Positions 1 through 64,000 of a stretch of DNA of 64,000 bases are shown one piece after another. The stretch is taken from NCBI RefSeq assembly GCF_016772315.1, contig NZ_CP053482.1, positions 434,001-498,000 on the forward strand. The letters are read 5' to 3'. The position numbers and the translations under genes are program-made. Position 1 is the stretch's first letter. Each line of letters opens with the position of its first letter. A model generated the notes under the pieces. The model was not told the origin of the DNA and made no database searches. It saw only the letters and a list, made by a program, of their open reading frames with translations. This DNA comes from Thiothrix subterranea (GTDB lineage Bacteria; Pseudomonadota; Gammaproteobacteria; Thiotrichales; Thiotrichaceae).

Positions 1-443
1 GCATGGCACAACTGGATACCGCCAATGCCGCGCATTACCAGCAAGGTTACACCAACTTCAACACGCGCTGGCAGCAAGCGCTGCAAGGCTGGGCAAACAA
101 GGCAGCCAGCTTACGCAGCACGCCAGTGGTGGTGCATCACAAAAGCTGGGTCTACCTGCAAGATTGGCTCGGTTTGAAGGAAGTCGCCACGCTCGAACCC
201 AAACCCGGCATTCCTCCTACCACTGCACACCTGACGAACGTGTTGCAGCAATTGCAAACCACGCCTGCCAAATTCGTGTTGCACTCGGCTTACGAAAACC
301 CGCGTTCGGCACAATGGTTGTCAGGCAAAGCGGGGATTCCGGTGGTGATGTTGCCGTCTACGGTGGGTGGCACACCAGCGGCGACGGATTTGTTTACGCT
401 GTTTGATGACATTATCCAACGCCTGACCAGCGTGCAGGGGTAA
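1..443 (+). CDS. znuA: Zinc/metal ABC transporter substrate-binding protein (3' part)
   Basis: The gene enters from the left edge; only its last ~147 codons are visible, ending in TAA at 441-443. The segment resembles the C-terminal lobe of cluster A-I (ZnuA/TroA family) metal-binding proteins: the VVVHHKSWVYL stretch carries the histidine typical of the second lobe, followed by the linker EPKPGIPPTTAHL and a terminal GGTPAATDLFTLFDDII. Such proteins capture Zn(II) or Mn(II) in the periplasm and hand it to an ABC-3 permease. The permease gene starts 3 bp after this stop, so the two form one operon. The ATPase is not in view and is presumably upstream. Zinc is the likelier metal, but the binding residues of the first lobe lie outside the window. 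Confidence 0.8.
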   Translation, partial: MAQLDTANAAHYQQGYTNFNTRWQQALQGWANKAASLRSTPVVVHHKSWVYLQDWLGLKEVATLEPKPGIPPTTAHLTNVLQQLQTTPAKFVLHSAYENPRSAQWLSGKAGIPVVMLPSTVGGTPAATDLFTLFDDIIQRLTSVQG

Positions 444-446
444 CGG

Positions 447-1211
447 ATGGATTGGGCATTGCAGCTTTCCATCCTCGCGCCTGCATTGGTGGCAGGCTTG
501 CTGGTATTGGCAACGCATATCCCGCTGGGGCGGGAGGTGTTGCGGCGCGGCATTATTTTCATCGACTTGGCGATTGCACAAATCGCTGGCTTGGGGGTGA
601 TTGCCGCGCATACGCTGGGCTGGGAAGTGCATGGCTGGGCAACGCAGGTGATTGCGCTGAGTGCGGCATTGGGCGGGGCGGCATTGCTGGGCTGGGCAGA
701 AACGCGCTGGCAACACCAGCAGGAAGCCTTGATCGGGATCGTGTTTGTGTTGGCGGCGACGGGTGGCTTGCTGTTGCTGGCGAATAATCCGCACGGTGGC
801 GAACATTTGCGGGAATTGCTGACCGGGCAAATTTTGTGGGTGAACTGGGCAGATTTAGTGCCGTTGGCAGTATTGGCGGGGGTGTTTTGGCTGGTGGTGT
901 GGCAGTTTCCGCACTGGTTGCCTCGGTTGTTTGCGCGGCGCACTTTTTATCTGGTGTTCGCGGTGGTGATTACGTTTTCGGTACAAATCGTCGGGGTGTA
1001 TTTGGTGTTTGCCAGTTTGGTGATTCCGGCATTGGCGGTGATGGGCAAAGCGCAAGAGCAGCCTGCGTTGCTTCCGGCTTTTGGGTTGGGGGTGTTGGGG
1101 TATGCGGCGGGGATTGCGGTGTCGGCGTGGCTGGATTTGCCGACCGGGGCGAGTATTGTGTGGTTTCTGGCACTGGCGGGGTTGGGGTATCGGTTAGCAA
1201 GCAAGGCTTGA
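447..1211 (+). CDS. znuB: Zinc/metal ABC transporter permease, ABC-3 family
   Basis: A 254-residue, very hydrophobic protein with about eight membrane segments, the expected size for ZnuB-type permeases that form the inner-membrane channel for Zn(II)/Mn(II). Typical ABC-3 signatures are visible: the N-terminal LVATHIPLGREVLRRG-like region (here LVLATHIPLGREVLRRG), IDLAIAQIAGLG, and the conserved C-terminal VGVYLVFASLVIPALAV. The ATG lies 3 bp after the binding-protein stop, which indicates translational coupling. No ATPase gene follows; the next gene has its own leader. The exact metal cannot be read from a permease; zinc is inferred from the neighbouring binding protein. Confidence 0.85.
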   Translation: MDWALQLSILAPALVAGLLVLATHIPLGREVLRRGIIFIDLAIAQIAGLGVIAAHTLGWEVHGWATQVIALSAALGGAALLGWAETRWQHQQEALIGIVFVLAATGGLLLLANNPHGGEHLRELLTGQILWVNWADLVPLAVLAGVFWLVVWQFPHWLPRLFARRTFYLVFAVVITFSVQIVGVYLVFASLVIPALAVMGKAQEQPALLPAFGLGVLGYAAGIAVSAWLDLPTGASIVWFLALAGLGYRLASKA

Positions 1212-1303
1212 CAATACGCAATGCAACTGACATTCGTGACATTTATACTTTTAAAAATACCGTGAAAAATAAACTTAATCAATCTTAAATCAGGAGAAAA
1301 CCC

Positions 1304-1819
1304 ATGTTGAAACCGATCAGTTACCTGTTACTTTCTGCTGCCCTTGTGGGTGTCGCTGTTGCCGATGATGCCGCCAAACCAGCCCCTGCACAGGCTATGC
1401 CTGCTGCTACCGCAACCGCACCTATGGATGCCGAAGCTGCCGCCAAACAACAGGCGATGCAAAACATGAAGCACGCTAACCCGCTACCGAATTACATGGT
1501 GACCATCAAGAAAAACCTTGATGAACTGAAACTAACCGATGATCAAGTCATGCAGGTGGGTGCTTGGTTCAAGGATAATAGCGATAAAGCAGCAGAAGCA
1601 GCCAAAAAAATCGTCGAATCTGAACAAGCGTTGGCAGAAGCCTCCATGAGTGGGGCAAGTGAAGCCGACCTGATGAAGCAGTTTGATGAAATAACAGCGA
1701 TGCGCCGCGCTTTAGCTGAACAAAAAACCAAATGCCGCGACCACATGCAAACCATTTTGACCCCGGAACAGTGGGCGCAAGTGGTTAGTCTGCAAAAAGC
1801 CTCTATGACCAGCAAATAA
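1304..1819 (+). CDS. Periplasmic LTxxQ-motif protein (Spy/CpxP-like)
   Basis: A 171-residue protein with a signal peptide (MLKPISYLLLSAALVGVAVA, likely cleaved before DDAAKP), an Ala/Pro-rich linker to about residue 45, and a helical body. Two LTxxQ-type motifs can be seen, LTDDQ near residue 76 and LTPEQ near residue 150, separated by long charged helices. This matches the Spy/CpxP/heavy-metal-resistance fold family of periplasmic chaperones and metal or envelope-stress sensors. AGGAGA is placed properly before the ATG. The gene has its own 92-bp leader and is followed by a dyad rather than by a co-transcribed gene. Its position between a metal transporter and the MbnP/MbnH operon suggests a metal-stress role, but that is inference. 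Confidence 0.6.
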   Translation: MLKPISYLLLSAALVGVAVADDAAKPAPAQAMPAATATAPMDAEAAAKQQAMQNMKHANPLPNYMVTIKKNLDELKLTDDQVMQVGAWFKDNSDKAAEAAKKIVESEQALAEASMSGASEADLMKQFDEITAMRRALAEQKTKCRDHMQTILTPEQWAQVVSLQKASMTSK

Positions 1820-1842
1820 CAGCTCCTTAGCATCTCCACATC

Positions 1843-1886
1843 AATCGCGTGAAATGCCGCAGTAAAACGTGTCATTTCACGCGATT
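1843..1886. repeat. 14-bp perfect inverted repeat downstream of the LTxxQ gene
   Basis: AATCGCGTGAAATG at 1843-1856 and its exact reverse complement at 1873-1886 enclose a 16-nt loop, 23 bp after the stop of the preceding gene. There is no T tract on either side, so it is a poor intrinsic terminator. It could stabilise the 3' end of the mRNA or be a protein-binding dyad ahead of the mbnP promoter. Confidence 0.6.
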
Positions 1887-1912
1887 AGATCACCACTAGA
1901 ACCACCAACCCT

Positions 1913-1926
1913 TTGATAAAAATCAA
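1913..1926. promoter_or_regulatory. Perfect FNR/ANR/DNR box upstream of mbnP
   Basis: TTGAT-AAAA-ATCAA matches the FNR/ANR/DNR consensus TTGATNNNNATCAA at all ten defined positions. A candidate -10 hexamer TATAGC lies at 1953-1958, putting the box about 45 bp upstream of a start site near 1965, close to but not exactly the usual class II position (-41.5). The only gene downstream in this direction is mbnP at 2002. Confidence 0.7.
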
Positions 1927-2001
1927 AAAAATATTTGGCGCGATATTTGCTCTATAGCGTCACGATCAATATTGAGTTTTATCAAACCAAAAGGTGGACG
2001 C

Positions 2002-2946
2002 ATGAAACAAACAACATCATTGAAAACCGGACTGGCTGTAGCTGGCGCTTTATTCTTGACTGCCTGCGGTGGCGGCTCTAGCAGCAGTGACACCACCAGC
2101 ACTGCCTCCACCGCAGTAGCGGCAACCGCCACCACCACTAGCCTGACTATCCCCTTCGCAGCAAAAGCCGGAACAACCAGCATCAGTTGCGATGCCACCC
2201 TGACCGGGCTGGGTTCATCCGGTGATAGTGGTAAAGTCAGTGATTTTGCCTTCTACATCCACGACATTATGCTGAAAACCAGCGATGGCAAAAGCGTCAG
2301 CACTACCTTGGATGACAACGCTTTCCAAGACCCACAATACGGCGTAGCGATGTTAGATTTCCAAGACAAAACGGATTCCTGTAACGGCGCGGTCAAAACC
2401 ACCAACAAAGAAGTCAAACTCAAAGCAGCCGTTGACCCCGCTACCGTCACGGGCATTGAATTTATCGTCGGTGTACCTTCCACTGCTAACCACCACAACG
2501 CCAGCACTTCGCGTGCGCCTTACAACCGGGCGGGGATGTTCTGGGCTTGGCAGTCTGGTCACAAATTTATGCGCTTGGATATTAACCCCACCGCCTTGGT
2601 GACAAAACTGGATAGCACCACCACCAAAACCTTCAATCTGCATCTGGGTTCTACCGGCTGTTCTGGCGACCCAACCACCGGCGCAGTCGTTACTTGCACT
2701 AGCCCTAACCGCCCCACCGTCAAATTGGAAGGTTTTAAGGTAACAGGTTCAACCACTAGCACTGTCGTGCTAGATTACGCCAAAACCATCGCTGGAACGA
2801 ACATCAACATTGACACGGGTAGCGCCATTGGCTGTATGTCTGGACAAGACGACAAAGATTGCCCCGCTATCTTCGGCAATCTTGGCTTGGCACACAGCCT
2901 TGGCAGTACCACCCCCGGCTCACAACAGGCATTCTCTATTCAGTAA
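2002..2946 (+). CDS. mbnP: MbnP-family copper-binding lipoprotein (four-Cys metallo-mystery pair protein)
   Basis: A 314-residue lipoprotein: a signal peptide ends in the lipobox LTAC (Cys22), followed by a low-complexity Ser/Thr linker. The body carries the family signatures: a short MFWAWQSGHKFMRLD segment (Trp181, Trp183, His187), paired cysteines at 63/127 and at 220/232 in HLGSTGC...C-SPNRP, and a C-terminal GC...CP-IFGNLGL block (Cys278, Cys287). In characterised MbnPs a tryptophan is oxidised to kynurenine by the partner MbnH, creating a copper site; that is family knowledge, not visible here. I chose the ATG at 2002 because AAGGTGGA sits just before it and the lipoprotein signal begins there. 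mbnH begins 3 bp after the stop. The operon lies behind the FNR-type box at 1913. Confidence 0.85.
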   Translation: MKQTTSLKTGLAVAGALFLTACGGGSSSSDTTSTASTAVAATATTTSLTIPFAAKAGTTSISCDATLTGLGSSGDSGKVSDFAFYIHDIMLKTSDGKSVSTTLDDNAFQDPQYGVAMLDFQDKTDSCNGAVKTTNKEVKLKAAVDPATVTGIEFIVGVPSTANHHNASTSRAPYNRAGMFWAWQSGHKFMRLDINPTALVTKLDSTTTKTFNLHLGSTGCSGDPTTGAVVTCTSPNRPTVKLEGFKVTGSTTSTVVLDYAKTIAGTNINIDTGSAIGCMSGQDDKDCPAIFGNLGLAHSLGSTTPGSQQAFSIQ

Positions 2947-2949
2947 CGG

Positions 2950-4143
2950 ATGAAACCAATCAATTTTTTACAGACCACCGCCAGCGTAGCCCTTATCACG
3001 GGCTGCGCCTTGCTGTTGAGCGGCTGCCCAGAAAAGGACAGCCGCACGACCATTAACACTGGCGATGGTACAACCTTCGCCAGCCGTGATTTTATCTGGA
3101 ACATTCCCGCCGATTATCCGCTGCCGGTCGTTCCCATCACCAACGTGCTGACCGAAGAGAAATTCCAACTCGGCAAGCACCTGTTTTATGACCGGCGCTT
3201 GTCGGGCAATGGCACACAAGCCTGTGCTTCTTGCCATGTGCAATCCTTAGCATTTTCGGATGGCGCTATCCGCCCGTTGGGGTCAACGGGTGAAATGCAC
3301 CCGCGTCATTCCCAAGCCTTGGTGAATATTGCCTATAACGCTTCCGTCAATTGGGGAAATCCCACCACTGTCACCTTGGAACAACAAGCGCCTGTGCCGC
3401 TGTTCGGCGAATTTCCGGTGGAACTGGGCATCAACGACGCCAATAAAGACGAAGTTCTCGCCCGCTTCAAAGCCGAACCGCGTTACGCCGACCTGTTTGC
3501 CAAAGCGTTTCCGGGGGAAGCCAGCCCGATCCATTTCGATAATATAGTCAAGGCGTTAGCGAGTTTTGGGCGGGGTTTGAACAGTTTCAATAGCCCGTTT
3601 GACAAGCATGAAGCAGGCGATACCACCGCCTTATCTGCTCCCGCCCTACGGGGGATGCGGCTGTTTTTCGATGAGAAAACCGAGTGTTTCCATTGCCATG
3701 ATGGTATGAATTTCACCCAATCGTCGTTTGATCGCACCCAAAGTTTCGCCAGCGCGGTGTTTTTCAACAATGGGCTATACAATATTGACGGCAAAGGTGG
3801 CTACCCCGAAGGCGGCGAAGGCATTTATGAAATCACCGCTAAGCCAGAAGACATGGGGCGTTTCCGTCCCCCTACTTTGCGCAACATCGCCTTGACTGCG
3901 CCTTATATGCACGATGGCAGCATTGCCACGCTGGAAGAAGTCGTGCGGCATTACAATGATGGAGGGCGCAATATCACCAGCGGCGCGAATGCCGGGGATG
4001 GGCGGCTGAATCCCAACAAGAGCAGTTTCATCCGCCCCATCGGTATGACTGAGCAAGAAATACAGGATATGGTCGCCTTTCTGGAAAGCCTCACCGACCG
4101 CGACTTTGTGACCAACCCACGTTTTGCCAACCCTTGGGAATAA
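2950..4143 (+). CDS. mbnH: MbnH-family di-heme peroxidase-like enzyme
   Basis: A 397-residue secreted di-heme cytochrome of the CcpA/MauG superfamily. The N-terminus looks like a lipoprotein signal ending LLSGC (Cys26). Two CxxCH heme sites are present: CASCH (Cys92-His96) in the LFYDRRLSGNGTQACASCH context typical of this family, and CFHCH (Cys246-His250). The C-terminal half contains RFRPPTLRNIALTAPYMHDG, the second-heme-domain signature. MbnH enzymes form a bis-Fe(IV) state and modify a tryptophan of MbnP. Gene order and the 3-bp spacing to mbnP make the functional pairing very likely. A classical bacterial cytochrome c peroxidase is the alternative, but the MbnP partner argues against it. 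Confidence 0.87.
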   Translation: MKPINFLQTTASVALITGCALLLSGCPEKDSRTTINTGDGTTFASRDFIWNIPADYPLPVVPITNVLTEEKFQLGKHLFYDRRLSGNGTQACASCHVQSLAFSDGAIRPLGSTGEMHPRHSQALVNIAYNASVNWGNPTTVTLEQQAPVPLFGEFPVELGINDANKDEVLARFKAEPRYADLFAKAFPGEASPIHFDNIVKALASFGRGLNSFNSPFDKHEAGDTTALSAPALRGMRLFFDEKTECFHCHDGMNFTQSSFDRTQSFASAVFFNNGLYNIDGKGGYPEGGEGIYEITAKPEDMGRFRPPTLRNIALTAPYMHDGSIATLEEVVRHYNDGGRNITSGANAGDGRLNPNKSSFIRPIGMTEQEIQDMVAFLESLTDRDFVTNPRFANPWE

Positions 4144-4146
4144 GCC

Positions 4147-5349
4147 ATGCTCCGTACTGTTACAAGTTTCGCCTTACTGGCATCACCCTTGGCGGGATTC
4201 GCCCACACCGACGAACACAAGCACACACCCGATCCGACCACGACCACCGAAGTCGGCGCGGCTGCCAGCATGACTTGGCATTCGCAAGGCGCGGCAGACA
4301 GTGACGGGCTGTGGCGCATTCCCGGTGTGATGATGGGCGGGCATTCCTTACCCGTTGAAAAAGGCGGCAAGCTGGACGATGCCATCCTGTGGGGTTCACA
4401 CCGTTTGGGCGAACGCACCACCGTCAGCGCCAAAGCCGGGGTACACAATGACGGCACAACCAGTATTGAACTGGAAAACCTAACGCTGGATTACCAACCG
4501 AATACGCCCAAACCCATTACCGTCAGCGCGGGTTTGCTTGAACCGGCGTTTACCCCCTCCGCACACCATCACCCCAGCACCGACACCTTTGCGGAAAGCA
4601 CCTTGCTGGCGGATGCGTTCTGGGGCAGAAGCATTCATGACACGGGCGTGCGCGTCGCAGGCAACCCCACTGCCAACACCGAAGTCGGGGTCGAAGTGTG
4701 GAACGGTGACTTTTTCCCTGCCAGCAAGGGCGAAGGGGCGCAGGATATTTACGCCAAATTCAACCACGAACGCGCAGGCTGGGATTTAAACGGCGGCGCA
4801 TGGGCGATGCAGGCGAATGCGGCTAAACGTAGCGATGACCGCTATTTTTCCACCGACCATTCTCACACCCCCAGCGGCGTTACGTTAACTGATGTGCAAT
4901 TCAGCGGCGATACCCAAATGGCTGGTACGTGGTTTGCTGTTTCTGCCCCGGTAACATCTGGCGGCATCAAAGCAGGCTTGCGTTACGAAGCCGCCCAAGC
5001 GCAATCCAGCGGTACACTGTCGGATACCACCCGCACCGCCAGCTATGATAGCGATCACTTGGCCTATGCAGTCACTCCCAGTTTGGAATGGCGCAAGCTA
5101 AAACTCAGTTACCGGCTGGAAAAACTGTCACTGGAAAACGACCTGAGTGGTAATGGTGCACAAGTGTTAGCTGAAGAAGCCAACCTGATCACTGCTGCCA
5201 ACCCCAAGCGCGAAACCGTACAAGTGAATTGGCAACTCAATAAAAAAATCGGCGCACGGTTGGCGTATACCCAAGACAATACACTGGCGGGAAGCGATGA
5301 TCGGGTCAGTGTTGGGCTGGTGTGGCAGGACACCTTATACAAAAAATAG
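4147..5349 (+). CDS. Predicted outer-membrane beta-barrel protein of the MbnP/MbnH operon
   Basis: A 400-residue exported protein: the signal peptide MLRTVTSFALLASPLAGFA is followed directly by a His-rich mature N-terminus (HTDEHKHTPD). The remainder alternates polar and hydrophobic residues in beta-strand fashion and ends in an aromatic-containing strand (VGLVWQDTLYKK), as expected for a porin-like barrel. Further His clusters occur at SAHHHPSTD and STDHSHTPSG, which may bind metal. It begins 3 bp after mbnH, so it is the third gene of the operon. A role in moving copper or a copper complex across the outer membrane is inferred from context; no named porin family was recognised. Confidence 0.6.
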   Translation: MLRTVTSFALLASPLAGFAHTDEHKHTPDPTTTTEVGAAASMTWHSQGAADSDGLWRIPGVMMGGHSLPVEKGGKLDDAILWGSHRLGERTTVSAKAGVHNDGTTSIELENLTLDYQPNTPKPITVSAGLLEPAFTPSAHHHPSTDTFAESTLLADAFWGRSIHDTGVRVAGNPTANTEVGVEVWNGDFFPASKGEGAQDIYAKFNHERAGWDLNGGAWAMQANAAKRSDDRYFSTDHSHTPSGVTLTDVQFSGDTQMAGTWFAVSAPVTSGGIKAGLRYEAAQAQSSGTLSDTTRTASYDSDHLAYAVTPSLEWRKLKLSYRLEKLSLENDLSGNGAQVLAEEANLITAANPKRETVQVNWQLNKKIGARLAYTQDNTLAGSDDRVSVGLVWQDTLYKK

Positions 5350-5441
5350 GCCGCGTTATTCCACTCATGCAGTGTCCAACTGCACTATAGTTAAAGAGAT
5401 GCACGCATCTATGCTGCATTTCTATCAGCGAGGGCAACACC

Positions 5442-6062
5442 ATGAAACAATTATTAGCCAGTGCGTTACTGTTCACTGCGACAGCGAGCGTGCAAGCCAC
5501 GGTTTCCGAATACACCGAATTTTTTATCCCTTACGAACGCACGCAAAGCGGTTACGTGTGTTTAGACGAGCAGCTCATGGAGGCTGAATTCGGCATCCCC
5601 TTAGCCAGCTTGATGGAAGGGATTTTTTCCGAAACCAAAACCCTGCACCAAGTATTAGGTGGGACAAGCACTTATCAAAACATCAACTTATTGGTGAATG
5701 GCACGACCACGATTCCCTACATTTACAACTTTGACCGTTACACCAGCAGCGGGGTGTTTGAATATTCCTTCACACTGGATATGGCAGCATTTAACACCTT
5801 AAATGGCGCAACCGTTGCCGGGCGGCAAAAGACCAAAAACACCGCGAAATTGGCGCTCATTGCGATGCTCAAAACCGCAGAAGCCATACACGGCGCAGGT
5901 AATTTCAGGGTGTGGGTAAAGTTCAATAACTTGCCATCACAAACGGGTTTGAGCGGGAGTCTGGTGCACAGCGGTGGCGTGGATTGGCCTACCTGGCCTT
6001 ATACCGCATCGAGCAGCATTTACAGCACGTATCGGGCAGAGATGCTTGCAGCCGGGTGTTAA
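5442..6062 (+). CDS. Secreted protein of unknown function
   Basis: A 206-residue protein with a clear signal peptide (MKQLLASALLFTATASVQA) and a mature part rich in Tyr, Thr and Ser. Only two cysteines remain after cleavage, near residue 40 and at the very C-terminus, which could pair in the periplasm. The ATG is preceded by GCGAGGGC, an acceptable ribosome-binding site. The gene is separated from the previous one by 92 bp, within which TGCAGT-GTCCA-ACTGCA forms a small hairpin. It meets the next gene tail to tail with no gap (TAA at 6060-6062 directly abuts the opposing TGA). I recognise no family. Confidence 0.55.
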   Translation: MKQLLASALLFTATASVQATVSEYTEFFIPYERTQSGYVCLDEQLMEAEFGIPLASLMEGIFSETKTLHQVLGGTSTYQNINLLVNGTTTIPYIYNFDRYTSSGVFEYSFTLDMAAFNTLNGATVAGRQKTKNTAKLALIAMLKTAEAIHGAGNFRVWVKFNNLPSQTGLSGSLVHSGGVDWPTWPYTASSSIYSTYRAEMLAAGC

Positions 6063-6929
6063 TCACAAACAAGCACTGCGCAAACGGGCTTCCACCCGCA
6101 ATGCGGTCATGCGCTGGGTATCCGCGATGGCGGGATATAGGTGAAAATGTGCCGCCACTTCCTGCGCGTAACGACTCGCCAATTGCTCCACCCGCTCGCG
6201 ACTTTCCAGTGATAATGCCTGCAAGGTCAATAAACGGGGCGCAAGCCGCTGTAAGTAACGGGCGCACAAATCTTGTTCTGCCACTTTTGCCCAAGTTTCA
6301 CGCAATAACAGCGGCGGAAAATGACTCGCCGCCAGCACGTCGCTCACCCCCTCACCAGCGGCATTCAACGCCTGCCCAGTGCCATCCGCTGCCCGCAAAA
6401 ACCATTGCGCTTGCGGATTTTGCCCCGCGCAATATTTCACCTGTTGCTCCAACCGGTAACTGAGTGGGGGCAGCCCACGCCGCGCTTCTTCGGGGGTATT
6501 ATCCAGCTCTAATTGGCTGGCACTGATGCATTTCCATGCGGGGTGAATGGTGGCTTGGCGCATTTCCTGCGGCTGGCGGCAACTGGCTAATAAAGCCAAT
6601 GGCTGGCGTGTTCTGTCTTCCAGCAACCAAAATTCGTAATAATCGTCTTGTGGCAAGGGGACTTGCGCCGTTTCTAGCGCGGCGACAATCACCCCATGCG
6701 CAGCTTCCACCGCAGAGCGGTCAATACTGGGGTCGAGCGGAAAAGGTTTGAAACCGGCGCTACGTTCCCAACGTCCGATTCGCGCATAGCCGATACCACG
6801 CGGGGTGGTGCATTTAAACTGAAGCTCCCAATCCACGCCATTAAAACTTAAGGCACGAATCTGCTCATTCGCCACCACCTGCAAAACGCCATTGAAAGGA
6901 TTGTGTAAGCGCTTTGCGTAAGTATCCAT
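6063..6929 (-). CDS. Conserved-looking cytoplasmic protein of unknown function
   Basis: A 288-residue protein with no signal peptide and no membrane segment. It is rich in Leu, Ala and Arg, with an N-terminal beta-rich part (about 1-130, containing WELQFKCTTPRGIGYARIGRWE) and an alpha-helical C-terminal half (about 190-288) of Arg/Glu-rich helices. It starts 3 bp after rhlB and is therefore co-transcribed with that RNA helicase. No catalytic motif was recognised. The close coupling to rhlB might hint at RNA metabolism, but that is only context. Confidence 0.55.
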   Translation of the reverse strand: MDTYAKRLHNPFNGVLQVVANEQIRALSFNGVDWELQFKCTTPRGIGYARIGRWERSAGFKPFPLDPSIDRSAVEAAHGVIVAALETAQVPLPQDDYYEFWLLEDRTRQPLALLASCRQPQEMRQATIHPAWKCISASQLELDNTPEEARRGLPPLSYRLEQQVKYCAGQNPQAQWFLRAADGTGQALNAAGEGVSDVLAASHFPPLLLRETWAKVAEQDLCARYLQRLAPRLLTLQALSLESRERVEQLASRYAQEVAAHFHLYPAIADTQRMTALRVEARLRSACL

Positions 6930-6932
6930 GGA

Positions 6933-8234
6933 TTAACCTGCGTTAGGATTCGGACGGGGTTTTCTGCGCCGCTGTTCACCACCGCCACTTTGCTGACGGC
7001 GATTATTGTCTTGCCCGTGATGCGCAACCCGTTCACGCTGACTGCGCGGCGGACGGTGCAGTTCACTTGGCAGCAATTCCGCATTAATTCGCGCAACCGG
7101 CAACGGCTTGCCGGTATACGCTTCAATATCCGGCAAATAAAACGCGGTATCTTCACACGCAAAACTGTGTGCTTCGCCCGATGCACCAGCACGCGCAGTA
7201 CGCCCAATGCGATGCACGTAATCTTCTGCCACTTGCGGCAAATCGAAGTTGAATACGTGCGACACATCAGGAATGTGCAACCCCCGTGCCGCCACGTCGG
7301 TCGCAATCAATACCTGAAAATCACCCGCTTCAAACGCCTGCAACAGCTTTTCGCGCTTATTCTGGCGCACATCGCCGGAAATCAAATCGGACGTAATGCC
7401 ATTCGCCCGCAAATAATCGTCAATCTTTTCAGCAATGTGCTTAGTATTCACAAACACAATCGCCCGAAACGGCTGAAGCTTACGGATTAACCCAATCAAC
7501 AACGGAATTTTTTCATCATTTGCAGGGAAATATACGTGTTCAGCAATATTATCCGCGCCGACCGATTCGGTTTCGATTTTCACCTGCTGCGGGTTATTCA
7601 TGTGCTCGTAAGCCAATTCCAAAACGCGCTGCGATAAGGTCGCGGAAAACAACATATTCAAGCGCTTTGCCGGTGGCGGCAATTTGTGCATCAAATAGCG
7701 CACATCCTGAATAAAGCCCATGTCAAACATACGGTCGGCTTCATCCATGACCAACGCTTGCGCGTGTTTCAGGGTAAACACATGCTGCTTGTAATAGTCG
7801 ATAATGCGCCCCGGCGTGCCGATCAATACGTCGACTGGCGCTTCAAATTGGCGGCGTTGTTTGTCGTAACCCGCGCCCCCGTAGACCAGCACCGAACGCA
7901 AGCCGGTGTGTTTACCCAATTCTTCCGCATCCCGCGCAATCTGAATCGCTAATTCGCGCGTTGGCGCAAGAATCAAACAACGCACACTGCCTGCCGCTGC
8001 ACCCGGTAGCGGATTTGTCAGCAAATGCTGAAAAATGGCGACCAAGAATGCGCCCGTTTTCCCCGTACCCGTCTGGGCTTGCCCAGCAATATCCTGCCCT
8101 GCCAAGGCCAATGGCAAGGTTTCCACCTGAATACGCGAGCAAAACTCAAAGCCTGCTTCTGTCAGCGAGGCCAATAAGCGCTCATCCAGCGGGAAGGTAT
8201 CGAAACGTGTTTGACTTAAGTAAAAATTTTCCAT
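6933..8234 (-). CDS. rhlB: DEAD-box RNA helicase RhlB
   Basis: A 433-residue ATP-dependent RNA helicase with motifs in order: F-x-F and the Q motif near the N-terminus, Walker A AQTGTGKT (53-60), PTREL (91-95), TPGR (140-143), DEAD (164-167), SAT (197-199), and in the second RecA domain VFVNT, ATDVAARGLHIP and HRIGRTARAG. The post-core segment SFACEDTAFYLPDIEAYTGK is characteristic of RhlB, the helicase that feeds structured RNA to the RNase E degradosome in E. coli. A basic, Gln/Arg/Pro-rich tail (about 390-433) probably binds RNA. It is followed by an unknown gene after 3 bp. RhlE is the alternative but fits the C-terminus less well. Confidence 0.87.
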   Translation of the reverse strand: MENFYLSQTRFDTFPLDERLLASLTEAGFEFCSRIQVETLPLALAGQDIAGQAQTGTGKTGAFLVAIFQHLLTNPLPGAAAGSVRCLILAPTRELAIQIARDAEELGKHTGLRSVLVYGGAGYDKQRRQFEAPVDVLIGTPGRIIDYYKQHVFTLKHAQALVMDEADRMFDMGFIQDVRYLMHKLPPPAKRLNMLFSATLSQRVLELAYEHMNNPQQVKIETESVGADNIAEHVYFPANDEKIPLLIGLIRKLQPFRAIVFVNTKHIAEKIDDYLRANGITSDLISGDVRQNKREKLLQAFEAGDFQVLIATDVAARGLHIPDVSHVFNFDLPQVAEDYVHRIGRTARAGASGEAHSFACEDTAFYLPDIEAYTGKPLPVARINAELLPSELHRPPRSQRERVAHHGQDNNRRQQSGGGEQRRRKPRPNPNAG

Positions 8235-8326
8235 TGCGTGAGAATATCACAATGAATCAGCAAGTCAGCACAAAAAGCACGACAACTTTACCGGATTTTT
8301 CAAGAAAACCTTAGATAACCCTATAT

Positions 8327-8334
8327 TGTCGACA
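8327..8334. promoter_or_regulatory. TGTCGACA operator candidate, pckA site 1
   Basis: A perfect palindrome inside TATTGTCGACAG. Its centre is 22 bp upstream of site 2. It is the most distal of three copies in the 253-bp rhlB-pckA divergent intergenic region, about 155 bp before the pckA start codon. Confidence 0.6.
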
Positions 8335-8348
8335 GGCTTTTATTAATA

Positions 8349-8356
8349 TGTCGACA
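8349..8356. promoter_or_regulatory. TGTCGACA operator candidate, pckA site 2
   Basis: A perfect palindrome inside ATGTCGACAAT. Its centre is 22 bp from site 1 and 105 bp from site 3, that is about two and ten helical turns. It is followed by another small palindrome, GTAAATTTAC, at 8373-8382. Confidence 0.6.
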
Positions 8357-8453
8357 ATGTTGCTATTTATCAGTAAATTTACACGTAAATGTATTCTAAT
8401 AGTCAACATCGTGCGCTATCATTCTTTGCCTTCTTACCGTTCATATGACACAT

Positions 8454-8461
8454 TGTCGACA
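8454..8461. promoter_or_regulatory. TGTCGACA operator candidate, pckA site 3
   Basis: A perfect palindrome inside CATTGTCGACAC, ending 26 bp before the pckA ATG and just upstream of the GGAGG ribosome-binding site. At this position a bound protein would block the promoter or early transcription. I could not assign a convincing -35/-10 pair for pckA. Confidence 0.6.
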
Positions 8462-8487
8462 CTATACGGCGCTACCGGAGGCGTAAT

Positions 8488-10101
8488 ATGAGTACAACTG
8501 CTACACTGGCACAACACCTTGCCAGTACGTTGGGGCTTAAAAACACCAATAACCTTTACTGGAACCAGTCTTCCCCGGTTCTCTACGAACAAGCCCTCAA
8601 CCGCAGCGAAGGCAAAATCAGCGAAGATGGCGTCTTTGTCGCCTACACGGGTACATTTACGGGTCGCGCCCCCAATGACAAATTCATTGTGGATGACGCT
8701 GGCTCACACGATAAAGTGTGGTGGGGCAAAGTCAACAAATCACTCACCGAAGCACAATTCGACCAAGTATTGGCAGATGCCCTTCAGTTTTTGGAAGGTC
8801 GTGAATTATTCGTCCAAGACTTGCTGGCAGGCGCGAGTGAAGCCGACGAATTGCCAGTACGCATTATTTCGCAATACGCTTGGCACGCCCTGTTTGCGCG
8901 GAATATGTTCATTCGCCCCGACGACTTGAACCGCACCTTAGGCGTAGCTGAACCCAAATTCACCGTCATCCACGTACCGGATATGCAAGCCGACCCGGAA
9001 AAGCACGGCACGCATTCGGGCGCATTCGTGCTCTTGAACCTGACACGCGGGCTGATCTTGATTGGTGGCACGCATTACGCGGGCGAAATCAAGAAATCCA
9101 TTTTCTCGGTGCTCAACTATTTGTTGCCACAGCGCGGTATTATGTCGATGCACGCTTCTGCCAATGTTGGCAAAGATGGCGATGTGGCGATTCTGTTTGG
9201 CTTGTCCGGCACGGGTAAAACCACGCTCTCGGCAGACCCAAATCGCGCCCTGATTGGCGATGACGAACACGGCTGGAGCGATAACGGCGTGTTCAATCTG
9301 GAAGGCGGTTGTTACGCCAAAGTGATTAACTTGTCGGCAGAACAAGAGCCGATGATCTACAAAACCACCCAAACCTTCGGCACGGTGCTGGAAAACGTGG
9401 TGATGGATCAAGCGACCCGCAAGCTGAATCTGGACGACAATAGCATCACTGAAAACACCCGTGCCAGTTACCCGATTACGCAAATTCCGGGCGCGTTATA
9501 CCCCGGCAAAGCCGGTCATCCTAAGCACATTATTATGCTGACCTGCGATGCGTTTGGCGTATTGCCACCGATTTCCAAGCTCACCACTGAGCAGGCGATG
9601 TACCACTTTATTTCCGGTTACACCGCCAAAGTCGCGGGTACAGAAAAAGGCGTGACGGAACCCACCGCGACCTTCAGCACGTGCTTTGGTGCGCCCTTCA
9701 TGGCGTTGCACCCCTCGGTGTATGCGGACTTGCTCGGTGCGAAAATCAATGAACATGGCGTATCTTGCTGGCTGGTCAATACCGGCTGGACAGGCGGCGG
9801 CTATGGCGTGGGCAAACGCATGAATATTCATCATACTCGTAGCATGGTGAATGCCGCGTTGAATGGGGATTTGGATCAGGTTGATACCCGCCGCGATGCG
9901 ATTTTCGGTTTGAACATCCCGGTTTCGTGCCCGGATGTGCCGTCCGACGTATTGGAACCGTCATCGACATGGGCGGATAAAGCGGCATATACCACGAAAG
10001 CGACCTATCTGGCGTCACTGTTCCACAAGAACTTTGCGCAATACAGTGCGGGTGTTTCTGCTGCTATTTGCGCGGCTGCGCCATTGCAAGGCAAGGAATA
10101 A
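8488..10101 (+). CDS. pckA: Phosphoenolpyruvate carboxykinase (ATP)
   Basis: A 537-residue enzyme, the normal length for ATP-dependent PEPCK, which converts oxaloacetate and ATP to PEP, CO2 and ADP in gluconeogenesis. The kinase P-loop GLSGTGKT is at 238-245, followed by the metal-binding segment LIGDDEHGW; RGIMSMHASANVG precedes the P-loop, and the C-terminal half holds TAKVAGTEKGVTEPTATFSTCFG and the NTGWTGGGYGVGKRM block, all typical of the family. GGAGG precedes the ATG. The upstream region carries three TGTCGACA palindromes shared with the sucB promoter, implying common control with the TCA cycle. A GC-rich hairpin with a short T stretch follows the stop. Confidence 0.95.
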   Translation: MSTTATLAQHLASTLGLKNTNNLYWNQSSPVLYEQALNRSEGKISEDGVFVAYTGTFTGRAPNDKFIVDDAGSHDKVWWGKVNKSLTEAQFDQVLADALQFLEGRELFVQDLLAGASEADELPVRIISQYAWHALFARNMFIRPDDLNRTLGVAEPKFTVIHVPDMQADPEKHGTHSGAFVLLNLTRGLILIGGTHYAGEIKKSIFSVLNYLLPQRGIMSMHASANVGKDGDVAILFGLSGTGKTTLSADPNRALIGDDEHGWSDNGVFNLEGGCYAKVINLSAEQEPMIYKTTQTFGTVLENVVMDQATRKLNLDDNSITENTRASYPITQIPGALYPGKAGHPKHIIMLTCDAFGVLPPISKLTTEQAMYHFISGYTAKVAGTEKGVTEPTATFSTCFGAPFMALHPSVYADLLGAKINEHGVSCWLVNTGWTGGGYGVGKRMNIHHTRSMVNAALNGDLDQVDTRRDAIFGLNIPVSCPDVPSDVLEPSSTWADKAAYTTKATYLASLFHKNFAQYSAGVSAAICAAAPLQGKE

Positions 10102-10109
10102 TGCCTCAC

Positions 10110-10136
10110 GCCCTTCTCTCGCACGGGGAGAAGGGC
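10110..10136 (+). terminator. Hairpin downstream of pckA (repeat-family member)
   Basis: GCCCTTCTC (10110-10118) pairs with GAGAAGGGC (10128-10136) around a 9-nt loop and is followed by TTTC. It probably terminates pckA. Its sequence also resembles the shorter members of the dispersed repeat family seen at 41301 and 48277. Confidence 0.6.
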
Positions 10137-10194
10137 TTTCCGCCGTAAAATCCGCTATAGTGTGCTCTTAACCCCTGACCCCAAGAGCCACCCC

Positions 10195-11571
10195 ATGCCC
10201 GCTTCTTTCGCGAATTTGAACCTGCCACCCCAACAACTCGCCAATCTAGGCAACTTGGGTTACAAACTGATGACGGGGATTCAAGCCAAAGCTCTGCCCC
10301 ACGCTTTACAAGGCGCTGATTTAATCGGGCAAGCCAAAACCGGCAGCGGCAAAACCGCTGTGTTTGCGATTACCTTGCTGGCAAAACTAGACCCGCAAAA
10401 TTTCGCCGCGCAAGCCTTGGTACTCTGCCCGACCCGCGAACTCAGTGCGCAAGTCGCCACCGAAATCCGCCGCTTGGCACGTTACCAGCCCAATATCAAA
10501 GTCGTGACCTTAACCGGTGGGCAACCACTTGCCCCGCAAGCTGCATCCCTAGAACACGGCGCACACGTTATTGTAGGCACACCGGGGCGCATTAACGACC
10601 ACATCGGCAAACACACCATCGAACTCAGCCAAATCCACACGCTGGTGCTCGACGAAGCCGACCGCATGTTGGAAATGGGCTTCATGGAAGACATCGCCAA
10701 AATCATCAGCCTCACCCCGAAACACCGCCAGACGCTGCTGTTTTCTGCCACCTACCCCGACGACATTAAACGCCTGAGTGCGCAATTCCAACGCAACCCG
10801 ATCGAAGTCAAAGCCGAAGCCTTGCACACCGCCGGGGTCATTAACCAGTATTCGTACCTGTGCAATAAGACCGAACGGCTGGCAGCACTCGAAACTTTGC
10901 TGGCGCATTACAAACCGCGTTCGGCGGTGATTTTCTGCAATATGAAAGTCGGCGTGCGTGAAATCACCGAACATTTGAGCCAACTCGGTTTCAGTGTCAA
11001 AGCCTTACACGGCGAAATGGAACAGCGTGATCGCGACGAAGTATTCGTGCAATTCAAACATAATAGCTTCAATTTGCTGGTCGCCACCGACGTTGCCGCA
11101 CGCGGGTTGGACATCGAAGACCTGCCATGTGTTATCAACTACGAATTACCGCACGATGCTGACATTTACATCCACCGCATCGGGCGTACCGGACGCGCAG
11201 GCAAGGAAGGCATGGCACTCAACCTCCTTACCGATGCCGAACGCCACAAACTGGCTGACATTGGCATTGCGCAGAAAACCGAACTGGACTACGAAGTGAT
11301 TTCCGCCCTGCCCAAAGCGGCGCTCAGCCCTACTCAACCCGGCAATGTCACGCTGTGCATTGCGGCGGGGCGCAAGGAAAAAGTCCGCCCCGGCGACATC
11401 CTCGGCGCACTCACCGGCGAAGGTGGCATTAATGGCAAATCGGTCGGCAAAATCGACGTATTGGAATACGCCGCCTACGTTGCGGTCGAGCGTAGCGCTG
11501 CCAAACAAGCGTTGAATTGCCTGCTGAATGGCAAGATCAAAGGGCGTAAGTTCAAAGTCAAATCGCTATGA
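10195..11571 (+). CDS. dbpA: DEAD-box RNA helicase DbpA
   Basis: A 458-residue helicase with Walker A AKTGSGKT (47-54), PTREL, TPGR, DEAD (153-156), SAT, and ATDVAARGLDIE with HRIGRTGRAG in the second RecA domain. The last ~75 residues (from GNVTLCIAAGRKEKVRP to GRKFKVKSL, including DILGALTGEGG and GKIDVLEYAAYVAV) form the DbpA-specific RNA-binding domain that recognises hairpin 92 of 23S rRNA; this makes DbpA, an assembly factor of the 50S subunit, a secure call. I took the ATG at 10195, which starts MPASFANLNLP and matches the family N-terminus, rather than an upstream in-frame codon at 10162. It is monocistronic. Confidence 0.93.
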   Translation: MPASFANLNLPPQQLANLGNLGYKLMTGIQAKALPHALQGADLIGQAKTGSGKTAVFAITLLAKLDPQNFAAQALVLCPTRELSAQVATEIRRLARYQPNIKVVTLTGGQPLAPQAASLEHGAHVIVGTPGRINDHIGKHTIELSQIHTLVLDEADRMLEMGFMEDIAKIISLTPKHRQTLLFSATYPDDIKRLSAQFQRNPIEVKAEALHTAGVINQYSYLCNKTERLAALETLLAHYKPRSAVIFCNMKVGVREITEHLSQLGFSVKALHGEMEQRDRDEVFVQFKHNSFNLLVATDVAARGLDIEDLPCVINYELPHDADIYIHRIGRTGRAGKEGMALNLLTDAERHKLADIGIAQKTELDYEVISALPKAALSPTQPGNVTLCIAAGRKEKVRPGDILGALTGEGGINGKSVGKIDVLEYAAYVAVERSAAKQALNCLLNGKIKGRKFKVKSL

Positions 11572-11653
11572 TAACGTTGTGAGGGATGTTTCATCCTCGG
11601 CGAAAACCGCTACTATATGTTCCTACTTTGTTTTGTAGAGCGTTAACAAACCT

Positions 11654-13012
11654 ATGAATAGTCTGGAATGGCGCGTCACCGCCTCCCTTGCTGCGATTTA
11701 TGCGGTACGGATGTTGGGTCTGTTTATGATCCTGCCCGTATTCGCGCTGTATGCAGAAACCTTCCCGGATTCCACCCCCGCGCTGGCAGGCTTAGCCATT
11801 GGCATTTACGGTTTATCGCAAGCGGTATTCCAAATCCCACTCGGCATTCTCTCGGATAAAATCGGGCGCAAGCCGGTCATTATCGGCGGTTTGCTGGTCT
11901 TTGCCTTCGGGAGCATCATTGCAGCACTGGCATCATCCATGTGGCTCATCGTGCTGGGGCGCATGATTCAAGGCATGGGCGCGGTGGCTGCCCCAACAAT
12001 GGCACTGGCGGCGGATTTGATTCGTGAAGAACACCGCATTCGCACCATGGGCGTGATTGGGCTAACCATTGGGGTATCCTTCATGCTGGGAATGATTCTG
12101 GGGCCGATCGTCAGTCAAGTGGGTGGTGTCCCCAGTATTTTCTGGTTAACCATGCTACTCGCGTTCTTGGGGATTGCCTTGGTGGTATTCGTGATTCCCA
12201 ACCCTGCACGCACCTTGCAACACCGTGACGCCGGTATCATCAAAGGCTACCTCAGCACTGCGCTTAGTAATGCGGCGTTATTGCGCATGAATGTGGGGGT
12301 TTTTATCCTGCATTTGGTGATGACCGCCAACTTTTTGGTATTGCCCACCCTGTTCACCCACGAATTGGGGCTGCCAACGGCGGAACATTGGAAGGTGTAT
12401 TTGCCGGTATTCATTGGCTCATTCGTGCTGTCTGTCCCGCTGATTATTATGGCGGAGAAACAGCGCAAGATTCGCCCGCTCTTGCTGGGTTGCACCGTCT
12501 TGCTGATCGTTGCCGAATTACTCATGGCAGCCGGTCATGCTCAGATCGTGTGGTTGCTGGTGGCCTTTTGGCTGTTTTTCATCGGTTTTAATTTCTTGGA
12601 GGCAGTACAACCGTCGTTGGTGGCTAAATATTCCGACGTTAACACCAAGGGAACCGCAATGGGGATTTTCAGCAGCTCGCAATTCTTGGGAATCTTTGCG
12701 GGCGGCGCACTCGGCGGCATGGTAAATCATGAGTGGGGTGCAACCGGCGTATTCCTGTTCAGTGCGGTGGTGGTTGGCATCTGGTTATTAGTCGCGCTGC
12801 AATTGCCCCAACCGACTTTTTATGCCAGTAAAATCCTGAAGCTGGATCCGCTGCTGTTTTCTGACCCGCAACGCTTGCACACCGAATTGCTGGCTGTCGC
12901 TGGCGTAAAGGAAGTCGCCCTCGCCGCCGAAGAATGCATCGCTTATCTGAAAATCGATAAGACCGCGCTCGATCAGGCGGGCTTGGATGCATTCTCACCC
13001 GCTTCAGCGTAG
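11654..13012 (+). CDS. yajR: MFS transporter, YajR-type
   Basis: A 452-residue major facilitator protein with twelve predicted membrane segments. The MFS signature GILSDKIGRKPVIIGG lies between the second and third segments. After the last membrane helix there is a soluble ~70-residue C-terminal domain (from about 385: LKLDPLLFSDPQRLHTELLAVAGVKEVALAAEECIAYLKIDK). This ferredoxin-like YAM domain and the total length match E. coli YajR, a proton-coupled efflux-type transporter whose substrate is not established. The gene stands just before ssb, 32 bp away, so the two may be transcribed together. Confidence 0.8.
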   Translation: MNSLEWRVTASLAAIYAVRMLGLFMILPVFALYAETFPDSTPALAGLAIGIYGLSQAVFQIPLGILSDKIGRKPVIIGGLLVFAFGSIIAALASSMWLIVLGRMIQGMGAVAAPTMALAADLIREEHRIRTMGVIGLTIGVSFMLGMILGPIVSQVGGVPSIFWLTMLLAFLGIALVVFVIPNPARTLQHRDAGIIKGYLSTALSNAALLRMNVGVFILHLVMTANFLVLPTLFTHELGLPTAEHWKVYLPVFIGSFVLSVPLIIMAEKQRKIRPLLLGCTVLLIVAELLMAAGHAQIVWLLVAFWLFFIGFNFLEAVQPSLVAKYSDVNTKGTAMGIFSSSQFLGIFAGGALGGMVNHEWGATGVFLFSAVVVGIWLLVALQLPQPTFYASKILKLDPLLFSDPQRLHTELLAVAGVKEVALAAEECIAYLKIDKTALDQAGLDAFSPASA

Positions 13013-13044
13013 AATCTCGCGAAATATTGACATAAGGAACGAAC

Positions 13045-13548
13045 ATGGCAAATGGTATCAACAAAGTCATTCTGGTCGGCACGGTGGGCAGAGACCCTGA
13101 GATGAAATACATGCCCAGCGGTGACGCAATCGCCAATATCAGTGTCGCCACCAGTGAATCATGGAAAGACAAAAATACCGGCGAGAAGAAAGAAGCCACT
13201 GAATGGCACAACGTGACTTTTTACCGAGGCTTAGCCAAAGTCGTTGGTGATTATGTTCGCAAAGGCCAATTACTTTACGTCGAAGGCAGCCTGAAAACCC
13301 GTTCGTGGGAAAAAGATGGGCAAAAACACTACCGCACCGAAGTAAACGCCACCGATATGAAAATGCTGGGCGGGCGTCCCGGTGGCGGCATGGGTTCGGG
13401 CAATTACGACGACTCATCCGCCGCCCCCGCGCAACGCAGCAGCAATCAAGGCGCTGGCGGTGGTTACGGCGGCGGTGCGCCATCTGCTCCGGCGGACAAT
13501 GCCTCCAGCCGTGGCTTTGAAGACTTTGATGACGACATCCCATTCTAA
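13045..13548 (+). CDS. ssb: Single-stranded DNA-binding protein
   Basis: A 167-residue SSB. Residues 1-110 form the OB fold, starting [19 protein letters not shown] and including [23 protein letters not shown] Gly/Ser/Ala/Gln-rich flexible linker follows (about 115-155). The acidic tip DFDDDIPF (160-167) is the docking site for replication and repair partners. AAGGAACGAAC precedes the ATG. The region after the stop is unusual: a series of hairpins ends in a strong terminator about 200 bp downstream. Confidence 0.96.
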
Positions 13549-13774
13549 GCAGTATCTAGGGCATACCCTTGCCTAAGCTGGTCTTGATGCCAGTAGGCAA
13601 GTAAACCCTTAGTCTCTACAATATTTCTCAGTGCTTGTACTGGAGAGCGCGTAAGACGCCAGCTAGGAGGAATGCAAGCACATAACAATGTTGTGACAAC
13701 CTATTTGTAAAATGACACAACACTAGAATTACAAGAAATACCTCAGAGCCACCCCTAAAGGTGGCTCTTTTTTT
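13549..13774 (+). ncRNA. Candidate structured RNA or long 3' UTR downstream of ssb
   Basis: There is no convincing ORF here. In order I see a hairpin at 13569-13600 (TTGCCTA-AG-CTGG paired with CCAG-TAGGCAA), a branched structure at 13631-13681 (GTGCTTG paired with CAAGCAC, with an inner CTG...GCG/CGC-CAG stem), an inverted repeat at 13689-13722 (TGTTGTG with CACAACA), and a strong intrinsic terminator at 13745-13774. Such an arrangement suits a 3'-UTR-derived small RNA or an independent ncRNA. No RNA family was recognised and no clear promoter was found. Confidence 0.35.
13745..13774 (+). terminator. Rho-independent terminator after ssb
   Basis: AGAGCCACC (13745-13753) pairs with GGTGGCTCT (13760-13768) around CCTAAA and runs into seven T residues (13768-13774). 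On the minus strand it has no T tract, so it serves plus-strand transcripts. It lies about 200 bp beyond the ssb stop. Confidence 0.9.
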
Positions 13775-13776
13775 GT

Positions 13777-14490
13777 TTAGTTCTCAAAGCCTTGACCAAT
13801 CCACGCCGTCAGCGTTTCATGGAACATCACATCGGTCAATTCCTCGATAATCGCCGCTTCAATGTCTTCCGCTTCGTGATCCTGCACTTCGGTTTGCGCC
13901 GTTTCCAGCATTTCGGCACGGACTTGCGCCAAATACGCCAAAATTTCTTCCGCTTCGGTGCGTTCAATCGGCAGCATTCCAAAACTAAAAATGTTCTGGT
14001 TATTCGGCAGCTTTAGTAAACGCGACGCAATGCAAATATTGGTGGGAATATTGGTCGCATCCAACTGTGCCAACACGCTTGGCTCATCCGAACCTAGACG
14101 GCGCACTTCCACTTTTTTACCGACTTTGCCAACCACTTCCCACAACGCGAGTTCGGAATGTGCAAACGCATCCAGATACTGGCAAGCGAACGATTTATCT
14201 TCCTGTTGCACACGAGCACGAATGAAGGCTTCCAGCACACTTTCGCCGTCTTCATTGGTTTCGGTCGTCACAAAATGTTCAAACACATGCGAATGCGCCA
14301 TTTGCCCTAAGGGTTCTTCGTCAAGATAATCCAGCACTTCATCGCCGGATAATTCCAGCATTTCAGCGGCATAAGCAATCGCATCCGAGAAGACTTCAAC
14401 CATCCACTCTTCCCACGGCGGGTTAGCAATATAAGCACTCAGCAGTTCCATTGCGCCGCTGACTTGTTGTTCCTGTTCGGCTGTAATCAT
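13777..14490 (-). CDS. Acidic conserved-looking protein of unknown function
   Basis: A 237-residue soluble protein, strongly acidic (many Glu and Asp, e.g. LDYLDEEP, QTEVQDHEAEDIEAAIIEEL). It is mostly alpha-helical with no signal or membrane segment. One beta-like central part (about 125-175, VGKKVEVRRLGSDEPSVLAQLDATNIPTNICI) resembles a small regulatory or substrate-binding domain, but I cannot name it. The gene is followed by the ssb terminator region on the other strand and is preceded 37 bp away by radC in the same direction, so radC and this gene may share a transcript. No function is assigned. Confidence 0.55.
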   Translation of the reverse strand: MITAEQEQQVSGAMELLSAYIANPPWEEWMVEVFSDAIAYAAEMLELSGDEVLDYLDEEPLGQMAHSHVFEHFVTTETNEDGESVLEAFIRARVQQEDKSFACQYLDAFAHSELALWEVVGKVGKKVEVRRLGSDEPSVLAQLDATNIPTNICIASRLLKLPNNQNIFSFGMLPIERTEAEEILAYLAQVRAEMLETAQTEVQDHEAEDIEAAIIEELTDVMFHETLTAWIGQGFEN

Positions 14491-14527
14491 GGGATAAATC
14501 CTTTTTTAATGGTGGTAAACGGTTATT

Positions 14528-15199
14528 CTACAACAACCCGCGTTCGGCAAACGAGACTACTTGATCGCCGATCACAAAATGATCCAACACCCTGACATCA
14601 ATTAAATGCAGGGCATCTTTGAGCTTTTGGGTAATGCGCTCATCCGCCTGACTGGGTTCGGCAACGCCGGAAGGATGATTATGCGCGAAAATAATTGCCG
14701 CTGCATTGTGATGCAACGCACGGCGCACCACTTCACGCGGGTGTACACTTGCCCCGTCAATCGTACCGCGAAACAGCTCTTCGTACTGAATCACCCGGTG
14801 GCGATTATCGAGAAATAAGCAGGCGAATACCTCAAAACGGTAATCGCGCAATTTGGAGGTCAGGTAAAAACGCACCGCTTCAGGGTCACTCAAAGCGTCC
14901 CCGCGCCGCATTTTTTCACTGAGGTAACGTTTGGACATTTCCAATACCGCTTGCAGTTGCACGTATTTGGCTTCCCCCATACCGTGCGTTGCACAAAAAT
15001 TTTGTGCGTCTGCATCAAATAATTGCCGTAAACTACCGAACGTTTGCAGCAGTTCGCGTGAGAGGTCAACCGCCGTTTTGCCCTTGACCCCGACACGCAG
15101 AAAAATGGCCAGTAATTCGGCATCGGACAAGGCTGGTGCGCCGCGTAACATCAATTTCTCACGCGGGCGTTCATCAAGAGGCCAGTCAGTAATTGCCAT
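14528..15199 (-). CDS. radC: RadC family JAB/JAMM-domain protein
   Basis: A 223-residue protein matching RadC in length and layout: an N-terminal helix-hairpin-helix region (about 1-75, [24 protein letters not shown]) and a C-terminal JAMM metalloprotease-like domain. The JAMM motif H-x-H-x10-D is visible as [15 protein letters not shown], with the conserved upstream segment HREVVRRAL written here as [15 protein letters not shown]. The family was named for a supposed recombination-repair role that was later withdrawn, so the true function is uncertain. It is divergent from coaBC, as in many proteobacteria. Confidence 0.92.
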
Positions 15200-15251
15200 G
15201 GGTTTCGCTTTTATTGTTGAGTAGGATTCAAGGGTTTAGAACACAAATTTT

Positions 15252-16475
15252 ATGGCATTCCTTCCTGGTAAGAACATCCTTTTAGGGATAAGTGGCGGTA
15301 TCGCCGCCTACAAATCCGCTGAACTGACACGTTTGTTAGTGAAAAGCGGCGCAAACGTGCGGGTATGCATGACCGCATCCGCCCAAGCCTTCATTACCCC
15401 GCTGACGCTGCAAGCCTTGTCCGGCAACCCGGTGCATACCGAATTGCTCGACCCGCAAGCCGAAATGGGCATGGGGCATATCGAATTGGCACGTTGGGCA
15501 GATGTCATTCTGATTGCGCCCGCCACCGCCAATACCTTGGCACGCTTAACCTGGGGCATGGCGGACGATTTGTTGAGTACGGTTTGCCTTGCCTCCACTG
15601 CCCGCGTGATTGTTGCCCCGGCAATGAATCAGCAAATGTGGAAACATGCCGCCACCCAGCACAATCTGCAAACCCTGCAAACACGCGGCGTGACGGTGTT
15701 CGGCCCGGCGGAAGGTGTGCAAGCCTGTGGCGATACCGGCTTAGGGCGAATGCTCGAACCTGCCGACATTGTGCGTGAACTGGAAACCTGTTGTGCCACC
15801 AGTCAATTACTGCAAGGGGTGCGCGTCTTAATCACCGCTGGCCCTACCCGCGAAGCGATTGATCCGGTGCGCTTTCTCACCAATCGCAGTTCCGGCAAAA
15901 TGGGTTACGCCGTTGCATCAGCAGCGGTCAACATGGGGGCAGAAGTCATGTTGGTTTCCGGGCACGTGGCGTTAGATTGTCCCGCTGGAGTAAGCCGCGT
16001 TATCACCGAATCGGCAGCCGATATGCTCAACGCCACCCATGAAGCCGCTAAACAAGCGGATGTATTCATTGCCACTGCCGCCGTTGCCGATTACACCCCC
16101 ATTAATGTGGCAGACCGCAAAATCAAAAAGAACGCGGCTACCCTTAATCTGGAAATGCAGCGCACCACCGATATTTTGGCTACCATCAAACAAACCTACC
16201 CGCACCTGTTCACCGTAGGCTTTGCCGCCGAAACCCACGACTTGATGACCTACGCCCGCAGCAAACTGGAACGCAAAAACATCGACATGATTGCCGCGAA
16301 TTCGGTGGCGGATGGCAAAGCCTTCGACCAACCCACCAATGCGCTCGAAGTGGTATGGAAAGACGGGCATACCTCCCTGCCTGAAATGGACAAACACGCG
16401 CTTGCCACCGCCTTGATGCAATTAGTGGCAGCCCAATACCTGCAACGGAAGCAACCGACACATGACCACGATTGA
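15252..16475 (+). CDS. coaBC: Bifunctional phosphopantothenoylcysteine decarboxylase / phosphopantothenate-cysteine ligase
   Basis: A 407-residue enzyme of coenzyme A synthesis. The N-terminal CoaC half (about 1-185) is the flavoprotein decarboxylase: [14 protein letters not shown], the catalytic-His segment [11 protein letters not shown], the ATANTLARL loop and the PAMNQQMW substrate loop with [10 protein letters not shown]. The C-terminal CoaB half (about 186-407) is the CTP-dependent ligase: [24 protein letters not shown] and KIKKN. It overlaps dut by 14 bp, the gene order seen in many gammaproteobacteria. Confidence 0.95.
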
Positions 16476-16917
16476 ATACAAAATCCTCGACCCACGCATT
16501 GGCACTGAATTTCCCCTGCCTGAATATGCCACCAATGGCTCAGCGGGCATGGATTTACGCGCCTGTTTGGATGCACCGCTGGTATTGAATGCAGGGGATA
16601 CGGAACTCATTCCAACCGGTATTGCGATTCATATTGGCGACCCAACGCTTGCCGCCGTCATCTTGCCGCGCTCTGGACTGGGTCATAAACACGGGATTGT
16701 GCTGGGAAATCTGGTCGGTTTGATTGATTCGGACTACCAAGGGCAATTGTTCATTTCCTGCTGGAATCGGAGTAACGACAGCTTCACCATTCAACCGGGT
16801 GAACGCATTGCGCAACTGGTGTTTGTACCGGTGGTGCAAGTCGCGCTGCAATCGGTTGACGATTTCGATCAGTCGCACCGTGGTGAAGGCGGTTTTGGGC
16901 ATTCCGGTAGGCACTAA
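16462..16917 (+). CDS. dut: dUTP diphosphatase
   Basis: A 151-residue trimeric dUTPase that hydrolyses dUTP to dUMP and PPi, keeping uracil out of DNA and supplying thymidylate synthesis. The five family motifs are visible: 1, GSAGMDLRA; 2, [10 protein letters not shown]; 3, [11 protein letters not shown]; 4, [12 protein letters not shown]; 5, the C-terminal [12 protein letters not shown] arm that closes over the active site. The start lies 14 bp inside coaBC and algC follows after 3 bp, so the three genes are translationally linked. Confidence 0.96.
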
Positions 16918-16920
16918 ACC

Positions 16921-18321
16921 ATGAGTATTCCACAACCGCTCGTTTCTCATTCCTTATTCCGTGCTTACGACGTGCGCGGTGTGTATGCCGACAATCTCAC
17001 CGAACACAGTGTGCGCCTGATTGGGCAAGCCATCGGCTCGCAATTGCGTGAGCGGGGTGAGCAAGCGGTCGTGGTTGGGCGTGATGGGCGGCTTTCCAGT
17101 CCCGCATTGGCGCAAGCCGCCATTGAAGGGTTGATGGCGGCGGGTTGTCATGTCACCGATGTCGGTTTGGTGCCAACGCCGGTGTTGTATTTCGCCGTGC
17201 AGTCCGGGCTTGCGCCGCACGGGGTAATGATCACCGGCAGCCACAATCCGCCCGACCAAAACGGCATTAAAATCGTGATCAACGGCGAATGCCAGTATAA
17301 CGAGCGCATTCAACGCCTGTACGAACGCATTATTCGCGGCGAACTCTGGCATCAGCCCGATGCGGGCAGGTTGCACACCGCCAGTATTCTGAGCGCATAC
17401 CAACACACGGTATGCCAGCAAATCCACCTGCAACGCCGCCTGCGCATTGGGCTGGATTGCGGCAATGGCGCGACTGCATTGTTGGCAGAACATTTTTTCC
17501 GCGATTTGGGTTGCGAAGTCCACCCGCTGTTTTGTGAAGTCGATGGCAATTTCCCCAACCATTCCCCCGACCCGACGCAACCTGCGAATTTGCAAGCGCT
17601 GCAAACCTTGGTGCGCGAACAAGGGCTGGATATTGGCATTGCCTTTGATGGCGATGGCGACCGCTTGATTGCAGTCGATGGTAACGGGCATATCCTTTGG
17701 CCTGATCGCATCCTTATCCTGCTGGCGCAGGCGGTATTGCCACAACAGCCGCGGCGCACCGTTGCCTATGATGTGAAATGCACCTATCGGCTCGATCAGG
17801 CTATCCGTGACGCGGGCGGCATTCCCGGCATGTGCATTAGCGGGCATTCCCTGTTGAAAAAATACATCCGTGAACACAACGCGGTATTGGGCGGGGAATT
17901 CAGTGGGCATATTGTGCTGCGCGATCGTGGCATGGAATACGACGATGGCATGTACATTGCCGCCCGCTTGCTGGAAGTGTTATCACAGAAAACTGCTACT
18001 CCCGCTCAAGTATTTGCCCGCATTCCCGAAGGTTTCAGCACGCCAGAACACAAGGTTTACTTTGCCTCCTACGAAGCTGCCGGGGTGGCAATGGCGCTAT
18101 GGATGCAGCATCAGCAATTACAGGCGCAACGCCTGATTACGCTCGATGGAATGCGTGCCGAATACGCCGACGGCTGGGGTTTAGCGCGTGCTTCCAATAC
18201 CAGCCCCACCATTACTTTGCGCTTTGAAGCCGATACGCCGGAACGCTTAGAAGCCATCCGCGCCCTGTTTCGTGCCGATATTCAACGCCTGCAATTGACC
18301 CCGGAGGCATTGCCGTTTTAA
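16921..18321 (+). CDS. algC: Phosphomannomutase/phosphoglucomutase
   Basis: A 466-residue alpha-D-phosphohexomutase interconverting mannose-6-P/mannose-1-P and glucose-6-P/glucose-1-P for exopolysaccharide and LPS precursors. The catalytic phosphoserine lies in TGSHNPPDQNG (Ser107), the Mg-binding loop is DGDGDRL, the sugar-specificity loop is GGEFSGHI, and a phosphate-binding C-terminal domain ends the protein (R-A-SNTSPTITLRFEA). The N-terminal FRAYDVRGVY is typical of Pseudomonas AlgC. It sits between dut and argB, the classic gammaproteobacterial order. Confidence 0.93.
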   Translation: MSIPQPLVSHSLFRAYDVRGVYADNLTEHSVRLIGQAIGSQLRERGEQAVVVGRDGRLSSPALAQAAIEGLMAAGCHVTDVGLVPTPVLYFAVQSGLAPHGVMITGSHNPPDQNGIKIVINGECQYNERIQRLYERIIRGELWHQPDAGRLHTASILSAYQHTVCQQIHLQRRLRIGLDCGNGATALLAEHFFRDLGCEVHPLFCEVDGNFPNHSPDPTQPANLQALQTLVREQGLDIGIAFDGDGDRLIAVDGNGHILWPDRILILLAQAVLPQQPRRTVAYDVKCTYRLDQAIRDAGGIPGMCISGHSLLKKYIREHNAVLGGEFSGHIVLRDRGMEYDDGMYIAARLLEVLSQKTATPAQVFARIPEGFSTPEHKVYFASYEAAGVAMALWMQHQQLQAQRLITLDGMRAEYADGWGLARASNTSPTITLRFEADTPERLEAIRALFRADIQRLQLTPEALPF

Positions 18322-18355
18322 TCTTGCTCCCCTTACCCTCAAGGATTCTCACCAC

Positions 18356-20112
<1,757 letters not shown>

Positions 20113-20217
20113 GGCGTATAAAAATCTCAAATGATTTGTATACGTGCATTTTTAGCATCTATAGCACAATAAATCGTGTGATGAGCAGAAGAGCGGGAGA
20201 ATTAGCGTTACGAAGTG

Positions 20218-20247
20218 CGCAATGCCCCTTACGACAGGAGCATTGCG
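20218..20247 (-). terminator. Hairpin downstream of the SPOR lipoprotein gene
   Basis: CGCAATGC (20218-20225) pairs with GCATTGCG (20240-20247), extended by CCT/AGG inside the loop. It begins 13 bp past the stop of the gene at 20261. It lacks a clear T tract, so termination is uncertain. Confidence 0.45.
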
Positions 20248-20260
20248 ACACCCTTAAACT

Positions 20261-20833
20261 TTAGCGAACGGTGTAAAAAGCATCCGGCACGCTAGAACGA
20301 ACACGGCTCAAATTGGCTTTAGCTTCGCTCTCGCTGCTGAAGGGGATGCGCACTTTGTAGTAGCCACCCACTTGATCAACCACCGCATTGAAACCGGCGG
20401 ATTGCATTTGGCTACGCATCGCATCAGCGGTGCCTCGGTTCGGGCTGGCAACCACTTGCACCGCATAAGCACCACCGGCCGAATTGCTGTAGCCGCCACC
20501 AGAGGATGAACTGCCCGGTGCGGTGTAATCGTAATAACTGCCAGTGGAAGCCGTCGTGGTAGCGCCACCATAAGCAGCAGAACCCGTCGATGCTGTACCC
20601 GCACCGTAGTCGTAATAAGAGGCGTTAGAAGTCGTGCCAGTATTCGTAGCCGGTGCGGTGGTCGTGCCATAACCGTAATCCGTACCAGTTGTCGCGGTCG
20701 TGCCGTAACTGTTTGCGTAATCGCCACCCGTGGTTGCGCCTGCTTGCGTATTGGCTCCCGGTACAGGTGCACAGCCCGCCATCAAGGTTGCCAGAGTCAG
20801 CGCAATTGCGCTCAATTTCATTTGATTGTTCAT
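20261..20833 (-). CDS. SPOR-domain lipoprotein
   Basis: A 190-residue lipoprotein. The signal ends in LMAGC (Cys20). Residues about 25-120 are an extended low-complexity linker built from Thr, Gly, Ser, Ala and repeated YYDYG/YYDYT-like units. The C-terminal ~70 residues (GGAYAVQVVASPNRGTADAMRSQM...GGYYKVRIPFSSESEAKANLSRVRSSVPDAFYTVR) form a SPOR domain, which in known proteins binds glycan strands stripped of stem peptides at the division septum. The ATG at 20833 is chosen; an in-frame TTG at 20848 is less likely. The protein probably reaches from a membrane through the periplasm to peptidoglycan. Confidence 0.8.
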   Translation of the reverse strand: MNNQMKLSAIALTLATLMAGCAPVPGANTQAGATTGGDYANSYGTTATTGTDYGYGTTTAPATNTGTTSNASYYDYGAGTASTGSAAYGGATTTASTGSYYDYTAPGSSSSGGGYSNSAGGAYAVQVVASPNRGTADAMRSQMQSAGFNAVVDQVGGYYKVRIPFSSESEAKANLSRVRSSVPDAFYTVR

Positions 20834-20916
20834 ACGTTTAAGCCCCAAGTGCTAAGTGATTGTTGTTTTGATAGACAATGTGATGTTTATGAAGGTTCCC
20901 AAACACACTGCCATTC

Positions 20917-21864
20917 TCAAGAAAAATGTTCATAACCTTGCCGTTTATCGGAAAAGGTATAATCCACGGACAAACCCGTTTGATTATCATCCACTTCTCC
21001 GATAACTGTAACCTGAATGTGATACTTATTAGCCACTTGCTGCACCTCATCCAAATGCTGCTTTGGCAAGGTAAACAATAATTCGTAATCATCGCCGCCC
21101 CTAAGAGCAAAATCCAGCCGCTGCGCTAACGCCAGTGGTTGCAATGCGGCTGAAACAGGAATCGCCGTGTGCTGCAAACGCGCCCCCACCCCCGAAGCTG
21201 TTAAGATATGCCCCAAATCTGCCAACAACCCGTCAGAAATATCCATACAAGCGCTCGCCAACCCACGCAAACACTGCCCCAACGCCACACGCGGGGTGGG
21301 ATAATTCAAACGCTGCACGCAAAATGCCGCCGCCGCTGTTGGCAATACCAAGCGTTGCTGCACAATCGCCAAACCTGCTGCCGCATCACCTAAAGTACCG
21401 GAAACGCATACCCAATCACCGTGTCGCGCCCCACTCCGCAGTAACGCCCTACCCGGCGGAACCCACCCCATCACCTGAATCGTAATGCTCAATGCGCCGC
21501 GTGTGGTATCGCCCCCAATCAGGAAAATACCGTGCTGTTTCGCCAGCTCTCGCATTCCGCGCGTGAATTCCGCCACCCATTCTTGATCTACCGCTGGCAA
21601 GGAAAGCGCCAACGTAAACCATGCCGGTTCTGCCCCCATTGCCGCCAAATCACTCAAATTCACCGCCAACGCTTTATACCCAACCGCGTGTGGCGGCGTA
21701 TTCAGCGGGAAATGCACCCCGGCATTAGAAGTATCCACCGACACCACCAATTCTTTATTTGCCGGTAATGTAAGCACCGCCGCGTCATCCCCGACACTGA
21801 CACGCACACTATCCGGCTTAGGTTTCCAGAAAAAATATTCGCGGATTAGATTAAATTCCGACAT
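20917..21864 (-). CDS. thiL: Thiamine-monophosphate kinase
   Basis: A 315-residue enzyme converting thiamine monophosphate and ATP to thiamine diphosphate, the coenzyme used among others by the 2-oxoglutarate dehydrogenase E1. Family motifs: SVGDDAAVL (Mg/ATP binding), VSVDTSNAGVHFP, GYKALAVNLSDLAAMGA, IGGDTTRG, VSGTLGDAAAGLA, CMDISDGLLADLGHI and the C-terminal GGDDYELLFTLP. It stands alone, divergent from the gene at 21992, without other thiamine genes nearby. Confidence 0.95.
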   Translation of the reverse strand: MSEFNLIREYFFWKPKPDSVRVSVGDDAAVLTLPANKELVVSVDTSNAGVHFPLNTPPHAVGYKALAVNLSDLAAMGAEPAWFTLALSLPAVDQEWVAEFTRGMRELAKQHGIFLIGGDTTRGALSITIQVMGWVPPGRALLRSGARHGDWVCVSGTLGDAAAGLAIVQQRLVLPTAAAAFCVQRLNYPTPRVALGQCLRGLASACMDISDGLLADLGHILTASGVGARLQHTAIPVSAALQPLALAQRLDFALRGGDDYELLFTLPKQHLDEVQQVANKYHIQVTVIGEVDDNQTGLSVDYTFSDKRQGYEHFS

Positions 21865-21991
21865 ACTACCGCCCGTTAATCGCTAAATAATAAACTCTGG
21901 CAGATTTCTACAACCCCAGCCAGATGTTTTATGCTAAATGCTTACGATGGAATAGCCTAGACGGGCTGTACGTTTTCTTGCTGGAGCATAA

Positions 21992-22627
21992 ATGGACACA
22001 AGCTCAGACACAAAAATTGGGTGCTTACACGTCGTTGGCGTGATTTTATTAACAGTATTTATCTCTGTCAGCGTCACGCTGTGGGTTATTCAATACTTCT
22101 TATTTCCCAAGCCGTTTCAACCTGTCACCCTCGATGCGCGTGAAACCACCGTATTGGCGCAAAAGCTCCAACAAATCGGTTTACCCGCGCCTGTGGACGA
22201 TCTCACCCCCGAACCGTATACCGAAGTCGGCGCAAGCCGTGAAATTTCCTTGTCAGAGAAAGAGCTGAACGCCTTGCTCGCCAAAAACACCGACATGGCA
22301 GAACAAGCGGTCATCGACCTTGCCGACAACCTTGCCAGTGCCAAAATCTTGCTGCCACTGGATCCCGAATTCCCGTTTATCGGCGGCAAAACGCTCAAAG
22401 TGAATGCGGGTATGGAACTGGCCTACGCCAACAACAACCCCATTATCAAACTCAAAGGCGTGAGCGTATGGGGTGTACCCGTGCCCAACGCATGGCTGGG
22501 CAACCTGAAAAACGTGGATTTGGTCAACGAATTCGGTGGCAATGCCGGTTTCTGGCAATCCTTCGCCGCCGGTGTCGAAGACATCCACGTGGAAGAAGGG
22601 CATTTGCTCATCAAGCTCAAGGAATAG
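21992..22627 (+). CDS. Membrane-anchored protein of unknown function
   Basis: A 211-residue protein with one N-terminal membrane segment (about 11-34, LHVVGVILLTVFISVSVTLWVI) and a periplasmic domain. The body contains REISLSEKELNALLAKNTDMAEQAVIDLADN and ends KGVSVWGVPVPNAWLGNLKN...VEDIHVEEGHLLIKLKE, which looks like a well-conserved family found in gammaproteobacteria; I recall such proteins carrying the doubtful label arginine N-succinyltransferase, which this sequence does not support. The fold resembles lipid-binding or DUF-type beta/alpha domains, without a catalytic motif. CTGGAGC precedes the ATG. It converges on nagZ with a 3-bp gap. Confidence 0.6.
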   Translation: MDTSSDTKIGCLHVVGVILLTVFISVSVTLWVIQYFLFPKPFQPVTLDARETTVLAQKLQQIGLPAPVDDLTPEPYTEVGASREISLSEKELNALLAKNTDMAEQAVIDLADNLASAKILLPLDPEFPFIGGKTLKVNAGMELAYANNNPIIKLKGVSVWGVPVPNAWLGNLKNVDLVNEFGGNAGFWQSFAAGVEDIHVEEGHLLIKLKE

Positions 22628-22630
22628 CGC

Positions 22631-23713
22631 TTACAACACCGTACCGCCGCGTGTGGTCGGATCATACGCCAAGGTCATGCCGGATACGGTATCCGCCGCA
22701 AATTGTGCCCACACCGCCTCCGCTTCAGCCCAAGTCGGCTGTTGCTGGGCGTGGTGCAACGGCATGAAATGACGGCTGTATAAGCGTGCCAACCGCGCTT
22801 GTGCCGCTGTGTCGCGATAATCCGCCAATGCCTCCACCACCGACACGGCTGCCGCACGGTTATTGCACATCAACAACTGATCGCACCCCGCTGCCAACGC
22901 TGCTTTTGCCCGCCCGACAAAATCGCCTGCGGCTGCCGCTGCTGCCATATCCAAGGCATCGCTGAAGATTGCGCCCTGAAAACCCATTTGCCCGCGCAAA
23001 ATCGCCTGCAACCAGCGCGGCGAAAACCCAGCGGGCGCATCATCCACGCACGGATACACCACGTGCGATGGCATCACCGCCTCCAGCCCTTGTGCAATCA
23101 AATGCCCAAAGGGTGCAATGTCTTCCGCCCACAAGGTTTCCCAAGCACGCTCGTCACACGGCAAGGCTTCGTGCGAATCCGCCGTCACGCCGCCATGACC
23201 GGGGAAATGTTTGCCGACCGACACCATGCCTGCCAAACGTGCTCCCTGCATCCACGCCCCCGTCAATGCCATCACCGTTGGCGTGTCTTGCCCGAAGGCA
23301 CGATCCCCGATCACCCGATTCAGCCCACGATCAAGATCCAACACTGGCGCAAAGCTGAAATCCACCCCCACCGCTTGCAACTCAGATGCCATCAACCAGC
23401 CCATGCGTTGCGCCGCGTACTGCGCAGCCGCCGGTGACTGCTCGTACAACGCCGCGTAATACCCCGCTGGCGGCAAACGCTGAAAACCTTCGCGGAAACG
23501 TTGCACCCGTCCGCCTTCCTGATCCACCGCCACCAGTAAATGTGGTTCACGCACCGCCCGGATTGCTGCGGTCAACGCCGCCAATTGCGCCGGATTCTGG
23601 TAATTACGCGCAAACAAAATCACCCCACCGACGGCGGGATGTTTCAATAATTCGCGGTCTGCGGCACTCAATTCTGTACCGGCTACATCCAGCATGACTG
23701 GCCCCAATGACAT
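22631..23713 (-). CDS. nagZ: Beta-N-acetylhexosaminidase of peptidoglycan recycling
   Basis: A 360-residue GH3 family enzyme that removes N-acetylglucosamine from muropeptides in the cytoplasm. Visible are VGGVILFARNYQNP, VAVDQEGGRVQRF, the catalytic loop KHFPGHGGVTADSH with the His acid/base, and the nucleophile region FSDALDM. The length suits NagZ, which lacks the C-terminal domain of larger GH3 enzymes. It is divergent from a spermidine-synthase-like gene. Other recycling genes are not adjacent. Confidence 0.93.
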   Translation of the reverse strand: MSLGPVMLDVAGTELSAADRELLKHPAVGGVILFARNYQNPAQLAALTAAIRAVREPHLLVAVDQEGGRVQRFREGFQRLPPAGYYAALYEQSPAAAQYAAQRMGWLMASELQAVGVDFSFAPVLDLDRGLNRVIGDRAFGQDTPTVMALTGAWMQGARLAGMVSVGKHFPGHGGVTADSHEALPCDERAWETLWAEDIAPFGHLIAQGLEAVMPSHVVYPCVDDAPAGFSPRWLQAILRGQMGFQGAIFSDALDMAAAAAAGDFVGRAKAALAAGCDQLLMCNNRAAAVSVVEALADYRDTAAQARLARLYSRHFMPLHHAQQQPTWAEAEAVWAQFAADTVSGMTLAYDPTTRGGTVL

Positions 23714-23756
23714 TTACTTACTCCTTTTGCTCACACAGTTGTGATACGTTTACGCC

Positions 23757-24497
23757 ATGATACAAACCTTACACCATAGTGATGATGAATTCGGCTCAAT
23801 CACGGTACTCGATGATGGCGAATGCCGCATTCTAGCCTTTGCCCCCAATGATGAGCAAAGCCGCTGTTTAAAAGCCGCCCCGCACATCTTGCAATACGAA
23901 TACACCCAAGCGATGTTGCTGGTCTTGCTGTTTTGCCAACCAAAACGGGTGCTGATTTTAGGCTTAGGCGGCGGCAGTTTAGTCACTGCTTTGCACCGCC
24001 ACATCCCCGGCATTCACATTACTGCGGTAGAATTACGTGCCACCGTCATCGACGTTGCCCAACGTTTTTTCCAAATGCCACGCAGCAAACGCCTGCAAAT
24101 CGTCCAACAAGATGCCGACGAGTTTCTGAATAACGCCGAATTGCGCAAAGTGGATGTGATATTCGCTGACCTCTACCACGGTGATGGCATAGACCATGTG
24201 CAATTGCGTGCCGATTTTGTCGCCCGTTGCGCCGCCAATCTCAAGGAAAACGGCTGGCTAGTGATGAATTGCTGGACAGAACAGCGCGAAGACCCATTGC
24301 TGCGCGATGCCTTACGCGCACACTTTACCGACATTCGCACCGTCCTGACCGCCAGTAGAAACTGGGTCATCATTGCAGGCAAAGCGTCTGATTTTCAAAC
24401 AACACGCGCATTGAAAGACACCGCTGAACACCTGAGCGCCTCGCTGGGCTTCCCGTTGATACGCGCCCTCATGCGCTCGCGGGCATTAGGCGAATAG
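23757..24497 (+). CDS. Spermidine synthase-like protein
   Basis: A 246-residue protein with a Rossmann methyltransferase-like fold. The SAM/dcSAM-binding motif is LILGLGGGSLVTALHRHIPGIHITAVELR (about residues 64-93), followed by IVQQDADEFL and a FADLYHGDG segment equivalent to the family's catalytic-Asp region. It lacks the full N-terminal beta domain of SpeE and is shorter than usual (~285). Related short proteins are common in gammaproteobacteria as spermidine synthase-like or polyamine aminopropyltransferase-like proteins, and real aminopropyltransferase activity is not certain. No decarboxylase (speA, speD) lies nearby. Confidence 0.65.
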   Translation: MIQTLHHSDDEFGSITVLDDGECRILAFAPNDEQSRCLKAAPHILQYEYTQAMLLVLLFCQPKRVLILGLGGGSLVTALHRHIPGIHITAVELRATVIDVAQRFFQMPRSKRLQIVQQDADEFLNNAELRKVDVIFADLYHGDGIDHVQLRADFVARCAANLKENGWLVMNCWTEQREDPLLRDALRAHFTDIRTVLTASRNWVIIAGKASDFQTTRALKDTAEHLSASLGFPLIRALMRSRALGE

Positions 24498-24539
24498 CCT
24501 GTGTTATCATGCTTCCCACCCACTTCATTGGAAAAAACC

Positions 24540-26117
24540 ATGCGCAAACTGCCACGCTTGTTCCTCGCTCTCTGTTTAACCTATGCCCCGTTTGCCCTTG
24601 CCGAAACCGTGCTGAAACGCGGCAATGGCACTGAACCGGAAACGCTGGATATTCACCAATCCTCCGGCGTTTCTGAAGCGAATATTCAGCGTGATATGTT
24701 TGAAGGGCTGGTCACAGAAGATGCGGTTGGCAAGCTGCAACCCGGTGTAGCAGAAAAATGGGAAATCAGCGCCGACGGTAAGCGCTACACCTTCCACTTG
24801 CGCAAAGACAGCCAGTGGTCAGATGGCATCGCGTTGACGGCTGACGATTTCGTGTACGCCTACCAGCGGGCGCTTGCCCCGGAAACCGCGTCCGACTACG
24901 CCTTTATCCTCTGGCCGATTGCAGGCGCAGAAGCCTTCAACAAAGGCGAGCAAAAAGACCCTGACAGCATTGGCGTGAAAGCCGTCGACCCACAAACGTT
25001 GGAAATAACCCTCAAAGCCCCAACCTCCTATTTCCTCGGCATGTTAATGCACCCGATGGCGTTCCCCATTCCCAAACACGCCGTTGAAAAAGCGGGTAAG
25101 GATTGGATCAAACCCGAAAACATCCGCTGCAACGGTGCGTACTGCCTGAGCGAATGGACACCGCAAGCCCACGTCAAACTGCTGAAGAACCCGCATTACC
25201 GCCGCGCTGCCGAGGTAAAAATTGACAGCGTGTATTACATTCCTACCGAAGATCAGAACAGCGAACTCAAGCGTTACCGTGCCGGGGAAATCGACATTAC
25301 CTACGATGTGCCATCCGATCAAATTAAAACCGTCGCGCAAGATTACGCCGCAGAATTCCATAGCACGCCGTACATTGGCACGTATTATTACGCTTTGAAT
25401 CTGGAAAATCCGGCGTTCAAGGAAAATCCTAAGTTGCGTCGCGCCCTCTCGCTGGCGTTAGATCGCGACATTCTCACCGAAAAAATTACCCAAGCCGGTG
25501 AAATCCCCGCGTGGGGTTGGGTTCCACCCGTCGATAATTACACCCAGCAAAACATGGAAGAAAAATCGCTGGATAAAGCCGCTCGCACCAAACTTGCCCA
25601 AGAGCTGTATGCCGAAAGCGGCTATGGCGCTGACAAACCGCTGGGGCTGGAAATTCTCTACAACACCAGCGACAACAATAAGAAGCTCGCGATTGCTGTC
25701 GCAGCGATGTGGAAACAAACCTTAGGCGTGAAAACCAACCTGCGTAATGAGGAATGGAAAGTCTACCTCAGCTCACGTAAGCAAAAGCAGTTCCAAGTAG
25801 TACGCTCCAGTTGGATTGGCGACTACAACGACGCACACACCTTCCTCAGCCTGTTCAAGTCCGATGTGGGTGAAATGAACACCTCTGGCTACAAAAATCC
25901 CGAATTCGACCGTTTAATGGCAGAAGCCGAAACCCAAACCGACACCAAAAAGCGCCAAGAAGCCATGGAACAAGCTGAACGCATTCTATTGGCGGATACG
26001 CCGATCATCCCGATTTACTACAACACCACTCAACACTTGGTCAGCCCGAAAATCACCGGGTGGGAAAATAACGTGATGGATGTGCATCCAACCCAGTATC
26101 TGGGCTTAGTGCCATAA
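24540..26117 (+). CDS. oppA: Oligopeptide ABC transporter substrate-binding protein
   Basis: A 525-residue periplasmic protein of the family 5 extracellular solute-binding proteins. It has a signal peptide (MRKLPRLFLALCLTYAPFALA) and the hallmarks of OppA/MppA: RGNGTEPETLDIHQSSG, EGLVTEDAVGKLQPGVAEKWEIS, TFHLRKDSQWSDG, and the domain II segment RSSWIGDYNDAHTFLSLF. OppA captures peptides for import by OppBCDF; MppA binds murein tripeptide. The permeases are absent from the window, and the only OppD-like ATPase lies 36 kb away at 60292. I chose the ATG at 24540 because the signal peptide begins there; an upstream in-frame codon at 24501 would add a non-signal extension. Confidence 0.9.
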   Translation: MRKLPRLFLALCLTYAPFALAETVLKRGNGTEPETLDIHQSSGVSEANIQRDMFEGLVTEDAVGKLQPGVAEKWEISADGKRYTFHLRKDSQWSDGIALTADDFVYAYQRALAPETASDYAFILWPIAGAEAFNKGEQKDPDSIGVKAVDPQTLEITLKAPTSYFLGMLMHPMAFPIPKHAVEKAGKDWIKPENIRCNGAYCLSEWTPQAHVKLLKNPHYRRAAEVKIDSVYYIPTEDQNSELKRYRAGEIDITYDVPSDQIKTVAQDYAAEFHSTPYIGTYYYALNLENPAFKENPKLRRALSLALDRDILTEKITQAGEIPAWGWVPPVDNYTQQNMEEKSLDKAARTKLAQELYAESGYGADKPLGLEILYNTSDNNKKLAIAVAAMWKQTLGVKTNLRNEEWKVYLSSRKQKQFQVVRSSWIGDYNDAHTFLSLFKSDVGEMNTSGYKNPEFDRLMAEAETQTDTKKRQEAMEQAERILLADTPIIPIYYNTTQHLVSPKITGWENNVMDVHPTQYLGLVP

Positions 26118-26159
26118 AGACATAACGACCAAAACCACGCCTCACCAAAGGAAATAACC

Positions 26160-28070
26160 ATGTCAGACAACGCCCAAACGCCCGACCCACAAGCCGGAAT
26201 CAATACCTTAGGGTTTGCCTCTGTTGCCAAAGAAATGCAGGAAAACTTCAAACAAGTTGAAGAAATCATGGCCAGTTTCAGCAAAGCGCATGAAGGGATG
26301 AAACTTGATCCATTCAATTTGAAACAGGCTTACAGCGATTGGATGGAAGCCGTTACCAAAAATCCCGAAAAGCTCATTGAAACCAATATGGCTTTCTGGC
26401 AAAAGTCGATGGAACTGAGCCAGCAAGCCATGCAAAGTTTCATGAGCGGGCAGCCTACGACTAAGGTATTTGAAACGCCAAAATCCGACCGCCGTTTCAG
26501 CCACGAAGACTGGGAAAACAAACCCGCGTTTGATGTGATCAAACAGACCTATCTAATGGTTTCTGACTGGACGCGCCAAATCGTCGCCTCCGCCGAAGGC
26601 TTGGATGACCACACCGCCGAGCGCGTCAAGTTTTTCACCGAACGCAGTCTCGATGCGATGTCGCCGACCAATTTCGCCCTGACCAATCCGGCAGTGTTGG
26701 AAAAAATCCGCAATACCAAAGGCGCGAATCTGGTACACGGCCTGAAAAACATGCTGGAAGATTTGGAAGCAGGTAACGGTCAATTGCGGATTCGTATGAC
26801 CGACACCAAAGCCTTCAAGCTAGGTGAAAACGTCGCCGTCACCCCCGGCAAAGTCGTATTCCAGAATAAAATGTTTCAGTTGATTCAATACACGCCAAGC
26901 ACGGAAACCGTTCTGAAGCGCCCGCTGTTGATCGTACCACCTTGGATCAACAAGTTTTACATTCTGGATTTGCAACCGAAAAACTCCATGCTCAAATGGC
27001 TGGTGGATCAAGGGCATACCGTCTACGTGATGTCGTGGGTCAACCCCGATGAAACCTATGTGGATACGGGTTTTGAAGACTACATTCACGCGGTTATCAA
27101 CGCGATGGATGCGGTGCAATACGATAGCGGCGAGTCTGAGCTGAACATGATTGGCTACTGCATCGGCGGCACATTGCTATCATCCACTTTGGCTTACTTG
27201 AAAAGCAAAGGCGATACCCGCGTTAAAAGTGCTACATTCTTCACCACCATGTTGGATTTCTCAGAACCGGGTGAACTAGGCGTGTTTATTGACGAAGCTC
27301 AGATCAGTACACTCGAAGCACAAATGCAGGAACAGGGTTACATGGATGGCAGCACCATGTCAGGCGCGTTCAATCTGTTGCGGGCGAATGATTTGATTTG
27401 GTCGTTCTACGTCAATAACTACTTGTTGGGCAACGATCCGCGTCCGTTTGACTTGCTGTACTGGAATTCGGATTCAACCCGGATGCCGGTGAAAATGCAC
27501 TCTTGGTATCTGCGTAACCTCTACAAAGACAACAAACTCTGCCAACCCAAAGCACTGAGTGTGGACGGTGTGGAATTGGATTTAGGCACGATTGATGTAC
27601 CTGCGTGCTTCATTTCCACCATCGAAGACCACATTGCGCCTTGGAAATCTACCTATTCCGGTGCGCGGTTGTTTGGCGGCGATGTGCGCTTCATTTTGGG
27701 CGGTTCCGGGCATATTGCCGGTATCGTGAATCCACCTGCTGCCAATAAGTACAACTATCGCGTCAGCAACGAACTGCCGGAAAGTGCTGATACATGGTTA
27801 GCCAACACGCAAGTGAATGCAGGTTCTTGGTGGCCGGAATGGGATAGTTGGGTACGTGCACTAGCTAACAATGAACAGGTTGATGCACGCCAGCCGGGGG
27901 CTGGCAAACTTGCAGCGATTGAGAATGCGCCGGGTACTTACGTCAAATGCCGCTTGGGTGAACCGACACCGGTACTAGAACCAACGGTGCTACCGGATTC
28001 GGCTTCGCCGTCACCCGTCGCCCCCCAGCCCTCTCTCCCTAAAAAGGCGAAAGTAAGCAAGAAAAAATAA
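26160..28070 (+). CDS. phaC: Class I poly(3-hydroxyalkanoate) synthase
   Basis: A 636-residue PHA synthase polymerising (R)-3-hydroxyacyl-CoA into storage granules. The lipase-like box GYCIGG holds the nucleophile (Cys334); the other triad members sit in the DLLYWNSDSTRMP region and at EDHIAPW (His). The N-terminal ~200 residues and the TPG-VVFQN block are typical of class I. AAGGAA precedes the ATG. The last ~19 residues (Pro-rich then KKAKVSKKK) and the TAA are encoded by DNA that aligns with the dispersed palindromic repeat at 41301-41406, suggesting the original C-terminus was replaced or extended. phaA, phaB and phasin genes are not adjacent. Confidence 0.93.
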   Translation: MSDNAQTPDPQAGINTLGFASVAKEMQENFKQVEEIMASFSKAHEGMKLDPFNLKQAYSDWMEAVTKNPEKLIETNMAFWQKSMELSQQAMQSFMSGQPTTKVFETPKSDRRFSHEDWENKPAFDVIKQTYLMVSDWTRQIVASAEGLDDHTAERVKFFTERSLDAMSPTNFALTNPAVLEKIRNTKGANLVHGLKNMLEDLEAGNGQLRIRMTDTKAFKLGENVAVTPGKVVFQNKMFQLIQYTPSTETVLKRPLLIVPPWINKFYILDLQPKNSMLKWLVDQGHTVYVMSWVNPDETYVDTGFEDYIHAVINAMDAVQYDSGESELNMIGYCIGGTLLSSTLAYLKSKGDTRVKSATFFTTMLDFSEPGELGVFIDEAQISTLEAQMQEQGYMDGSTMSGAFNLLRANDLIWSFYVNNYLLGNDPRPFDLLYWNSDSTRMPVKMHSWYLRNLYKDNKLCQPKALSVDGVELDLGTIDVPACFISTIEDHIAPWKSTYSGARLFGGDVRFILGGSGHIAGIVNPPAANKYNYRVSNELPESADTWLANTQVNAGSWWPEWDSWVRALANNEQVDARQPGAGKLAAIENAPGTYVKCRLGEPTPVLEPTVLPDSASPSPVAPQPSLPKKAKVSKKK

Positions 28071-28086
28071 ACTCTTAGCCCCTCTC
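28021..28086. repeat. Diverged copy of the dispersed GC-rich repeat spanning the phaC 3' end
   Basis: Bases 28021-28086 align with the reverse complement of 41333-41397: the first 42 positions match at 34 sites, and the last 15 (CTCTTAGCCCCTCTC) are identical. By eye the overall identity is about 80 %. The copy encodes the last phaC codons and its stop and lies between convergent phaC and trmJ. Confidence 0.7.
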
Positions 28087-28090
28087 TAGC

Positions 28091-28843
28091 TTACTCGCGG
28101 GTTTGGAACTTCCGACCCGCGAACGCCGCCAACATGCCCCGTAAGATATTCATCTCACTCACCGTCACCCCTGCCCGCCCAAACAGCCGCCGCAGCCGCC
28201 GCATCAGCAAACGCGGATTTTCAGGGTCAAGAAAGCGGGTAGCAATCATCGACTGTTCCAAATGCGTGTAAAAGCTTTCCATAGACTCGGCACTGGCTAA
28301 GGCATCATCCGGGTCAGGAGGCGTCGTTTCGCTAGGCGTTGCCAAGCGCACCGCCGTCGCACATTCGTAAGCCAATACCTGAATCGCCATCGCAATATTC
28401 AACGAAAAAAAGTCGAATGCCATGGGGATATGCACCAAGGTATTGCAGTGATCGAGTTCTTCATTGGTCAAACCGCTGCGCTCGCGCCCAAAGACCAGCG
28501 CAATTTTCTGCTGCGGCAAATGTTCGGCAACGAATACGCCGCATTCCCGTGAATCCATCTGCGGCCATTGCAAGGTACGTTCGGAACGCGCACTTGCGCC
28601 GATCACGATGTGGCAATCCGCCACCGCATCTTGCAAGGTCGGGACAATTTTTGCCTGTTCGATAATGTCATTCGCGCCGGATGCCAATGCCCAAGTGTCT
28701 TGCGAATACGGTTTGCGCGGGGCAACGAGGCGTAAGTCCTGAATCCCCATGACTTTCATGGCACGCGCTGCCGAGCCGATATTGCCGGGGTGCGAGGTTT
28801 CCACCATGACGATGCACAGGTGTTCTAACGCGGGTGTGTACAT
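28091..28843 (-). CDS. trmJ: tRNA (cytidine/uridine-2'-O-)-methyltransferase TrmJ
   Basis: A 250-residue SPOUT-class RNA 2'-O-methyltransferase that modifies position 32 of tRNA anticodon loops. The start region VMVETSHPGNIGSAARAMKVMG carries the conserved Asn-Ile-Gly-x-x-Ala-Arg motif. The knot signatures LVFGRERSGLTNEEL and IPMAFDFFSLNIAMAIQVLAYE follow. The C-terminal ~80 residues (MESFYTHLEQSM...LRRLFGRAGVTVSEMNILRGML) are the dimer-stabilising helical tail typical of TrmJ. The livF gene starts 20 bp upstream on the same strand but ends before trmJ's own start, so read-through is possible. Confidence 0.92.
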   Translation of the reverse strand: MYTPALEHLCIVMVETSHPGNIGSAARAMKVMGIQDLRLVAPRKPYSQDTWALASGANDIIEQAKIVPTLQDAVADCHIVIGASARSERTLQWPQMDSRECGVFVAEHLPQQKIALVFGRERSGLTNEELDHCNTLVHIPMAFDFFSLNIAMAIQVLAYECATAVRLATPSETTPPDPDDALASAESMESFYTHLEQSMIATRFLDPENPRLLMRRLRRLFGRAGVTVSEMNILRGMLAAFAGRKFQTRE

Positions 28844-28863
28844 AGAATTGCTCCGCTCAATGC

Positions 28864-29577
28864 TTAGAGTTCGCCCAGATAAGCGGCTTGTACGGCAGGG
28901 TCATTTGCCAAGGTTTGCGCCGCACCACTCAAGGTAATATCGCCGTGTTCCATCACGTAACCGCGCTGGCTAATGCTTAAAGCGAGGCGCACGTTTTGTT
29001 CGATCAGCAAAATAGTGATGCCTTGTTGCGCAATGGTTTGAATAATGCGGTAAATGGTTTGCACCATAATCGGCGCAAGCCCCATGCTGGGTTCGTCGAG
29101 CATCAGCAGTTTCGGTTTGGACAGCATGGCGCGTGCCAGTGCCAACATTTGTTGTTCGCCGCCGGAAAGCAGCCCCGCCTGTTGTTGGCGACGTTCTGCC
29201 AAACGCGGTAACAAGGTGTAAATGTCGTCGATTTCACGCTGCACAGCGGCACGATCAGAACGGTTGTACGCGCCCATCATCAGGTTTTCCAACACGGACA
29301 TGCGCGTAAAAATACCCCGACCTTCCGGCACTAAAGCCAGCTTCAGCGCAGCAATTTGGTAGGCGGGCATTCCATGGAGCTTGCGCCCGTCGAACACGAT
29401 TTCGCCGGAAGTCGCGGGTAATAAACCGCTCAAGGTTTTCAGCGTGGTGGTTTTACCAGCACCGTTTGCGCCGATCAAACACACCGTTTCACCCGCTTCA
29501 ACCTCAAAGCTAATGCCTTTTACCGCGCGGATGCTGTCGTAATTGACGCACAGATTTTGCACAGATAACAGACTCAT
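28864..29577 (-). CDS. livF: Branched-chain amino acid ABC transporter ATPase LivF
   Basis: A 237-residue ABC ATPase. Walker A is GANGAGKTT, the Q-loop region LVPEGRGIFTRMSVLENL is typical of LivF, the ABC signature is LSGGEQQMLALARAM, and Walker B is LLMLDEPSMGLAP, followed by the H-region (LLIEQNV, with Gln-Asn in place of the common His, as in other LivF proteins). The ATG overlaps the livG stop by 4 bp (ATGA). It is the last gene of the livKHMGF operon. Confidence 0.94.
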   Translation of the reverse strand: MSLLSVQNLCVNYDSIRAVKGISFEVEAGETVCLIGANGAGKTTTLKTLSGLLPATSGEIVFDGRKLHGMPAYQIAALKLALVPEGRGIFTRMSVLENLMMGAYNRSDRAAVQREIDDIYTLLPRLAERRQQQAGLLSGGEQQMLALARAMLSKPKLLMLDEPSMGLAPIMVQTIYRIIQTIAQQGITILLIEQNVRLALSISQRGYVMEHGDITLSGAAQTLANDPAVQAAYLGEL

Positions 29578-30353
29578 GCCACGACCTCCCCACCCAAATA
29601 GGCCGCAATCACTTTGGGGTCATGACGTACTACCTCCGGTGTACCTTCGGCAATTTTTTCGCCGTAATCCAGTACCACCAAACGGTCACAAATCCCCATG
29701 ACCAATTTCACGTCGTGTTCGATCAGCATCAGCGTCAAGCCTTCCTCGCGCAAGCTCACCATCAGGTCACGCAGGGCATTTTTCTCATTCGGGTTCATAC
29801 CAGCAGCGGGTTCGTCAAGTGCGAGTAATTTCGGCTCACTTGCCAAAGCGCGGGCGATTTCCAAACGACGTTGGTCGCCATACGATAAGTTTTTTGCCAG
29901 CGTATGCGTGTGTTTGCCAATCCCGACGCGGGTCAGCAATTGCTGGGCAAATGCCATGCAATCGCGCTCTTCCTTGCGGTTATGGGCGGTGTGCAGCAAT
30001 GCCGCCAATACACCCGACGTGGTGCGCGTATGCCGCCCCACCATCACGTTTTCCAGCGCGGTCATATTGTGGAATAGGCGGATATTTTGGAACGTCCGTG
30101 CAAAACCCGCTTTGAGGATTTCGTGCGGTTTACGCCGATACAGCGAGGTACCGAGCAAATCAATCGCACCGGTGTCCGGCTGATACAAGCCCGTCAAGGC
30201 ATTAAACAGCGTGGTTTTGCCCGCACCATTCGGACCAATCACGCCAAAGATTTCGCCCGTGCGCACCGTAAAACTGACATCGGTAAGCGCCTTAATACCA
30301 CCAAAATGCTTGGACACATTGGTAACGCGGAGCAAATCATGCGTCTCGCTCAT
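29574..30353 (-). CDS. livG: Branched-chain amino acid ABC transporter ATPase LivG
   Basis: A 259-residue ABC ATPase with Walker A GPNGAGKTT, the LivG-specific segment ARTFQNIRLFHNMTALENVMVGRH, the signature LSYGDQRRLEIARALA, Walker B LLALDEPAAGMNP and the switch LIEHDV. It pairs with LivF as the cytoplasmic motor of a Leu/Ile/Val uptake system. Four-base overlaps with livM upstream and livF downstream show tight translational coupling. Confidence 0.94.
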   Translation of the reverse strand: MSETHDLLRVTNVSKHFGGIKALTDVSFTVRTGEIFGVIGPNGAGKTTLFNALTGLYQPDTGAIDLLGTSLYRRKPHEILKAGFARTFQNIRLFHNMTALENVMVGRHTRTTSGVLAALLHTAHNRKEERDCMAFAQQLLTRVGIGKHTHTLAKNLSYGDQRRLEIARALASEPKLLALDEPAAGMNPNEKNALRDLMVSLREEGLTLMLIEHDVKLVMGICDRLVVLDYGEKIAEGTPEVVRHDPKVIAAYLGGEVVA

Positions 30354-31417
30354 CCCGCATCCTCCGCCAATTCTTGCCGCCGTTGTTTGGAAGGCAACAA
30401 CCCCGCCGGACGCAATAACATCATCAATACCAGCGCAATCCCGAACAACAACATGCGCAAATCTGCGGGATCAATAAACACTTCGCCAAACAGCGCCCGC
30501 TGCAATTCGCCGGTATAGCGCAAGGCTTCGGGAATCACCGTTACCAGCAACGCGCCCAAAATCACGCCATAAATATTGCCCATTCCCCCCAGCACAATCA
30601 TGCTCAGGATCATAATGGATTCCATCAAATTGAAACTTTCTGGGCTAACAAAACCTTGGAAACTCGCAAACAAGCCGCCGCTCAAACCGCCAAAGGTTGC
30701 ACCCATGGCAAATGCCAACAGCTTGATGTTACGGGTATTAATACCCGCCGCTGCCGCCGCCATTTCATCTTCACGAATCGCCACCCATGCCCGCCCAATG
30801 CGCGAATTTTCCAAGCGCATACACACAAATACCACCAAGGCCACAAATACTAAAAACAGGTAGTAATACAAGTGGGGCGATGACAGGGTTAAACCCAATA
30901 TTTCCTGCTTCTTGCCTAAGGAAAAACCAAACAGGTTCATTGGCTCAATCAGCGTAATCCCTTGCGGGCCATTGGTAATGTTCACGGGGGAATTCAGGTT
31001 ATTGAGAAAAATACGGATAATTTCCCCAAACCCCAAGGTCACAATTGCCAAATAATCACCGCGTAAGCGCAAGGTTGGCGTGCCTAATAACACCCCAAAC
31101 AAAGCAGCAATCGCCGCGCCTGCGGGTAAAATCACCCAAAACGGCAAATTCAAACCAAAATGCGGCGACGCCAATAATGCCCAGCAATACGCACCTACCG
31201 CGTAGAATGCCACGTATCCCAAGTCCAATAACCCGGCGTAACCCACCACGATATTCAGCCCCAGCGCCAACATAATGTACAGCAACGCAAAGTCGAGAAT
31301 CCGCAACCACGATTTACCGAGGCTGGCTTCCACCACAAACGGCAACAAAATCAGCCCCAGCAACAACAACACCGCTGTTAGCCATGCTTTGCTTTTCAAT
31401 AGGTTAAGCACGTTCAA
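30350..31417 (-). CDS. livM: Branched-chain amino acid ABC transporter permease LivM
   Basis: A 355-residue polytopic membrane protein. Family signatures are ALGLNIVVGYAGLLDLGYVAFYAVGAYCWALL, TLRLRGDYLAIVTLGFGEIIRIFLNNL and the cytoplasmic-loop segment GRAWVAIREDEMAAAAAGINTRNIKLLAFAMGA that contacts the ATPases. It begins 14 bp inside livH and ends 4 bp inside livG. Confidence 0.94.
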   Translation of the reverse strand: MNVLNLLKSKAWLTAVLLLLGLILLPFVVEASLGKSWLRILDFALLYIMLALGLNIVVGYAGLLDLGYVAFYAVGAYCWALLASPHFGLNLPFWVILPAGAAIAALFGVLLGTPTLRLRGDYLAIVTLGFGEIIRIFLNNLNSPVNITNGPQGITLIEPMNLFGFSLGKKQEILGLTLSSPHLYYYLFLVFVALVVFVCMRLENSRIGRAWVAIREDEMAAAAAGINTRNIKLLAFAMGATFGGLSGGLFASFQGFVSPESFNLMESIMILSMIVLGGMGNIYGVILGALLVTVIPEALRYTGELQRALFGEVFIDPADLRMLLFGIALVLMMLLRPAGLLPSKQRRQELAEDAG

Positions 31418-32336
31418 CGCTTTTACTCCCCAGCAACCCTGACGGTTTCAGCGTTAATACCAAGATCAACACCAGAAAAGCGAAAATATCCTGATAGTGA
31501 CTTCCCAAGAAACCGCCGGTCAAATCGCCGATGTAACCCGCGCCCAAGGCTTCGAGTACCCCCAGCAACATGCCGCCGAGCATCGCACCGGTAAGATTGC
31601 CAATTCCCCCCAAGACTGCGGCGGAGAAGGCTTTCAAGCCCAATAAAAAGCCCATGTAATAATGGGCTTGTCCGTAATTTGCGCTTACCATGACACCTGC
31701 AATGGCAGCTAAACCCGCTCCAATCACGAACGTCGCCGAAATGACTCGATTGACATTCACGCCCATCAATTGCGCGACGGCGGGTGCTTGTGCTGTGGCC
31801 CGCATCGCTCGCCCCAAACGGGTACGATTCACCAACGTCACCAGCGCCACCATGATGGTCACGGTTAAAAATAAGATAGCAATTTGCACATCCGTAATGG
31901 ATGCGCCCAAAATTTCATGCCGACCTTGCGGTAACAAAGTGGTGGGGAACGCAATGTATTGCTTCCCCCAAATCAGCATCGCCACGTTTTGCAACACAAT
32001 GGAAATACCAATCGCCGTAATCAATGGCGCAAGGCGCGGGGCATGGCGCAGCGGGCGGTAAGCCACCCGCTCAATCGAATACCCCAGCAACATGCACGCC
32101 GGAATCGCCGCCAGCAGACCGGTGAACACAATCACAATGCCGGGCAAATCGGGTGCAACCCCAAACAATGCCCCGATCACCGTAATAGCGATCATCGACC
32201 CCATCATGGTGGTTTCCCCGTGGGCGAAGTTGATTAGCTCCAAGATGCCGTAAACCAGCGTGTAGCCCAGCGCAACCAAGGCGTACACACTCCCCAACAC
32301 CAAACCATTCACCATCTGCTGTGCGAAAATATCCAT
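31404..32336 (-). CDS. livH: Branched-chain amino acid ABC transporter permease LivH
   Basis: A 310-residue polytopic membrane protein with the LivH signatures QMVNGLVLGSVYALVALGYTLVYGILELINFAHG, RLGRAMRATAQAPAVAQLMGVNVNRVI and KAFSAAVLGGIGNLTGAMLGG. The ATG at 32336 overlaps the livK stop by one base (TAATG); an in-frame codon at 32366 lies inside livK and is unlikely. Forms the membrane channel with LivM. Confidence 0.94.
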   Translation of the reverse strand: MDIFAQQMVNGLVLGSVYALVALGYTLVYGILELINFAHGETTMMGSMIAITVIGALFGVAPDLPGIVIVFTGLLAAIPACMLLGYSIERVAYRPLRHAPRLAPLITAIGISIVLQNVAMLIWGKQYIAFPTTLLPQGRHEILGASITDVQIAILFLTVTIMVALVTLVNRTRLGRAMRATAQAPAVAQLMGVNVNRVISATFVIGAGLAAIAGVMVSANYGQAHYYMGFLLGLKAFSAAVLGGIGNLTGAMLGGMLLGVLEALGAGYIGDLTGGFLGSHYQDIFAFLVLILVLTLKPSGLLGSKSVERA

Positions 32337-33463
32337 TATGGCTGAACCGTTTCCAATGTTTCCCACTTACCGCCCTTCACGGTGTACAACGTGATTGGCC
32401 CTGACGTCAGGTCGCCCTTGGCATCGAAACCGATTTTGCCCGTAACCCCCTCAAAACTGGTTTTGCCCAATTCTGGCAGGTATTTTACCGGGTCAGTGGA
32501 ATTGGCACGTTGCATCGCATCGACCATCACGTAAGCCGCGTCATACGCATACGGGGCATACAACTGGATTTGCCCGTACTTTTCTTCAAATTTCTTTTTG
32601 AAATCCGCCCCCTTAGGCATTTTTTCAATCGGCAAGCCGGGAATGGAGGCAATCGCGCCTTCGGCATCCGCACCCGCCAATTCAATGAATTTAGGGGTTT
32701 GCAAACCGTCACCGCCGAGGAACTGTGCTTTCATGCCCAATTGACGCATTTGTTTTGCCATCGGTGCGCCTTGCGGATCCATGCCACCGAAGAAAATAAC
32801 ATCCGGCGCTTTGCCTTTAATCGAGGTCAAAATCGCGCTGAAATCGGTCGCTTTGTCATTGGTATGTTCAACCGCTACCACTTCTGCACCAGCGGCTTTG
32901 GCGGCCTTTTCAACTTCAGCCGCTAAACCTTGCCCGTAAGCGGTTTGGTCATCGACGATGGCGACTTTCTTGCCCAGTTTTGCCGCATACGCGCCTAAGA
33001 CTTTGCCTTGTTGTTCGTCGTTAGTCATGACGCGGAAAGCGGTTTTGAACCCTTGCGCGGTGTATTTAATCGCCGTGGCAGAAGGAGAAATTTGTGGGAT
33101 GTCATTATCCGCGTAAACCTTGGAAGCGGGGATGGTTGCCCCCGAATTCAAATGCCCGACCACGCCAACAATGCCCTCGTCAATCATGCGCTGCGCCACG
33201 ATGGTTGCCGTTTTCGGGTCGGCTTGGTCATCTTCACTCATCACCTCAAAGGTAACAGCTTTACCATCAATCACCGGCTTGGTGGCGTTGATTTCGTCAA
33301 TTGCCAAACGCACGCCATTGTCATTGTCTTTACCGATATGGGCTTGTGGCCCGGTGAGTGGAGAAGATTGACCAATTTTAACCGTAACCGCTTCTTCAGC
33401 CTGGGCTGTCATGCTCAAGCCCAGCGCTACGGCAATACTCAATGCCAGCAATGTAGATTTCAT
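32336..33463 (-). CDS. livK: Branched-chain amino acid ABC transporter substrate-binding protein
   Basis: A 375-residue periplasmic binding protein with a signal peptide (MKSTLLALSIAVALGLSMTAQA). Typical Leu/Ile/Val-binding features are VKIGQSSPLTGPQAHIGKDNDNGVRLAIDEIN, DDQADPKTATIVAQRMIDEGIVGVVGHLNSGATIPASKVY and FRVMTNDEQQG, with YAPYAYDAAYVM near the C-terminus. It is the first gene of the operon, with AAGGAGA before the ATG and a -10-like TATAAT at 33502-33507 (minus strand). Close relatives may bind amides or urea, but the full LivHMGF set favours branched-chain amino acids. Confidence 0.9.
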   Translation of the reverse strand: MKSTLLALSIAVALGLSMTAQAEEAVTVKIGQSSPLTGPQAHIGKDNDNGVRLAIDEINATKPVIDGKAVTFEVMSEDDQADPKTATIVAQRMIDEGIVGVVGHLNSGATIPASKVYADNDIPQISPSATAIKYTAQGFKTAFRVMTNDEQQGKVLGAYAAKLGKKVAIVDDQTAYGQGLAAEVEKAAKAAGAEVVAVEHTNDKATDFSAILTSIKGKAPDVIFFGGMDPQGAPMAKQMRQLGMKAQFLGGDGLQTPKFIELAGADAEGAIASIPGLPIEKMPKGADFKKKFEEKYGQIQLYAPYAYDAAYVMVDAMQRANSTDPVKYLPELGKTSFEGVTGKIGFDAKGDLTSGPITLYTVKGGKWETLETVQP

Positions 33464-33501
33464 TTCGATGTCTCCTTGATAGTTAAAGGTACGTTGGTTC
33501 T

Positions 33502-33507
33502 ATTATA
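33502..33507 (-). promoter_or_regulatory. Candidate -10 hexamer of livK
   Basis: Read on the minus strand the hexamer is TATAAT, about 39 bp upstream of the livK start codon. I found no convincing -35 at 16-18 bp, so this is a weak prediction. Confidence 0.4.
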
Positions 33508-33520
33508 ACGGCTCATCGCA

Positions 33521-34006
33521 TTAATGCCGTTTCATAATGCGTTCTTTTTCACGGCTCCAATCGCGTTCTTTTTCAGTGTCGCGCTTGTCGTGTTGTTGTT
33601 TACCTTTTGCCAAACCGATTTCGACTTTGACACGGTTATTCTTCCAATACATTGCCAAGGGTACAACGGTGTAACCTTTGCGGTCGACTGCATTATTGAG
33701 CTTGATGATTTCGGTATCGTGCAACAACAGTTTACGGGTGCGCAATGAGTCGGGAATGATGTGGGTGGAGGCGGATAATAAGGCGCTAATGTGTGCGCCA
33801 AATAAAAACACTTCGCCTTTTTCGAGAATCACGTAACTTTCTTTAAGCTGGATACGCCCTGCCCGGAGGCTTTTCACTTCCCAGCCTTGCAGCACCAAAC
33901 CCGCCTCGAAGGTTTGCTCGATGTAATAGTCGTGGCGTGCCTGCCTGTTCACGGCGATGCTTTTGCTGCCGGGGGCACTTTTCTTTTTGGTCGTCGCTTT
34001 TGCCAT
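33521..34006 (-). CDS. smpB: SsrA (tmRNA)-binding protein SmpB
   Basis: A 161-residue RNA-binding protein needed for trans-translation: it delivers tmRNA to stalled ribosomes. The family core is complete: [58 protein letters not shown] and the C-terminal [32 protein letters not shown] tail that mimics the codon-anticodon region. I chose the ATG at 34006 (MAKATTKKK) by comparison with the usual N-terminus; in-frame starts at 34024 and 34072 give unusual extensions, and none has a good ribosome-binding site. The tmRNA gene itself is not in the window. Confidence 0.93.
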
Positions 34007-34102
34007 GAGGGTAATAATCGCCATGCAAGTTAAGGAAACATGAAATGATACGCGGGTTTGCCGTATCATCAAGCGCTTTGTGACAATACTACAGGATTCC
34101 CC

Positions 34103-35146
34103 ATGCGCCCAGCTTCACTCAGTTCCATCCTCGACAAAGAGTTTCTCGGCACGTTAGAAGGTCATCATACCCCCGTAATGTTGTGGGGGCCGCCGGGTGT
34201 AGGCAAGTCGCAAATTGTGGCGCAAGTCGGGGTTCGCCACGGTGCGCCGGTGATTGACGTGCGCTTGTCGCAAATGGAACCCAGCGATTTACGCGGCATT
34301 CCTTTCCGTGACAAAGAGCTGGTGGAATGGGCGATTCCCTCCATGCTGCCGGATGAAGAGCGCCACGGAGCCGTGGGCATTTTGTTTTTGGATGAAATCA
34401 CCTCCGCCGTGCCGAGCGTATCGGCTGCGGCGTATCAGTTGATTTTAGACCGACGCTTGGGCGATTACCGTGTACCGGATGGCTGGGCAATCTTTGCCGC
34501 TGGCAATCGCCAAGGCGACCGAGGCGTGACTTACACCATGCCCGCTCCCTTAGCCAACCGCTTTTCACACTTTGAAGTCGATTTGAATCTGGATGACTGG
34601 GTAGCTTGGGCGTACAAACACCACATCGACGAACGCATTATCGGCTTTTTGCGCTTCCGCCCCGAACAATTGTTTAACTTTGATCCGGCACACAATCCGG
34701 TTGCCTTCCCTACCCCGCGTTCGTGGGAATTTGCGCACCGCGCCTTGCAGAAATTTGGCAATTCCCCCAATTTATTGCTGGGAACCTTGCAAGCCTGTGT
34801 CGGGCCAGCGGCGGGGATTGAGCTGAAAGCGTTTGTGGATAGCCTTGATCAAATGCCGGACTTGGATGCGATTTTGCGTGGTGAAGATGTTAAAGCGCCC
34901 AAAGAAGTGGATTTGCAATACGCGGTGGCTTCATCGCTGGTGGGACGGGCGATTCGGGCGAAAGGCACGCCAGAAGCGGCGGAAACCTATGGGCATATTC
35001 TCAACTACGCCAAAGCGTTTCCGCTGAAGGAAATGGGCGTGATGTTGGTGTCGGATATGCTCCGCGCTGTCGGTGATGAAATTTTCGGGATTCCAGCGTT
35101 TGCGCAGTGGGCGCAGTCGATTGGCGATATTATGTTGTACGATTGA
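34103..35146 (+). CDS. MoxR-type AAA+ ATPase
   Basis: A 347-residue AAA+ protein. Walker A is GPPGVGKS (29-36) and Walker B is ILFLDEI (93-99); sensor 1 is in [11 protein letters not shown], and [14 protein letters not shown] carries the arginine-finger region. MoxR-family ATPases act as chaperones that insert cofactors or activate partner proteins, normally together with a VWA-domain (CoxE-type) protein. No VWA gene is adjacent: a bidirectional terminator follows directly. I took the ATG at 34103 (preceded by CAGGAT) rather than the in-frame codon at 34058, which would lie upstream of the ribosome-binding site. Confidence 0.8.
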
Positions 35147-35160
35147 ACCATACTGTATAA

Positions 35161-35190
35161 AAAAAGCCCCGACACTGCGGGGCTTTTTTA
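35161..35190. terminator. Bidirectional intrinsic terminator
   Basis: AAAAAGCCCCG (35161-35171) pairs with CGGGGCTTTTT (35178-35188) around a 6-nt loop, with an A tract on the left and a T tract on the right. It can end both the AAA+ gene (plus) and the acnB transcript (minus). Confidence 0.92.
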
Positions 35191-35203
35191 CAGAGAGTGG
35201 GTG

Positions 35204-37807
35204 TTAACCCGCCACTACCGGAATCGGCACAACCTTCTGCGCCGCCTTCTGATAATGCTCCATCTTATCGAAGTTCAAATAACGGTAAATGTCACCCGCC
35301 ATGCTATCAATCTTCTTCGCGTATTCCATGTACTCCGCAACCGTAGGCAATTTGCCCATGATCGCCGCCACAGAAGCCAGTTCCGCCGAAGCCAAGAACA
35401 CATCCGCGCCAGTACCCAAACGGTTCGGGAAGTTACGCGTAGAAGTAGACACCGCCGTGGAGTTTTCAGCAATACGCGCCTGATTCCCCATGCACAATGA
35501 ACAACCCGGCATTTCCATCCGCGCACCCGCACGACCGAAGATGTTGTAGTAACCTTCGTCACTCAACTGCGAAGCATCCATTTTCGTCGGTGGGGTAATC
35601 CACATACGTGTCGGGATTTGCGCAGTCGTCGCATCCAATAACTTACCCGCCGCACGGAAGTGACCGATATTGGTCATGCACGAACCGATGAACACTTCAT
35701 CAATCTTGCGACCCGCCACTTCCGACAACAAACGTGCATCATCCGGGTCATTCGGCGCACACAGGATAGGCTCTTTGATCTCATCCATGTTGATTTCGAT
35801 CACCGCCGAATATTCTGCGTCTTTGTCAGCACGCATCAGACTTGGGTTAGCCAACCATGCTTCCATGCCCTTAATACGACGTTCGATCGTGCGCGGATCG
35901 CCATAACCTTCCACCAACATCCACTTCAACATCACGATATTAGAACGCAGGTATTCCGCAACCGAGGCTTCCGACAACGCAACCGTACAGCCAGCCGCCG
36001 AACGTTCCGCAGAAGCATCCGACAGTTCAAATGCTTGTTCGACAGTCAGGTGATCCAGACCTTCGATTTCCAGCACTGTGCCGTTGAAAACGTTCTTCTT
36101 GCCTTTCTTTTCCACCGTCAGCAGACCCATCTGGATCGCTTTGTGTGGAATGGAATGCACGAGGTCACGCAGGGTGATACCCGGTTGCATTGTGCCGGTG
36201 AAACGTACCAGCACAGATTCCGGCATATCCAACGGCATAACGCCCGTCGCAGCCGCAAATGCCACCAGACCAGAACCGGCTGGGAAGGAAATACCAATCG
36301 GGAAACGGGTATGCGAGTCACCACCTGTACCCACGGTATCCGGCAACAACATGCGGTTCAACCACGAGTGGATAACACCATCACCGGGGCGCAACGAAAC
36401 ACCGCCACGGGTCATGATGAAATCTGGCAAGGTGTGGTGCGTTACCACGTCAACCGGCTTAGGATAAGCAGCCGTATGGCAGAAAGACTGCATCACCAAA
36501 TCCGCCGAGAAGCCCAAACAAGCCAAATCTTTCAGCTCATCACGGGTCATCGGGCCAGTAGTGTCTTGTGAACCCACCGTAGTCATTTTCGGTTCGCAGT
36601 ACATGCCGGGGCGTACACCCGTCATGCCGCAAGCCTTGCCGACCATTTTCTGTGCCAGTGTGAAACCTTTGCCCGTATCAGCAGGCTGCTCTGGAGTACG
36701 GAACAAATCAACCGGCGGCAGTCCCAGTGATTCACGCGCTTTGGCGGTCAAACCACGCCCGATGATCAGATTGATACGACCACCCGCACGCGCTTCGTCC
36801 AACAACACTTGAGTTTTCAGGCTGAAGGTGGAAATAACTTCATCCGTACCGTGACGCTTGGCAACGCCTTCATACGGGTAAACATCAACCACGTCGCCCA
36901 TGTTCATTTGGGCAACATCCATTTCAATCGGCAGCGACCCAGAATCTTCCATTGTATTGAAGAAAATCGGCGCAATTTTGCTACCAAAGCAGTAGCCGCC
37001 CACACGCTTGTTCGGAATTCCCGGCATATCATCGCCGAAGAACCACAGCACGGAGTTGGTCGCAGACTTACGTGAAGAACCCGTACCAACAACGTCACCG
37101 ACGTAAGCCACTGGGAAGCCTTTCGCTTTCACCGCTTCGATTTGCTTTAAAGGGCCGACGCTGCCTTGAACTTCCGGCTCGATACCGTCACGCGCCATTT
37201 TCAGCATCGCGTTAGCATGGAGTGGGATGTCAGGGCGTGACCAAGCATCCGGTGCAGGTGACAAATCGTCAGTATTGGTTTCGCCGGGAACTTTGAAAAC
37301 GGTAACGGTGATTTTCTCAGCCACTTCAGGCTTGGAAGTGAACCATTCGCCCGCTGCCCAAGATTCCATGACTTTCTGTGCAGACGCATTACCCGCTTTC
37401 GCTTTGGCTTCCACGTCGTGGAACGCATCAAACATCAGCAGCGTGTGTGACAGAGCGGTAGCAGCAGCATCAGCCGTTGCAGGCACATCCAGCGCGGCAA
37501 TCAACGGTTGTACATTGTAACCACCCAACATCATGCCGAGAACTTCGACCGCACGCACCGGGCTAATCAATGCACAAGCAGTTTCACCCGTGACGATGGC
37601 AGCAAGGAAAGCGGCTTTCACATAAGCGGCTTCGTCGACACCCGCCGGAACGCGGTTTTCCAGCAAATCAACCAGAAAGGCTTCTTCGCCTGCCGGAGGG
37701 TTTTTCAGCAATTCCACCAGTGCAGCGGTTTGTGCTGCATCCAATGGCTTAGGCGGGATGCCCTGAGCGGCGCGTTCGGCAACGTGTTGGCGATATTCTT
37801 GCAACAT
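35204..37807 (-). CDS. acnB: Aconitate hydratase B
   Basis: An 867-residue AcnB-type aconitase (citrate to isocitrate). The HEAT-like N-terminal domain ([23 protein letters not shown], about 1-160) sets AcnB apart from AcnA. Iron-sulfur cluster ligands are visible in IGSCMTN and in GCSLCMGNQ, the latter two cysteines falling at 769 and 772 exactly as in E. coli AcnB. Other active-site blocks are [29 protein letters not shown] and [11 protein letters not shown]. It lies 29 bp after gltA and is the last gene of the TCA block, ended by the terminator at 35161. Confidence 0.97.
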
Positions 37808-37836
37808 TTTCTATAGACTCCTCAAAACAACAAAAC

Positions 37837-39141
37837 TTATCTTTCATCCACTGGAACATAATTGCGGCTTTCCGCACCCACGTACAACTGGCGTGGACGA
37901 CCGATGCGCGACTCCTCATCACCCATCATTTCATCCCACTGCGAAATCCAGCCGATGGTACGTGCCAGCGCGAACATCACCGTAAACATGCTGACCGGAA
38001 TCCCCATGCTCAGGAAAATCACCCCGGAATAGAAATCGACGTTCGGGTACAGGTTACGCGCTTTGAAATACTCATCGTTCAAGGCCACCTGTTCCAGCTC
38101 ACGCGCAATCGCAAACAGTTTCTGGTTCGGGTCATTAGCGGGCAAGCGATCCAGAATCTCATTCGCCAATTCACGGATAATCCGGGCGCGTGGATCATAG
38201 TTTTTATACACGCGATGCCCGAAGCCCATCAAGCGGAAACGGTCATTTTTGTCTTTAGCGCGGTCTACCCAATGCGACAAGGGTAAGCCAGACTTTTCAA
38301 TGTCACGCAACATAGTGATCACGGCTTCGTTCGCACCACCGTGCGCAGGCCCCCACAAGGACGCAATCCCGGCTGCCACGGCTGCAAACGGGTTCGCTTC
38401 CGAACTGCCCGCCAAACGCACGGTTGAGGTCGAGGCATTTTGCTCATGGTCAGCGTGCAAAATCATAATGACTTCCAACGCTTTCACATGCAACGGGTCA
38501 GCCTTGTACGGCTCAGTCGGCACGGAGAACATTAGGTGCAAGAAATCTTCCGCATACGACAAATCATTACGCGGGTAGACAAACGGCAAACCCACGGAAT
38601 AACGGTAGCTCCATGCCGCAATCGTCGGCATTTTCGCAATCAAACGGTGCGCAGAACGCTTACGTTGTTCTGGGTCATGGATATTCATGTCATCGTGGTA
38701 GAACGCGGACAACGCCCCCACGACCCCAACCACGGTTGCCATCGGATGCGCGTCACGGCGGAAACCCCGGAAGAAATACTGTACCTGATCATGCAACATG
38801 GTGTGGCGCGAGATCATGTACTCAAAATCCGCCAACTCTTGCTTGGTGGGCAAGGTTTTATTCAGCAGCAAATAGCAGACTTCCAAAAAGCTGCTGTGTT
38901 CTGCCAACTGCTCAATCGGATAACCACGGTAGAGCAGCGTGCCTGCATCCCCATCCAAATACGTAATTTCACTGGAACAACTAGCAGTCGACATAAAACC
39001 GGGGTCGTAAGTGAAATACCCCAGTTCCTTGTACAATTTACGGATGTCAATGGTTTTGACCCCGATGCTAGGCTGAAGCACGTCCAACTCGACTTGTTTG
39101 CCGGTGACGTTATCAATGATGGTGACAGTTTGTTTGGTCAT
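37837..39141 (-). CDS. gltA: Citrate synthase (type II)
   Basis: A 434-residue hexameric-type citrate synthase condensing acetyl-CoA and oxaloacetate. Active-site residues lie in [14 protein letters not shown] (His), [14 protein letters not shown] (His) and NVDFYSGV (Asp). The N-terminal beta domain [19 protein letters not shown] and the NADH-sensitive type II layout are present. The ATG at 39141 follows TTGGAGC; an in-frame codon at 39204 would run into sucD. It is encoded 28 bp after sucD and 29 bp before acnB, suggesting co-transcription. Confidence 0.97.
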
Positions 39142-39169
39142 GCAGGCGCTCCAAAAAATTAACGAAAAC

Positions 39170-40045
39170 TTATCCTTGCAGGGCTGCGAACGCAGCGGCG
39201 ACACCCTTCCCTAGTTCAGCCGGAGACTGAACAGTATACACGCCAGCTTGTTGCAGCGCAGCATACTTTTCCTGCGCAGTGCCTTTTCCGCCTGCAATAA
39301 TCGCGCCTGCGTGACCCATGCGCTTACCCTTGGGTGCGGTAACGCCTGCAATGTAGGAAACCACTGGTTTAGTGACGTGCGCTTTGATGAATTCCGCCGC
39401 TTCTTCTTCCGCTGAACCGCCGATTTCGCCGCACATCAAAATGACTTCGGTTTGCGGGTCAGCTTGGAACAAGGTCAGTGCATCAATGAAGCTTGTGCCC
39501 GGAATGGGGTCGCCACCAATACCGATACAGGTACTTTGACCCCATTCGTTGGTTTGCTTAACCGCTTCGTAAGTCAGCGTGCCGGAACGTGACACGATAC
39601 CGACACTGCCCGGTTTATGGATGTGACCCGGCATAATGCCGATTTTGCATTCGCCCGGTGTAATAATGCCGGGGCAGTTGGGGCCAATCAGACGCACGCC
39701 TAAACTGTCCACGACCACTTTCGCTTCCAGCATATCCAGTGCAGGAACGCCTTCAGTAATGCACACGATCAGCTTGATGCCTGCGTAAGCCGCTTCAATG
39801 ATGGAATCTTTACAGAATGCTGCCGGAACGTAGATAACGCTGGCATCCGCACCTGTTGCCTCGACCGCTTCGCGCACAGTATTGAAGACTGGCAAACCCA
39901 AATGCGTGGTGCCGCCTTTACCCGGCGTGATCCCGCCGACCATGTTAGTACCGTAAGCAATTGCTTGCTCAGAATGGAAAGTCCCTTGCTTGCCGGTGAA
40001 ACCTTGGCAGATGACTTTGGTGTCTTTATTAATCAATACGCTCAT
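39170..40045 (-). CDS. sucD: Succinyl-CoA synthetase, alpha subunit
   Basis: A 291-residue alpha subunit. The CoA-binding part is [44 protein letters not shown] follows, and the phosphorylated histidine lies in [13 protein letters not shown]. It starts 4 bp inside sucC (ATGA overlap), as usual for this enzyme pair that makes ATP or GTP from succinyl-CoA. Confidence 0.97.
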
Positions 40046-41211
40046 GCGGATTCTCCTACGGCAGCAACGATTTTCAGGGCAGCATCGCCAAGATCGCTTG
40101 CAGCAATCACAGCCAAGCCGCTATTAGTCAGCAATTCAGCACCTTTTTCGGCATTATTGCCTTCCAAACGCACTACAACAGGGACAGAAACGTTAACTTC
40201 TTGCACCGCTTTGATAATCCCTTCGGCAATCAAATCGCAACGCACAATGCCACCGAAGATATTAATCAGAATGCCTTTAACCGCAGAGTCAGACAGAATG
40301 ATCTTGAAAGCCGCCGCTACCCGTTCAGCCGTTGCGCCACCGCCTACGTCGAGGAAGTTGGCGGGTTGACCGCCGGACAGTTTGATAATGTCCATCGTCG
40401 CCATTGCCAAGCCTGCGCCGTTGACCATGCAACCGATATTGCCTTCGAGTGCCACGTAGTTCAGTTCCCACTCGTCCGCTTCCAGTTCGCGTGCATCTTC
40501 CTGGGATTTGTCACGCATCGCTACCAGTTCAGGCTGGCGGTAGAGCGCGTTGCTGTCCACATTCACTTTGCCATCGAGACACAATAAGTTGCCTTCAGCC
40601 GTGACTACCAGCGGGTTGATTTCGACCAGAGACAGGTCTTTTTCCTTGAACATTTTGCCCAAGCCGACCAGCAGTTTGGTGAATTGCCCAATTTGTGCGC
40701 CTTCCAAACCTAAACCAAACGCCAATTCACGCCCTTGGTAAGGCATTACACCGACCAGTGGATCAACCTGTACTTTGAGGATTTTTTCCGGGGTTTCGTG
40801 CGCAACCTTCTCGATTTCCATGCCGCCTTCGGTGGAGGCCATGATGACGATGCGGCGGCTGGAGCGATCCAGCACTGCGCCGAGGTACAATTCGCGGGCG
40901 ATATTGCAGGTTTCTTCCACCAAAATGGTGTTGACGGGTTGACCGTGTTTGTCGGTCTGGTACGTGACTAGGTTTGTACCCAGCAAGCTGGCTGCGAAGG
41001 TGGCTGCATCAGCCGGAGTCTTAACCAGTTTCACACCACCGGCTTTACCGCGTCCACCCGCGTGGACTTGCGCCTTGACCACTACTGTCGCCGTGCTTAA
41101 AGAAGCCGCTGCTGCTTCGGCTTCCGCCGCAGTTGAAGCGATTTTGCCAGTGGGTACAGGCATACCGTATTGGCTAAAAACCGCTTTGGCCTGATATTCG
41201 TGTAAATTCAT
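40042..41211 (-). CDS. sucC: Succinyl-CoA synthetase, beta subunit
   Basis: A 389-residue ADP-forming beta subunit with an ATP-grasp domain. Recognisable blocks are [60 protein letters not shown] and [22 protein letters not shown]. It is separated from lpd by 202 bp that hold a long GC-rich palindrome and a separate dyad near a TATAAC hexamer, so it may have its own promoter or an attenuated read-through from sucB-lpd. Confidence 0.97.
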
Positions 41212-41249
41212 CCTCAGTTTTCCTTTGGTAGTTCACCGCGAAAACGCGG

Positions 41250-41298
41250 GTTATAATCGTACAAACGCCACGTATCTGCGTGCAGCAGACCGTGGCGT
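41250..41298 (-). promoter_or_regulatory. sucC leader: -10-like hexamer and strong dyad
   Basis: On the minus strand TATAAC occurs at 41255-41250. Just upstream, 41265-41298 forms a dyad: ACGCCACG with CGTGGCGT and inside it TCTGC with GCAGA around GTGCA. A second short dyad, CCGCG-AAAA-CGCGG, lies at 41236-41249. They could be an operator at a sucC promoter or part of an attenuator. No good -35 was seen. Confidence 0.4.
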
Positions 41299-41300
41299 GT

Positions 41301-41406
41301 TACCCCTCACCCCAACCCCTCTCCCTCAAGGGGAGAGGGGCTAAGAGGCTTTATCTCTTGCTCCCCCTCGCCCCTTGAGGGAGAGGGGGCTGGGGGGTGA
41401 GGGGTA
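41301..41406. repeat. Long GC-rich palindromic repeat between lpd and sucC
   Basis: Outer arms TACCCCTCACCCC (41301-41313) and GGGGTGAGGGGTA (41394-41406) are exact reverse complements, as are 18-nt inner arms at 41317-41334 and 41371-41388; the middle pairs imperfectly (11 of 15). The whole can fold into one very long hairpin. Related sequences occur at 10104-10140, 28021-28086 and 48258-48308. Confidence 0.85.
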
Positions 41407-41413
41407 CACCATA

Positions 41414-42856
<1,443 letters not shown>

Positions 42857-42861
42857 TTACC

Positions 42862-44076
42862 TCACACATCCAACACCAAGCGAACCGGGTTTTCAACCAA
42901 TTCCTTGATGGTTTTGAGGAAGGTGACAGCACCTTGACCGTCGACAATGCGGTGGTCATACGAGAGAGCCACATACATCATCGGGCGAATAACAATCTGA
43001 TCATTGACAACGACAGGGCGCTTCTGGATCGCGTGCATCCCCAGGATCGCGCTTTGAGGAGGGTTTAGAATTGGGGTTGATAGCAACGACCCAAAAACGC
43101 CCCCGTTGGTTATAGTGAACGTACCACCAGTCAGATCGCCCATATCCAGCTTACCTTCACGAGCTTTGGCAGCGTAACCGGCAATGCCGGATTCGATGTC
43201 AGCTAAGCCCATGTTTTCGGTATTACGCAGGATCGGAACGACCAGACCGCGATCAGATGACACGGCAATACCAATATCGCAGAAGCCGTGGTAAACAATG
43301 TCATTGCCATCAATTGAGGCATTGACTTCAGGGAAACGTTGCAGCGCGACAGCGGCTGCTTTCACGAACAGAGACATAAAGCCCAGTTTCGCTTTGTGTT
43401 TTTTCTCGAATGCGTCTTTGTATTCGTTACGCATATCCATCAACGGCTTCATGTCGATTTCGTTGAAGGTGGTCAGCATCGCGGTGGATTGCTTGGCGTA
43501 CATCAGACGTTCGGCGATGCGGGCGCGGAGGCGGGTCATGGGAACGCGCTGTTCCATGCGAGCACCTGAAGCAGAAACGGCAACAGTTGGTGCAGGTGCG
43601 GCGGCAACGGGTGCTGGAGCAGCAACAGGAGCTGGCGCGGCAGCAGGTTTCGCGGCAACAGCGGCTTGCACGTCTTCCTTAAGAATACGGCCTTGCTTGC
43701 CAGAACCATCGACATCAGCAGCCGTCAGATTGTTTTCTGCCATCAGTTTGCGGGCAGCGGGGGCGGTTTGTGGTTCAGTGCTTGCTGCTGGAGCAGCAAC
43801 GGCGGGGGCAGCTTCGGCTTTTGGAGCTGCTGCTACTGCGCCAATGGTCATACGACCCAGCAATTGACTGCTAATGACGGTTGCACCCGCTTGCTCAATA
43901 ATTTCGGTGAGGACACCATCGGCAGGAGCAGGTACTTCCAGCACCACTTTGTCGGTTTCGATTTCAACCAGTACTTCGTCCTGTTTGACACTATCACCGA
44001 CTTTTTTGCTCCATGTCACCACGGTAGCATCGGCGACGGATTCCGGCAGTACCGGGGTCAGAATCTCACTGCTCAT
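42862..44076 (-). CDS. sucB: 2-Oxoglutarate dehydrogenase E2, dihydrolipoyl succinyltransferase
   Basis: A 404-residue E2 protein with one lipoyl domain (about 1-75; lipoylated Lys in [14 protein letters not shown]), an Ala/Pro-rich linker, a peripheral subunit-binding domain (about 110-145, [30 protein letters not shown]), a second Ala/Pro linker and the catalytic core, whose motif [12 protein letters not shown] supplies the active-site His and Asp. The start [15 protein letters not shown] is typical of SucB rather than AceF. I chose the ATG at 44076, preceded by AAGGATGTG; the in-frame codon at 44112 adds an unrelated extension. The sucA (E1) gene is absent. Its promoter carries three TGTCGACA sites and one degenerate copy. 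Confidence 0.95.
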
Positions 44077-44144
44077 CTGCACACATCCTTTTTGGTAGGT
44101 ATCGAATAGCATTTCTGGAATGCTTTTTTACTAATCTTATGAAT

Positions 44145-44152
44145 TGTCGACA
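44145..44152. promoter_or_regulatory. TGTCGACA operator candidate, sucB site 1 (overlaps -10)
   Basis: A perfect palindrome within AATTGTCGACATT. On the minus strand it shares its first base with the end of the TATAAT box (44152-44157), so a bound protein would cover the -10 and the transcription start. Its centre is 52 bp from the next copy. Confidence 0.65.
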
Positions 44153-44180
44153 TTATAGGGTTTTTTATGCACAAGGTCAA
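44152..44180 (-). promoter_or_regulatory. Near-consensus sigma-70 promoter of sucB
   Basis: On the minus strand: -35 TTGACC (44180-44175), a 17-bp spacer and -10 TATAAT (44157-44152). The predicted start lies near 44145, about 70 bp upstream of the sucB ATG. The -35 lies inside a degenerate operator copy (TGTTGACC, 6 of 8 matches), and the -10 touches a perfect copy. Confidence 0.8.
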
Positions 44181-44196
44181 CAAAAAACCTTCATAT

Positions 44197-44204
44197 TGTC
44201 GACA
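44197..44204. promoter_or_regulatory. TGTCGACA operator candidate, sucB site 2
   Basis: A perfect palindrome within ATTGTCGACATAT, upstream of the sucB -35. Its centre is 52 bp from site 1 and 62 bp from site 3, close to five and six helical turns. Confidence 0.65.
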
Positions 44205-44258
44205 TATCCCTTATGTTTGCGCTAAAAACGCTGTCATACAATAACATAAATACAACAT

Positions 44259-44266
44259 TGTCGACA
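44259..44266. promoter_or_regulatory. TGTCGACA operator candidate, sucB site 3
   Basis: A perfect palindrome within CATTGTCGACACC, the most distal copy, directly next to the pnp terminator. It has the same flanks (CATTGTCGACAC) as pckA site 3. Confidence 0.6.
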
Positions 44267-44274
44267 CCAAAAAC

Positions 44275-44296
44275 AAAAGACCCCGCAGGGTCTTTT
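44275..44296 (-). terminator. Intrinsic terminator of pnp
   Basis: AAAAGACCC (44275-44283) pairs with GGGTCTTTT (44288-44296) around CGCA. Read on the minus strand it is followed by TTTTGTTTTT, and it begins 24 bp after the pnp stop. Confidence 0.9.
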
Positions 44297-44320
44297 GCTA
44301 ACATCGGAAGAGGGGAAAAC

Positions 44321-46414
44321 TTACTCGCCTTCGCCCACTGCTTTCATGCTCAAACGCATCCGACCTTGGCGGTCGATTTCGATGACTTTGACTTTAACCA
44401 CATCGCCTTCGTTGACGAAATCGGTCACGCGCTCAACGCGCTCGTCGCTGATTTGTGAAATATGCAGCAAACCGTCTTTGCCCGGCAAGATAGTGACAAA
44501 TGCACCGAAGTCCATCAGACGCACGACTTTACCGGTGTAAACCTTGTTCAATTCCACTTCGGCAGTAATCGCTTCGATCATGCTGCGAGCTTCATAAGCA
44601 GCTTTGGCGTCAATTGCCGCAATTTTGATGAAACCTTCGTCATTGATGTCAACACTTGCGCCAGTCGCAGCGGTGATACCACGGATGGTTTCGCCGCCTT
44701 TACCGATGACTTCGCGGATTTTGTCCGGGTTGATTTTCATGGTGACGTAGCGTGGGGCATATTCGGATACTTCGTCACGCGGCGCTTCCAGACCTTTCGC
44801 CATTTCACCCAAGATGTACAAACGGCCTGCTTTGGCTTGCACCAACGCTTGCTGCATGATTTCTTTGGTAATGCCGGTGATCTTGATGTCCATTTGCAGC
44901 GCGGTGATACCGTCCGCAGAACCGGCTACTTTAAAGTCCATATCGCCGAGGTGATCTTCGTCACCGAGAATGTCGGACAATACCGCAAAACGCTCGCCTT
45001 CTTTGATCAAGCCCATCGCGATACCCGCGACTGGCGCTTTCAACGGTACGCCCGCGTCCATCATCGCCAAGGAACTGCCGCACACGCTCGCCATGGAGCT
45101 AGAACCGTTGGATTCGGTGATTTCAGACACGCAACGAATGGTGTACGGGAAATCGTCAGTGCTTGGCACCATCGCTTTCACGCCACGTTTTGCCAAACGC
45201 CCATGACCGATTTCACGACGCTTCGGTGAACCGAAACGACCCGTTTCACCCACGCTGTACGGCGGGAAATTGTAGTTAAACAGGAAGTTATCTTTGTATT
45301 CGCCAGTAATCGCGTCGATCACCTGTGCATCACGCTCAGTACCCAGCGTGGTCACAACCAACGCCTGTGTTTCACCACGGGTGAACAGTGCTGAACCGTG
45401 AGTACGCGGCAATACGCCGACGCGCACGGTAATTTTACGCACGGTATCCAGCGCACGACCATCGATACGGGGCTTGCCATCGAGGATGCTGCCACGCACG
45501 ACTTTCTTTTCAGCGTTTTTGAATTCACCTTTGATTTCGTCTGCACTGAAACCCGTTTCGCTTTCTTTCGCTGCCAGTTTCTCAACCAATGCACTTTGTA
45601 CATCGTGGATGCGGGCATAACGCGCTTGCTTGTCCGCAATTTGGAAGGCTTCAACCAGATCAGCCGAGCAAGCTGCTTCTACCGCGTCTGCCAACGCAGT
45701 ATTGGCTACCGGTGCAGACCAATCCCATGCTGGAGTTGCCACTTCTGCCGCCAATTCCTTGATGGCATTAATAGCGACTTGCATTTGCTCGTGACCAAAC
45801 ATGACCGCGCCCAGCATGACATCTTCACTGAGTTCTTTCGCTTCAGATTCGACCATCAGCACGGCACAATCAGTACCGGCGATCACCAAATCCAACTCAG
45901 AAGTAAGCAGGTCTTCTTTGGATGGATTCAGCAAATAGCCACCGTCACGGTAGCCCACGCGAGCGGCACCGATAGGGCCTTGGAATGGCATACCGGAAAG
46001 TGCCATGACCGCTGATGCACCCAGCAATGCCGGAATGTCGGCGCTAACCGATGGATTCATGGAAACCACAGTGGCAATCAATTGCACTTCGTGGGTAAAG
46101 CCTTCTGGGAACAGCGGACGCAATGGGCGGTCGATCAAACGCGCAACCAGCGTTTCTTCTTCGGTCGCACGCGCTTCACGCTTGAAGAAACCACCGGGAA
46201 TGCGACCGGCGGCGTAGAATTTTTCTTGGTAATCAACCGTCATCGGGAAGAAATCGCGACCGGGCACGGTTTCTTTGCTGCCTACGACAGTGACCAGCAC
46301 GCTGGTGTCATCCATCGTGATCATGACGGCGGCGGTGGCTTGTTTGGCGATTTCGCCGGTTTCGATAGTGACGGTGTTATTGCCGTATTGGAAAGTCTTG
46401 GTGATTTTTGCCAT
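44321..46414 (-). CDS. pnp: Polyribonucleotide nucleotidyltransferase (PNPase)
   Basis: A 697-residue 3'-to-5' phosphorolytic exoribonuclease. Two RNase PH domains are seen: the first with [34 protein letters not shown], the second with [18 protein letters not shown] and [21 protein letters not shown], the phosphate-binding and catalytic region (with [20 protein letters not shown]). C-terminal KH ([22 protein letters not shown]) and S1 ([28 protein letters not shown]) domains bind RNA. It lies downstream of rpsO with a long stem-loop in the leader, the arrangement used for RNase III/PNPase autoregulation in E. coli. RhlB, another degradosome partner, is also in this window. Confidence 0.97.
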
Positions 46415-46470
46415 GACGTTGGGCGTTCCTTTGATAGGTGTTATTACAATTGCAAATGGAATGTCACGGG

Positions 46471-46532
46471 CAGGCTGTTGATAAAGATTCGGAAGTGAGC
46501 GTGATACAAACCTTTATCAACAACCTTCCTGC
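46471..46532 (-). promoter_or_regulatory. Long stem-loop in the rpsO-pnp intergenic region
   Basis: An exact 11-bp inverted repeat, TGTTGATAAAG (46476-46486) with CTTTATCAACA (46512-46522), is extended outward by GCAGG/CCTGC with a small internal bulge. It lies about 60 bp upstream of the pnp start. By analogy with E. coli it may be the RNase III processing stem that allows PNPase to control its own mRNA. Confidence 0.6.
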
Positions 46533-46569
46533 GCGACGAATGATAGTAAACGATCAGTTCTTACATAAC

Positions 46570-46595
46570 AAAACACCGCACAATGGCGGTGTTTT
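46570..46595 (-). terminator. rpsO terminator-like hairpin
   Basis: AAAACACCGC (46570-46579) pairs with GCGGTGTTTT (46586-46595). On the minus strand it starts 18 bp after the rpsO stop and ends in TTTTGTT. It probably terminates part of the transcripts between rpsO and pnp. Confidence 0.8.
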
Positions 46596-46612
46596 GGAGT
46601 GGTTGCCCCGAC

Positions 46613-46882
46613 TTAGCGGCGCAGACCCAAGCTGGAAATCAGCGCTTGATAACGCGCCAGATCTTTACGCTTCAAGTAATCCAACATCTTACGACGCTGA
46701 CTTACCATTGCCAATAACCCGCGACGGGAATGGTGGTCATGCTTGTGGGTTGCAAAATGGTCCGTCAGATGCTGAATACGCGCTGTTAACAACGCAACTT
46801 GCACTTCCGGGGACCCGGTATCTGTGTCTGATTGGCGGTATTGTGCAACAACACCGGCCTTAACTTCTGCACTCAGAGACAT
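46613..46882 (-). CDS. rpsO: 30S ribosomal protein S15
   Basis: An 89-residue S15 of normal length that binds the central domain of 16S rRNA. The family blocks are complete: [65 protein letters not shown] and the C-terminal LGLRR. CTGGAGCC precedes the ATG. It heads the rpsO-pnp gene pair and is divergent from the gene at 46988. Confidence 0.98.
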
Positions 46883-46924
46883 ATTCGCCTAGGCTCCAGA
46901 TTAATGGTTGGTAAAAAGGCGCAG

Positions 46925-46930
46925 ATTATA
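46925..46930 (-). promoter_or_regulatory. Candidate -10 of rpsO
   Basis: On the minus strand the hexamer is TATAAT, about 42 bp before the rpsO start codon. The -35 region is poor by eye. Confidence 0.5.
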
Positions 46931-46987
46931 CACATGAAGGCAAATGTAGTATAGTTCTGCCTAACATTAAAATAACTATCGGCTAGT

Positions 46988-47746
46988 ATGATGCGTGTTC
47001 AACATTATCATTATGGTATTCCTATCCAAAAATACTATTTTGCCCATACCACCAAACCCCGTTGGCGTGATGTCTTGCTGCCCACTGCCTACATGGATTG
47101 TTATGCGGCAGACAAGCCAGCGTTATTTTACACCGAGAATCGGCATACCTTGCTGACTGATTTAACGGCGGATGAAACGGCAATTTTTCAAAACTTCCCC
47201 AAAGATACCCGTAATCAAATTCGGCGGTGCGAACAGGAACAGTGCTTTAACCTTAATCGCGATACCGCACTGGCAGATTTTATTCCGCTCTATAATGCCT
47301 TTGCCACCGCACGCGGTTTGTCTTTATTTACTGATCAAGATGCTCGCGCCATTGGCAAGGAAAATTACTGTATTTTTAGCGTTGAGCACGAAGGTCGCCC
47401 CGTGATTTGCCACTTTTACCTGCTCTCTCCGCCACAACAAGGCGTGACGAATTTGCTGATTTCAGCCAGTTCACAGGCGTACAACCATGACCCGGATATG
47501 CGCCGTGCCATGGGGTTTGCCAATCGCTGCCTGCATTGGCAAGGAATGCGGCATTTCAAAGCGGCGGGATTCCACACTTACGATTGGGGCGGTTATGCCG
47601 TGGATACTACCGATCCGGTGATGCAAGGCATTAACCGCTTCAAACGTACTTTCAATGGGCAACTCACGCCAATTTACAATTACTACTCACCTTTTTACGC
47701 TTTTATTGAAAAGCTACGCAACACCCTGCGAAAATCACGGTCTTAG
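46988..47746 (+). CDS. FemAB/GNAT-like acyltransferase, substrate unknown
   Basis: A 252-residue soluble protein. Features recalling FemAB-like or BioF2-type GNAT acyltransferases are the DTRNQIRRCEQEQ segment (about 75-87), followed by FIPLYNAFATARGLSLF, a beta-rich ENYCIFSVEHEGRPVICHFYLL core, and the C-terminal YDWGGYAVDT...GINRFKRTFNGQLTPIYNYY, where the GI-RFK-FG motif matches FemX/FemAB-like proteins. Such enzymes add amino acids or acyl groups to cell-wall or surface-glycan precursors. The substrate cannot be deduced. It is divergent from rpsO and followed by a separate cytochrome c' gene. Two adjacent ATG codons could both serve as start. Confidence 0.55.
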   Translation: MMRVQHYHYGIPIQKYYFAHTTKPRWRDVLLPTAYMDCYAADKPALFYTENRHTLLTDLTADETAIFQNFPKDTRNQIRRCEQEQCFNLNRDTALADFIPLYNAFATARGLSLFTDQDARAIGKENYCIFSVEHEGRPVICHFYLLSPPQQGVTNLLISASSQAYNHDPDMRRAMGFANRCLHWQGMRHFKAAGFHTYDWGGYAVDTTDPVMQGINRFKRTFNGQLTPIYNYYSPFYAFIEKLRNTLRKSRS

Positions 47747-47788
47747 GCATAACGATTTATACCCTCACTAACATTCAGGAACTAACCC

Positions 47789-48256
47789 ATGAATATGTTT
47801 ACCAAAATCCTAGCTATCACCGTCACCGCCATGAGCGTTGCCGCCATTTCCACCGTCACGGCTGATGAGCAAAAATCACCGGAAGAAGCGGCGATTGATT
47901 ACCGCCAAGCCGGTTTCAGCATGATCAAGCACCATTTCGGCCCGATGGGTGCGATGGTTAAAGGTGAAAAAGAGTTCAATGCGGAAGAGTTTGCAAAAAA
48001 TGCGGAAGCGGTAGCCGCATTGAGCAAATTCCCCATCAATGGCTTCATCCCTGGCAGCGACATGGGCGAAACCGAAGCCAAAGATAATATCTGGGCGAAC
48101 ATGGATGATTTCAAAAAGAAAATGGAAACCTTCCAAGTAGAAGCAGCATCACTGGCTGAAATTGCTAAAGGTGGTGATATGGCGGCAATCAAGCCGCAAT
48201 TCGGTAAAGTGGGTGAGTCTTGCAAGGCTTGCCATAAGGAATATAAGAAAGATTAA
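47789..48256 (+). CDS. Cytochrome c' (class II c-type cytochrome)
   Basis: A 155-residue exported four-helix-bundle cytochrome. The signal peptide is about MNMFTKILAITVTAMSVAAISTVTA. The heme-binding CKACH motif is near the C-terminus (Cys145, Cys148, His149), the hallmark of class II cytochromes c (c' or c-556), and the N-terminal helix carries YRQAGFSMIKHHFGPM. Cytochromes c' bind NO or CO or move electrons in the periplasm. Genes for a thiosulfate-type transporter and cytochrome b561 follow on the other strand. CAGGAACT precedes the ATG. Confidence 0.9.
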   Translation: MNMFTKILAITVTAMSVAAISTVTADEQKSPEEAAIDYRQAGFSMIKHHFGPMGAMVKGEKEFNAEEFAKNAEAVAALSKFPINGFIPGSDMGETEAKDNIWANMDDFKKKMETFQVEAASLAEIAKGGDMAAIKPQFGKVGESCKACHKEYKKD

Positions 48257-48257
48257 G

Positions 48258-48308
48258 GGGAATTCCCCCATCCCCCGCCCTTCCCTCGCAAGGGGTGAAG
48301 GGCGTTAA
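48258..48308. repeat. Copy of the dispersed GC-rich repeat between convergent genes
   Basis: GCCCTTC (48277-48283) and GAAGGGC (48297-48303) form a hairpin, extended inside by CCT/AGG. The surrounding run (CCCCCATCCCCCG ... AAGGGG ... GTTAAGA) aligns with one half of the repeat at 41301. It lies between the cytochrome c' and YeeE/YedE genes and may end both transcripts. Confidence 0.6.
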
Positions 48309-48325
48309 GACTGTAATCGTAATGA

Positions 48326-49456
48326 TTAATTCATGCGTACCATATCGGGGGCTTTAGCAAAATCAGGGAGGTTATCGGTAGCGTGCCGAGCGGCTTCTGC
48401 TGCTGCTTTGAGTTCATCAGCTTTACGGTCGACGACCCAATCCATGACACCTGCGCCAATCCACATGCTAAACAGCGCGACCCACGCGGTGATGACTAAA
48501 ATGACTCCGCCGGTAACACCCGCGCCGACCGCGCAACCACCGGCAAGCATCCCGCCAAATCCCATCAATGTCGCACCGATGAAAAAACGGGTAAAGCCGC
48601 TGTCTTGCGTAAACTGCTGCCATTTGAATTCACGAGTCACCAGTGCCGCCAGCAACGAACCAAGGAAGACGCCCGGTACGAGACCCACATTGAAGCTCAA
48701 TGACAAGTAAGGCTGATTGATCAATCCCATCAAGGTATCGGCTGAAGGCCCGGTGAAACTCACACTTTGCACTTGCACAATGTCAAAAGAATTGCTGGCC
48801 TGCCAACTGGTCAACCACCACCCTAGCGCAACAGAGAAGCCTGTGATCATCGCCGCAATGCTCAACCACTTACTCACCTCGTGACGCTTAGCAAACCATA
48901 GAGCGATTCCCAAGAAAGCTGCCCCCAACATAATGCCACCATAGGGCGGCAACCACCCGGCGAAACTGCGCGAACTGCCATCGACCAACCACCAAGAAGA
49001 AATTTCTTCGCGCAGGGGAGACAATCCGCCGGTCAATGACGCTTGTGCCACAATCGTTACCACCAGCCCCGCCACCATCGTGCGCATATTGCCGGTCGCG
49101 GATAACACCAGCAAACGGCTGGCACAACCGCCCGCTAACACCATGCCGCCACCAAACAGCAGGCCGCCAATAATCGCGCCAGACATAGACCCCGCATTAT
49201 TCAACTGCCGAATCTGCCCGGTATCAATCGCGCCAGCGCCAATCAAATACTGAGTAGCCAACATCGCCGCACCAAATGCGAGTAGCCAAATCGCAAATTT
49301 TTTGCCCGTTTGCCCGCGCCAAAATTCGACGCACGCGGCGCGTAAACAAAAACGGCTTTGCTGTGCAAAAATACCGAAGGTCAACCCCACCACTGCTCCA
49401 ATGACAGCGGAGATTTCTTCCGTACTCAAATACGCCACTAAGGTCTCATAATCCAT
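48326..49456 (-). CDS. tsuA: YeeE/YedE-type thiosulfate transporter
   Basis: A 376-residue polytopic membrane protein of the YeeE/YedE family, whose characterised member TsuA imports thiosulfate through a pore lined by conserved cysteines. Cys-containing repeats are visible: FGIFAQQSRFCLRAACVEFWRG (Cys37, Cys42), VLAGGCASRLLV (Cys111) and MLAGGCAVGAGVTGG in the second half, showing the internal two-fold duplication. The gene lies between cytochrome c' and cytochrome b561 genes, which fits a sulfur-oxidising lifestyle. Transport of another sulfur species is possible. Confidence 0.8.
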   Translation of the reverse strand: MDYETLVAYLSTEEISAVIGAVVGLTFGIFAQQSRFCLRAACVEFWRGQTGKKFAIWLLAFGAAMLATQYLIGAGAIDTGQIRQLNNAGSMSGAIIGGLLFGGGMVLAGGCASRLLVLSATGNMRTMVAGLVVTIVAQASLTGGLSPLREEISSWWLVDGSSRSFAGWLPPYGGIMLGAAFLGIALWFAKRHEVSKWLSIAAMITGFSVALGWWLTSWQASNSFDIVQVQSVSFTGPSADTLMGLINQPYLSLSFNVGLVPGVFLGSLLAALVTREFKWQQFTQDSGFTRFFIGATLMGFGGMLAGGCAVGAGVTGGVILVITAWVALFSMWIGAGVMDWVVDRKADELKAAAEAARHATDNLPDFAKAPDMVRMN

Positions 49457-49579
49457 TTCACTCTCCCTTCACCATGAGAAATCACAATGAAGCTATGCAA
49501 TAATCAATGGAGAGTATCTTAATTAAGTATATTAAGAATTGCTAATGATCTATGTCAAAATAGTGCGTAACACCTGCAA

Positions 49580-50256
49580 TCACTGTGCTAAAAAAGCAAT
49601 CCCAGATGCAACACCCGCGTAGATCATCGCAAACACCAATACGCCCAACCAAGCAGGCTTGAATACCAATGTGACAGGTAATGGCTGTTGCGTAGGCCAG
49701 TCGGCTTTACCCACAACCATTGCCTTAACCAGATTAGTCCGCTTATAAAAACGGTAGAAAAATACCGCCGCGATATGAATACCTGCCAACAGCAGAATGC
49801 TATTAAAGCTAAAATGGTGAATAGACGTCAGCCATTCCGCTGTACTACCGGATACCAGCGCGATCAACGGCCCTTCGGTCATAATATCGTCGGTAGCAAA
49901 TAAACCGGTAGCCGCTTGTGCCAACACTGCCAGCAACAATACCACCACCATCCACGCCCCCAACGGATTATGCCCGGCATGAAACGCCGTTGCTCTGCTC
50001 CGCCAATCACGCAAATGCGCCAACGCTTGCACCGGCGACGTCAGAAATTGCCTAAACTGGGCGGTATCACTCCCAATAAAGCCCCAGACAATCCGAAACA
50101 GCACCAGAGCCAGCAGAAAAATACCACTGCGCTCGTGCCACACCATCCAGTTACCGCCGATTTCCGCACAAAACCACGAAAAACCAATACCGATCACTAG
50201 AGTCCAGTGGAACAGGCGGGTCGGCAAATCCCAAAGCTTTACCGGAGTCGTTTGCA

Positions 50257-50257
<1 letters not shown>
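49580..50257 (-). CDS. Cytochrome b561-type membrane cytochrome
   Basis: A 225-residue protein with four or five membrane segments of the Ni-Fe-hydrogenase/cytochrome b561 family. The first segment has VKLWDLPTRLFHWTLVIGIGFSW (heme-ligating His in FHW), the second WHERSGIFLLALVLFRIVWGFIG, a fourth HHFSFNSILLLAGIHIAAVFFY, providing paired histidines for two b hemes. The ATG at 50257 shares one base with the dapB stop (TGATG), so it is translationally coupled to dnaJ-dapB. Such cytochromes often work with a cytochrome c', here encoded 1.3 kb away. Confidence 0.85.
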
Positions 50258-52223
<1,966 letters not shown>

Positions 52224-52305
52224 AAATTCGATCCCCACTTAAACGAAATCAGGCACAGCAAGAAAATTCTTGCTGCGCCTGTGTATTTAGAAGATGGCTA
52301 GTGTA

Positions 52306-54222
52306 TTACTTCTTGCCATCAACTTCTTCAAATTCAGCATCAACGATGTCGTCGTCGCCCGCCTTGCCGCCCGTTTGTGCGCCTGCACCCGGTTCAACGC
52401 CGCCGTCTGCGCCGCCCGCCATTTGCTGCATCAGCTTGCCAGACGCTTCCATCAACGCTTCGGACTTGCGCTCGATCACGTCTTTGTTGTCGCCTTTGAC
52501 CGCATCACGCAATTCGCTGATCAGGGATTCGAGGTTAGCACGCGATGCGCCATCCACCTTTTCACCGTACTCTTTCAGCGACTTTTCCGTGCCGTGAATC
52601 ATGCTGTCGGCTTGGTTGCGTGCATCGACCAATTCGCGAGATTTACGGTCATCTTCCGCGTGCGCTTCCGCGTCCTTCACCATTTGCTGGACTTCAGCAT
52701 CGGACAAGCCGGAAGAAGCCTTGATGACGATGGTTTGCTGCTTGCCGGTGGACTTGTCTTTCGCGCCAACGTTCAAGATACCGTTTGCGTCGATGTCAAA
52801 CGTTACTTCTACTTGCGGCATACCGCGCGGAGCAGGTGGAATGTCTTGCAGGTCGAAACGCCCCAGTGACTTATTGTCACGCGCCATTTCGCGTTCACCT
52901 TGCAGGACGTGCACGGTAACAGCCGTTTGGTTGTCTTCTGCGGTGGAGAACACTTGCGATGCTTTGGTGGGGATCGTGGTGTTCTTTTGGATCAGCTTGG
53001 TCAGCACGCCGCCGAGGGTTTCGATACCCAATGACAATGGGGTAACGTCCAACAACAGAATGTCTTTAACACCGCCGCCCAATACGCCGCCTTGAATCGC
53101 TGCACCAACGGCAACCGCTTCGTCAGGGTTCACGTCTTTGCGTGGCTCTTTGCCGAAGAAGTTTTTCACTGCTTCTTGGACTTTCGGCATACGCGTTTGA
53201 CCGCCAACCATGATGACATCGTTGATTTGTGCCACTGACAAACCGGCATCTTTCAGGGCAATTTTGCACGGTACCATAGTGCGCTCGATCAGGTCGTCCA
53301 CCAATGATTCCAACTTGGCGCGGCTCACTTTGATGTTCAAGTGTTTCGGGCCGGAAGCATCAGCGGTGATGTACGGCAGATTCACGTCAGATTGTTGGCT
53401 GGTTGACAGTTCGATCTTGGCTTTTTCTGCCGCGTCTTTCAGACGTTGCATCGCCAATGGATCGCCTTTCAGATCCAAACCGCTGGTTTTGCGGAATTCG
53501 TCTGCCAGATAGTCGATCAATCGCATATCGAAGTCTTCACCACCGAGGAAGGTGTCGCCGTTGGTAGACAGTACTTCAAACTGCATTTCGCCATCAACGT
53601 CAGCGATTTCGATGATGGATACGTCGAATGTACCGCCACCCAAGTCATAAACGGCGATTTTGCTGTCGCCTTTGGCTTTGTCCATGCCGTAAGCCAGTGC
53701 CGCTGCGGTTGGCTCATTGATGATGCGCTTAACATCCAGACCCGCGATTCTGCCCGCGTCTTTGGTGGCTTGACGTTGCGAATCGTTGAAGTAAGCCGGA
53801 ACAGTAATAACCGCTTCGGTAACAGGCTCGCCCAAGAAATCTTCAGCGGTTTTCTTCATCTTCATCAGCACGCGGGCGGAAATTTCTGGCGGTGCCATTT
53901 TCTTGCCGCGCACGTCTACCCACGCATCGCCGTTGTCGGCTTGGACGATTTTGTACGGCACAAGTTTGATGTCTTTTTGTACCGCATCCTCTTTGAAACG
54001 GCGACCAATCAAACGCTTAATGGCGTACAGGGTATTTTCTGGGTTGGTGACGGCTTGGCGCTTGGCGGTTTGACCGACCAGCACTTCGTCTTCCATGAAC
54101 GCAATGATTGACGGGGTGGTGCGATCACCTTCTGCGTTTTCGATAACACGGGGCTTGTCGCCATCCATGACCGCCACGCAAGAGTTAGTTGTACCCAAGT
54201 CAATACCGATAATCTTTCCCAT
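52306..54222 (-). CDS. dnaK: Chaperone protein DnaK (Hsp70)
   Basis: A 638-residue Hsp70. The nucleotide-binding domain starts [18 protein letters not shown] and holds [11 protein letters not shown] and [13 protein letters not shown]; the linker [15 protein letters not shown] joins the substrate-binding domain; the C-terminus ends in the acidic EFEEVDGKK, which in other DnaKs interacts with partners. The ATG at 54222 is used; the in-frame codon at 54270 would extend before the family start. It has its own sigma-32-type promoter upstream, apart from that of grpE. Confidence 0.98.
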
Positions 54223-54281
54223 AGTGTCTCTCCAGAATGCTTTTTGTAGGGCTAATACGAATGTTGTCAATTGGCTTGTTT

Positions 54282-54308
54282 ATGTGGGGTTAACTACCCG
54301 TTTTCAAG
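54282..54308 (-). promoter_or_regulatory. Sigma-32 heat-shock promoter of dnaK
   Basis: On the minus strand: -35 CTTGAAA (54308-54302), a 12-bp spacer and -10 CCCCACAT (54289-54282), against the consensus CTTGAAA and CCCCATNT. The predicted start is about 50 bp before the dnaK ATG. Confidence 0.75.
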
Positions 54309-54327
54309 AGCCGATGTGACAGAATCT

Positions 54328-54873
54328 TTACTTTTTGCTAACCATGACCATCGCAGGGCGTACCACGCGACCGTTCAGCAAGTAACCTTTTTGCATCACC
54401 AACGACAAGGTATTGTTGTCGAACTCAGGGTGTGGCTGCATCGACATGGCTTGATGGTGTTCAGGGTTAAACGCATCACCCGGTTTACCGACGGAGGTAA
54501 TGTTGAATTTTTCCATGACGGTTTCAAACTGCTTGAGGGTAAGCGCCATGCCTTCGCGAATTTGCTCAATATCGCCTTGCGCCTGCATCCCCATTTCCAA
54601 GCTGTCGATCACCGGAATGATGGATTCGAGAAATTTTTGGGCAGAATATTTGTGCGCGTCTTCAATTTGTTTTTCAAAACGACGGCGTTGATTCGCCATT
54701 TCCGCTTGCGCTCGCAGCAATTGTTCGTAGTTATCGGCGGCTTCAGCCTTGGCTTTGTCGAGTTCGATTTGCAGGGCATCAGTGTCTAATGGCTCAATAT
54801 CCATCACGTCCATCACAGCGTCATCTGCATCGTTTGTCGCTGCGTCTTGCAGGTTGTCTTTGGGATCGTTCAT
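54328..54873 (-). CDS. grpE: Nucleotide exchange factor GrpE
   Basis: A 181-residue co-chaperone. An acidic, disordered N-terminus (about 1-35) leads to a long coiled coil (TDALQIELDKAKAEAADNYEQLLRAQAEMANQRRRFEKQIEDA), then a helical bundle and a beta domain with the signatures VIDSLEMGMQA and GDAFNPEHHQAMSMQP. It releases ADP from DnaK. The gene is transcribed ahead of dnaK and after cnoX, with a strong hairpin in its leader. Confidence 0.95.
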   Translation of the reverse strand: MNDPKDNLQDAATNDADDAVMDVMDIEPLDTDALQIELDKAKAEAADNYEQLLRAQAEMANQRRRFEKQIEDAHKYSAQKFLESIIPVIDSLEMGMQAQGDIEQIREGMALTLKQFETVMEKFNITSVGKPGDAFNPEHHQAMSMQPHPEFDNNTLSLVMQKGYLLNGRVVRPAMVMVSKK

Positions 54874-54883
54874 TGTTACTACT

Positions 54884-54912
54884 CCACGGCGATAAAAATC
54901 ATTTCGCCGTGG
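54884..54912 (-). promoter_or_regulatory. 5'-UTR hairpin partly covering the grpE ribosome-binding site
   Basis: CCACGGCGA (54912-54904 on the minus strand) pairs exactly with TCGCCGTGG (54892-54884) around an 11-nt A/T-rich loop. The last GG of the stem belongs to the GGAG that serves as ribosome-binding site, 8 nt before the ATG at 54873. It may limit translation until unfolded. Confidence 0.55.
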
Positions 54913-54920
54913 AAAGTAAG

Positions 54921-54941
54921 GTTTAGTTTGGGAATTTCAAG
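54921..54941 (-). promoter_or_regulatory. Possible sigma-32 promoter of grpE
   Basis: On the minus strand a perfect -35 CTTGAAA lies at 54941-54935. The -10 region 13-14 bp downstream (around CCTTACTT) matches CCCCATNT only partly, so this is weaker than the dnaK promoter. Confidence 0.4.
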
Positions 54942-54980
54942 GGCAAACTCGCATTTTTGCCGAAAATAACCCAAAACACC

Positions 54981-55856
54981 TCAATAAAGTAAGGCAAATA
55001 ACTTATTGCGATATTTTTTCACCAAAGGATTGGCGCTACCGATCAATTCAAAAGTATTGAATAAACCTTGTTTACCAGCGCCATCTTGGAACTTGCTGTC
55101 TTTTTTATGCACGGTGAAATACAGCTCCAGACCGGCTTCAATCTCATCCATTGCGACACGGATTTTGGCTAATTCCAGCATGGTTGCCAGGTCGTCAGGG
55201 TTAGCGGCTAATTGCTGTTCGAGCGCTGAGGTATCCACACCGACCACTTGCGCTTGCAATTTTGCCCGTTTCACCTCTGCTAGTAGCTGGCTCATGACCT
55301 GATTATCAATGGCATCCGGCGGAATCGCTTGCAGCAGAGCCTCCGCTTCTTCCGCACGCTGTTGCTGAATCAGCATTCCGGCGAGTTCAATTGCCGCCTC
55401 ATGAAAATCCGGTTCGTGCTGAAGCACTTGTTCCATCAACTGAGTTGCGCCCGGCAAATCACCGTTGTTGTACATTTCCAGCGCTTGCTGGCGGTACGGC
55501 TCGGTTTTGCGGGTGCGGTGGCGGTCGATGAGTTTGCGAATTTCAGACTCTGGCTGTACCCCCGTGAATTCATCCACAATCCTGCCATCTTTAATGACCT
55601 TGACGGTCGGCAGATTACGCACCCCGAATTGGGCGGCGAGTTGCTGTTGTTGGTCGCTATTGACCTTCACCAGAATGAAACCGCCTTGGTATTCATTCGC
55701 CAACTTCGCCAAAATCGGCATCAGCGTTTTGCAGGGTTGACACCAATCCGCCCAGAAATCCACCAAGATGGGGACTTGGTAAGAACTTTCCATGATTTGC
55801 TGAAAATTCTGCGGGGTCGCTTCAAAAATATAGGGGGAAGTTGCATTTTCTGCCAT
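54981..55856 (-). CDS. cnoX: Chaperedoxin CnoX/YbbN-type protein
   Basis: A 291-residue protein: an N-terminal thioredoxin domain (about 8-110) with WCQPC (Cys39, Cys42) and the cis-Pro segment RNLPTVKVIKDG, then TPR-like helices (about 118-291, EMYNNGDLPGATQLMEQVLQHEPDFHEAAIELAGML) and the typical C-terminal FNTFELIGSANPLVKKYRNKLFALLY. CnoX proteins hold unfolding proteins under oxidative stress and pass them to DnaK/J/GrpE and GroEL. E. coli CnoX has lost one cysteine of its active site; this one keeps both and may be redox-active. It lies immediately upstream of grpE on the same strand. Confidence 0.9.
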   Translation of the reverse strand: MAENATSPYIFEATPQNFQQIMESSYQVPILVDFWADWCQPCKTLMPILAKLANEYQGGFILVKVNSDQQQQLAAQFGVRNLPTVKVIKDGRIVDEFTGVQPESEIRKLIDRHRTRKTEPYRQQALEMYNNGDLPGATQLMEQVLQHEPDFHEAAIELAGMLIQQQRAEEAEALLQAIPPDAIDNQVMSQLLAEVKRAKLQAQVVGVDTSALEQQLAANPDDLATMLELAKIRVAMDEIEAGLELYFTVHKKDSKFQDGAGKQGLFNTFELIGSANPLVKKYRNKLFALLY

Positions 55857-55862
55857 TATTCT

Positions 55863-57509
55863 CTACTCCTTGTTAGCGTCTGCGGCGGGTGCTGCTTCAG
55901 TCGCAGGTGCTTCCTCAGCACCCATTTGCTGCTGCATTTGCTGCAATTGTTTCATTATCTCGATGGTTTCCTTCGGCACATCATCGCTTTCTTCCAGTAA
56001 CTGGATGATTTCAGGGGTCAAGCCTTCTGCCTCGATCTTTTTCATCAAATCTTCAGGAATGCCCATATTCGGGTCGCCACCCTCTTCCATCATGCCTTGA
56101 TCCATGCCCGGCGGAGCCAGCATAGCCACAAAATCAGCAAACGGCATCTGTTTGCCATTCAGGGTAACATTTTCACCCGCCAGCTCGATGGCACTGGTAA
56201 TTTTCTCGCCGTCCAACTTCAGCAAACCCTGTTCACTGAGCGGAGTCAACATCAGCTCAGAACCGGGAGGCAGTAAGGCTTTATCGGCATCCAAGGTTAC
56301 TTTGCCTTTCATGAGTTTTGCCCAGTCATTGGGGCCATAACTGGCAAGCGCCATCATATCCGGGGCTGCTTTACCCGTGTAGGTCAAATCCACATCAGCA
56401 TTCAGCTTACCCTTGGGGCTTTCGGTCAAGAGCGTGGTATGCAAGCGGCTTTTGTCGGTTTTCAGCACTTTAGCAAACAAGGTTTCGACGACTTTACCGG
56501 TGGTATCGGTCAATTGCGTCATCAACTCCTGCTGTTTTTGCTGGCCTTCTGGGGTTTCGGTGGCTTCGCTGCTCCACAGCATTTGGTTCTGGAGGCTTTG
56601 CAATTCGGCTTGTAGCTTGCCCAGTTCCTCTGCACCAGCCATATCCAAGCCGCTGAGATCAAGTTTGAAATCCAACTTGCTGAGCGCGTCGTCTACGCCT
56701 TGAATATTGCTGGCTTGCGTGGCGATTTTAAAGGCTAATTCATTGTCAGTGATACCGCTGTCGGACTGCATCGCCAAATCAAAGCTGACTGGCACGGTCG
56801 TCTCTTCCGCTAAAATGCTCACGCCCGGCATTTTGAGATCGAACGTTCCCAAGGCTTGCCCGCCAATCATGCCGGTCATGTCGCCTTCTAATTGCATGGA
56901 AGGCAGGGTGAATTGCGCCGTGGTATCTTTAACTTCAATTTTGCCCGCTTGCACTGAAATCTTACCCGTCATATCCGGCGCTGAAGTGCCAGACAAGGTA
57001 ATGCTATCCATTTGTGCGGTCGTGCCGTCCTGATCGACTTTCAGCGGATTCGTGGTGAAGTGGTAATCCGTATTGCCACCAAAACCAATCACGGTGTGGC
57101 CTTCTAACGGCGCTTTACCCGCAAATGCCGTGGTTAACCATTCACGCTGCTCAGCATCCAACGCCGCTGTATCCAGTTGGGTGTGGATTCGCGCCGTGCC
57201 GAACTGCACTGGGCTGCCACCACCGATAAACACCGGGCCATTGCTAATTTCATTGATGAATTGGATTTCACCCAAACCACTCAAGGGTGGCACATCCATA
57301 ATCAGCTTGGTAATCGCGGTAGCGCCCAAAGCGCTTTTTTCATAGCTAACCAGTTCTTGTTTGATGCCGCTTTGTGTGGACGCTTGATTTTGTTGGTCGA
57401 TAAACTGTTTCAAGGTGGTTTCAGTCTGTTGACCGACATACCAAGTAGTACCGCCCCACGCGACCAGCAAAACAACGGGAACAGACAGCAGTGTAACTAA
57501 CTTTTTCAT
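55863..57509 (-). CDS. ydgA: YdgA-family (DUF945) protein
   Basis: A 548-residue envelope protein with one N-terminal signal-anchor (MKKLVTLLSVPVVLLVAWGGTTWYVGQQTE), typical of DUF945/YdgA. The remainder is a long beta-rich periplasmic region with repeated segments, and it ends in a Glu/Gln/Met-rich, low-complexity tail (about 500-548, EIMKQLQQMQQQMGAEE). The ATG at 57509 begins the anchor and is preferred over the in-frame codon at 57539. The biochemical function of the family is unknown. It precedes cnoX by 6 bp and follows murJ by 59 bp. Confidence 0.75.
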   Translation of the reverse strand: MKKLVTLLSVPVVLLVAWGGTTWYVGQQTETTLKQFIDQQNQASTQSGIKQELVSYEKSALGATAITKLIMDVPPLSGLGEIQFINEISNGPVFIGGGSPVQFGTARIHTQLDTAALDAEQREWLTTAFAGKAPLEGHTVIGFGGNTDYHFTTNPLKVDQDGTTAQMDSITLSGTSAPDMTGKISVQAGKIEVKDTTAQFTLPSMQLEGDMTGMIGGQALGTFDLKMPGVSILAEETTVPVSFDLAMQSDSGITDNELAFKIATQASNIQGVDDALSKLDFKLDLSGLDMAGAEELGKLQAELQSLQNQMLWSSEATETPEGQQKQQELMTQLTDTTGKVVETLFAKVLKTDKSRLHTTLLTESPKGKLNADVDLTYTGKAAPDMMALASYGPNDWAKLMKGKVTLDADKALLPPGSELMLTPLSEQGLLKLDGEKITSAIELAGENVTLNGKQMPFADFVAMLAPPGMDQGMMEEGGDPNMGIPEDLMKKIEAEGLTPEIIQLLEESDDVPKETIEIMKQLQQMQQQMGAEEAPATEAAPAADANKE

Positions 57510-57568
57510 TATAGATTCCTGTAGGATGTATTTTGACACTTGCGCGAAGTGTACCAGAGAAAAAAGTA

Positions 57569-59125
57569 TCAGCGCCCCAACATTTGCCTAAACGGCATTC
57601 CCAGCAGCCGCAGCGCCATAAAATAACTGCTTAACGCCAGCGCAATCAGCCCCGTTAACCAGCCAATTCTTGACCATGTGGAAGCCGTTTGCCACCATGC
57701 ATCTGCCGGAGATGCCAGCCAAACCAACGCCGTCATCGCTAAGCAAGCTGCACCGATTTTCAGCAAAAAGACCCTCCAGCCTTTTGTCGGTTGAAAAATC
57801 TGCTGCTTACGCAAATGATAGAACAACAAACCCGCATTCACATATCCCGCTAAGGCGGTTGCCAAGGCCAAGCCAGCGTGCGCCCCCGCGATACCCGAAA
57901 AATACCAAGGCAATACAATCAACACATTCAGCGCCATATTCGCCCCAATCGCAATCATGCCGATTTTAACCGGGGTTTTGGTATCTTGACGCGAATAAAA
58001 ACCGGGCGCTAACACTTTCACCAGAATAAATCCGCTTAAGCCGACCGCATACGTCATCAAACTCAAGGATGACATTTGCACATCACGCCAAGCAAATTCA
58101 CCGTGCATCATCACCGTTGCCAAAATCGGCTTTGCCAACAACACCAAACCCAGCGTCGCAGGCAGCGAAATCAACACCCCCAGCCGCAAGGCCCAATCCA
58201 TCGTTTGCTGAAATTGCGACGCATCCGCCTTGGCATGATCGCTGGATAATTTGGGTAAAATCACCGTCCCCAACGCCACCCCGACAATCGCTAACGGCAA
58301 TTCCACAAAACGGTCGGAATAATACAACCACGAAATACTGCCCACCGCCAAAAATGATGCCAGCAAGGTATTGATCAGCAAATTCAACTGCGCCACTGAT
58401 GAACCAAACAAGGTCGGAATCATCAGCGTCATAATCCGGCTAACACCTTCGTGAGCCTTACGCAGGCGGAAACGCGGCAACAATCCCAAACGTGTCAAGG
58501 TCGGCAACTGAAACACCAATTGCGCCAACCCCGCGAAAAACACCCCCCACGCCAATGCCAAAATTGGTTCGTCAAAGTACGGCGCACCCCACACCGCCGC
58601 CGCAATCATCACCACATTCAATAAAGCAGGCGTTAAAGCCGGAATCGCAAACCGATGAAATGTATTCAAAATCCCACTGACAAACGCTGTCAGCGAAATA
58701 AATAAAATGTAGGGAAAGGTAATCCGCAACATTTCCACGGCTAAATCCGGTCGCGCACTCGGTTTGCTGGCAAACCCCGGTGCAAACACCCACATCACCA
58801 CAGGTGCTGCCACCACACCGATGACCGTAATCACCAGCAAAATCAGCGCCAGATAACCCGCCACATGATCAATCAAATCCTTGAGTTCTGCCTGACCACG
58901 CTTTTCCTTGTATTCCGACAACACCGGCACAAAAGCTAACGAAAACGCCCCTTCTGCAAACAAACGCCGCAACAAATTAGGGATGCGAAATGCCACATAA
59001 AACGCATCGGTTGCGCCATCCACCGGAAAATAACGCGCAACAATCATATCGCGCAGCAAGCCCAACACGCGGGAAATCATGGTCATGGCGCTGATCACAG
59101 CACCGGAACGCAACAAACGGCTCAT
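57569..59125 (-). CDS. murJ: Lipid II flippase MurJ
   Basis: A 518-residue MOP-family membrane protein with fourteen predicted segments that flips lipid II across the inner membrane for cell-wall synthesis. Signatures include SRVLGLLRDMIVARYFPVDGATDAFYVAFRIPNLLRRLFAEGAFSLAFVPVLSEY, TLLASFLAVGSISWLYYSDRFVELPLAIVGVALGTVILPKLS and VLAPGFYSRQDTKTPVKI. Conserved arginines of the central cavity lie in these segments. It is probably the first gene of the run murJ-ydgA-cnoX. Confidence 0.96.
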   Translation of the reverse strand: MSRLLRSGAVISAMTMISRVLGLLRDMIVARYFPVDGATDAFYVAFRIPNLLRRLFAEGAFSLAFVPVLSEYKEKRGQAELKDLIDHVAGYLALILLVITVIGVVAAPVVMWVFAPGFASKPSARPDLAVEMLRITFPYILFISLTAFVSGILNTFHRFAIPALTPALLNVVMIAAAVWGAPYFDEPILALAWGVFFAGLAQLVFQLPTLTRLGLLPRFRLRKAHEGVSRIMTLMIPTLFGSSVAQLNLLINTLLASFLAVGSISWLYYSDRFVELPLAIVGVALGTVILPKLSSDHAKADASQFQQTMDWALRLGVLISLPATLGLVLLAKPILATVMMHGEFAWRDVQMSSLSLMTYAVGLSGFILVKVLAPGFYSRQDTKTPVKIGMIAIGANMALNVLIVLPWYFSGIAGAHAGLALATALAGYVNAGLLFYHLRKQQIFQPTKGWRVFLLKIGAACLAMTALVWLASPADAWWQTASTWSRIGWLTGLIALALSSYFMALRLLGMPFRQMLGR

Positions 59126-59208
59126 GGTTTAACGTGGTTTCCACAAAAAGAAGCCGCGATTCTGCCCGAATCACGTGCAAAGGTCATGCAGGAAATGTGG
59201 ATTTGCCG

Positions 59209-60039
59209 TCACATCTGCCCTAATGCCGAGTGTTGGAACAACACTTTGCCCATGTAACGCGCCCCTTCCTTGGTCAAATGCCGCCCGTCATACGAAATCA
59301 AATTCACATCATCGGTAAACAACGGGCAGCTCGTATCATCGCCACACACCAAATTGTGCGGGTCAACAAACAATACCTCTTTGCCTAAGCCCTTCGCCAA
59401 CACCGCATTGATGGCTTTTGCTTCGCTAGGGTCTACCTCATTTTCCAACTTTTTCAAATCATTGGCAGGCATTCGCAAGTATTGCCGCACCGAAATTTTG
59501 CCGAAAAACTTGCTGCCGACCACCACTACCCGTTGCCGGGGTTGCAAACCCAAGGTATGCAAGGTCTGTGGCAATGCCGCCGCAATCTCCGGTTTCCAGC
59601 GGGATGCAAAAATCACCACATCGGCTTCTTGCATCTGCGCTTTCGCACGCTCCAAACTGTCGGCTCGCTCTGGCGTGGCACACAAGCTACGATCTTTAGC
59701 GGCAATGTACTTAGGGGCTGCATCGCCCGCCACGGTTTGGCAGTCATACGGAATAAAACGCAGCGCAATCTGGTAATCACGCAAATACCCGTTTTCCTGC
59801 ATACTGTTCAGAAAATCGCAGGCATAACTGTCGCCCACAATCAGCGCTTTTTTCGTCGATTTAGTCGTGTCAAACGTCTGCCCTGTCAACGCACGGCACT
59901 GGGAAAAAGCGTATTCGCCACTGGCTTTGGTATCAGCCGCCGTCATCAAATTCTGTTTCAACGACGTTTCCGCCGCTATCGCCGTCGACATAGACCACAC
60001 CACCATGCTGGCAAGCAACCCTGCTGCTTTGCGAAACAT
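59209..60039 (-). CDS. Exported SGNH-hydrolase-like protein
   Basis: A 276-residue protein with a signal peptide (MFRKAAGLLASMVVWSMSTAIA). The SGNH pattern is visible: block I GDSYACDF with the likely nucleophile Ser71, and block V YDGRHLTKEGA with the Asp251-His254 pair; VVVVGSKFFGKIS may carry the oxyanion region. SGNH domains of this type are found at the C-terminus of surface-sugar O-acyltransferases or as free esterases acting on cell-wall or polysaccharide acetyl groups. The ATG at 60039 is preceded by AAGGAGG; the in-frame codon at 60054 contains that ribosome-binding site and is not a start. It is near murJ. Confidence 0.65.
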   Translation of the reverse strand: MFRKAAGLLASMVVWSMSTAIAAETSLKQNLMTAADTKASGEYAFSQCRALTGQTFDTTKSTKKALIVGDSYACDFLNSMQENGYLRDYQIALRFIPYDCQTVAGDAAPKYIAAKDRSLCATPERADSLERAKAQMQEADVVIFASRWKPEIAAALPQTLHTLGLQPRQRVVVVGSKFFGKISVRQYLRMPANDLKKLENEVDPSEAKAINAVLAKGLGKEVLFVDPHNLVCGDDTSCPLFTDDVNLISYDGRHLTKEGARYMGKVLFQHSALGQM

Positions 60040-60291
60040 GCAAACCTCCTTCAAATGAGCGCAAACCCGGTACTATAGAACAAATCGGTCAATCAATCCT
60101 GCTCTACAACGAACGCACCACCACCTTTTGCCATACAAAAAGAAATTCACCCCAGCAATGAGACGCTGGAAATGGCTTCTTGGCGGACATTAAGAAAATC
60201 GCCCAACATACCCTCACGATTACGGGTGTTCATTTTATTACGGCTCACAGGTTATGATGTTTGAATTATAGCGCAATGGAACTCCAACGCC
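60040..60291. other. Intergenic region between divergent genes
   Basis: No ORF, hairpin or RNA was recognised in these 252 bp. On the minus strand TATAGT at 60077-60072 could be the -10 of the SGNH gene. The ORFs present are short and lack ribosome-binding sites. Confidence 0.5.
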
Positions 60292-61071
60292 GTGATACCT
60301 CTGTTATCCATTCAGCAATTACAGCTTTGTTTTAACACCCCCGACGGCGTGATCGAAGCCGTGCGCGGCGTGGATTTGCAACTCATGGCGGGCGAAACCC
60401 TCGCGGTAGTCGGCGAGTCCGGTGCTGGCAAAAGCCAACTGTTTCACGCCGTCATGGGCTTACTGCCACACAATGCCCAAACCCGTGGCAGCGTGCAATT
60501 TTCGGGTACAGAATTGCTGAATCAGCCGCCGCTTGTGCTCAATCAATACCGTGGCAAACGCATGGCAATGATTTTCCAAGACCCGATGACGGCGTTAAAT
60601 CCGCTACTGACCATCGGACGGCAACTCACCGAAGTGCTGGAAGTCCATCAAGGCATGAGCGCGAAAGCAGCACAACAGCAGGCCCTGACCATGCTCGACC
60701 AAGTGCGTATCCCCGATGCCCGCCGCCGCTTACACAGTTACCCGCACGAACTTTCTGGCGGAATGCGCCAACGGGTAATGATTGCAATGGCATTGCTATG
60801 CGAACCCGAATTGCTGATTGCTGACGAACCCACCACCGCTTTGGATGTCACGGTACAGTCCGAAATTCTCGCACTGTTGCGGGACATTCGCGCCCAGCGG
60901 CAAATGGCACTGGTGTTGATTACCCACGATTTACCCTTGGCGGGTGGGGTGTGTGACCGCATCGCCGTCATGCGTCACGGTGAAGTGGTGGAAACCGGGG
61001 CCGTAAACCTTATGTTTGATCACCCGCAACACCTTTATACCCGTGAATTATTGCTTGCTTCCCGATACTGA
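60292..61071 (+). CDS. OppD/DppD-like peptide ABC transporter ATPase, short form
   Basis: A 259-residue ABC ATPase of the nickel/peptide family. Walker A is GESGAGKSQ, the Q-loop region is [19 protein letters not shown], the signature is [15 protein letters not shown] and Walker [14 protein letters not shown], all typical of OppD/DppD. The usual C-terminal oligopeptide extension (~60-70 residues, often with Fe-S cysteines) is missing: the protein ends shortly after [16 protein letters not shown]. The likely start is GTG at 60292, with GGA 11 bp upstream. No permease or partner ATPase is adjacent. It might serve OppA (24540) or be a remnant of a larger locus. Confidence 0.75.
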
Positions 61072-61136
61072 ACATTTCTTTATTCTGGCAGTCTGAAGCA
61101 GTAGACTGAGCTTCGGGGGCAAAAAAGGAAATCATT

Positions 61137-61883
61137 ATGCATACCACATCGCACACCGTATTTGCAGGATTATTGCTAATCAGCAATTTGCTCCCTGTCA
61201 GCGGCTGTGCCGGGGAAACCCTAAAAACTGACGTTGCCGCATTGTGGCAACCGGGGTGGCAATGCGGGCAAGCCGAGCGCATCAGCAAAGCGTTTGTAAA
61301 TTCACTAATTAAAAACAATGCGTTACACGGTTATGCTTTAAAGGGTGTAACACTGCCGTTGTTGATTGGGCAAAATCCGGCGGAATCAGGCGCTATTTTA
61401 TTCGCCAAACGCGACACTGTTTGGCAAGCTTACCCAATTGCCGATGGCAGCGCGGTACTCGCTGCTTACAGCACGCCATCGTTGAATCGCGTGACCTTGT
61501 TTGCCACGTGGGGACGCGAAGGCTCCGGCAATGATTACATTGTTTTGCAGGGCAAAAACCAGTTGAGCGACTTCAGTTGCACCACCGTGCATCTTCCCGC
61601 TGAATTAAATCGCCCCAATTGGGGCAACCATTACCCCGGTCTGCACGATTTCAATATGGATACGCAAGGGCGCGGCACACTGATCACGGCGGCGTATGTG
61701 CCAGCAGGCAGCGGTGAACGCAAACAATGGTATCAATACAGCAGCAATGACTGGGGCAATAGTTGGAGCGAAGCCCGCAAAATACCCGCCATGCCCGCCA
61801 AACTTAGCGGCATTTTTCAGCCGATGACGGAGATTCCCGCCCCCGCTTGGCTGGTAAAAAGCTTAGTGGCAAACACGCCGTGA
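61137..61883 (+). CDS. Exported protein with an Asp-box, function unknown
   Basis: A 248-residue secreted protein, possibly a lipoprotein: the N-terminal hydrophobic stretch ends in LLPVSGC (Cys24), a plausible lipobox. A beta-rich body follows, with RVTLFATWGREGSGNDYIVL and, near residue 200, SSNDWGNSWSE, which fits the S-x-D-x-G-x-x-W Asp-box found in sialidase-like beta-propellers. A single short domain of this size is not a complete propeller. AAAGGAAATC precedes the ATG. The function is not assigned. Confidence 0.5.
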   Translation: MHTTSHTVFAGLLLISNLLPVSGCAGETLKTDVAALWQPGWQCGQAERISKAFVNSLIKNNALHGYALKGVTLPLLIGQNPAESGAILFAKRDTVWQAYPIADGSAVLAAYSTPSLNRVTLFATWGREGSGNDYIVLQGKNQLSDFSCTTVHLPAELNRPNWGNHYPGLHDFNMDTQGRGTLITAAYVPAGSGERKQWYQYSSNDWGNSWSEARKIPAMPAKLSGIFQPMTEIPAPAWLVKSLVANTP

Positions 61884-61937
61884 CCACAATTTTCTAGCCA
61901 TTTGTTAGAATGCGCCTTTTGCAAGGCGACATTTACC

Positions 61938-62672
61938 ATGCTGTTAGATTTTAGTATTTCCCAAACCTTGCTCGTGTGCCTGTTATTTGTATGGGCAGGC
62001 TTTGTACGTACCGGGCTGGGATTTGGCGGGGCAGCATTAGGCTTGCCGTTAATGTTATTTCTCAACCCTGACCCGTTGCTGTGGTTGCCAATTATTGGAA
62101 CGCATCTGCTGTTTTTTTCCGGCCTGACCTTGAGCCAGCGTTTGCATAATGTCGATTGGGCGTATTTGCGGCACTCAGCTTGGTACATCATTCCACCCGC
62201 CATTATTGGTGTATTCGGCCTGATCAGCCTGCCAACCTTGTGGCTGAATGTGTTTATTTATTCGGTTAGCCTGTTCTACGGTATTATCTGGATGCTGAAT
62301 CGTGCGATCGAAAGCCATCAAGCTTGGGTAGACAAACTTTTGCTCATATTGGGCGGCTACGTGGCAGGCACGTCACTCACGGGCGCACCGCTCATGGTCG
62401 CTGTGTATATGCGCCATGTAAGCAAGGAAAAATTACGCGATACCTTGTTTGTACTGTGGTTTGTATTGGTCAGTATCAAAATGACCACCTTCATCGCTTT
62501 GGACGTGGAGATGAATTTCATGACGGCACTGCTGTTAATTCCGGTCGCGGCAATTGGGCACGTATTAGGGTTGAAAGCGCATCATGCCATTACCCGCAAT
62601 GACATCACCTTCAAGCGCTGGATCGGTGGCGGATTAGCGATTGTCAGTGTGCTTGGGTTGCTTAATCTTTAA
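61938..62672 (+). CDS. TauE/SafE (TSUP) family anion exporter
   Basis: A 244-residue inner-membrane protein with about eight hydrophobic segments. The TSUP signature GFVRTGLGFGGAALGLPLML lies near the N-terminus and is mirrored in GGYVAGTSLTGAPLMVAVYMRHV in the second half, showing the internal repeat. The family exports sulfite or organosulfur anions in characterised cases, consistent with the other sulfur genes here. The ATG at 61938 is chosen; an in-frame non-ATG codon at 61902 is upstream of AAGGCGA. It converges on the next gene with a 3-bp overlap. Confidence 0.75.
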   Translation: MLLDFSISQTLLVCLLFVWAGFVRTGLGFGGAALGLPLMLFLNPDPLLWLPIIGTHLLFFSGLTLSQRLHNVDWAYLRHSAWYIIPPAIIGVFGLISLPTLWLNVFIYSVSLFYGIIWMLNRAIESHQAWVDKLLLILGGYVAGTSLTGAPLMVAVYMRHVSKEKLRDTLFVLWFVLVSIKMTTFIALDVEMNFMTALLLIPVAAIGHVLGLKAHHAITRNDITFKRWIGGGLAIVSVLGLLNL

Positions 62673-64000
62673 ACCAACAGACCATGCCGCGCAAATACAC
62701 TCAGCAAGTGCTTAACATTCGCTGCAATTTCTTTTTCCAAGCCTTTACCGCCAGTTTGTGCTTGTTTACCACCGGGGATTGGTAACGCCCCTCCGGTCAC
62801 TTCCTCACACAAAAGTTGGGTAAGTTCGGGAACAGTGTGCGTGCCATCCAACACTTGCAATAAACGGCTAGAAAAATCATCAAGACTCAGGGCTTGATGG
62901 CGAATACTCGCCACACTTTGCCAGCCTTCAGCCGCTTGCAAACGTGCCAAAGCGCTGACTTCAGGGCGTTCCGACCATTCGGGTTTGATTAAGCAGGGAT
63001 GTAAATGCCCATACACCGCACGATAACTGTACAAGCTGAACCACTCACTGACCAATTCGCTGCGAGCATTCGCAAATTGTTTGCCGCCAGCATCACGTAC
63101 CCGTTCAGCAGCATGGGCGTATAACTCGTTGAAATCCGGTGTGTAAGGGTGTACTTCCTGCAAATACAGCAAGGCGGCTTTGCTCAGAGGGTGCGTTACT
63201 GTCAGCTCAGTATTGTCTGGCGTCAAAAACGCCACCGGCTTGGTATTGCTCAGATTCGCTTTGCCTTTAAGCCGTAAATCCGCGCTGTAAAAAAACTCGG
63301 TGAACACATCCACATCCACTGCACGTTCCAATGTCACATCGGCACGGCATAATACACTTTTGCGGAATGCCCGCATTCGCACAAAATCCATCCATTGCTC
63401 GTGCTGCAACGGGTCTTCAATATCCCCCAAAGCGGCTTGCGCGGCTCCGCTCAGCGTAGTGTCGAACAAGGTGTGCAAATCGGTTTCACACACGTATTGC
63501 AATTCATGCCGCTGGGCATCAGCAAGGAATTCGCTAAATAAAAAAGCGTTGTTTTCGCCCGCCAAATATTCGTGCAACAAATAACTGGGGTGCGAACCGA
63601 GCAGGTAGGTAATCTCTTTTTGCACATAACGCTGGCTGTCAGCTTCCGCCCCCACCAAGGCTTGTTGCAAACGCTCTAAAGCGGCAATCGCGGCACGGTA
63701 TTTAGCCGCCGCACCTGTTACCTCGCGGGTCGCGTGCAATAATAAATCACGCAAACTTCCCCGCATCCGCCAGCCGGGAAGTAAATTATAACTGATGTAA
63801 GCCAGCCCGTGCGGTGTCAAGCATTCACGCGCCACCGCCAAGATTTTTTCACGGACTACCGCAGGGACCCAGGAATACACACCGTGGGCAATGATGTAAT
63901 CAAACTGCCCCAACGCGGCAGGGTCAATTTCCAAAATATCGCCGACATCCAAACGAATATTTTGCAGCGGTAATTGCTCGACAATGCGCTGCCCGATCGC
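62669..64000 (-). CDS. SAM-dependent methyltransferase with regulatory domain (5' end missing)
   Basis: The gene runs off the right edge; the frame stays open to 64000 (AIGQRIVEQLPLQNIRLDVGDI...), so the start and the SAM-binding motif I lie outside. Visible are the end of a Rossmann methyltransferase fold (FDYIIAHGVYSWVPAVVREKILAVARECLTPHGLAYISYNLLPGWRMRGSLRDLLLHATRE) and, from about 115 residues later, a long region matching the methyltransferase regulatory domain (PF10119-like, HEYLAGENNAFLFSEFLADAQRHELQYVCETDL and MDFVRMRAFRKSVLCRAD), plus a helical C-terminus. Such proteins are widespread; their substrate is unknown. Confidence 0.75.
   Translation of the reverse strand, partial: AIGQRIVEQLPLQNIRLDVGDILEIDPAALGQFDYIIAHGVYSWVPAVVREKILAVARECLTPHGLAYISYNLLPGWRMRGSLRDLLLHATREVTGAAAKYRAAIAALERLQQALVGAEADSQRYVQKEITYLLGSHPSYLLHEYLAGENNAFLFSEFLADAQRHELQYVCETDLHTLFDTTLSGAAQAALGDIEDPLQHEQWMDFVRMRAFRKSVLCRADVTLERAVDVDVFTEFFYSADLRLKGKANLSNTKPVAFLTPDNTELTVTHPLSKAALLYLQEVHPYTPDFNELYAHAAERVRDAGGKQFANARSELVSEWFSLYSYRAVYGHLHPCLIKPEWSERPEVSALARLQAAEGWQSVASIRHQALSLDDFSSRLLQVLDGTHTVPELTQLLCEEVTGGALPIPGGKQAQTGGKGLEKEIAANVKHLLSVFARHGLLV

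Follow-up and report, generated by a model that had tools for sequence, protein, structure and literature searches.

Sequence comparison points to a dispersed palindromic element as the source of the C-terminus and stop codon of PhaC in Thiothrix

Both C-terminal fusions of small repeats that bring a new stop codon and palindromes read in frame inside proteins are already known elsewhere. In the accessible part of Delihas 2007 (PMC2759123), an RU-1/ERIC element is fused to the 3′ end of an amidase gene (ECA3499), alongside further C-terminal fusions. There, a dispersed small element adds C-terminal residues beyond the conserved domain, the normal stop is lost, a new stop is located inside the element and the remainder of the element lies downstream. 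The accessible part of a review on Rickettsia palindromic elements (RPE; PMC10969869) describes short palindromes in frame in many unrelated protein genes and treats the question of repeat entry into proteins mainly for Rickettsia. For PHA synthases, the accessible part of a Cobetia study (PMC8686332) reports a class I enzyme, PhaC2, with an extended basic C-terminus that carries AAKP motifs and HC2 histone-like matches, and for which DNA or nucleoid binding was proposed.

The 3′ end of phaC in Thiothrix subterranea is a new instance of such fusions. It is like the RU-1/ERIC case, as far as that is described in the accessible part of the report, in all the features listed above. The repeat and the host are unrelated, however, and the Thiothrix element appears to have replaced an older tail, is found at this position in four species and sits on a rearrangement junction. 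It offers an example, spread over several species, of a dispersed palindrome that would have supplied a core metabolic enzyme with both its C-terminus and its stop codon. The likeness to RPE as described in the accessible part of the review lies in a short palindrome in frame inside many unrelated protein genes. In contrast to Rickettsia, the host is a free-living sulfur bacterium, and the element is roughly 105 bp long, is accompanied by half-size copies and is used in several reading frames across its host proteins.

The locus was analyzed in a 64,000-nt stretch of the T. subterranea genome (the window; genome G000 of the 16 Thiothrix genomes compared). An open reading frame on the plus strand (26160..28070) encodes a 636-aa protein with a PhaC_N domain (Pfam, E = 6.5e-76) and an alpha/beta hydrolase core homologous to solved PhaC, on which we assign it to the class I PHA synthases. 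Alignments with solved PHA synthases cover no more than residues 62-602, which places the repeat-derived tail outside the catalytic domain and leaves the catalytic part of PhaC untouched by the element. An AlphaFold model of the protein, built from 16 sequences, is too weak for use (mean pLDDT 58.7); residues 616-636 are among those with the lowest pLDDT (about 30), which is consistent with disorder and proves little. On the 5′ side of phaC lies a gene that we take to be oppA, encoding a peptide-binding protein (24501..26117, plus strand), an order common to G000, G009, G015, G011 and G007. On the 3′ side, a convergent gene (28091..28843, minus strand) is presumably trmJ, which encodes an RNA methyltransferase.

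The earlier note had described a 66-bp match of about 80 % between 28021-28086 and one half of a palindromic repeat. The similarity is real, but it begins at 28013 and covers more than one half. By BLASTN, window positions 28086-28013 match positions 43-115 of the stretch 41291-41420 on the reverse strand, i.e., in the orientation opposite to the palindrome at 41300-41407 (79.7 % over 74 columns; E = 1e-12 within the 64-kb window, E = 3.3e-11 in a whole-genome search). The 15-bp exact match that had been noted, CTCTTAGCCCCTCTC, is included in this alignment. The palindrome itself is a full intergenic copy on the plus strand (41300..41407; nhmmer E = 6e-34) with a predicted hairpin of -94.8 kcal/mol (z = -9.8). 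An nhmmer profile made from 17 other full copies, from which the phaC copies were excluded, also matched the phaC end (E = 1.7e-10) over profile positions 35-107 of 110, which comprise one arm, the spacer and the beginning of the second arm. By these alignments, the phaC 3′ end is a diverged, truncated copy of the dispersed element (28013..28086, minus strand). Codons 619-636 (28014..28067), which read PVAPQPSLPKKAKVSKKK, agree with the repeat consensus at 43 of 54 sites, and the TAA stop (28068..28070) aligns within the element spacer. The claim that the end of PhaC is repeat-derived is thereby borne out for the last 18 residues and the stop.

Full copies of the element consist of two arms, ACCCCTCACCCCAACCCCTCTCCCTCAAGGGG(A/C)GAGGGGCTAAGA and TCTTG(C/T)TCCCCCTCGCCCCTTGAGGGAGAGGGGGCT(G/A)GGGGGTGAGGGGT, with small differences among copies and a variable spacer between them. 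All five full copies that were folded form very stable hairpins (-89 to -109 kcal/mol, z about -9 to -10). Comparing the copies of the repeat within the genome, as the earlier note had proposed, we found at least 43 non-overlapping copies in G000, 18 of them full; this is a lower bound from stretches that were picked from whole-genome search matches. The element was found in 14 of 16 Thiothrix genomes (E up to 1e-5), and outside the genus it matched weakly in three of 41 genomes. A search against Rfam gave 29 matches at E up to 0.1, mostly to miRNA families; all were under the gathering scores and mirror only the long hairpin, and a known Rfam identity was rejected. REP elements, which are associated with RAYT transposases, are likewise dispersed (extragenic) palindromes. 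The Thiothrix element is longer, and the Y1_Tnp family (PF01797) had no match in G000, while the same search was positive in five of 14 genomes; a RAYT-driven REP reading was therefore rejected. Among the papers listed by literature searches, none dealt with this repeat or the peptides it encodes, and as far as that literature goes, it seems not to have been described that the element has entered many Thiothrix proteins.

A repeat-derived tail is common to four of the 10 genus genomes that have this phaC (G000, G002, G009 and G010). In G010 both arms are kept and the phaC stop lies within the spacer of a complete element (E = 1.1e-15), making this copy a visible intermediate. In the other six (G015, G011, G007, G014, G006 and G008), the profile matched nothing below E = 0.5 in the region of the phaC stop. 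None of these six has the same tail, which is the finding that would have refuted the reading of the earlier note; all six end differently. Measured from a common point, five of these relatives have Ala/Pro/Lys-rich tails of 43, 60, 66, 77 and 78 residues, compared to 35 in G000, and the sixth (G006) ends almost immediately, after 13 residues (LPEK). The earlier note had called the repeat-derived end a C-terminal extension. As the repeat-free relatives mostly have longer tails, we infer that the element instead replaced an older PhaC tail in this lineage.

Outside the genus, a profile search of eight phaC loci of the family found no element match near the phaC stop; the PhaC tails of these relatives are 113-244 residues long. 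In a Pfam scan of five PhaC proteins, helix-hairpin-helix matches were found in three from the family (L039, L040 and L041), and HC2 histone-like matches in two of these three, one of them above the family cut-off; the remaining two (L036 and L031) had neither. In L039, L040 and L041, the long Lys/Ala-rich tail ends in the helix-hairpin-helix domain, an arrangement suggestive of a DNA-binding module built into the PHA synthase. These basic tails are alike to that of Cobetia PhaC2 as characterized in the accessible part of that study, whereas the tail of the T. subterranea enzyme consists of 18 repeat-derived residues and has no AAKP motif.

phaC adjoins the convergent trmJ in all four genomes with the repeat tail and in none of the other six. 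Since only these four have the two genes side by side, the element sits on a rearrangement junction. In a genome without this phaC (G005), oppA faces trmJ directly across a gap of about 12 bp (L217:5640-5670); window positions 26100-28100, where G000 has phaC, are the counterpart of this gap. The arrangement in G005 represents either an empty site or a loss.

In a four-protein tree of the 16 genomes, G002 and G010 are far from G000 and G009. At 4-fold sites, phaC of G000 diverges from G002 and G010 by 0.21-0.30 and mutL by 0.53-0.56 (for G010, 0.21 and 0.56, respectively). Between the sisters G000 and G009, phaC is the more divergent gene (0.18, against 0.07 for mutL), which the simple history proposed below does not explain and which counts against it. 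As the divergence of phaC is discordant with mutL and with the tree, phaC with its repeat tail probably moved between Thiothrix lineages. For oppA, four of five comparisons had only 10-18 such sites; these counts are unreliable and were left out. The 4-fold divergence of trmJ from G000 is 0.22 in G002 and 0.53 in its sister G010 (L106, L097), a contrast that we take to indicate that the phaC-trmJ block has been exchanged. In G009 (L087:2300-4220), roughly 1.9 kb interrupts phaC itself after about codon 60; minus-strand frames in this segment resemble, by eye, a group II intron reverse transcriptase.

Read in the frame of phaC, the repeat consensus gives PLTPQPPLPQGARGSKK, soon followed by an in-frame stop in 11 of 17 full copies (counted on translations). 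The repeat encodes PQPPLPQGARGSKK in this frame, where PhaC has PKKAKxSKKK. All four phaC copies share five fixed departures from the repeat (four G-to-A changes and one C-to-A change), of which at least four fall in codons turned lysine. The Lys-rich character of the tail, which the earlier note had ascribed to the repeat, is thus owed mostly to fixed substitutions to A; it is also not specific to the repeat, as relatives without the repeat have Lys-rich tails too. After the substitutions, the tail reads PKKAK(V/G)SKKK and is similar to its counterpart in relatives, PKKPKV. Of 73 consensus sites, 65 show the repeat base in one or more of the four phaC copies. Where the copies differ among themselves (20 sites), this base is one of the variants in 17 cases; therefore, the ancestor of the four copies would have been closer to the repeat than they are, in line with descent of all four from a normal copy.

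We consider the following account highly probable as a whole. In one lineage of Thiothrix, an approximately 105-bp palindromic element would have become linked to phaC at its 3′ end, through transposition or recombination, at the time of a rearrangement that placed phaC beside trmJ and that the element may have mediated. The older Ala/Pro/Lys-rich tail would have been swapped for 18 element codons and a stop, with the element read in frame as TPQPPLPQGARGSKK and translation ending at the TAA that aligns in its spacer. Later substitutions to A raised the lysine content to PKKAK(V/G)SKKK, three of the four copies shed most of one arm with the frame kept open, and phaC with this tail probably moved between lineages. 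If the tail has a role at all, it would most likely act as a short basic tail of the kind seen in relatives, which might bind nucleic acid or granule partners.

It is quite possible, though we lean the other way, that the tail is repeat-derived as proposed and has no function at all, with the frame open by chance and the lysines resulting from drift to A. The nearly absent tail of G006 indicates that the tail is not essential, and the comparison is based on a small sample, only four phaC copies. Yet the frame and the KKAKxSKKK end are kept in all four genomes, although phaC of the other three differs from that of G000 at 0.18-0.30 of 4-fold sites, and drift would have to account for the placement of the fixed differences in codons turned lysine.

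We find it rather unlikely that the element was kept for a role in DNA or RNA, as a hairpin, terminator or stabilizer between convergent genes, with the peptide as a passenger. Such a role would fit the stable hairpins of intact copies and the convergence of phaC and trmJ, and the phaC element of G010 still folds (z = -3.4), where RNA structure might be the cause of conservation. In three of the four phaC copies, however, most of one arm is gone while the frame is still open, and for G000 and G002 the predicted fold is on a par with shuffles (z = -1.4 and 0.3), leaving the conservation of the tail in these two genomes unexplained by RNA structure. A terminator at the phaC-trmJ junction was rejected, as no terminator-like site was found at 27900-28300.

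It seems less probable still that the tail is a chimera, in which the element inserted around or beside the old last codons, PKKAK is a leftover of a PKKPKV end and only the codons before and after it are repeat-derived. PKKPKV and PKKAKV are one residue apart, and the 18-nt lysine core of the phaC copies matches the G011 tail end at 13-14 of 18 positions, slightly above its match to the repeats (mean 10.9-11.9 of 18). But the alignment to the repeat is gapless over the 54 coding sites except for a single base close to the stop, and the sequences on either side of the core favor the repeat by a wide margin: the left 30 nt score 18-22 against the repeat and 5-10 against the G011 tail end, the right flank 12-20 and 6-9. 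We therefore read the likeness of the core to G011 as convergence, with retained codons as the rival. Finally, chance likeness between C-rich and A-rich DNA, suggested by the low complexity of both sequences, has practically no probability left: the local score of the phaC end against the element was 38, the highest of 2000 dinucleotide-preserving shuffles of 28021-28086 was 17, the best window tile other than the two loci scored 18, and G010 contains the complete element.

Entry of the element into genes extends beyond phaC. In G000, 15 of the 43 copies are in frame within 12 Pfam-supported genes, which encode PhaC, RseC, MutL (two copies), a sigma-54 activator, a Methyltransf_28 protein, PrmC (two), an ABC exporter, an RND pump (two), an HlyD-like protein (a weak match, 18 bits), a DNA methylase, a UvrD-like helicase and SMC. 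As in PhaC, the copy in RseC is C-terminal, beyond the domain. Orthologs in all 16 genomes were compared for three of the 11 non-phaC genes (Methyltransf_28, PrmC and MutL). Only G000 and G009 carry the Methyltransf_28 insert; the same loop holds a different insert in G013 and none in 13 of the 16 genomes. The loops of PrmC and MutL carry differing repeat-like inserts in many species. The element thus shares with RPE, as described, that it is palindromic, dispersed and multicopy, lies in frame inside conserved genes and, for Methyltransf_28, is absent from orthologs.

This survey of one genome suggests Thiothrix as a free-living comparative system for the entry of repeats into proteins at tolerant sites. 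More speculatively, and as a tentative proposal only, selfish DNA may have been domesticated as a basic PhaC tail by selection, through C/G-to-A changes in the QGARGSK codons that converge on PKKPKV and restore a basic tail to the enzyme; on a wider view, Thiothrix would be a second, free-living home of Rickettsia-like protein-invading palindromes. The in-frame copies in G000 genes other than those for PhaC and the HlyD-like protein lie in L146, L149, L155, L014, L015, L016, L144, L145, L147 and L153. Within the window, two further weak matches to the element were observed, at 10111-10137 (81 %, 27 bp) and at 48272-48310 (74 %, 39 bp).

Follow-up and report, generated by a model that had tools for sequence, protein, structure and literature searches.

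Helically phased operators before sucB and other TCA-cycle genes of Thiothrix, probably bound by a PrpR-related GntR repressor

Copies of the octamer TGTCGACA upstream of sucB in Thiothrix subterranea probably represent operators of a GntR/FCD protein, a paralogue of PrpR encoded divergently from sucA, which would repress sucB and other genes related to the tricarboxylic acid (TCA) cycle from helically phased sites, most simply by means of a small DNA loop. A probability of roughly 0.7 is assigned to this reading. Thiothrix species are sulfur bacteria that grow on mineral or organic substrates, and a candidate regulator can now be named for their TCA, glyoxylate and phosphoenolpyruvate (PEP) carboxykinase genes. 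The pairs of sites attributed to this repressor subfamily, placed at 5, 6 or 7 turns with half-turns avoided, also amount to a natural experiment on helical phasing, repeated in many separate genomes. Other TCA-cycle genes, as well as related regulators in Gammaproteobacteria, follow the same spacing rule, which suggests a repressor holding its promoters from both sides.

The sucB promoter and its operators

The window, that is, the whole stretch of 64,000 nucleotides analysed, contains on its minus strand a sucB promoter in which TTGACC and TATAAT are separated by 17 bp, with agreement to the consensus in 11 of 12 positions (Table 1). The earlier note had described it as a near-ideal sigma-70 promoter, and its conservation in relatives bears out this description. 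It had also seen TATAAT running into a perfect TGTCGACA; indeed, hexamer and proximal operator share one base, the final T of the former being the initial T of the latter. Two more perfect copies are found further upstream, and the distances between centres, 52 and 62 bp, correspond to 4.95 and 5.90 helical turns at 10.5 bp per turn, in agreement with the five and six turns originally proposed. The fuller half-site (ATTGT) lies on the same side in all three sucB operators (44145-44266), despite the symmetric core. A search of the window against Rfam gave no structured-RNA match.

Table 1. Promoter elements, operators and likely regulated genes in the window.
Feature	Coordinates	Strand	Remark
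pckA operator 1	8327..8334	+	Perfect octamer
pckA operator 2	8349..8356	+	22 bp beyond operator 1
pckA operator 3	8454..8461	+	105 bp (10 turns) beyond operator 2
pckA, PEP carboxykinase (ATP)	8488..10101	+	Likely regulated gene
sucB, 2-oxoglutarate dehydrogenase E2, start MSSEIL	42862..44076	-	Likely regulated gene
Proximal 12-mer region	44143-44154	-	Spans about -9 to +3, assuming a transcription start near 44145
Proximal operator TGTCGACA	44145..44152	-	One-base overlap with -10; kept in 18/18 genomes with regulator orthologue
-10 hexamer TATAAT, sucB promoter	44152..44157	-	Consensus match and conservation
-35 hexamer TTGACC	44175..44180	-	17 bp from -10; no operator copy
Second operator	44197..44204	-	52 bp (5 turns) upstream of proximal site
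Third operator	44259..44266	-	Another 62 bp (6 turns) upstream

The -35 hexamer had been placed within a degenerate operator copy, and this claim is rejected. The candidate, TGTTGACC, has two mismatches and its match consists mostly of the hexamer itself; the two bases that precede it are TG in only three near-identical genomes, with GA, AA, GG, CG, GT and others elsewhere. Since TTGACA and TCGACA are one base apart, a -35 hexamer naturally resembles half of the operator. The proposal of a repressor lying over the promoter is well supported, by conservation in 18 genomes and by the phase statistics, as regards the -10 and an upstream site in helical phase with it, but is not kept for the -35. 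It is unlikely that the sites serve pnp, because they lie beyond the terminator-like hairpin of this gene and because the pair upstream of sucB is also present in genomes whose regulator gene is about 5 kb or less from sucB, for instance adjoining a sucA-sucB pair.

Conservation of the sucB operator pair

The two sites nearest to sucB have a spacing of 52, 53 or 54 bp in 17 genomes, of which 15 belong to the genus and two to other genera of the family; in an 18th, G001, in which sucB was read in two frames, two sites are separated by 53 bp. Of the genomes read, all 18 that have an orthologue of the regulator carry the pair, while the 600 bp preceding the sucB match contain no site in any of the 12 without it; these counts come from related genomes and are no independent trials. 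This tracking of the orthologue by the pair is one reason for regarding the octamers as operators. Spacer identity to the window falls as low as about 40%, and the proximal site lies between 45 and 196 bp from the sucB ATG; therefore, it is the length between the sites that has been held, and not the sequence or the leader.

The register between operator and promoter is also kept, with TATAAT or a one-base variant leading into the site in 16 of the 17 sucB promoters tested; in genome G008, whose pair is 54 bp apart, TATAAT is shifted one base up. A conserved sigma-70 promoter would have its -35 and -10 hexamers 16-18 bp apart, and the sucB promoters agree with this, the -35 being clear in most genomes and weak in G014, G006, G010 and G002. 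The third operator appears at 62-63 bp in eight of the 17 aligned genomes.

Helical phase of the sites

Six copies of TGTCGACA are found in the window against 0.9 expected, and none of 100 shuffles reached this number. The whole genome (4.08 Mb) contains 40 copies, compared with about 58 extrapolated from the window shuffles, that is, no enrichment as such. The unusual feature is the arrangement of the octamers rather than their number: seven pairs of neighbouring copies are spaced by 150 bp or less, where 0.06 would be expected from 40 random positions, and the seven gaps (75, 95, 22, 105, 52, 62 and 74 bp) are all near multiples of 10.5 bp. When all of them are taken unselected, V is 0.88 at 10.5 bp (p = 1e-4) and the best period is 10.55; after scanning periods from 8 to 14, p is 0.004. 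Same-face spacings are seen at 2, 5, 6, 7, 9 and 10 turns, and paired operators in helical phase, as expected of a looping repressor of the AraR kind, are present. The spacing rule is clearly broken once, upstream of aceA in genome G008 (L137), where the sites are 111 bp, or 10.6 turns, apart.

The phasing is not special to sucB and extends to prpR-type genes. A class-wide draw of 27 prpR-type loci was surveyed for sites with TGT-NN-ACA arms and at most three mismatches to the 12-mer, a search that gave 0.013 sites per shuffled region. Counted once per family and value in 15 gammaproteobacterial families, the pairs are 23, 51, 53, 53, 62 (six times), 63, 63, 64, 71, 73, 73, 74, 75 and 116 bp apart; except for the 23 and the 116, they fall into classes of 51-53, 62-64 and 71-75 bp. 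Their best period is 10.45; phasing this good did not arise in any of 200,000 random sets, though the resulting p-value is a guide only, its null being uniform spacing regardless of shared ancestry between families. No pair was found at seven of the 27 loci. In Thiothrix, prpR has a conserved operator of its own, GATTGTCAACAATC, and in most species a copy of TGTCTACA or TGTCAACA precedes it by 63 bp (6 turns) (L047:1178-1240, L160-L174).

Predicted regulon

Targets were located by pattern search and region retrieval. Intergenic octamers lie before sucA and the regulator gene, sucB, pckA, mqo, aceA, icd/aceK, the gene of an ActP-like sodium:solute symporter, nqrA and ppa; the remaining octamers of the genome are mostly intragenic. 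The site near ppa (G000:C1:2426230) is single and was excluded from the target count, and several targets carry a single site only. ATTGTCGACA is present on at least one strand in 13 of 15 regulon sites. Sites at conserved positions precede both pckA and aceA in 16 of 16 genomes, and sites are found before nqrA and before actP in 13 of 13. For the main icd gene the figure is 12 of 14, G008 having only a 70%-identical icd type without a site and G014 being unread, while mqo has a site upstream in each genome in which its start was located. In about half of the genus, a weaker AGTCGACA divides the 105 bp before pckA into 52 and 53 bp.

Two of these genes showed irregularities. The actP-like gene of T. 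subterranea (L020:4276-7266) is split by two short transposase-looking ORFs (4960-5867), whereas one open frame of about 600-660 amino acids is present in relatives. In genome G003 (L123, L124), the pckA match falls into two parts separated by about 1.3 kb, which gives the impression of an interrupted gene.

The candidate regulator

The candidate is a protein of 229 amino acids whose gene, divergent from sucA, lies outside the window (G000:C1:238149-238835). It matches the Pfam families GntR (2.5e-15) and FCD (7.6e-28), both above cut-off, and has the architecture of the FadR/FCD subfamily of the GntR family, a GntR winged helix-turn-helix at the N-terminus and an FCD domain at the C-terminus; the protein of T. 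caldifontis is 98% identical. Three perfect sites in the stretch between sucA and the regulator gene are kept in 16 of 16 members of the genus, and most genomes have two copies of TGTCAACA there as well. The location of the regulator gene among these perfect sites, together with the genome-wide clustering and phasing, is another reason for the operator assignment. In Thiothrix fructosivorans, the regulator and sucA are found on a record titled plasmid pTfr446 (L178, NZ_JAFMPM010000005.1), a 446-kb replicon.

Sequence comparison identifies the candidate as a Thiothrix-group paralogue of PrpR, the repressor of the methylcitrate cycle. Its nearest solved structures are 7xp0 and 7xp1 (E 6e-61; 50% identity to 7xp0), the former of which we take to be Pseudomonas aeruginosa PmiR, presumably the same protein as PrpR (PA0797). 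PmiR reportedly senses 2-methylisocitrate, going by the title of the work of Cui et al. in 2022 (cited in PMC13086498). The Thiothrix PrpR is encoded in front of prpB-prpC. No linkage to prpB/prpC was found for the regulator gene, which in Thiothrix is linked to sucA, another protein being encoded at the prp locus. Nor does the regulator fall within a clade of prp-linked proteins: in the tree, the sucA-linked proteins and their relatives from Thiolinea and Thiofilum form one group of their own (96/100), separate from the Thiothrix PrpR (96/92) and from the prp-linked proteins of other Gammaproteobacteria. D138, H142, H187 and H209 are invariant in 17 regulator orthologues and kept in PrpR, and presumably represent the Asp and three His of the candidate metal-binding set of the FCD domain. 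Beside the metal histidines, the regulator differs from PrpR in having F143 for Y and H208 for R; as a guess, these changes would fit a related tricarboxylate ligand. The core of the regulon sites is identical to that of the operator predicted for PrpR, ATTGTCGACAAT.

Proposed mechanism and alternative readings

The repressor would occupy about -9 to +3 of sucB, where RNA polymerase must melt the DNA, and would in this way block promoter melting. A second dimer would bind five turns upstream, on the same helical face and outside the -35, so that the -35 and -10 would be enclosed by two occupied sites, a small DNA loop being the simplest form of this. Sites phased in the same way probably place sucA, the regulator's own gene, pckA, aceA and mqo under the control of this protein too, and single sites probably do so for icd/aceK, actP and nqrA. 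Derepression would occur upon build-up of a metabolite, perhaps isocitrate, citrate or 2-methylisocitrate. From homologues, we infer binding by the regulator, repression and the class of ligand; judged from geometry, the phasing is best read as looping, and the sequence would also fit other same-face arrangements. In analogy with AraR, the same-face spacing points to contact between the bound dimers.

Alternatively, the protein might bind as proposed but form no loop: the distal site, around -55, could contact RNA polymerase (even as an activator), or each dimer could be obliged to face the polymerase. Such a view suits sucB itself, where the distal site is just upstream of the -35, a usual position of activators, and where the phase of the proximal site is fixed by the -10. 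However, a common polymerase geometry is less likely to account for the rule of 5, 6 and 7 turns before prpR-type genes in many families, or for the 105 bp before pckA, and this explanation is considered rather unlikely, although distal contact with the polymerase is a competitor to be taken seriously.

Even less probable is that PrpR proper is the main occupant of the sites and has spread to the TCA genes, the sucA-linked paralogue acting only locally. The half-sites are identical and the regulator is 43% identical to the Thiothrix PrpR, but three of the 12 genomes without the orthologue (G018, G024 and G031) carry a PrpR-type protein (45-52% identity) and no sucB sites, which argues against PrpR alone accounting for them. 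In addition, the Thiothrix prpR operators mostly have CA, rather than CG, at the centre (usually TGTCAACA, but TGTCGACA in two genomes), and the sucA-linked protein keeps the distinct residues S53, N63 and N72 in its DNA-binding domain. As a point against the preferred reading, the two paralogues could share sites, given these two prpR operators and the occurrence of TGTCAACA also between sucA and the regulator gene. Finally, a chance or compositional origin of the octamers, with the promoter alone being real, has next to no probability in spite of their lack of enrichment (40 against about 58), since it is refuted by conservation across three genera and opposed by the phase and the seven pairs against 0.06.

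Repression by the sucA-linked paralogue from phased sites remains the preferred reading. A bolder version of it is offered only tentatively, and is thought possible rather than probable: a duplicate of the methylcitrate repressor in the Thiothrix lineage would have become the master repressor of the TCA cycle, the glyoxylate shunt, PEP carboxykinase, acetate uptake and Na+-NQR, would sense isocitrate/citrate, and would employ whole-turn loops (5, 6, 7 and 10) as a fixed design principle that came down from the PrpR subfamily as a whole.

Comparison with known systems

GntR repressors with in-phase operators are of a known kind. In the literature searched, whose coverage was limited, no matching GntR regulator of TCA genes, nor one in Thiothrix, was found, and nothing was met there on this regulator, on its TCA regulon or on the spacing rule; an earlier report of paired PrpR sites is possible. 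In P. aeruginosa, PrpR (PA0797) is a GntR/FCD repressor of the 2-methylcitrate cycle with the predicted operator ATTGTCGACAAT; it represses prp, and gel shifts show that it binds upstream of its own gene (PMC9765439). The Thiothrix regulator belongs to the same family and shares with it the predicted operator core and the four candidate metal residues, and it is 50% identical to 7xp0. In contrast, it adjoins sucA and not prpB-prpC, forms a separate clade, has F143 and H208 fixed in place of Y and R, and its predicted regulon comprises TCA, glyoxylate and PEP carboxykinase genes.

In Bacillus subtilis, AraR represses strongly from operators that are in phase and suitably spaced, binding them cooperatively and forming a small loop (PMC4218819). 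Both proteins have a GntR-type DNA-binding domain and paired in-phase operators, whereas the C-terminal (effector) domain, the operator and the regulon of AraR are different, and its loop is experimental while that of Thiothrix is deduced. The extension of a catabolic regulator to TCA-cycle genes also has precedents in Shewanella, in which PdhR and PsrA have expanded in this manner (PMC5343134). Nevertheless, PsrA is of the TetR family, and PdhR belongs to a different GntR group, with a site centre of 3 nt instead of the 2 nt of PrpR (PMC4494728).
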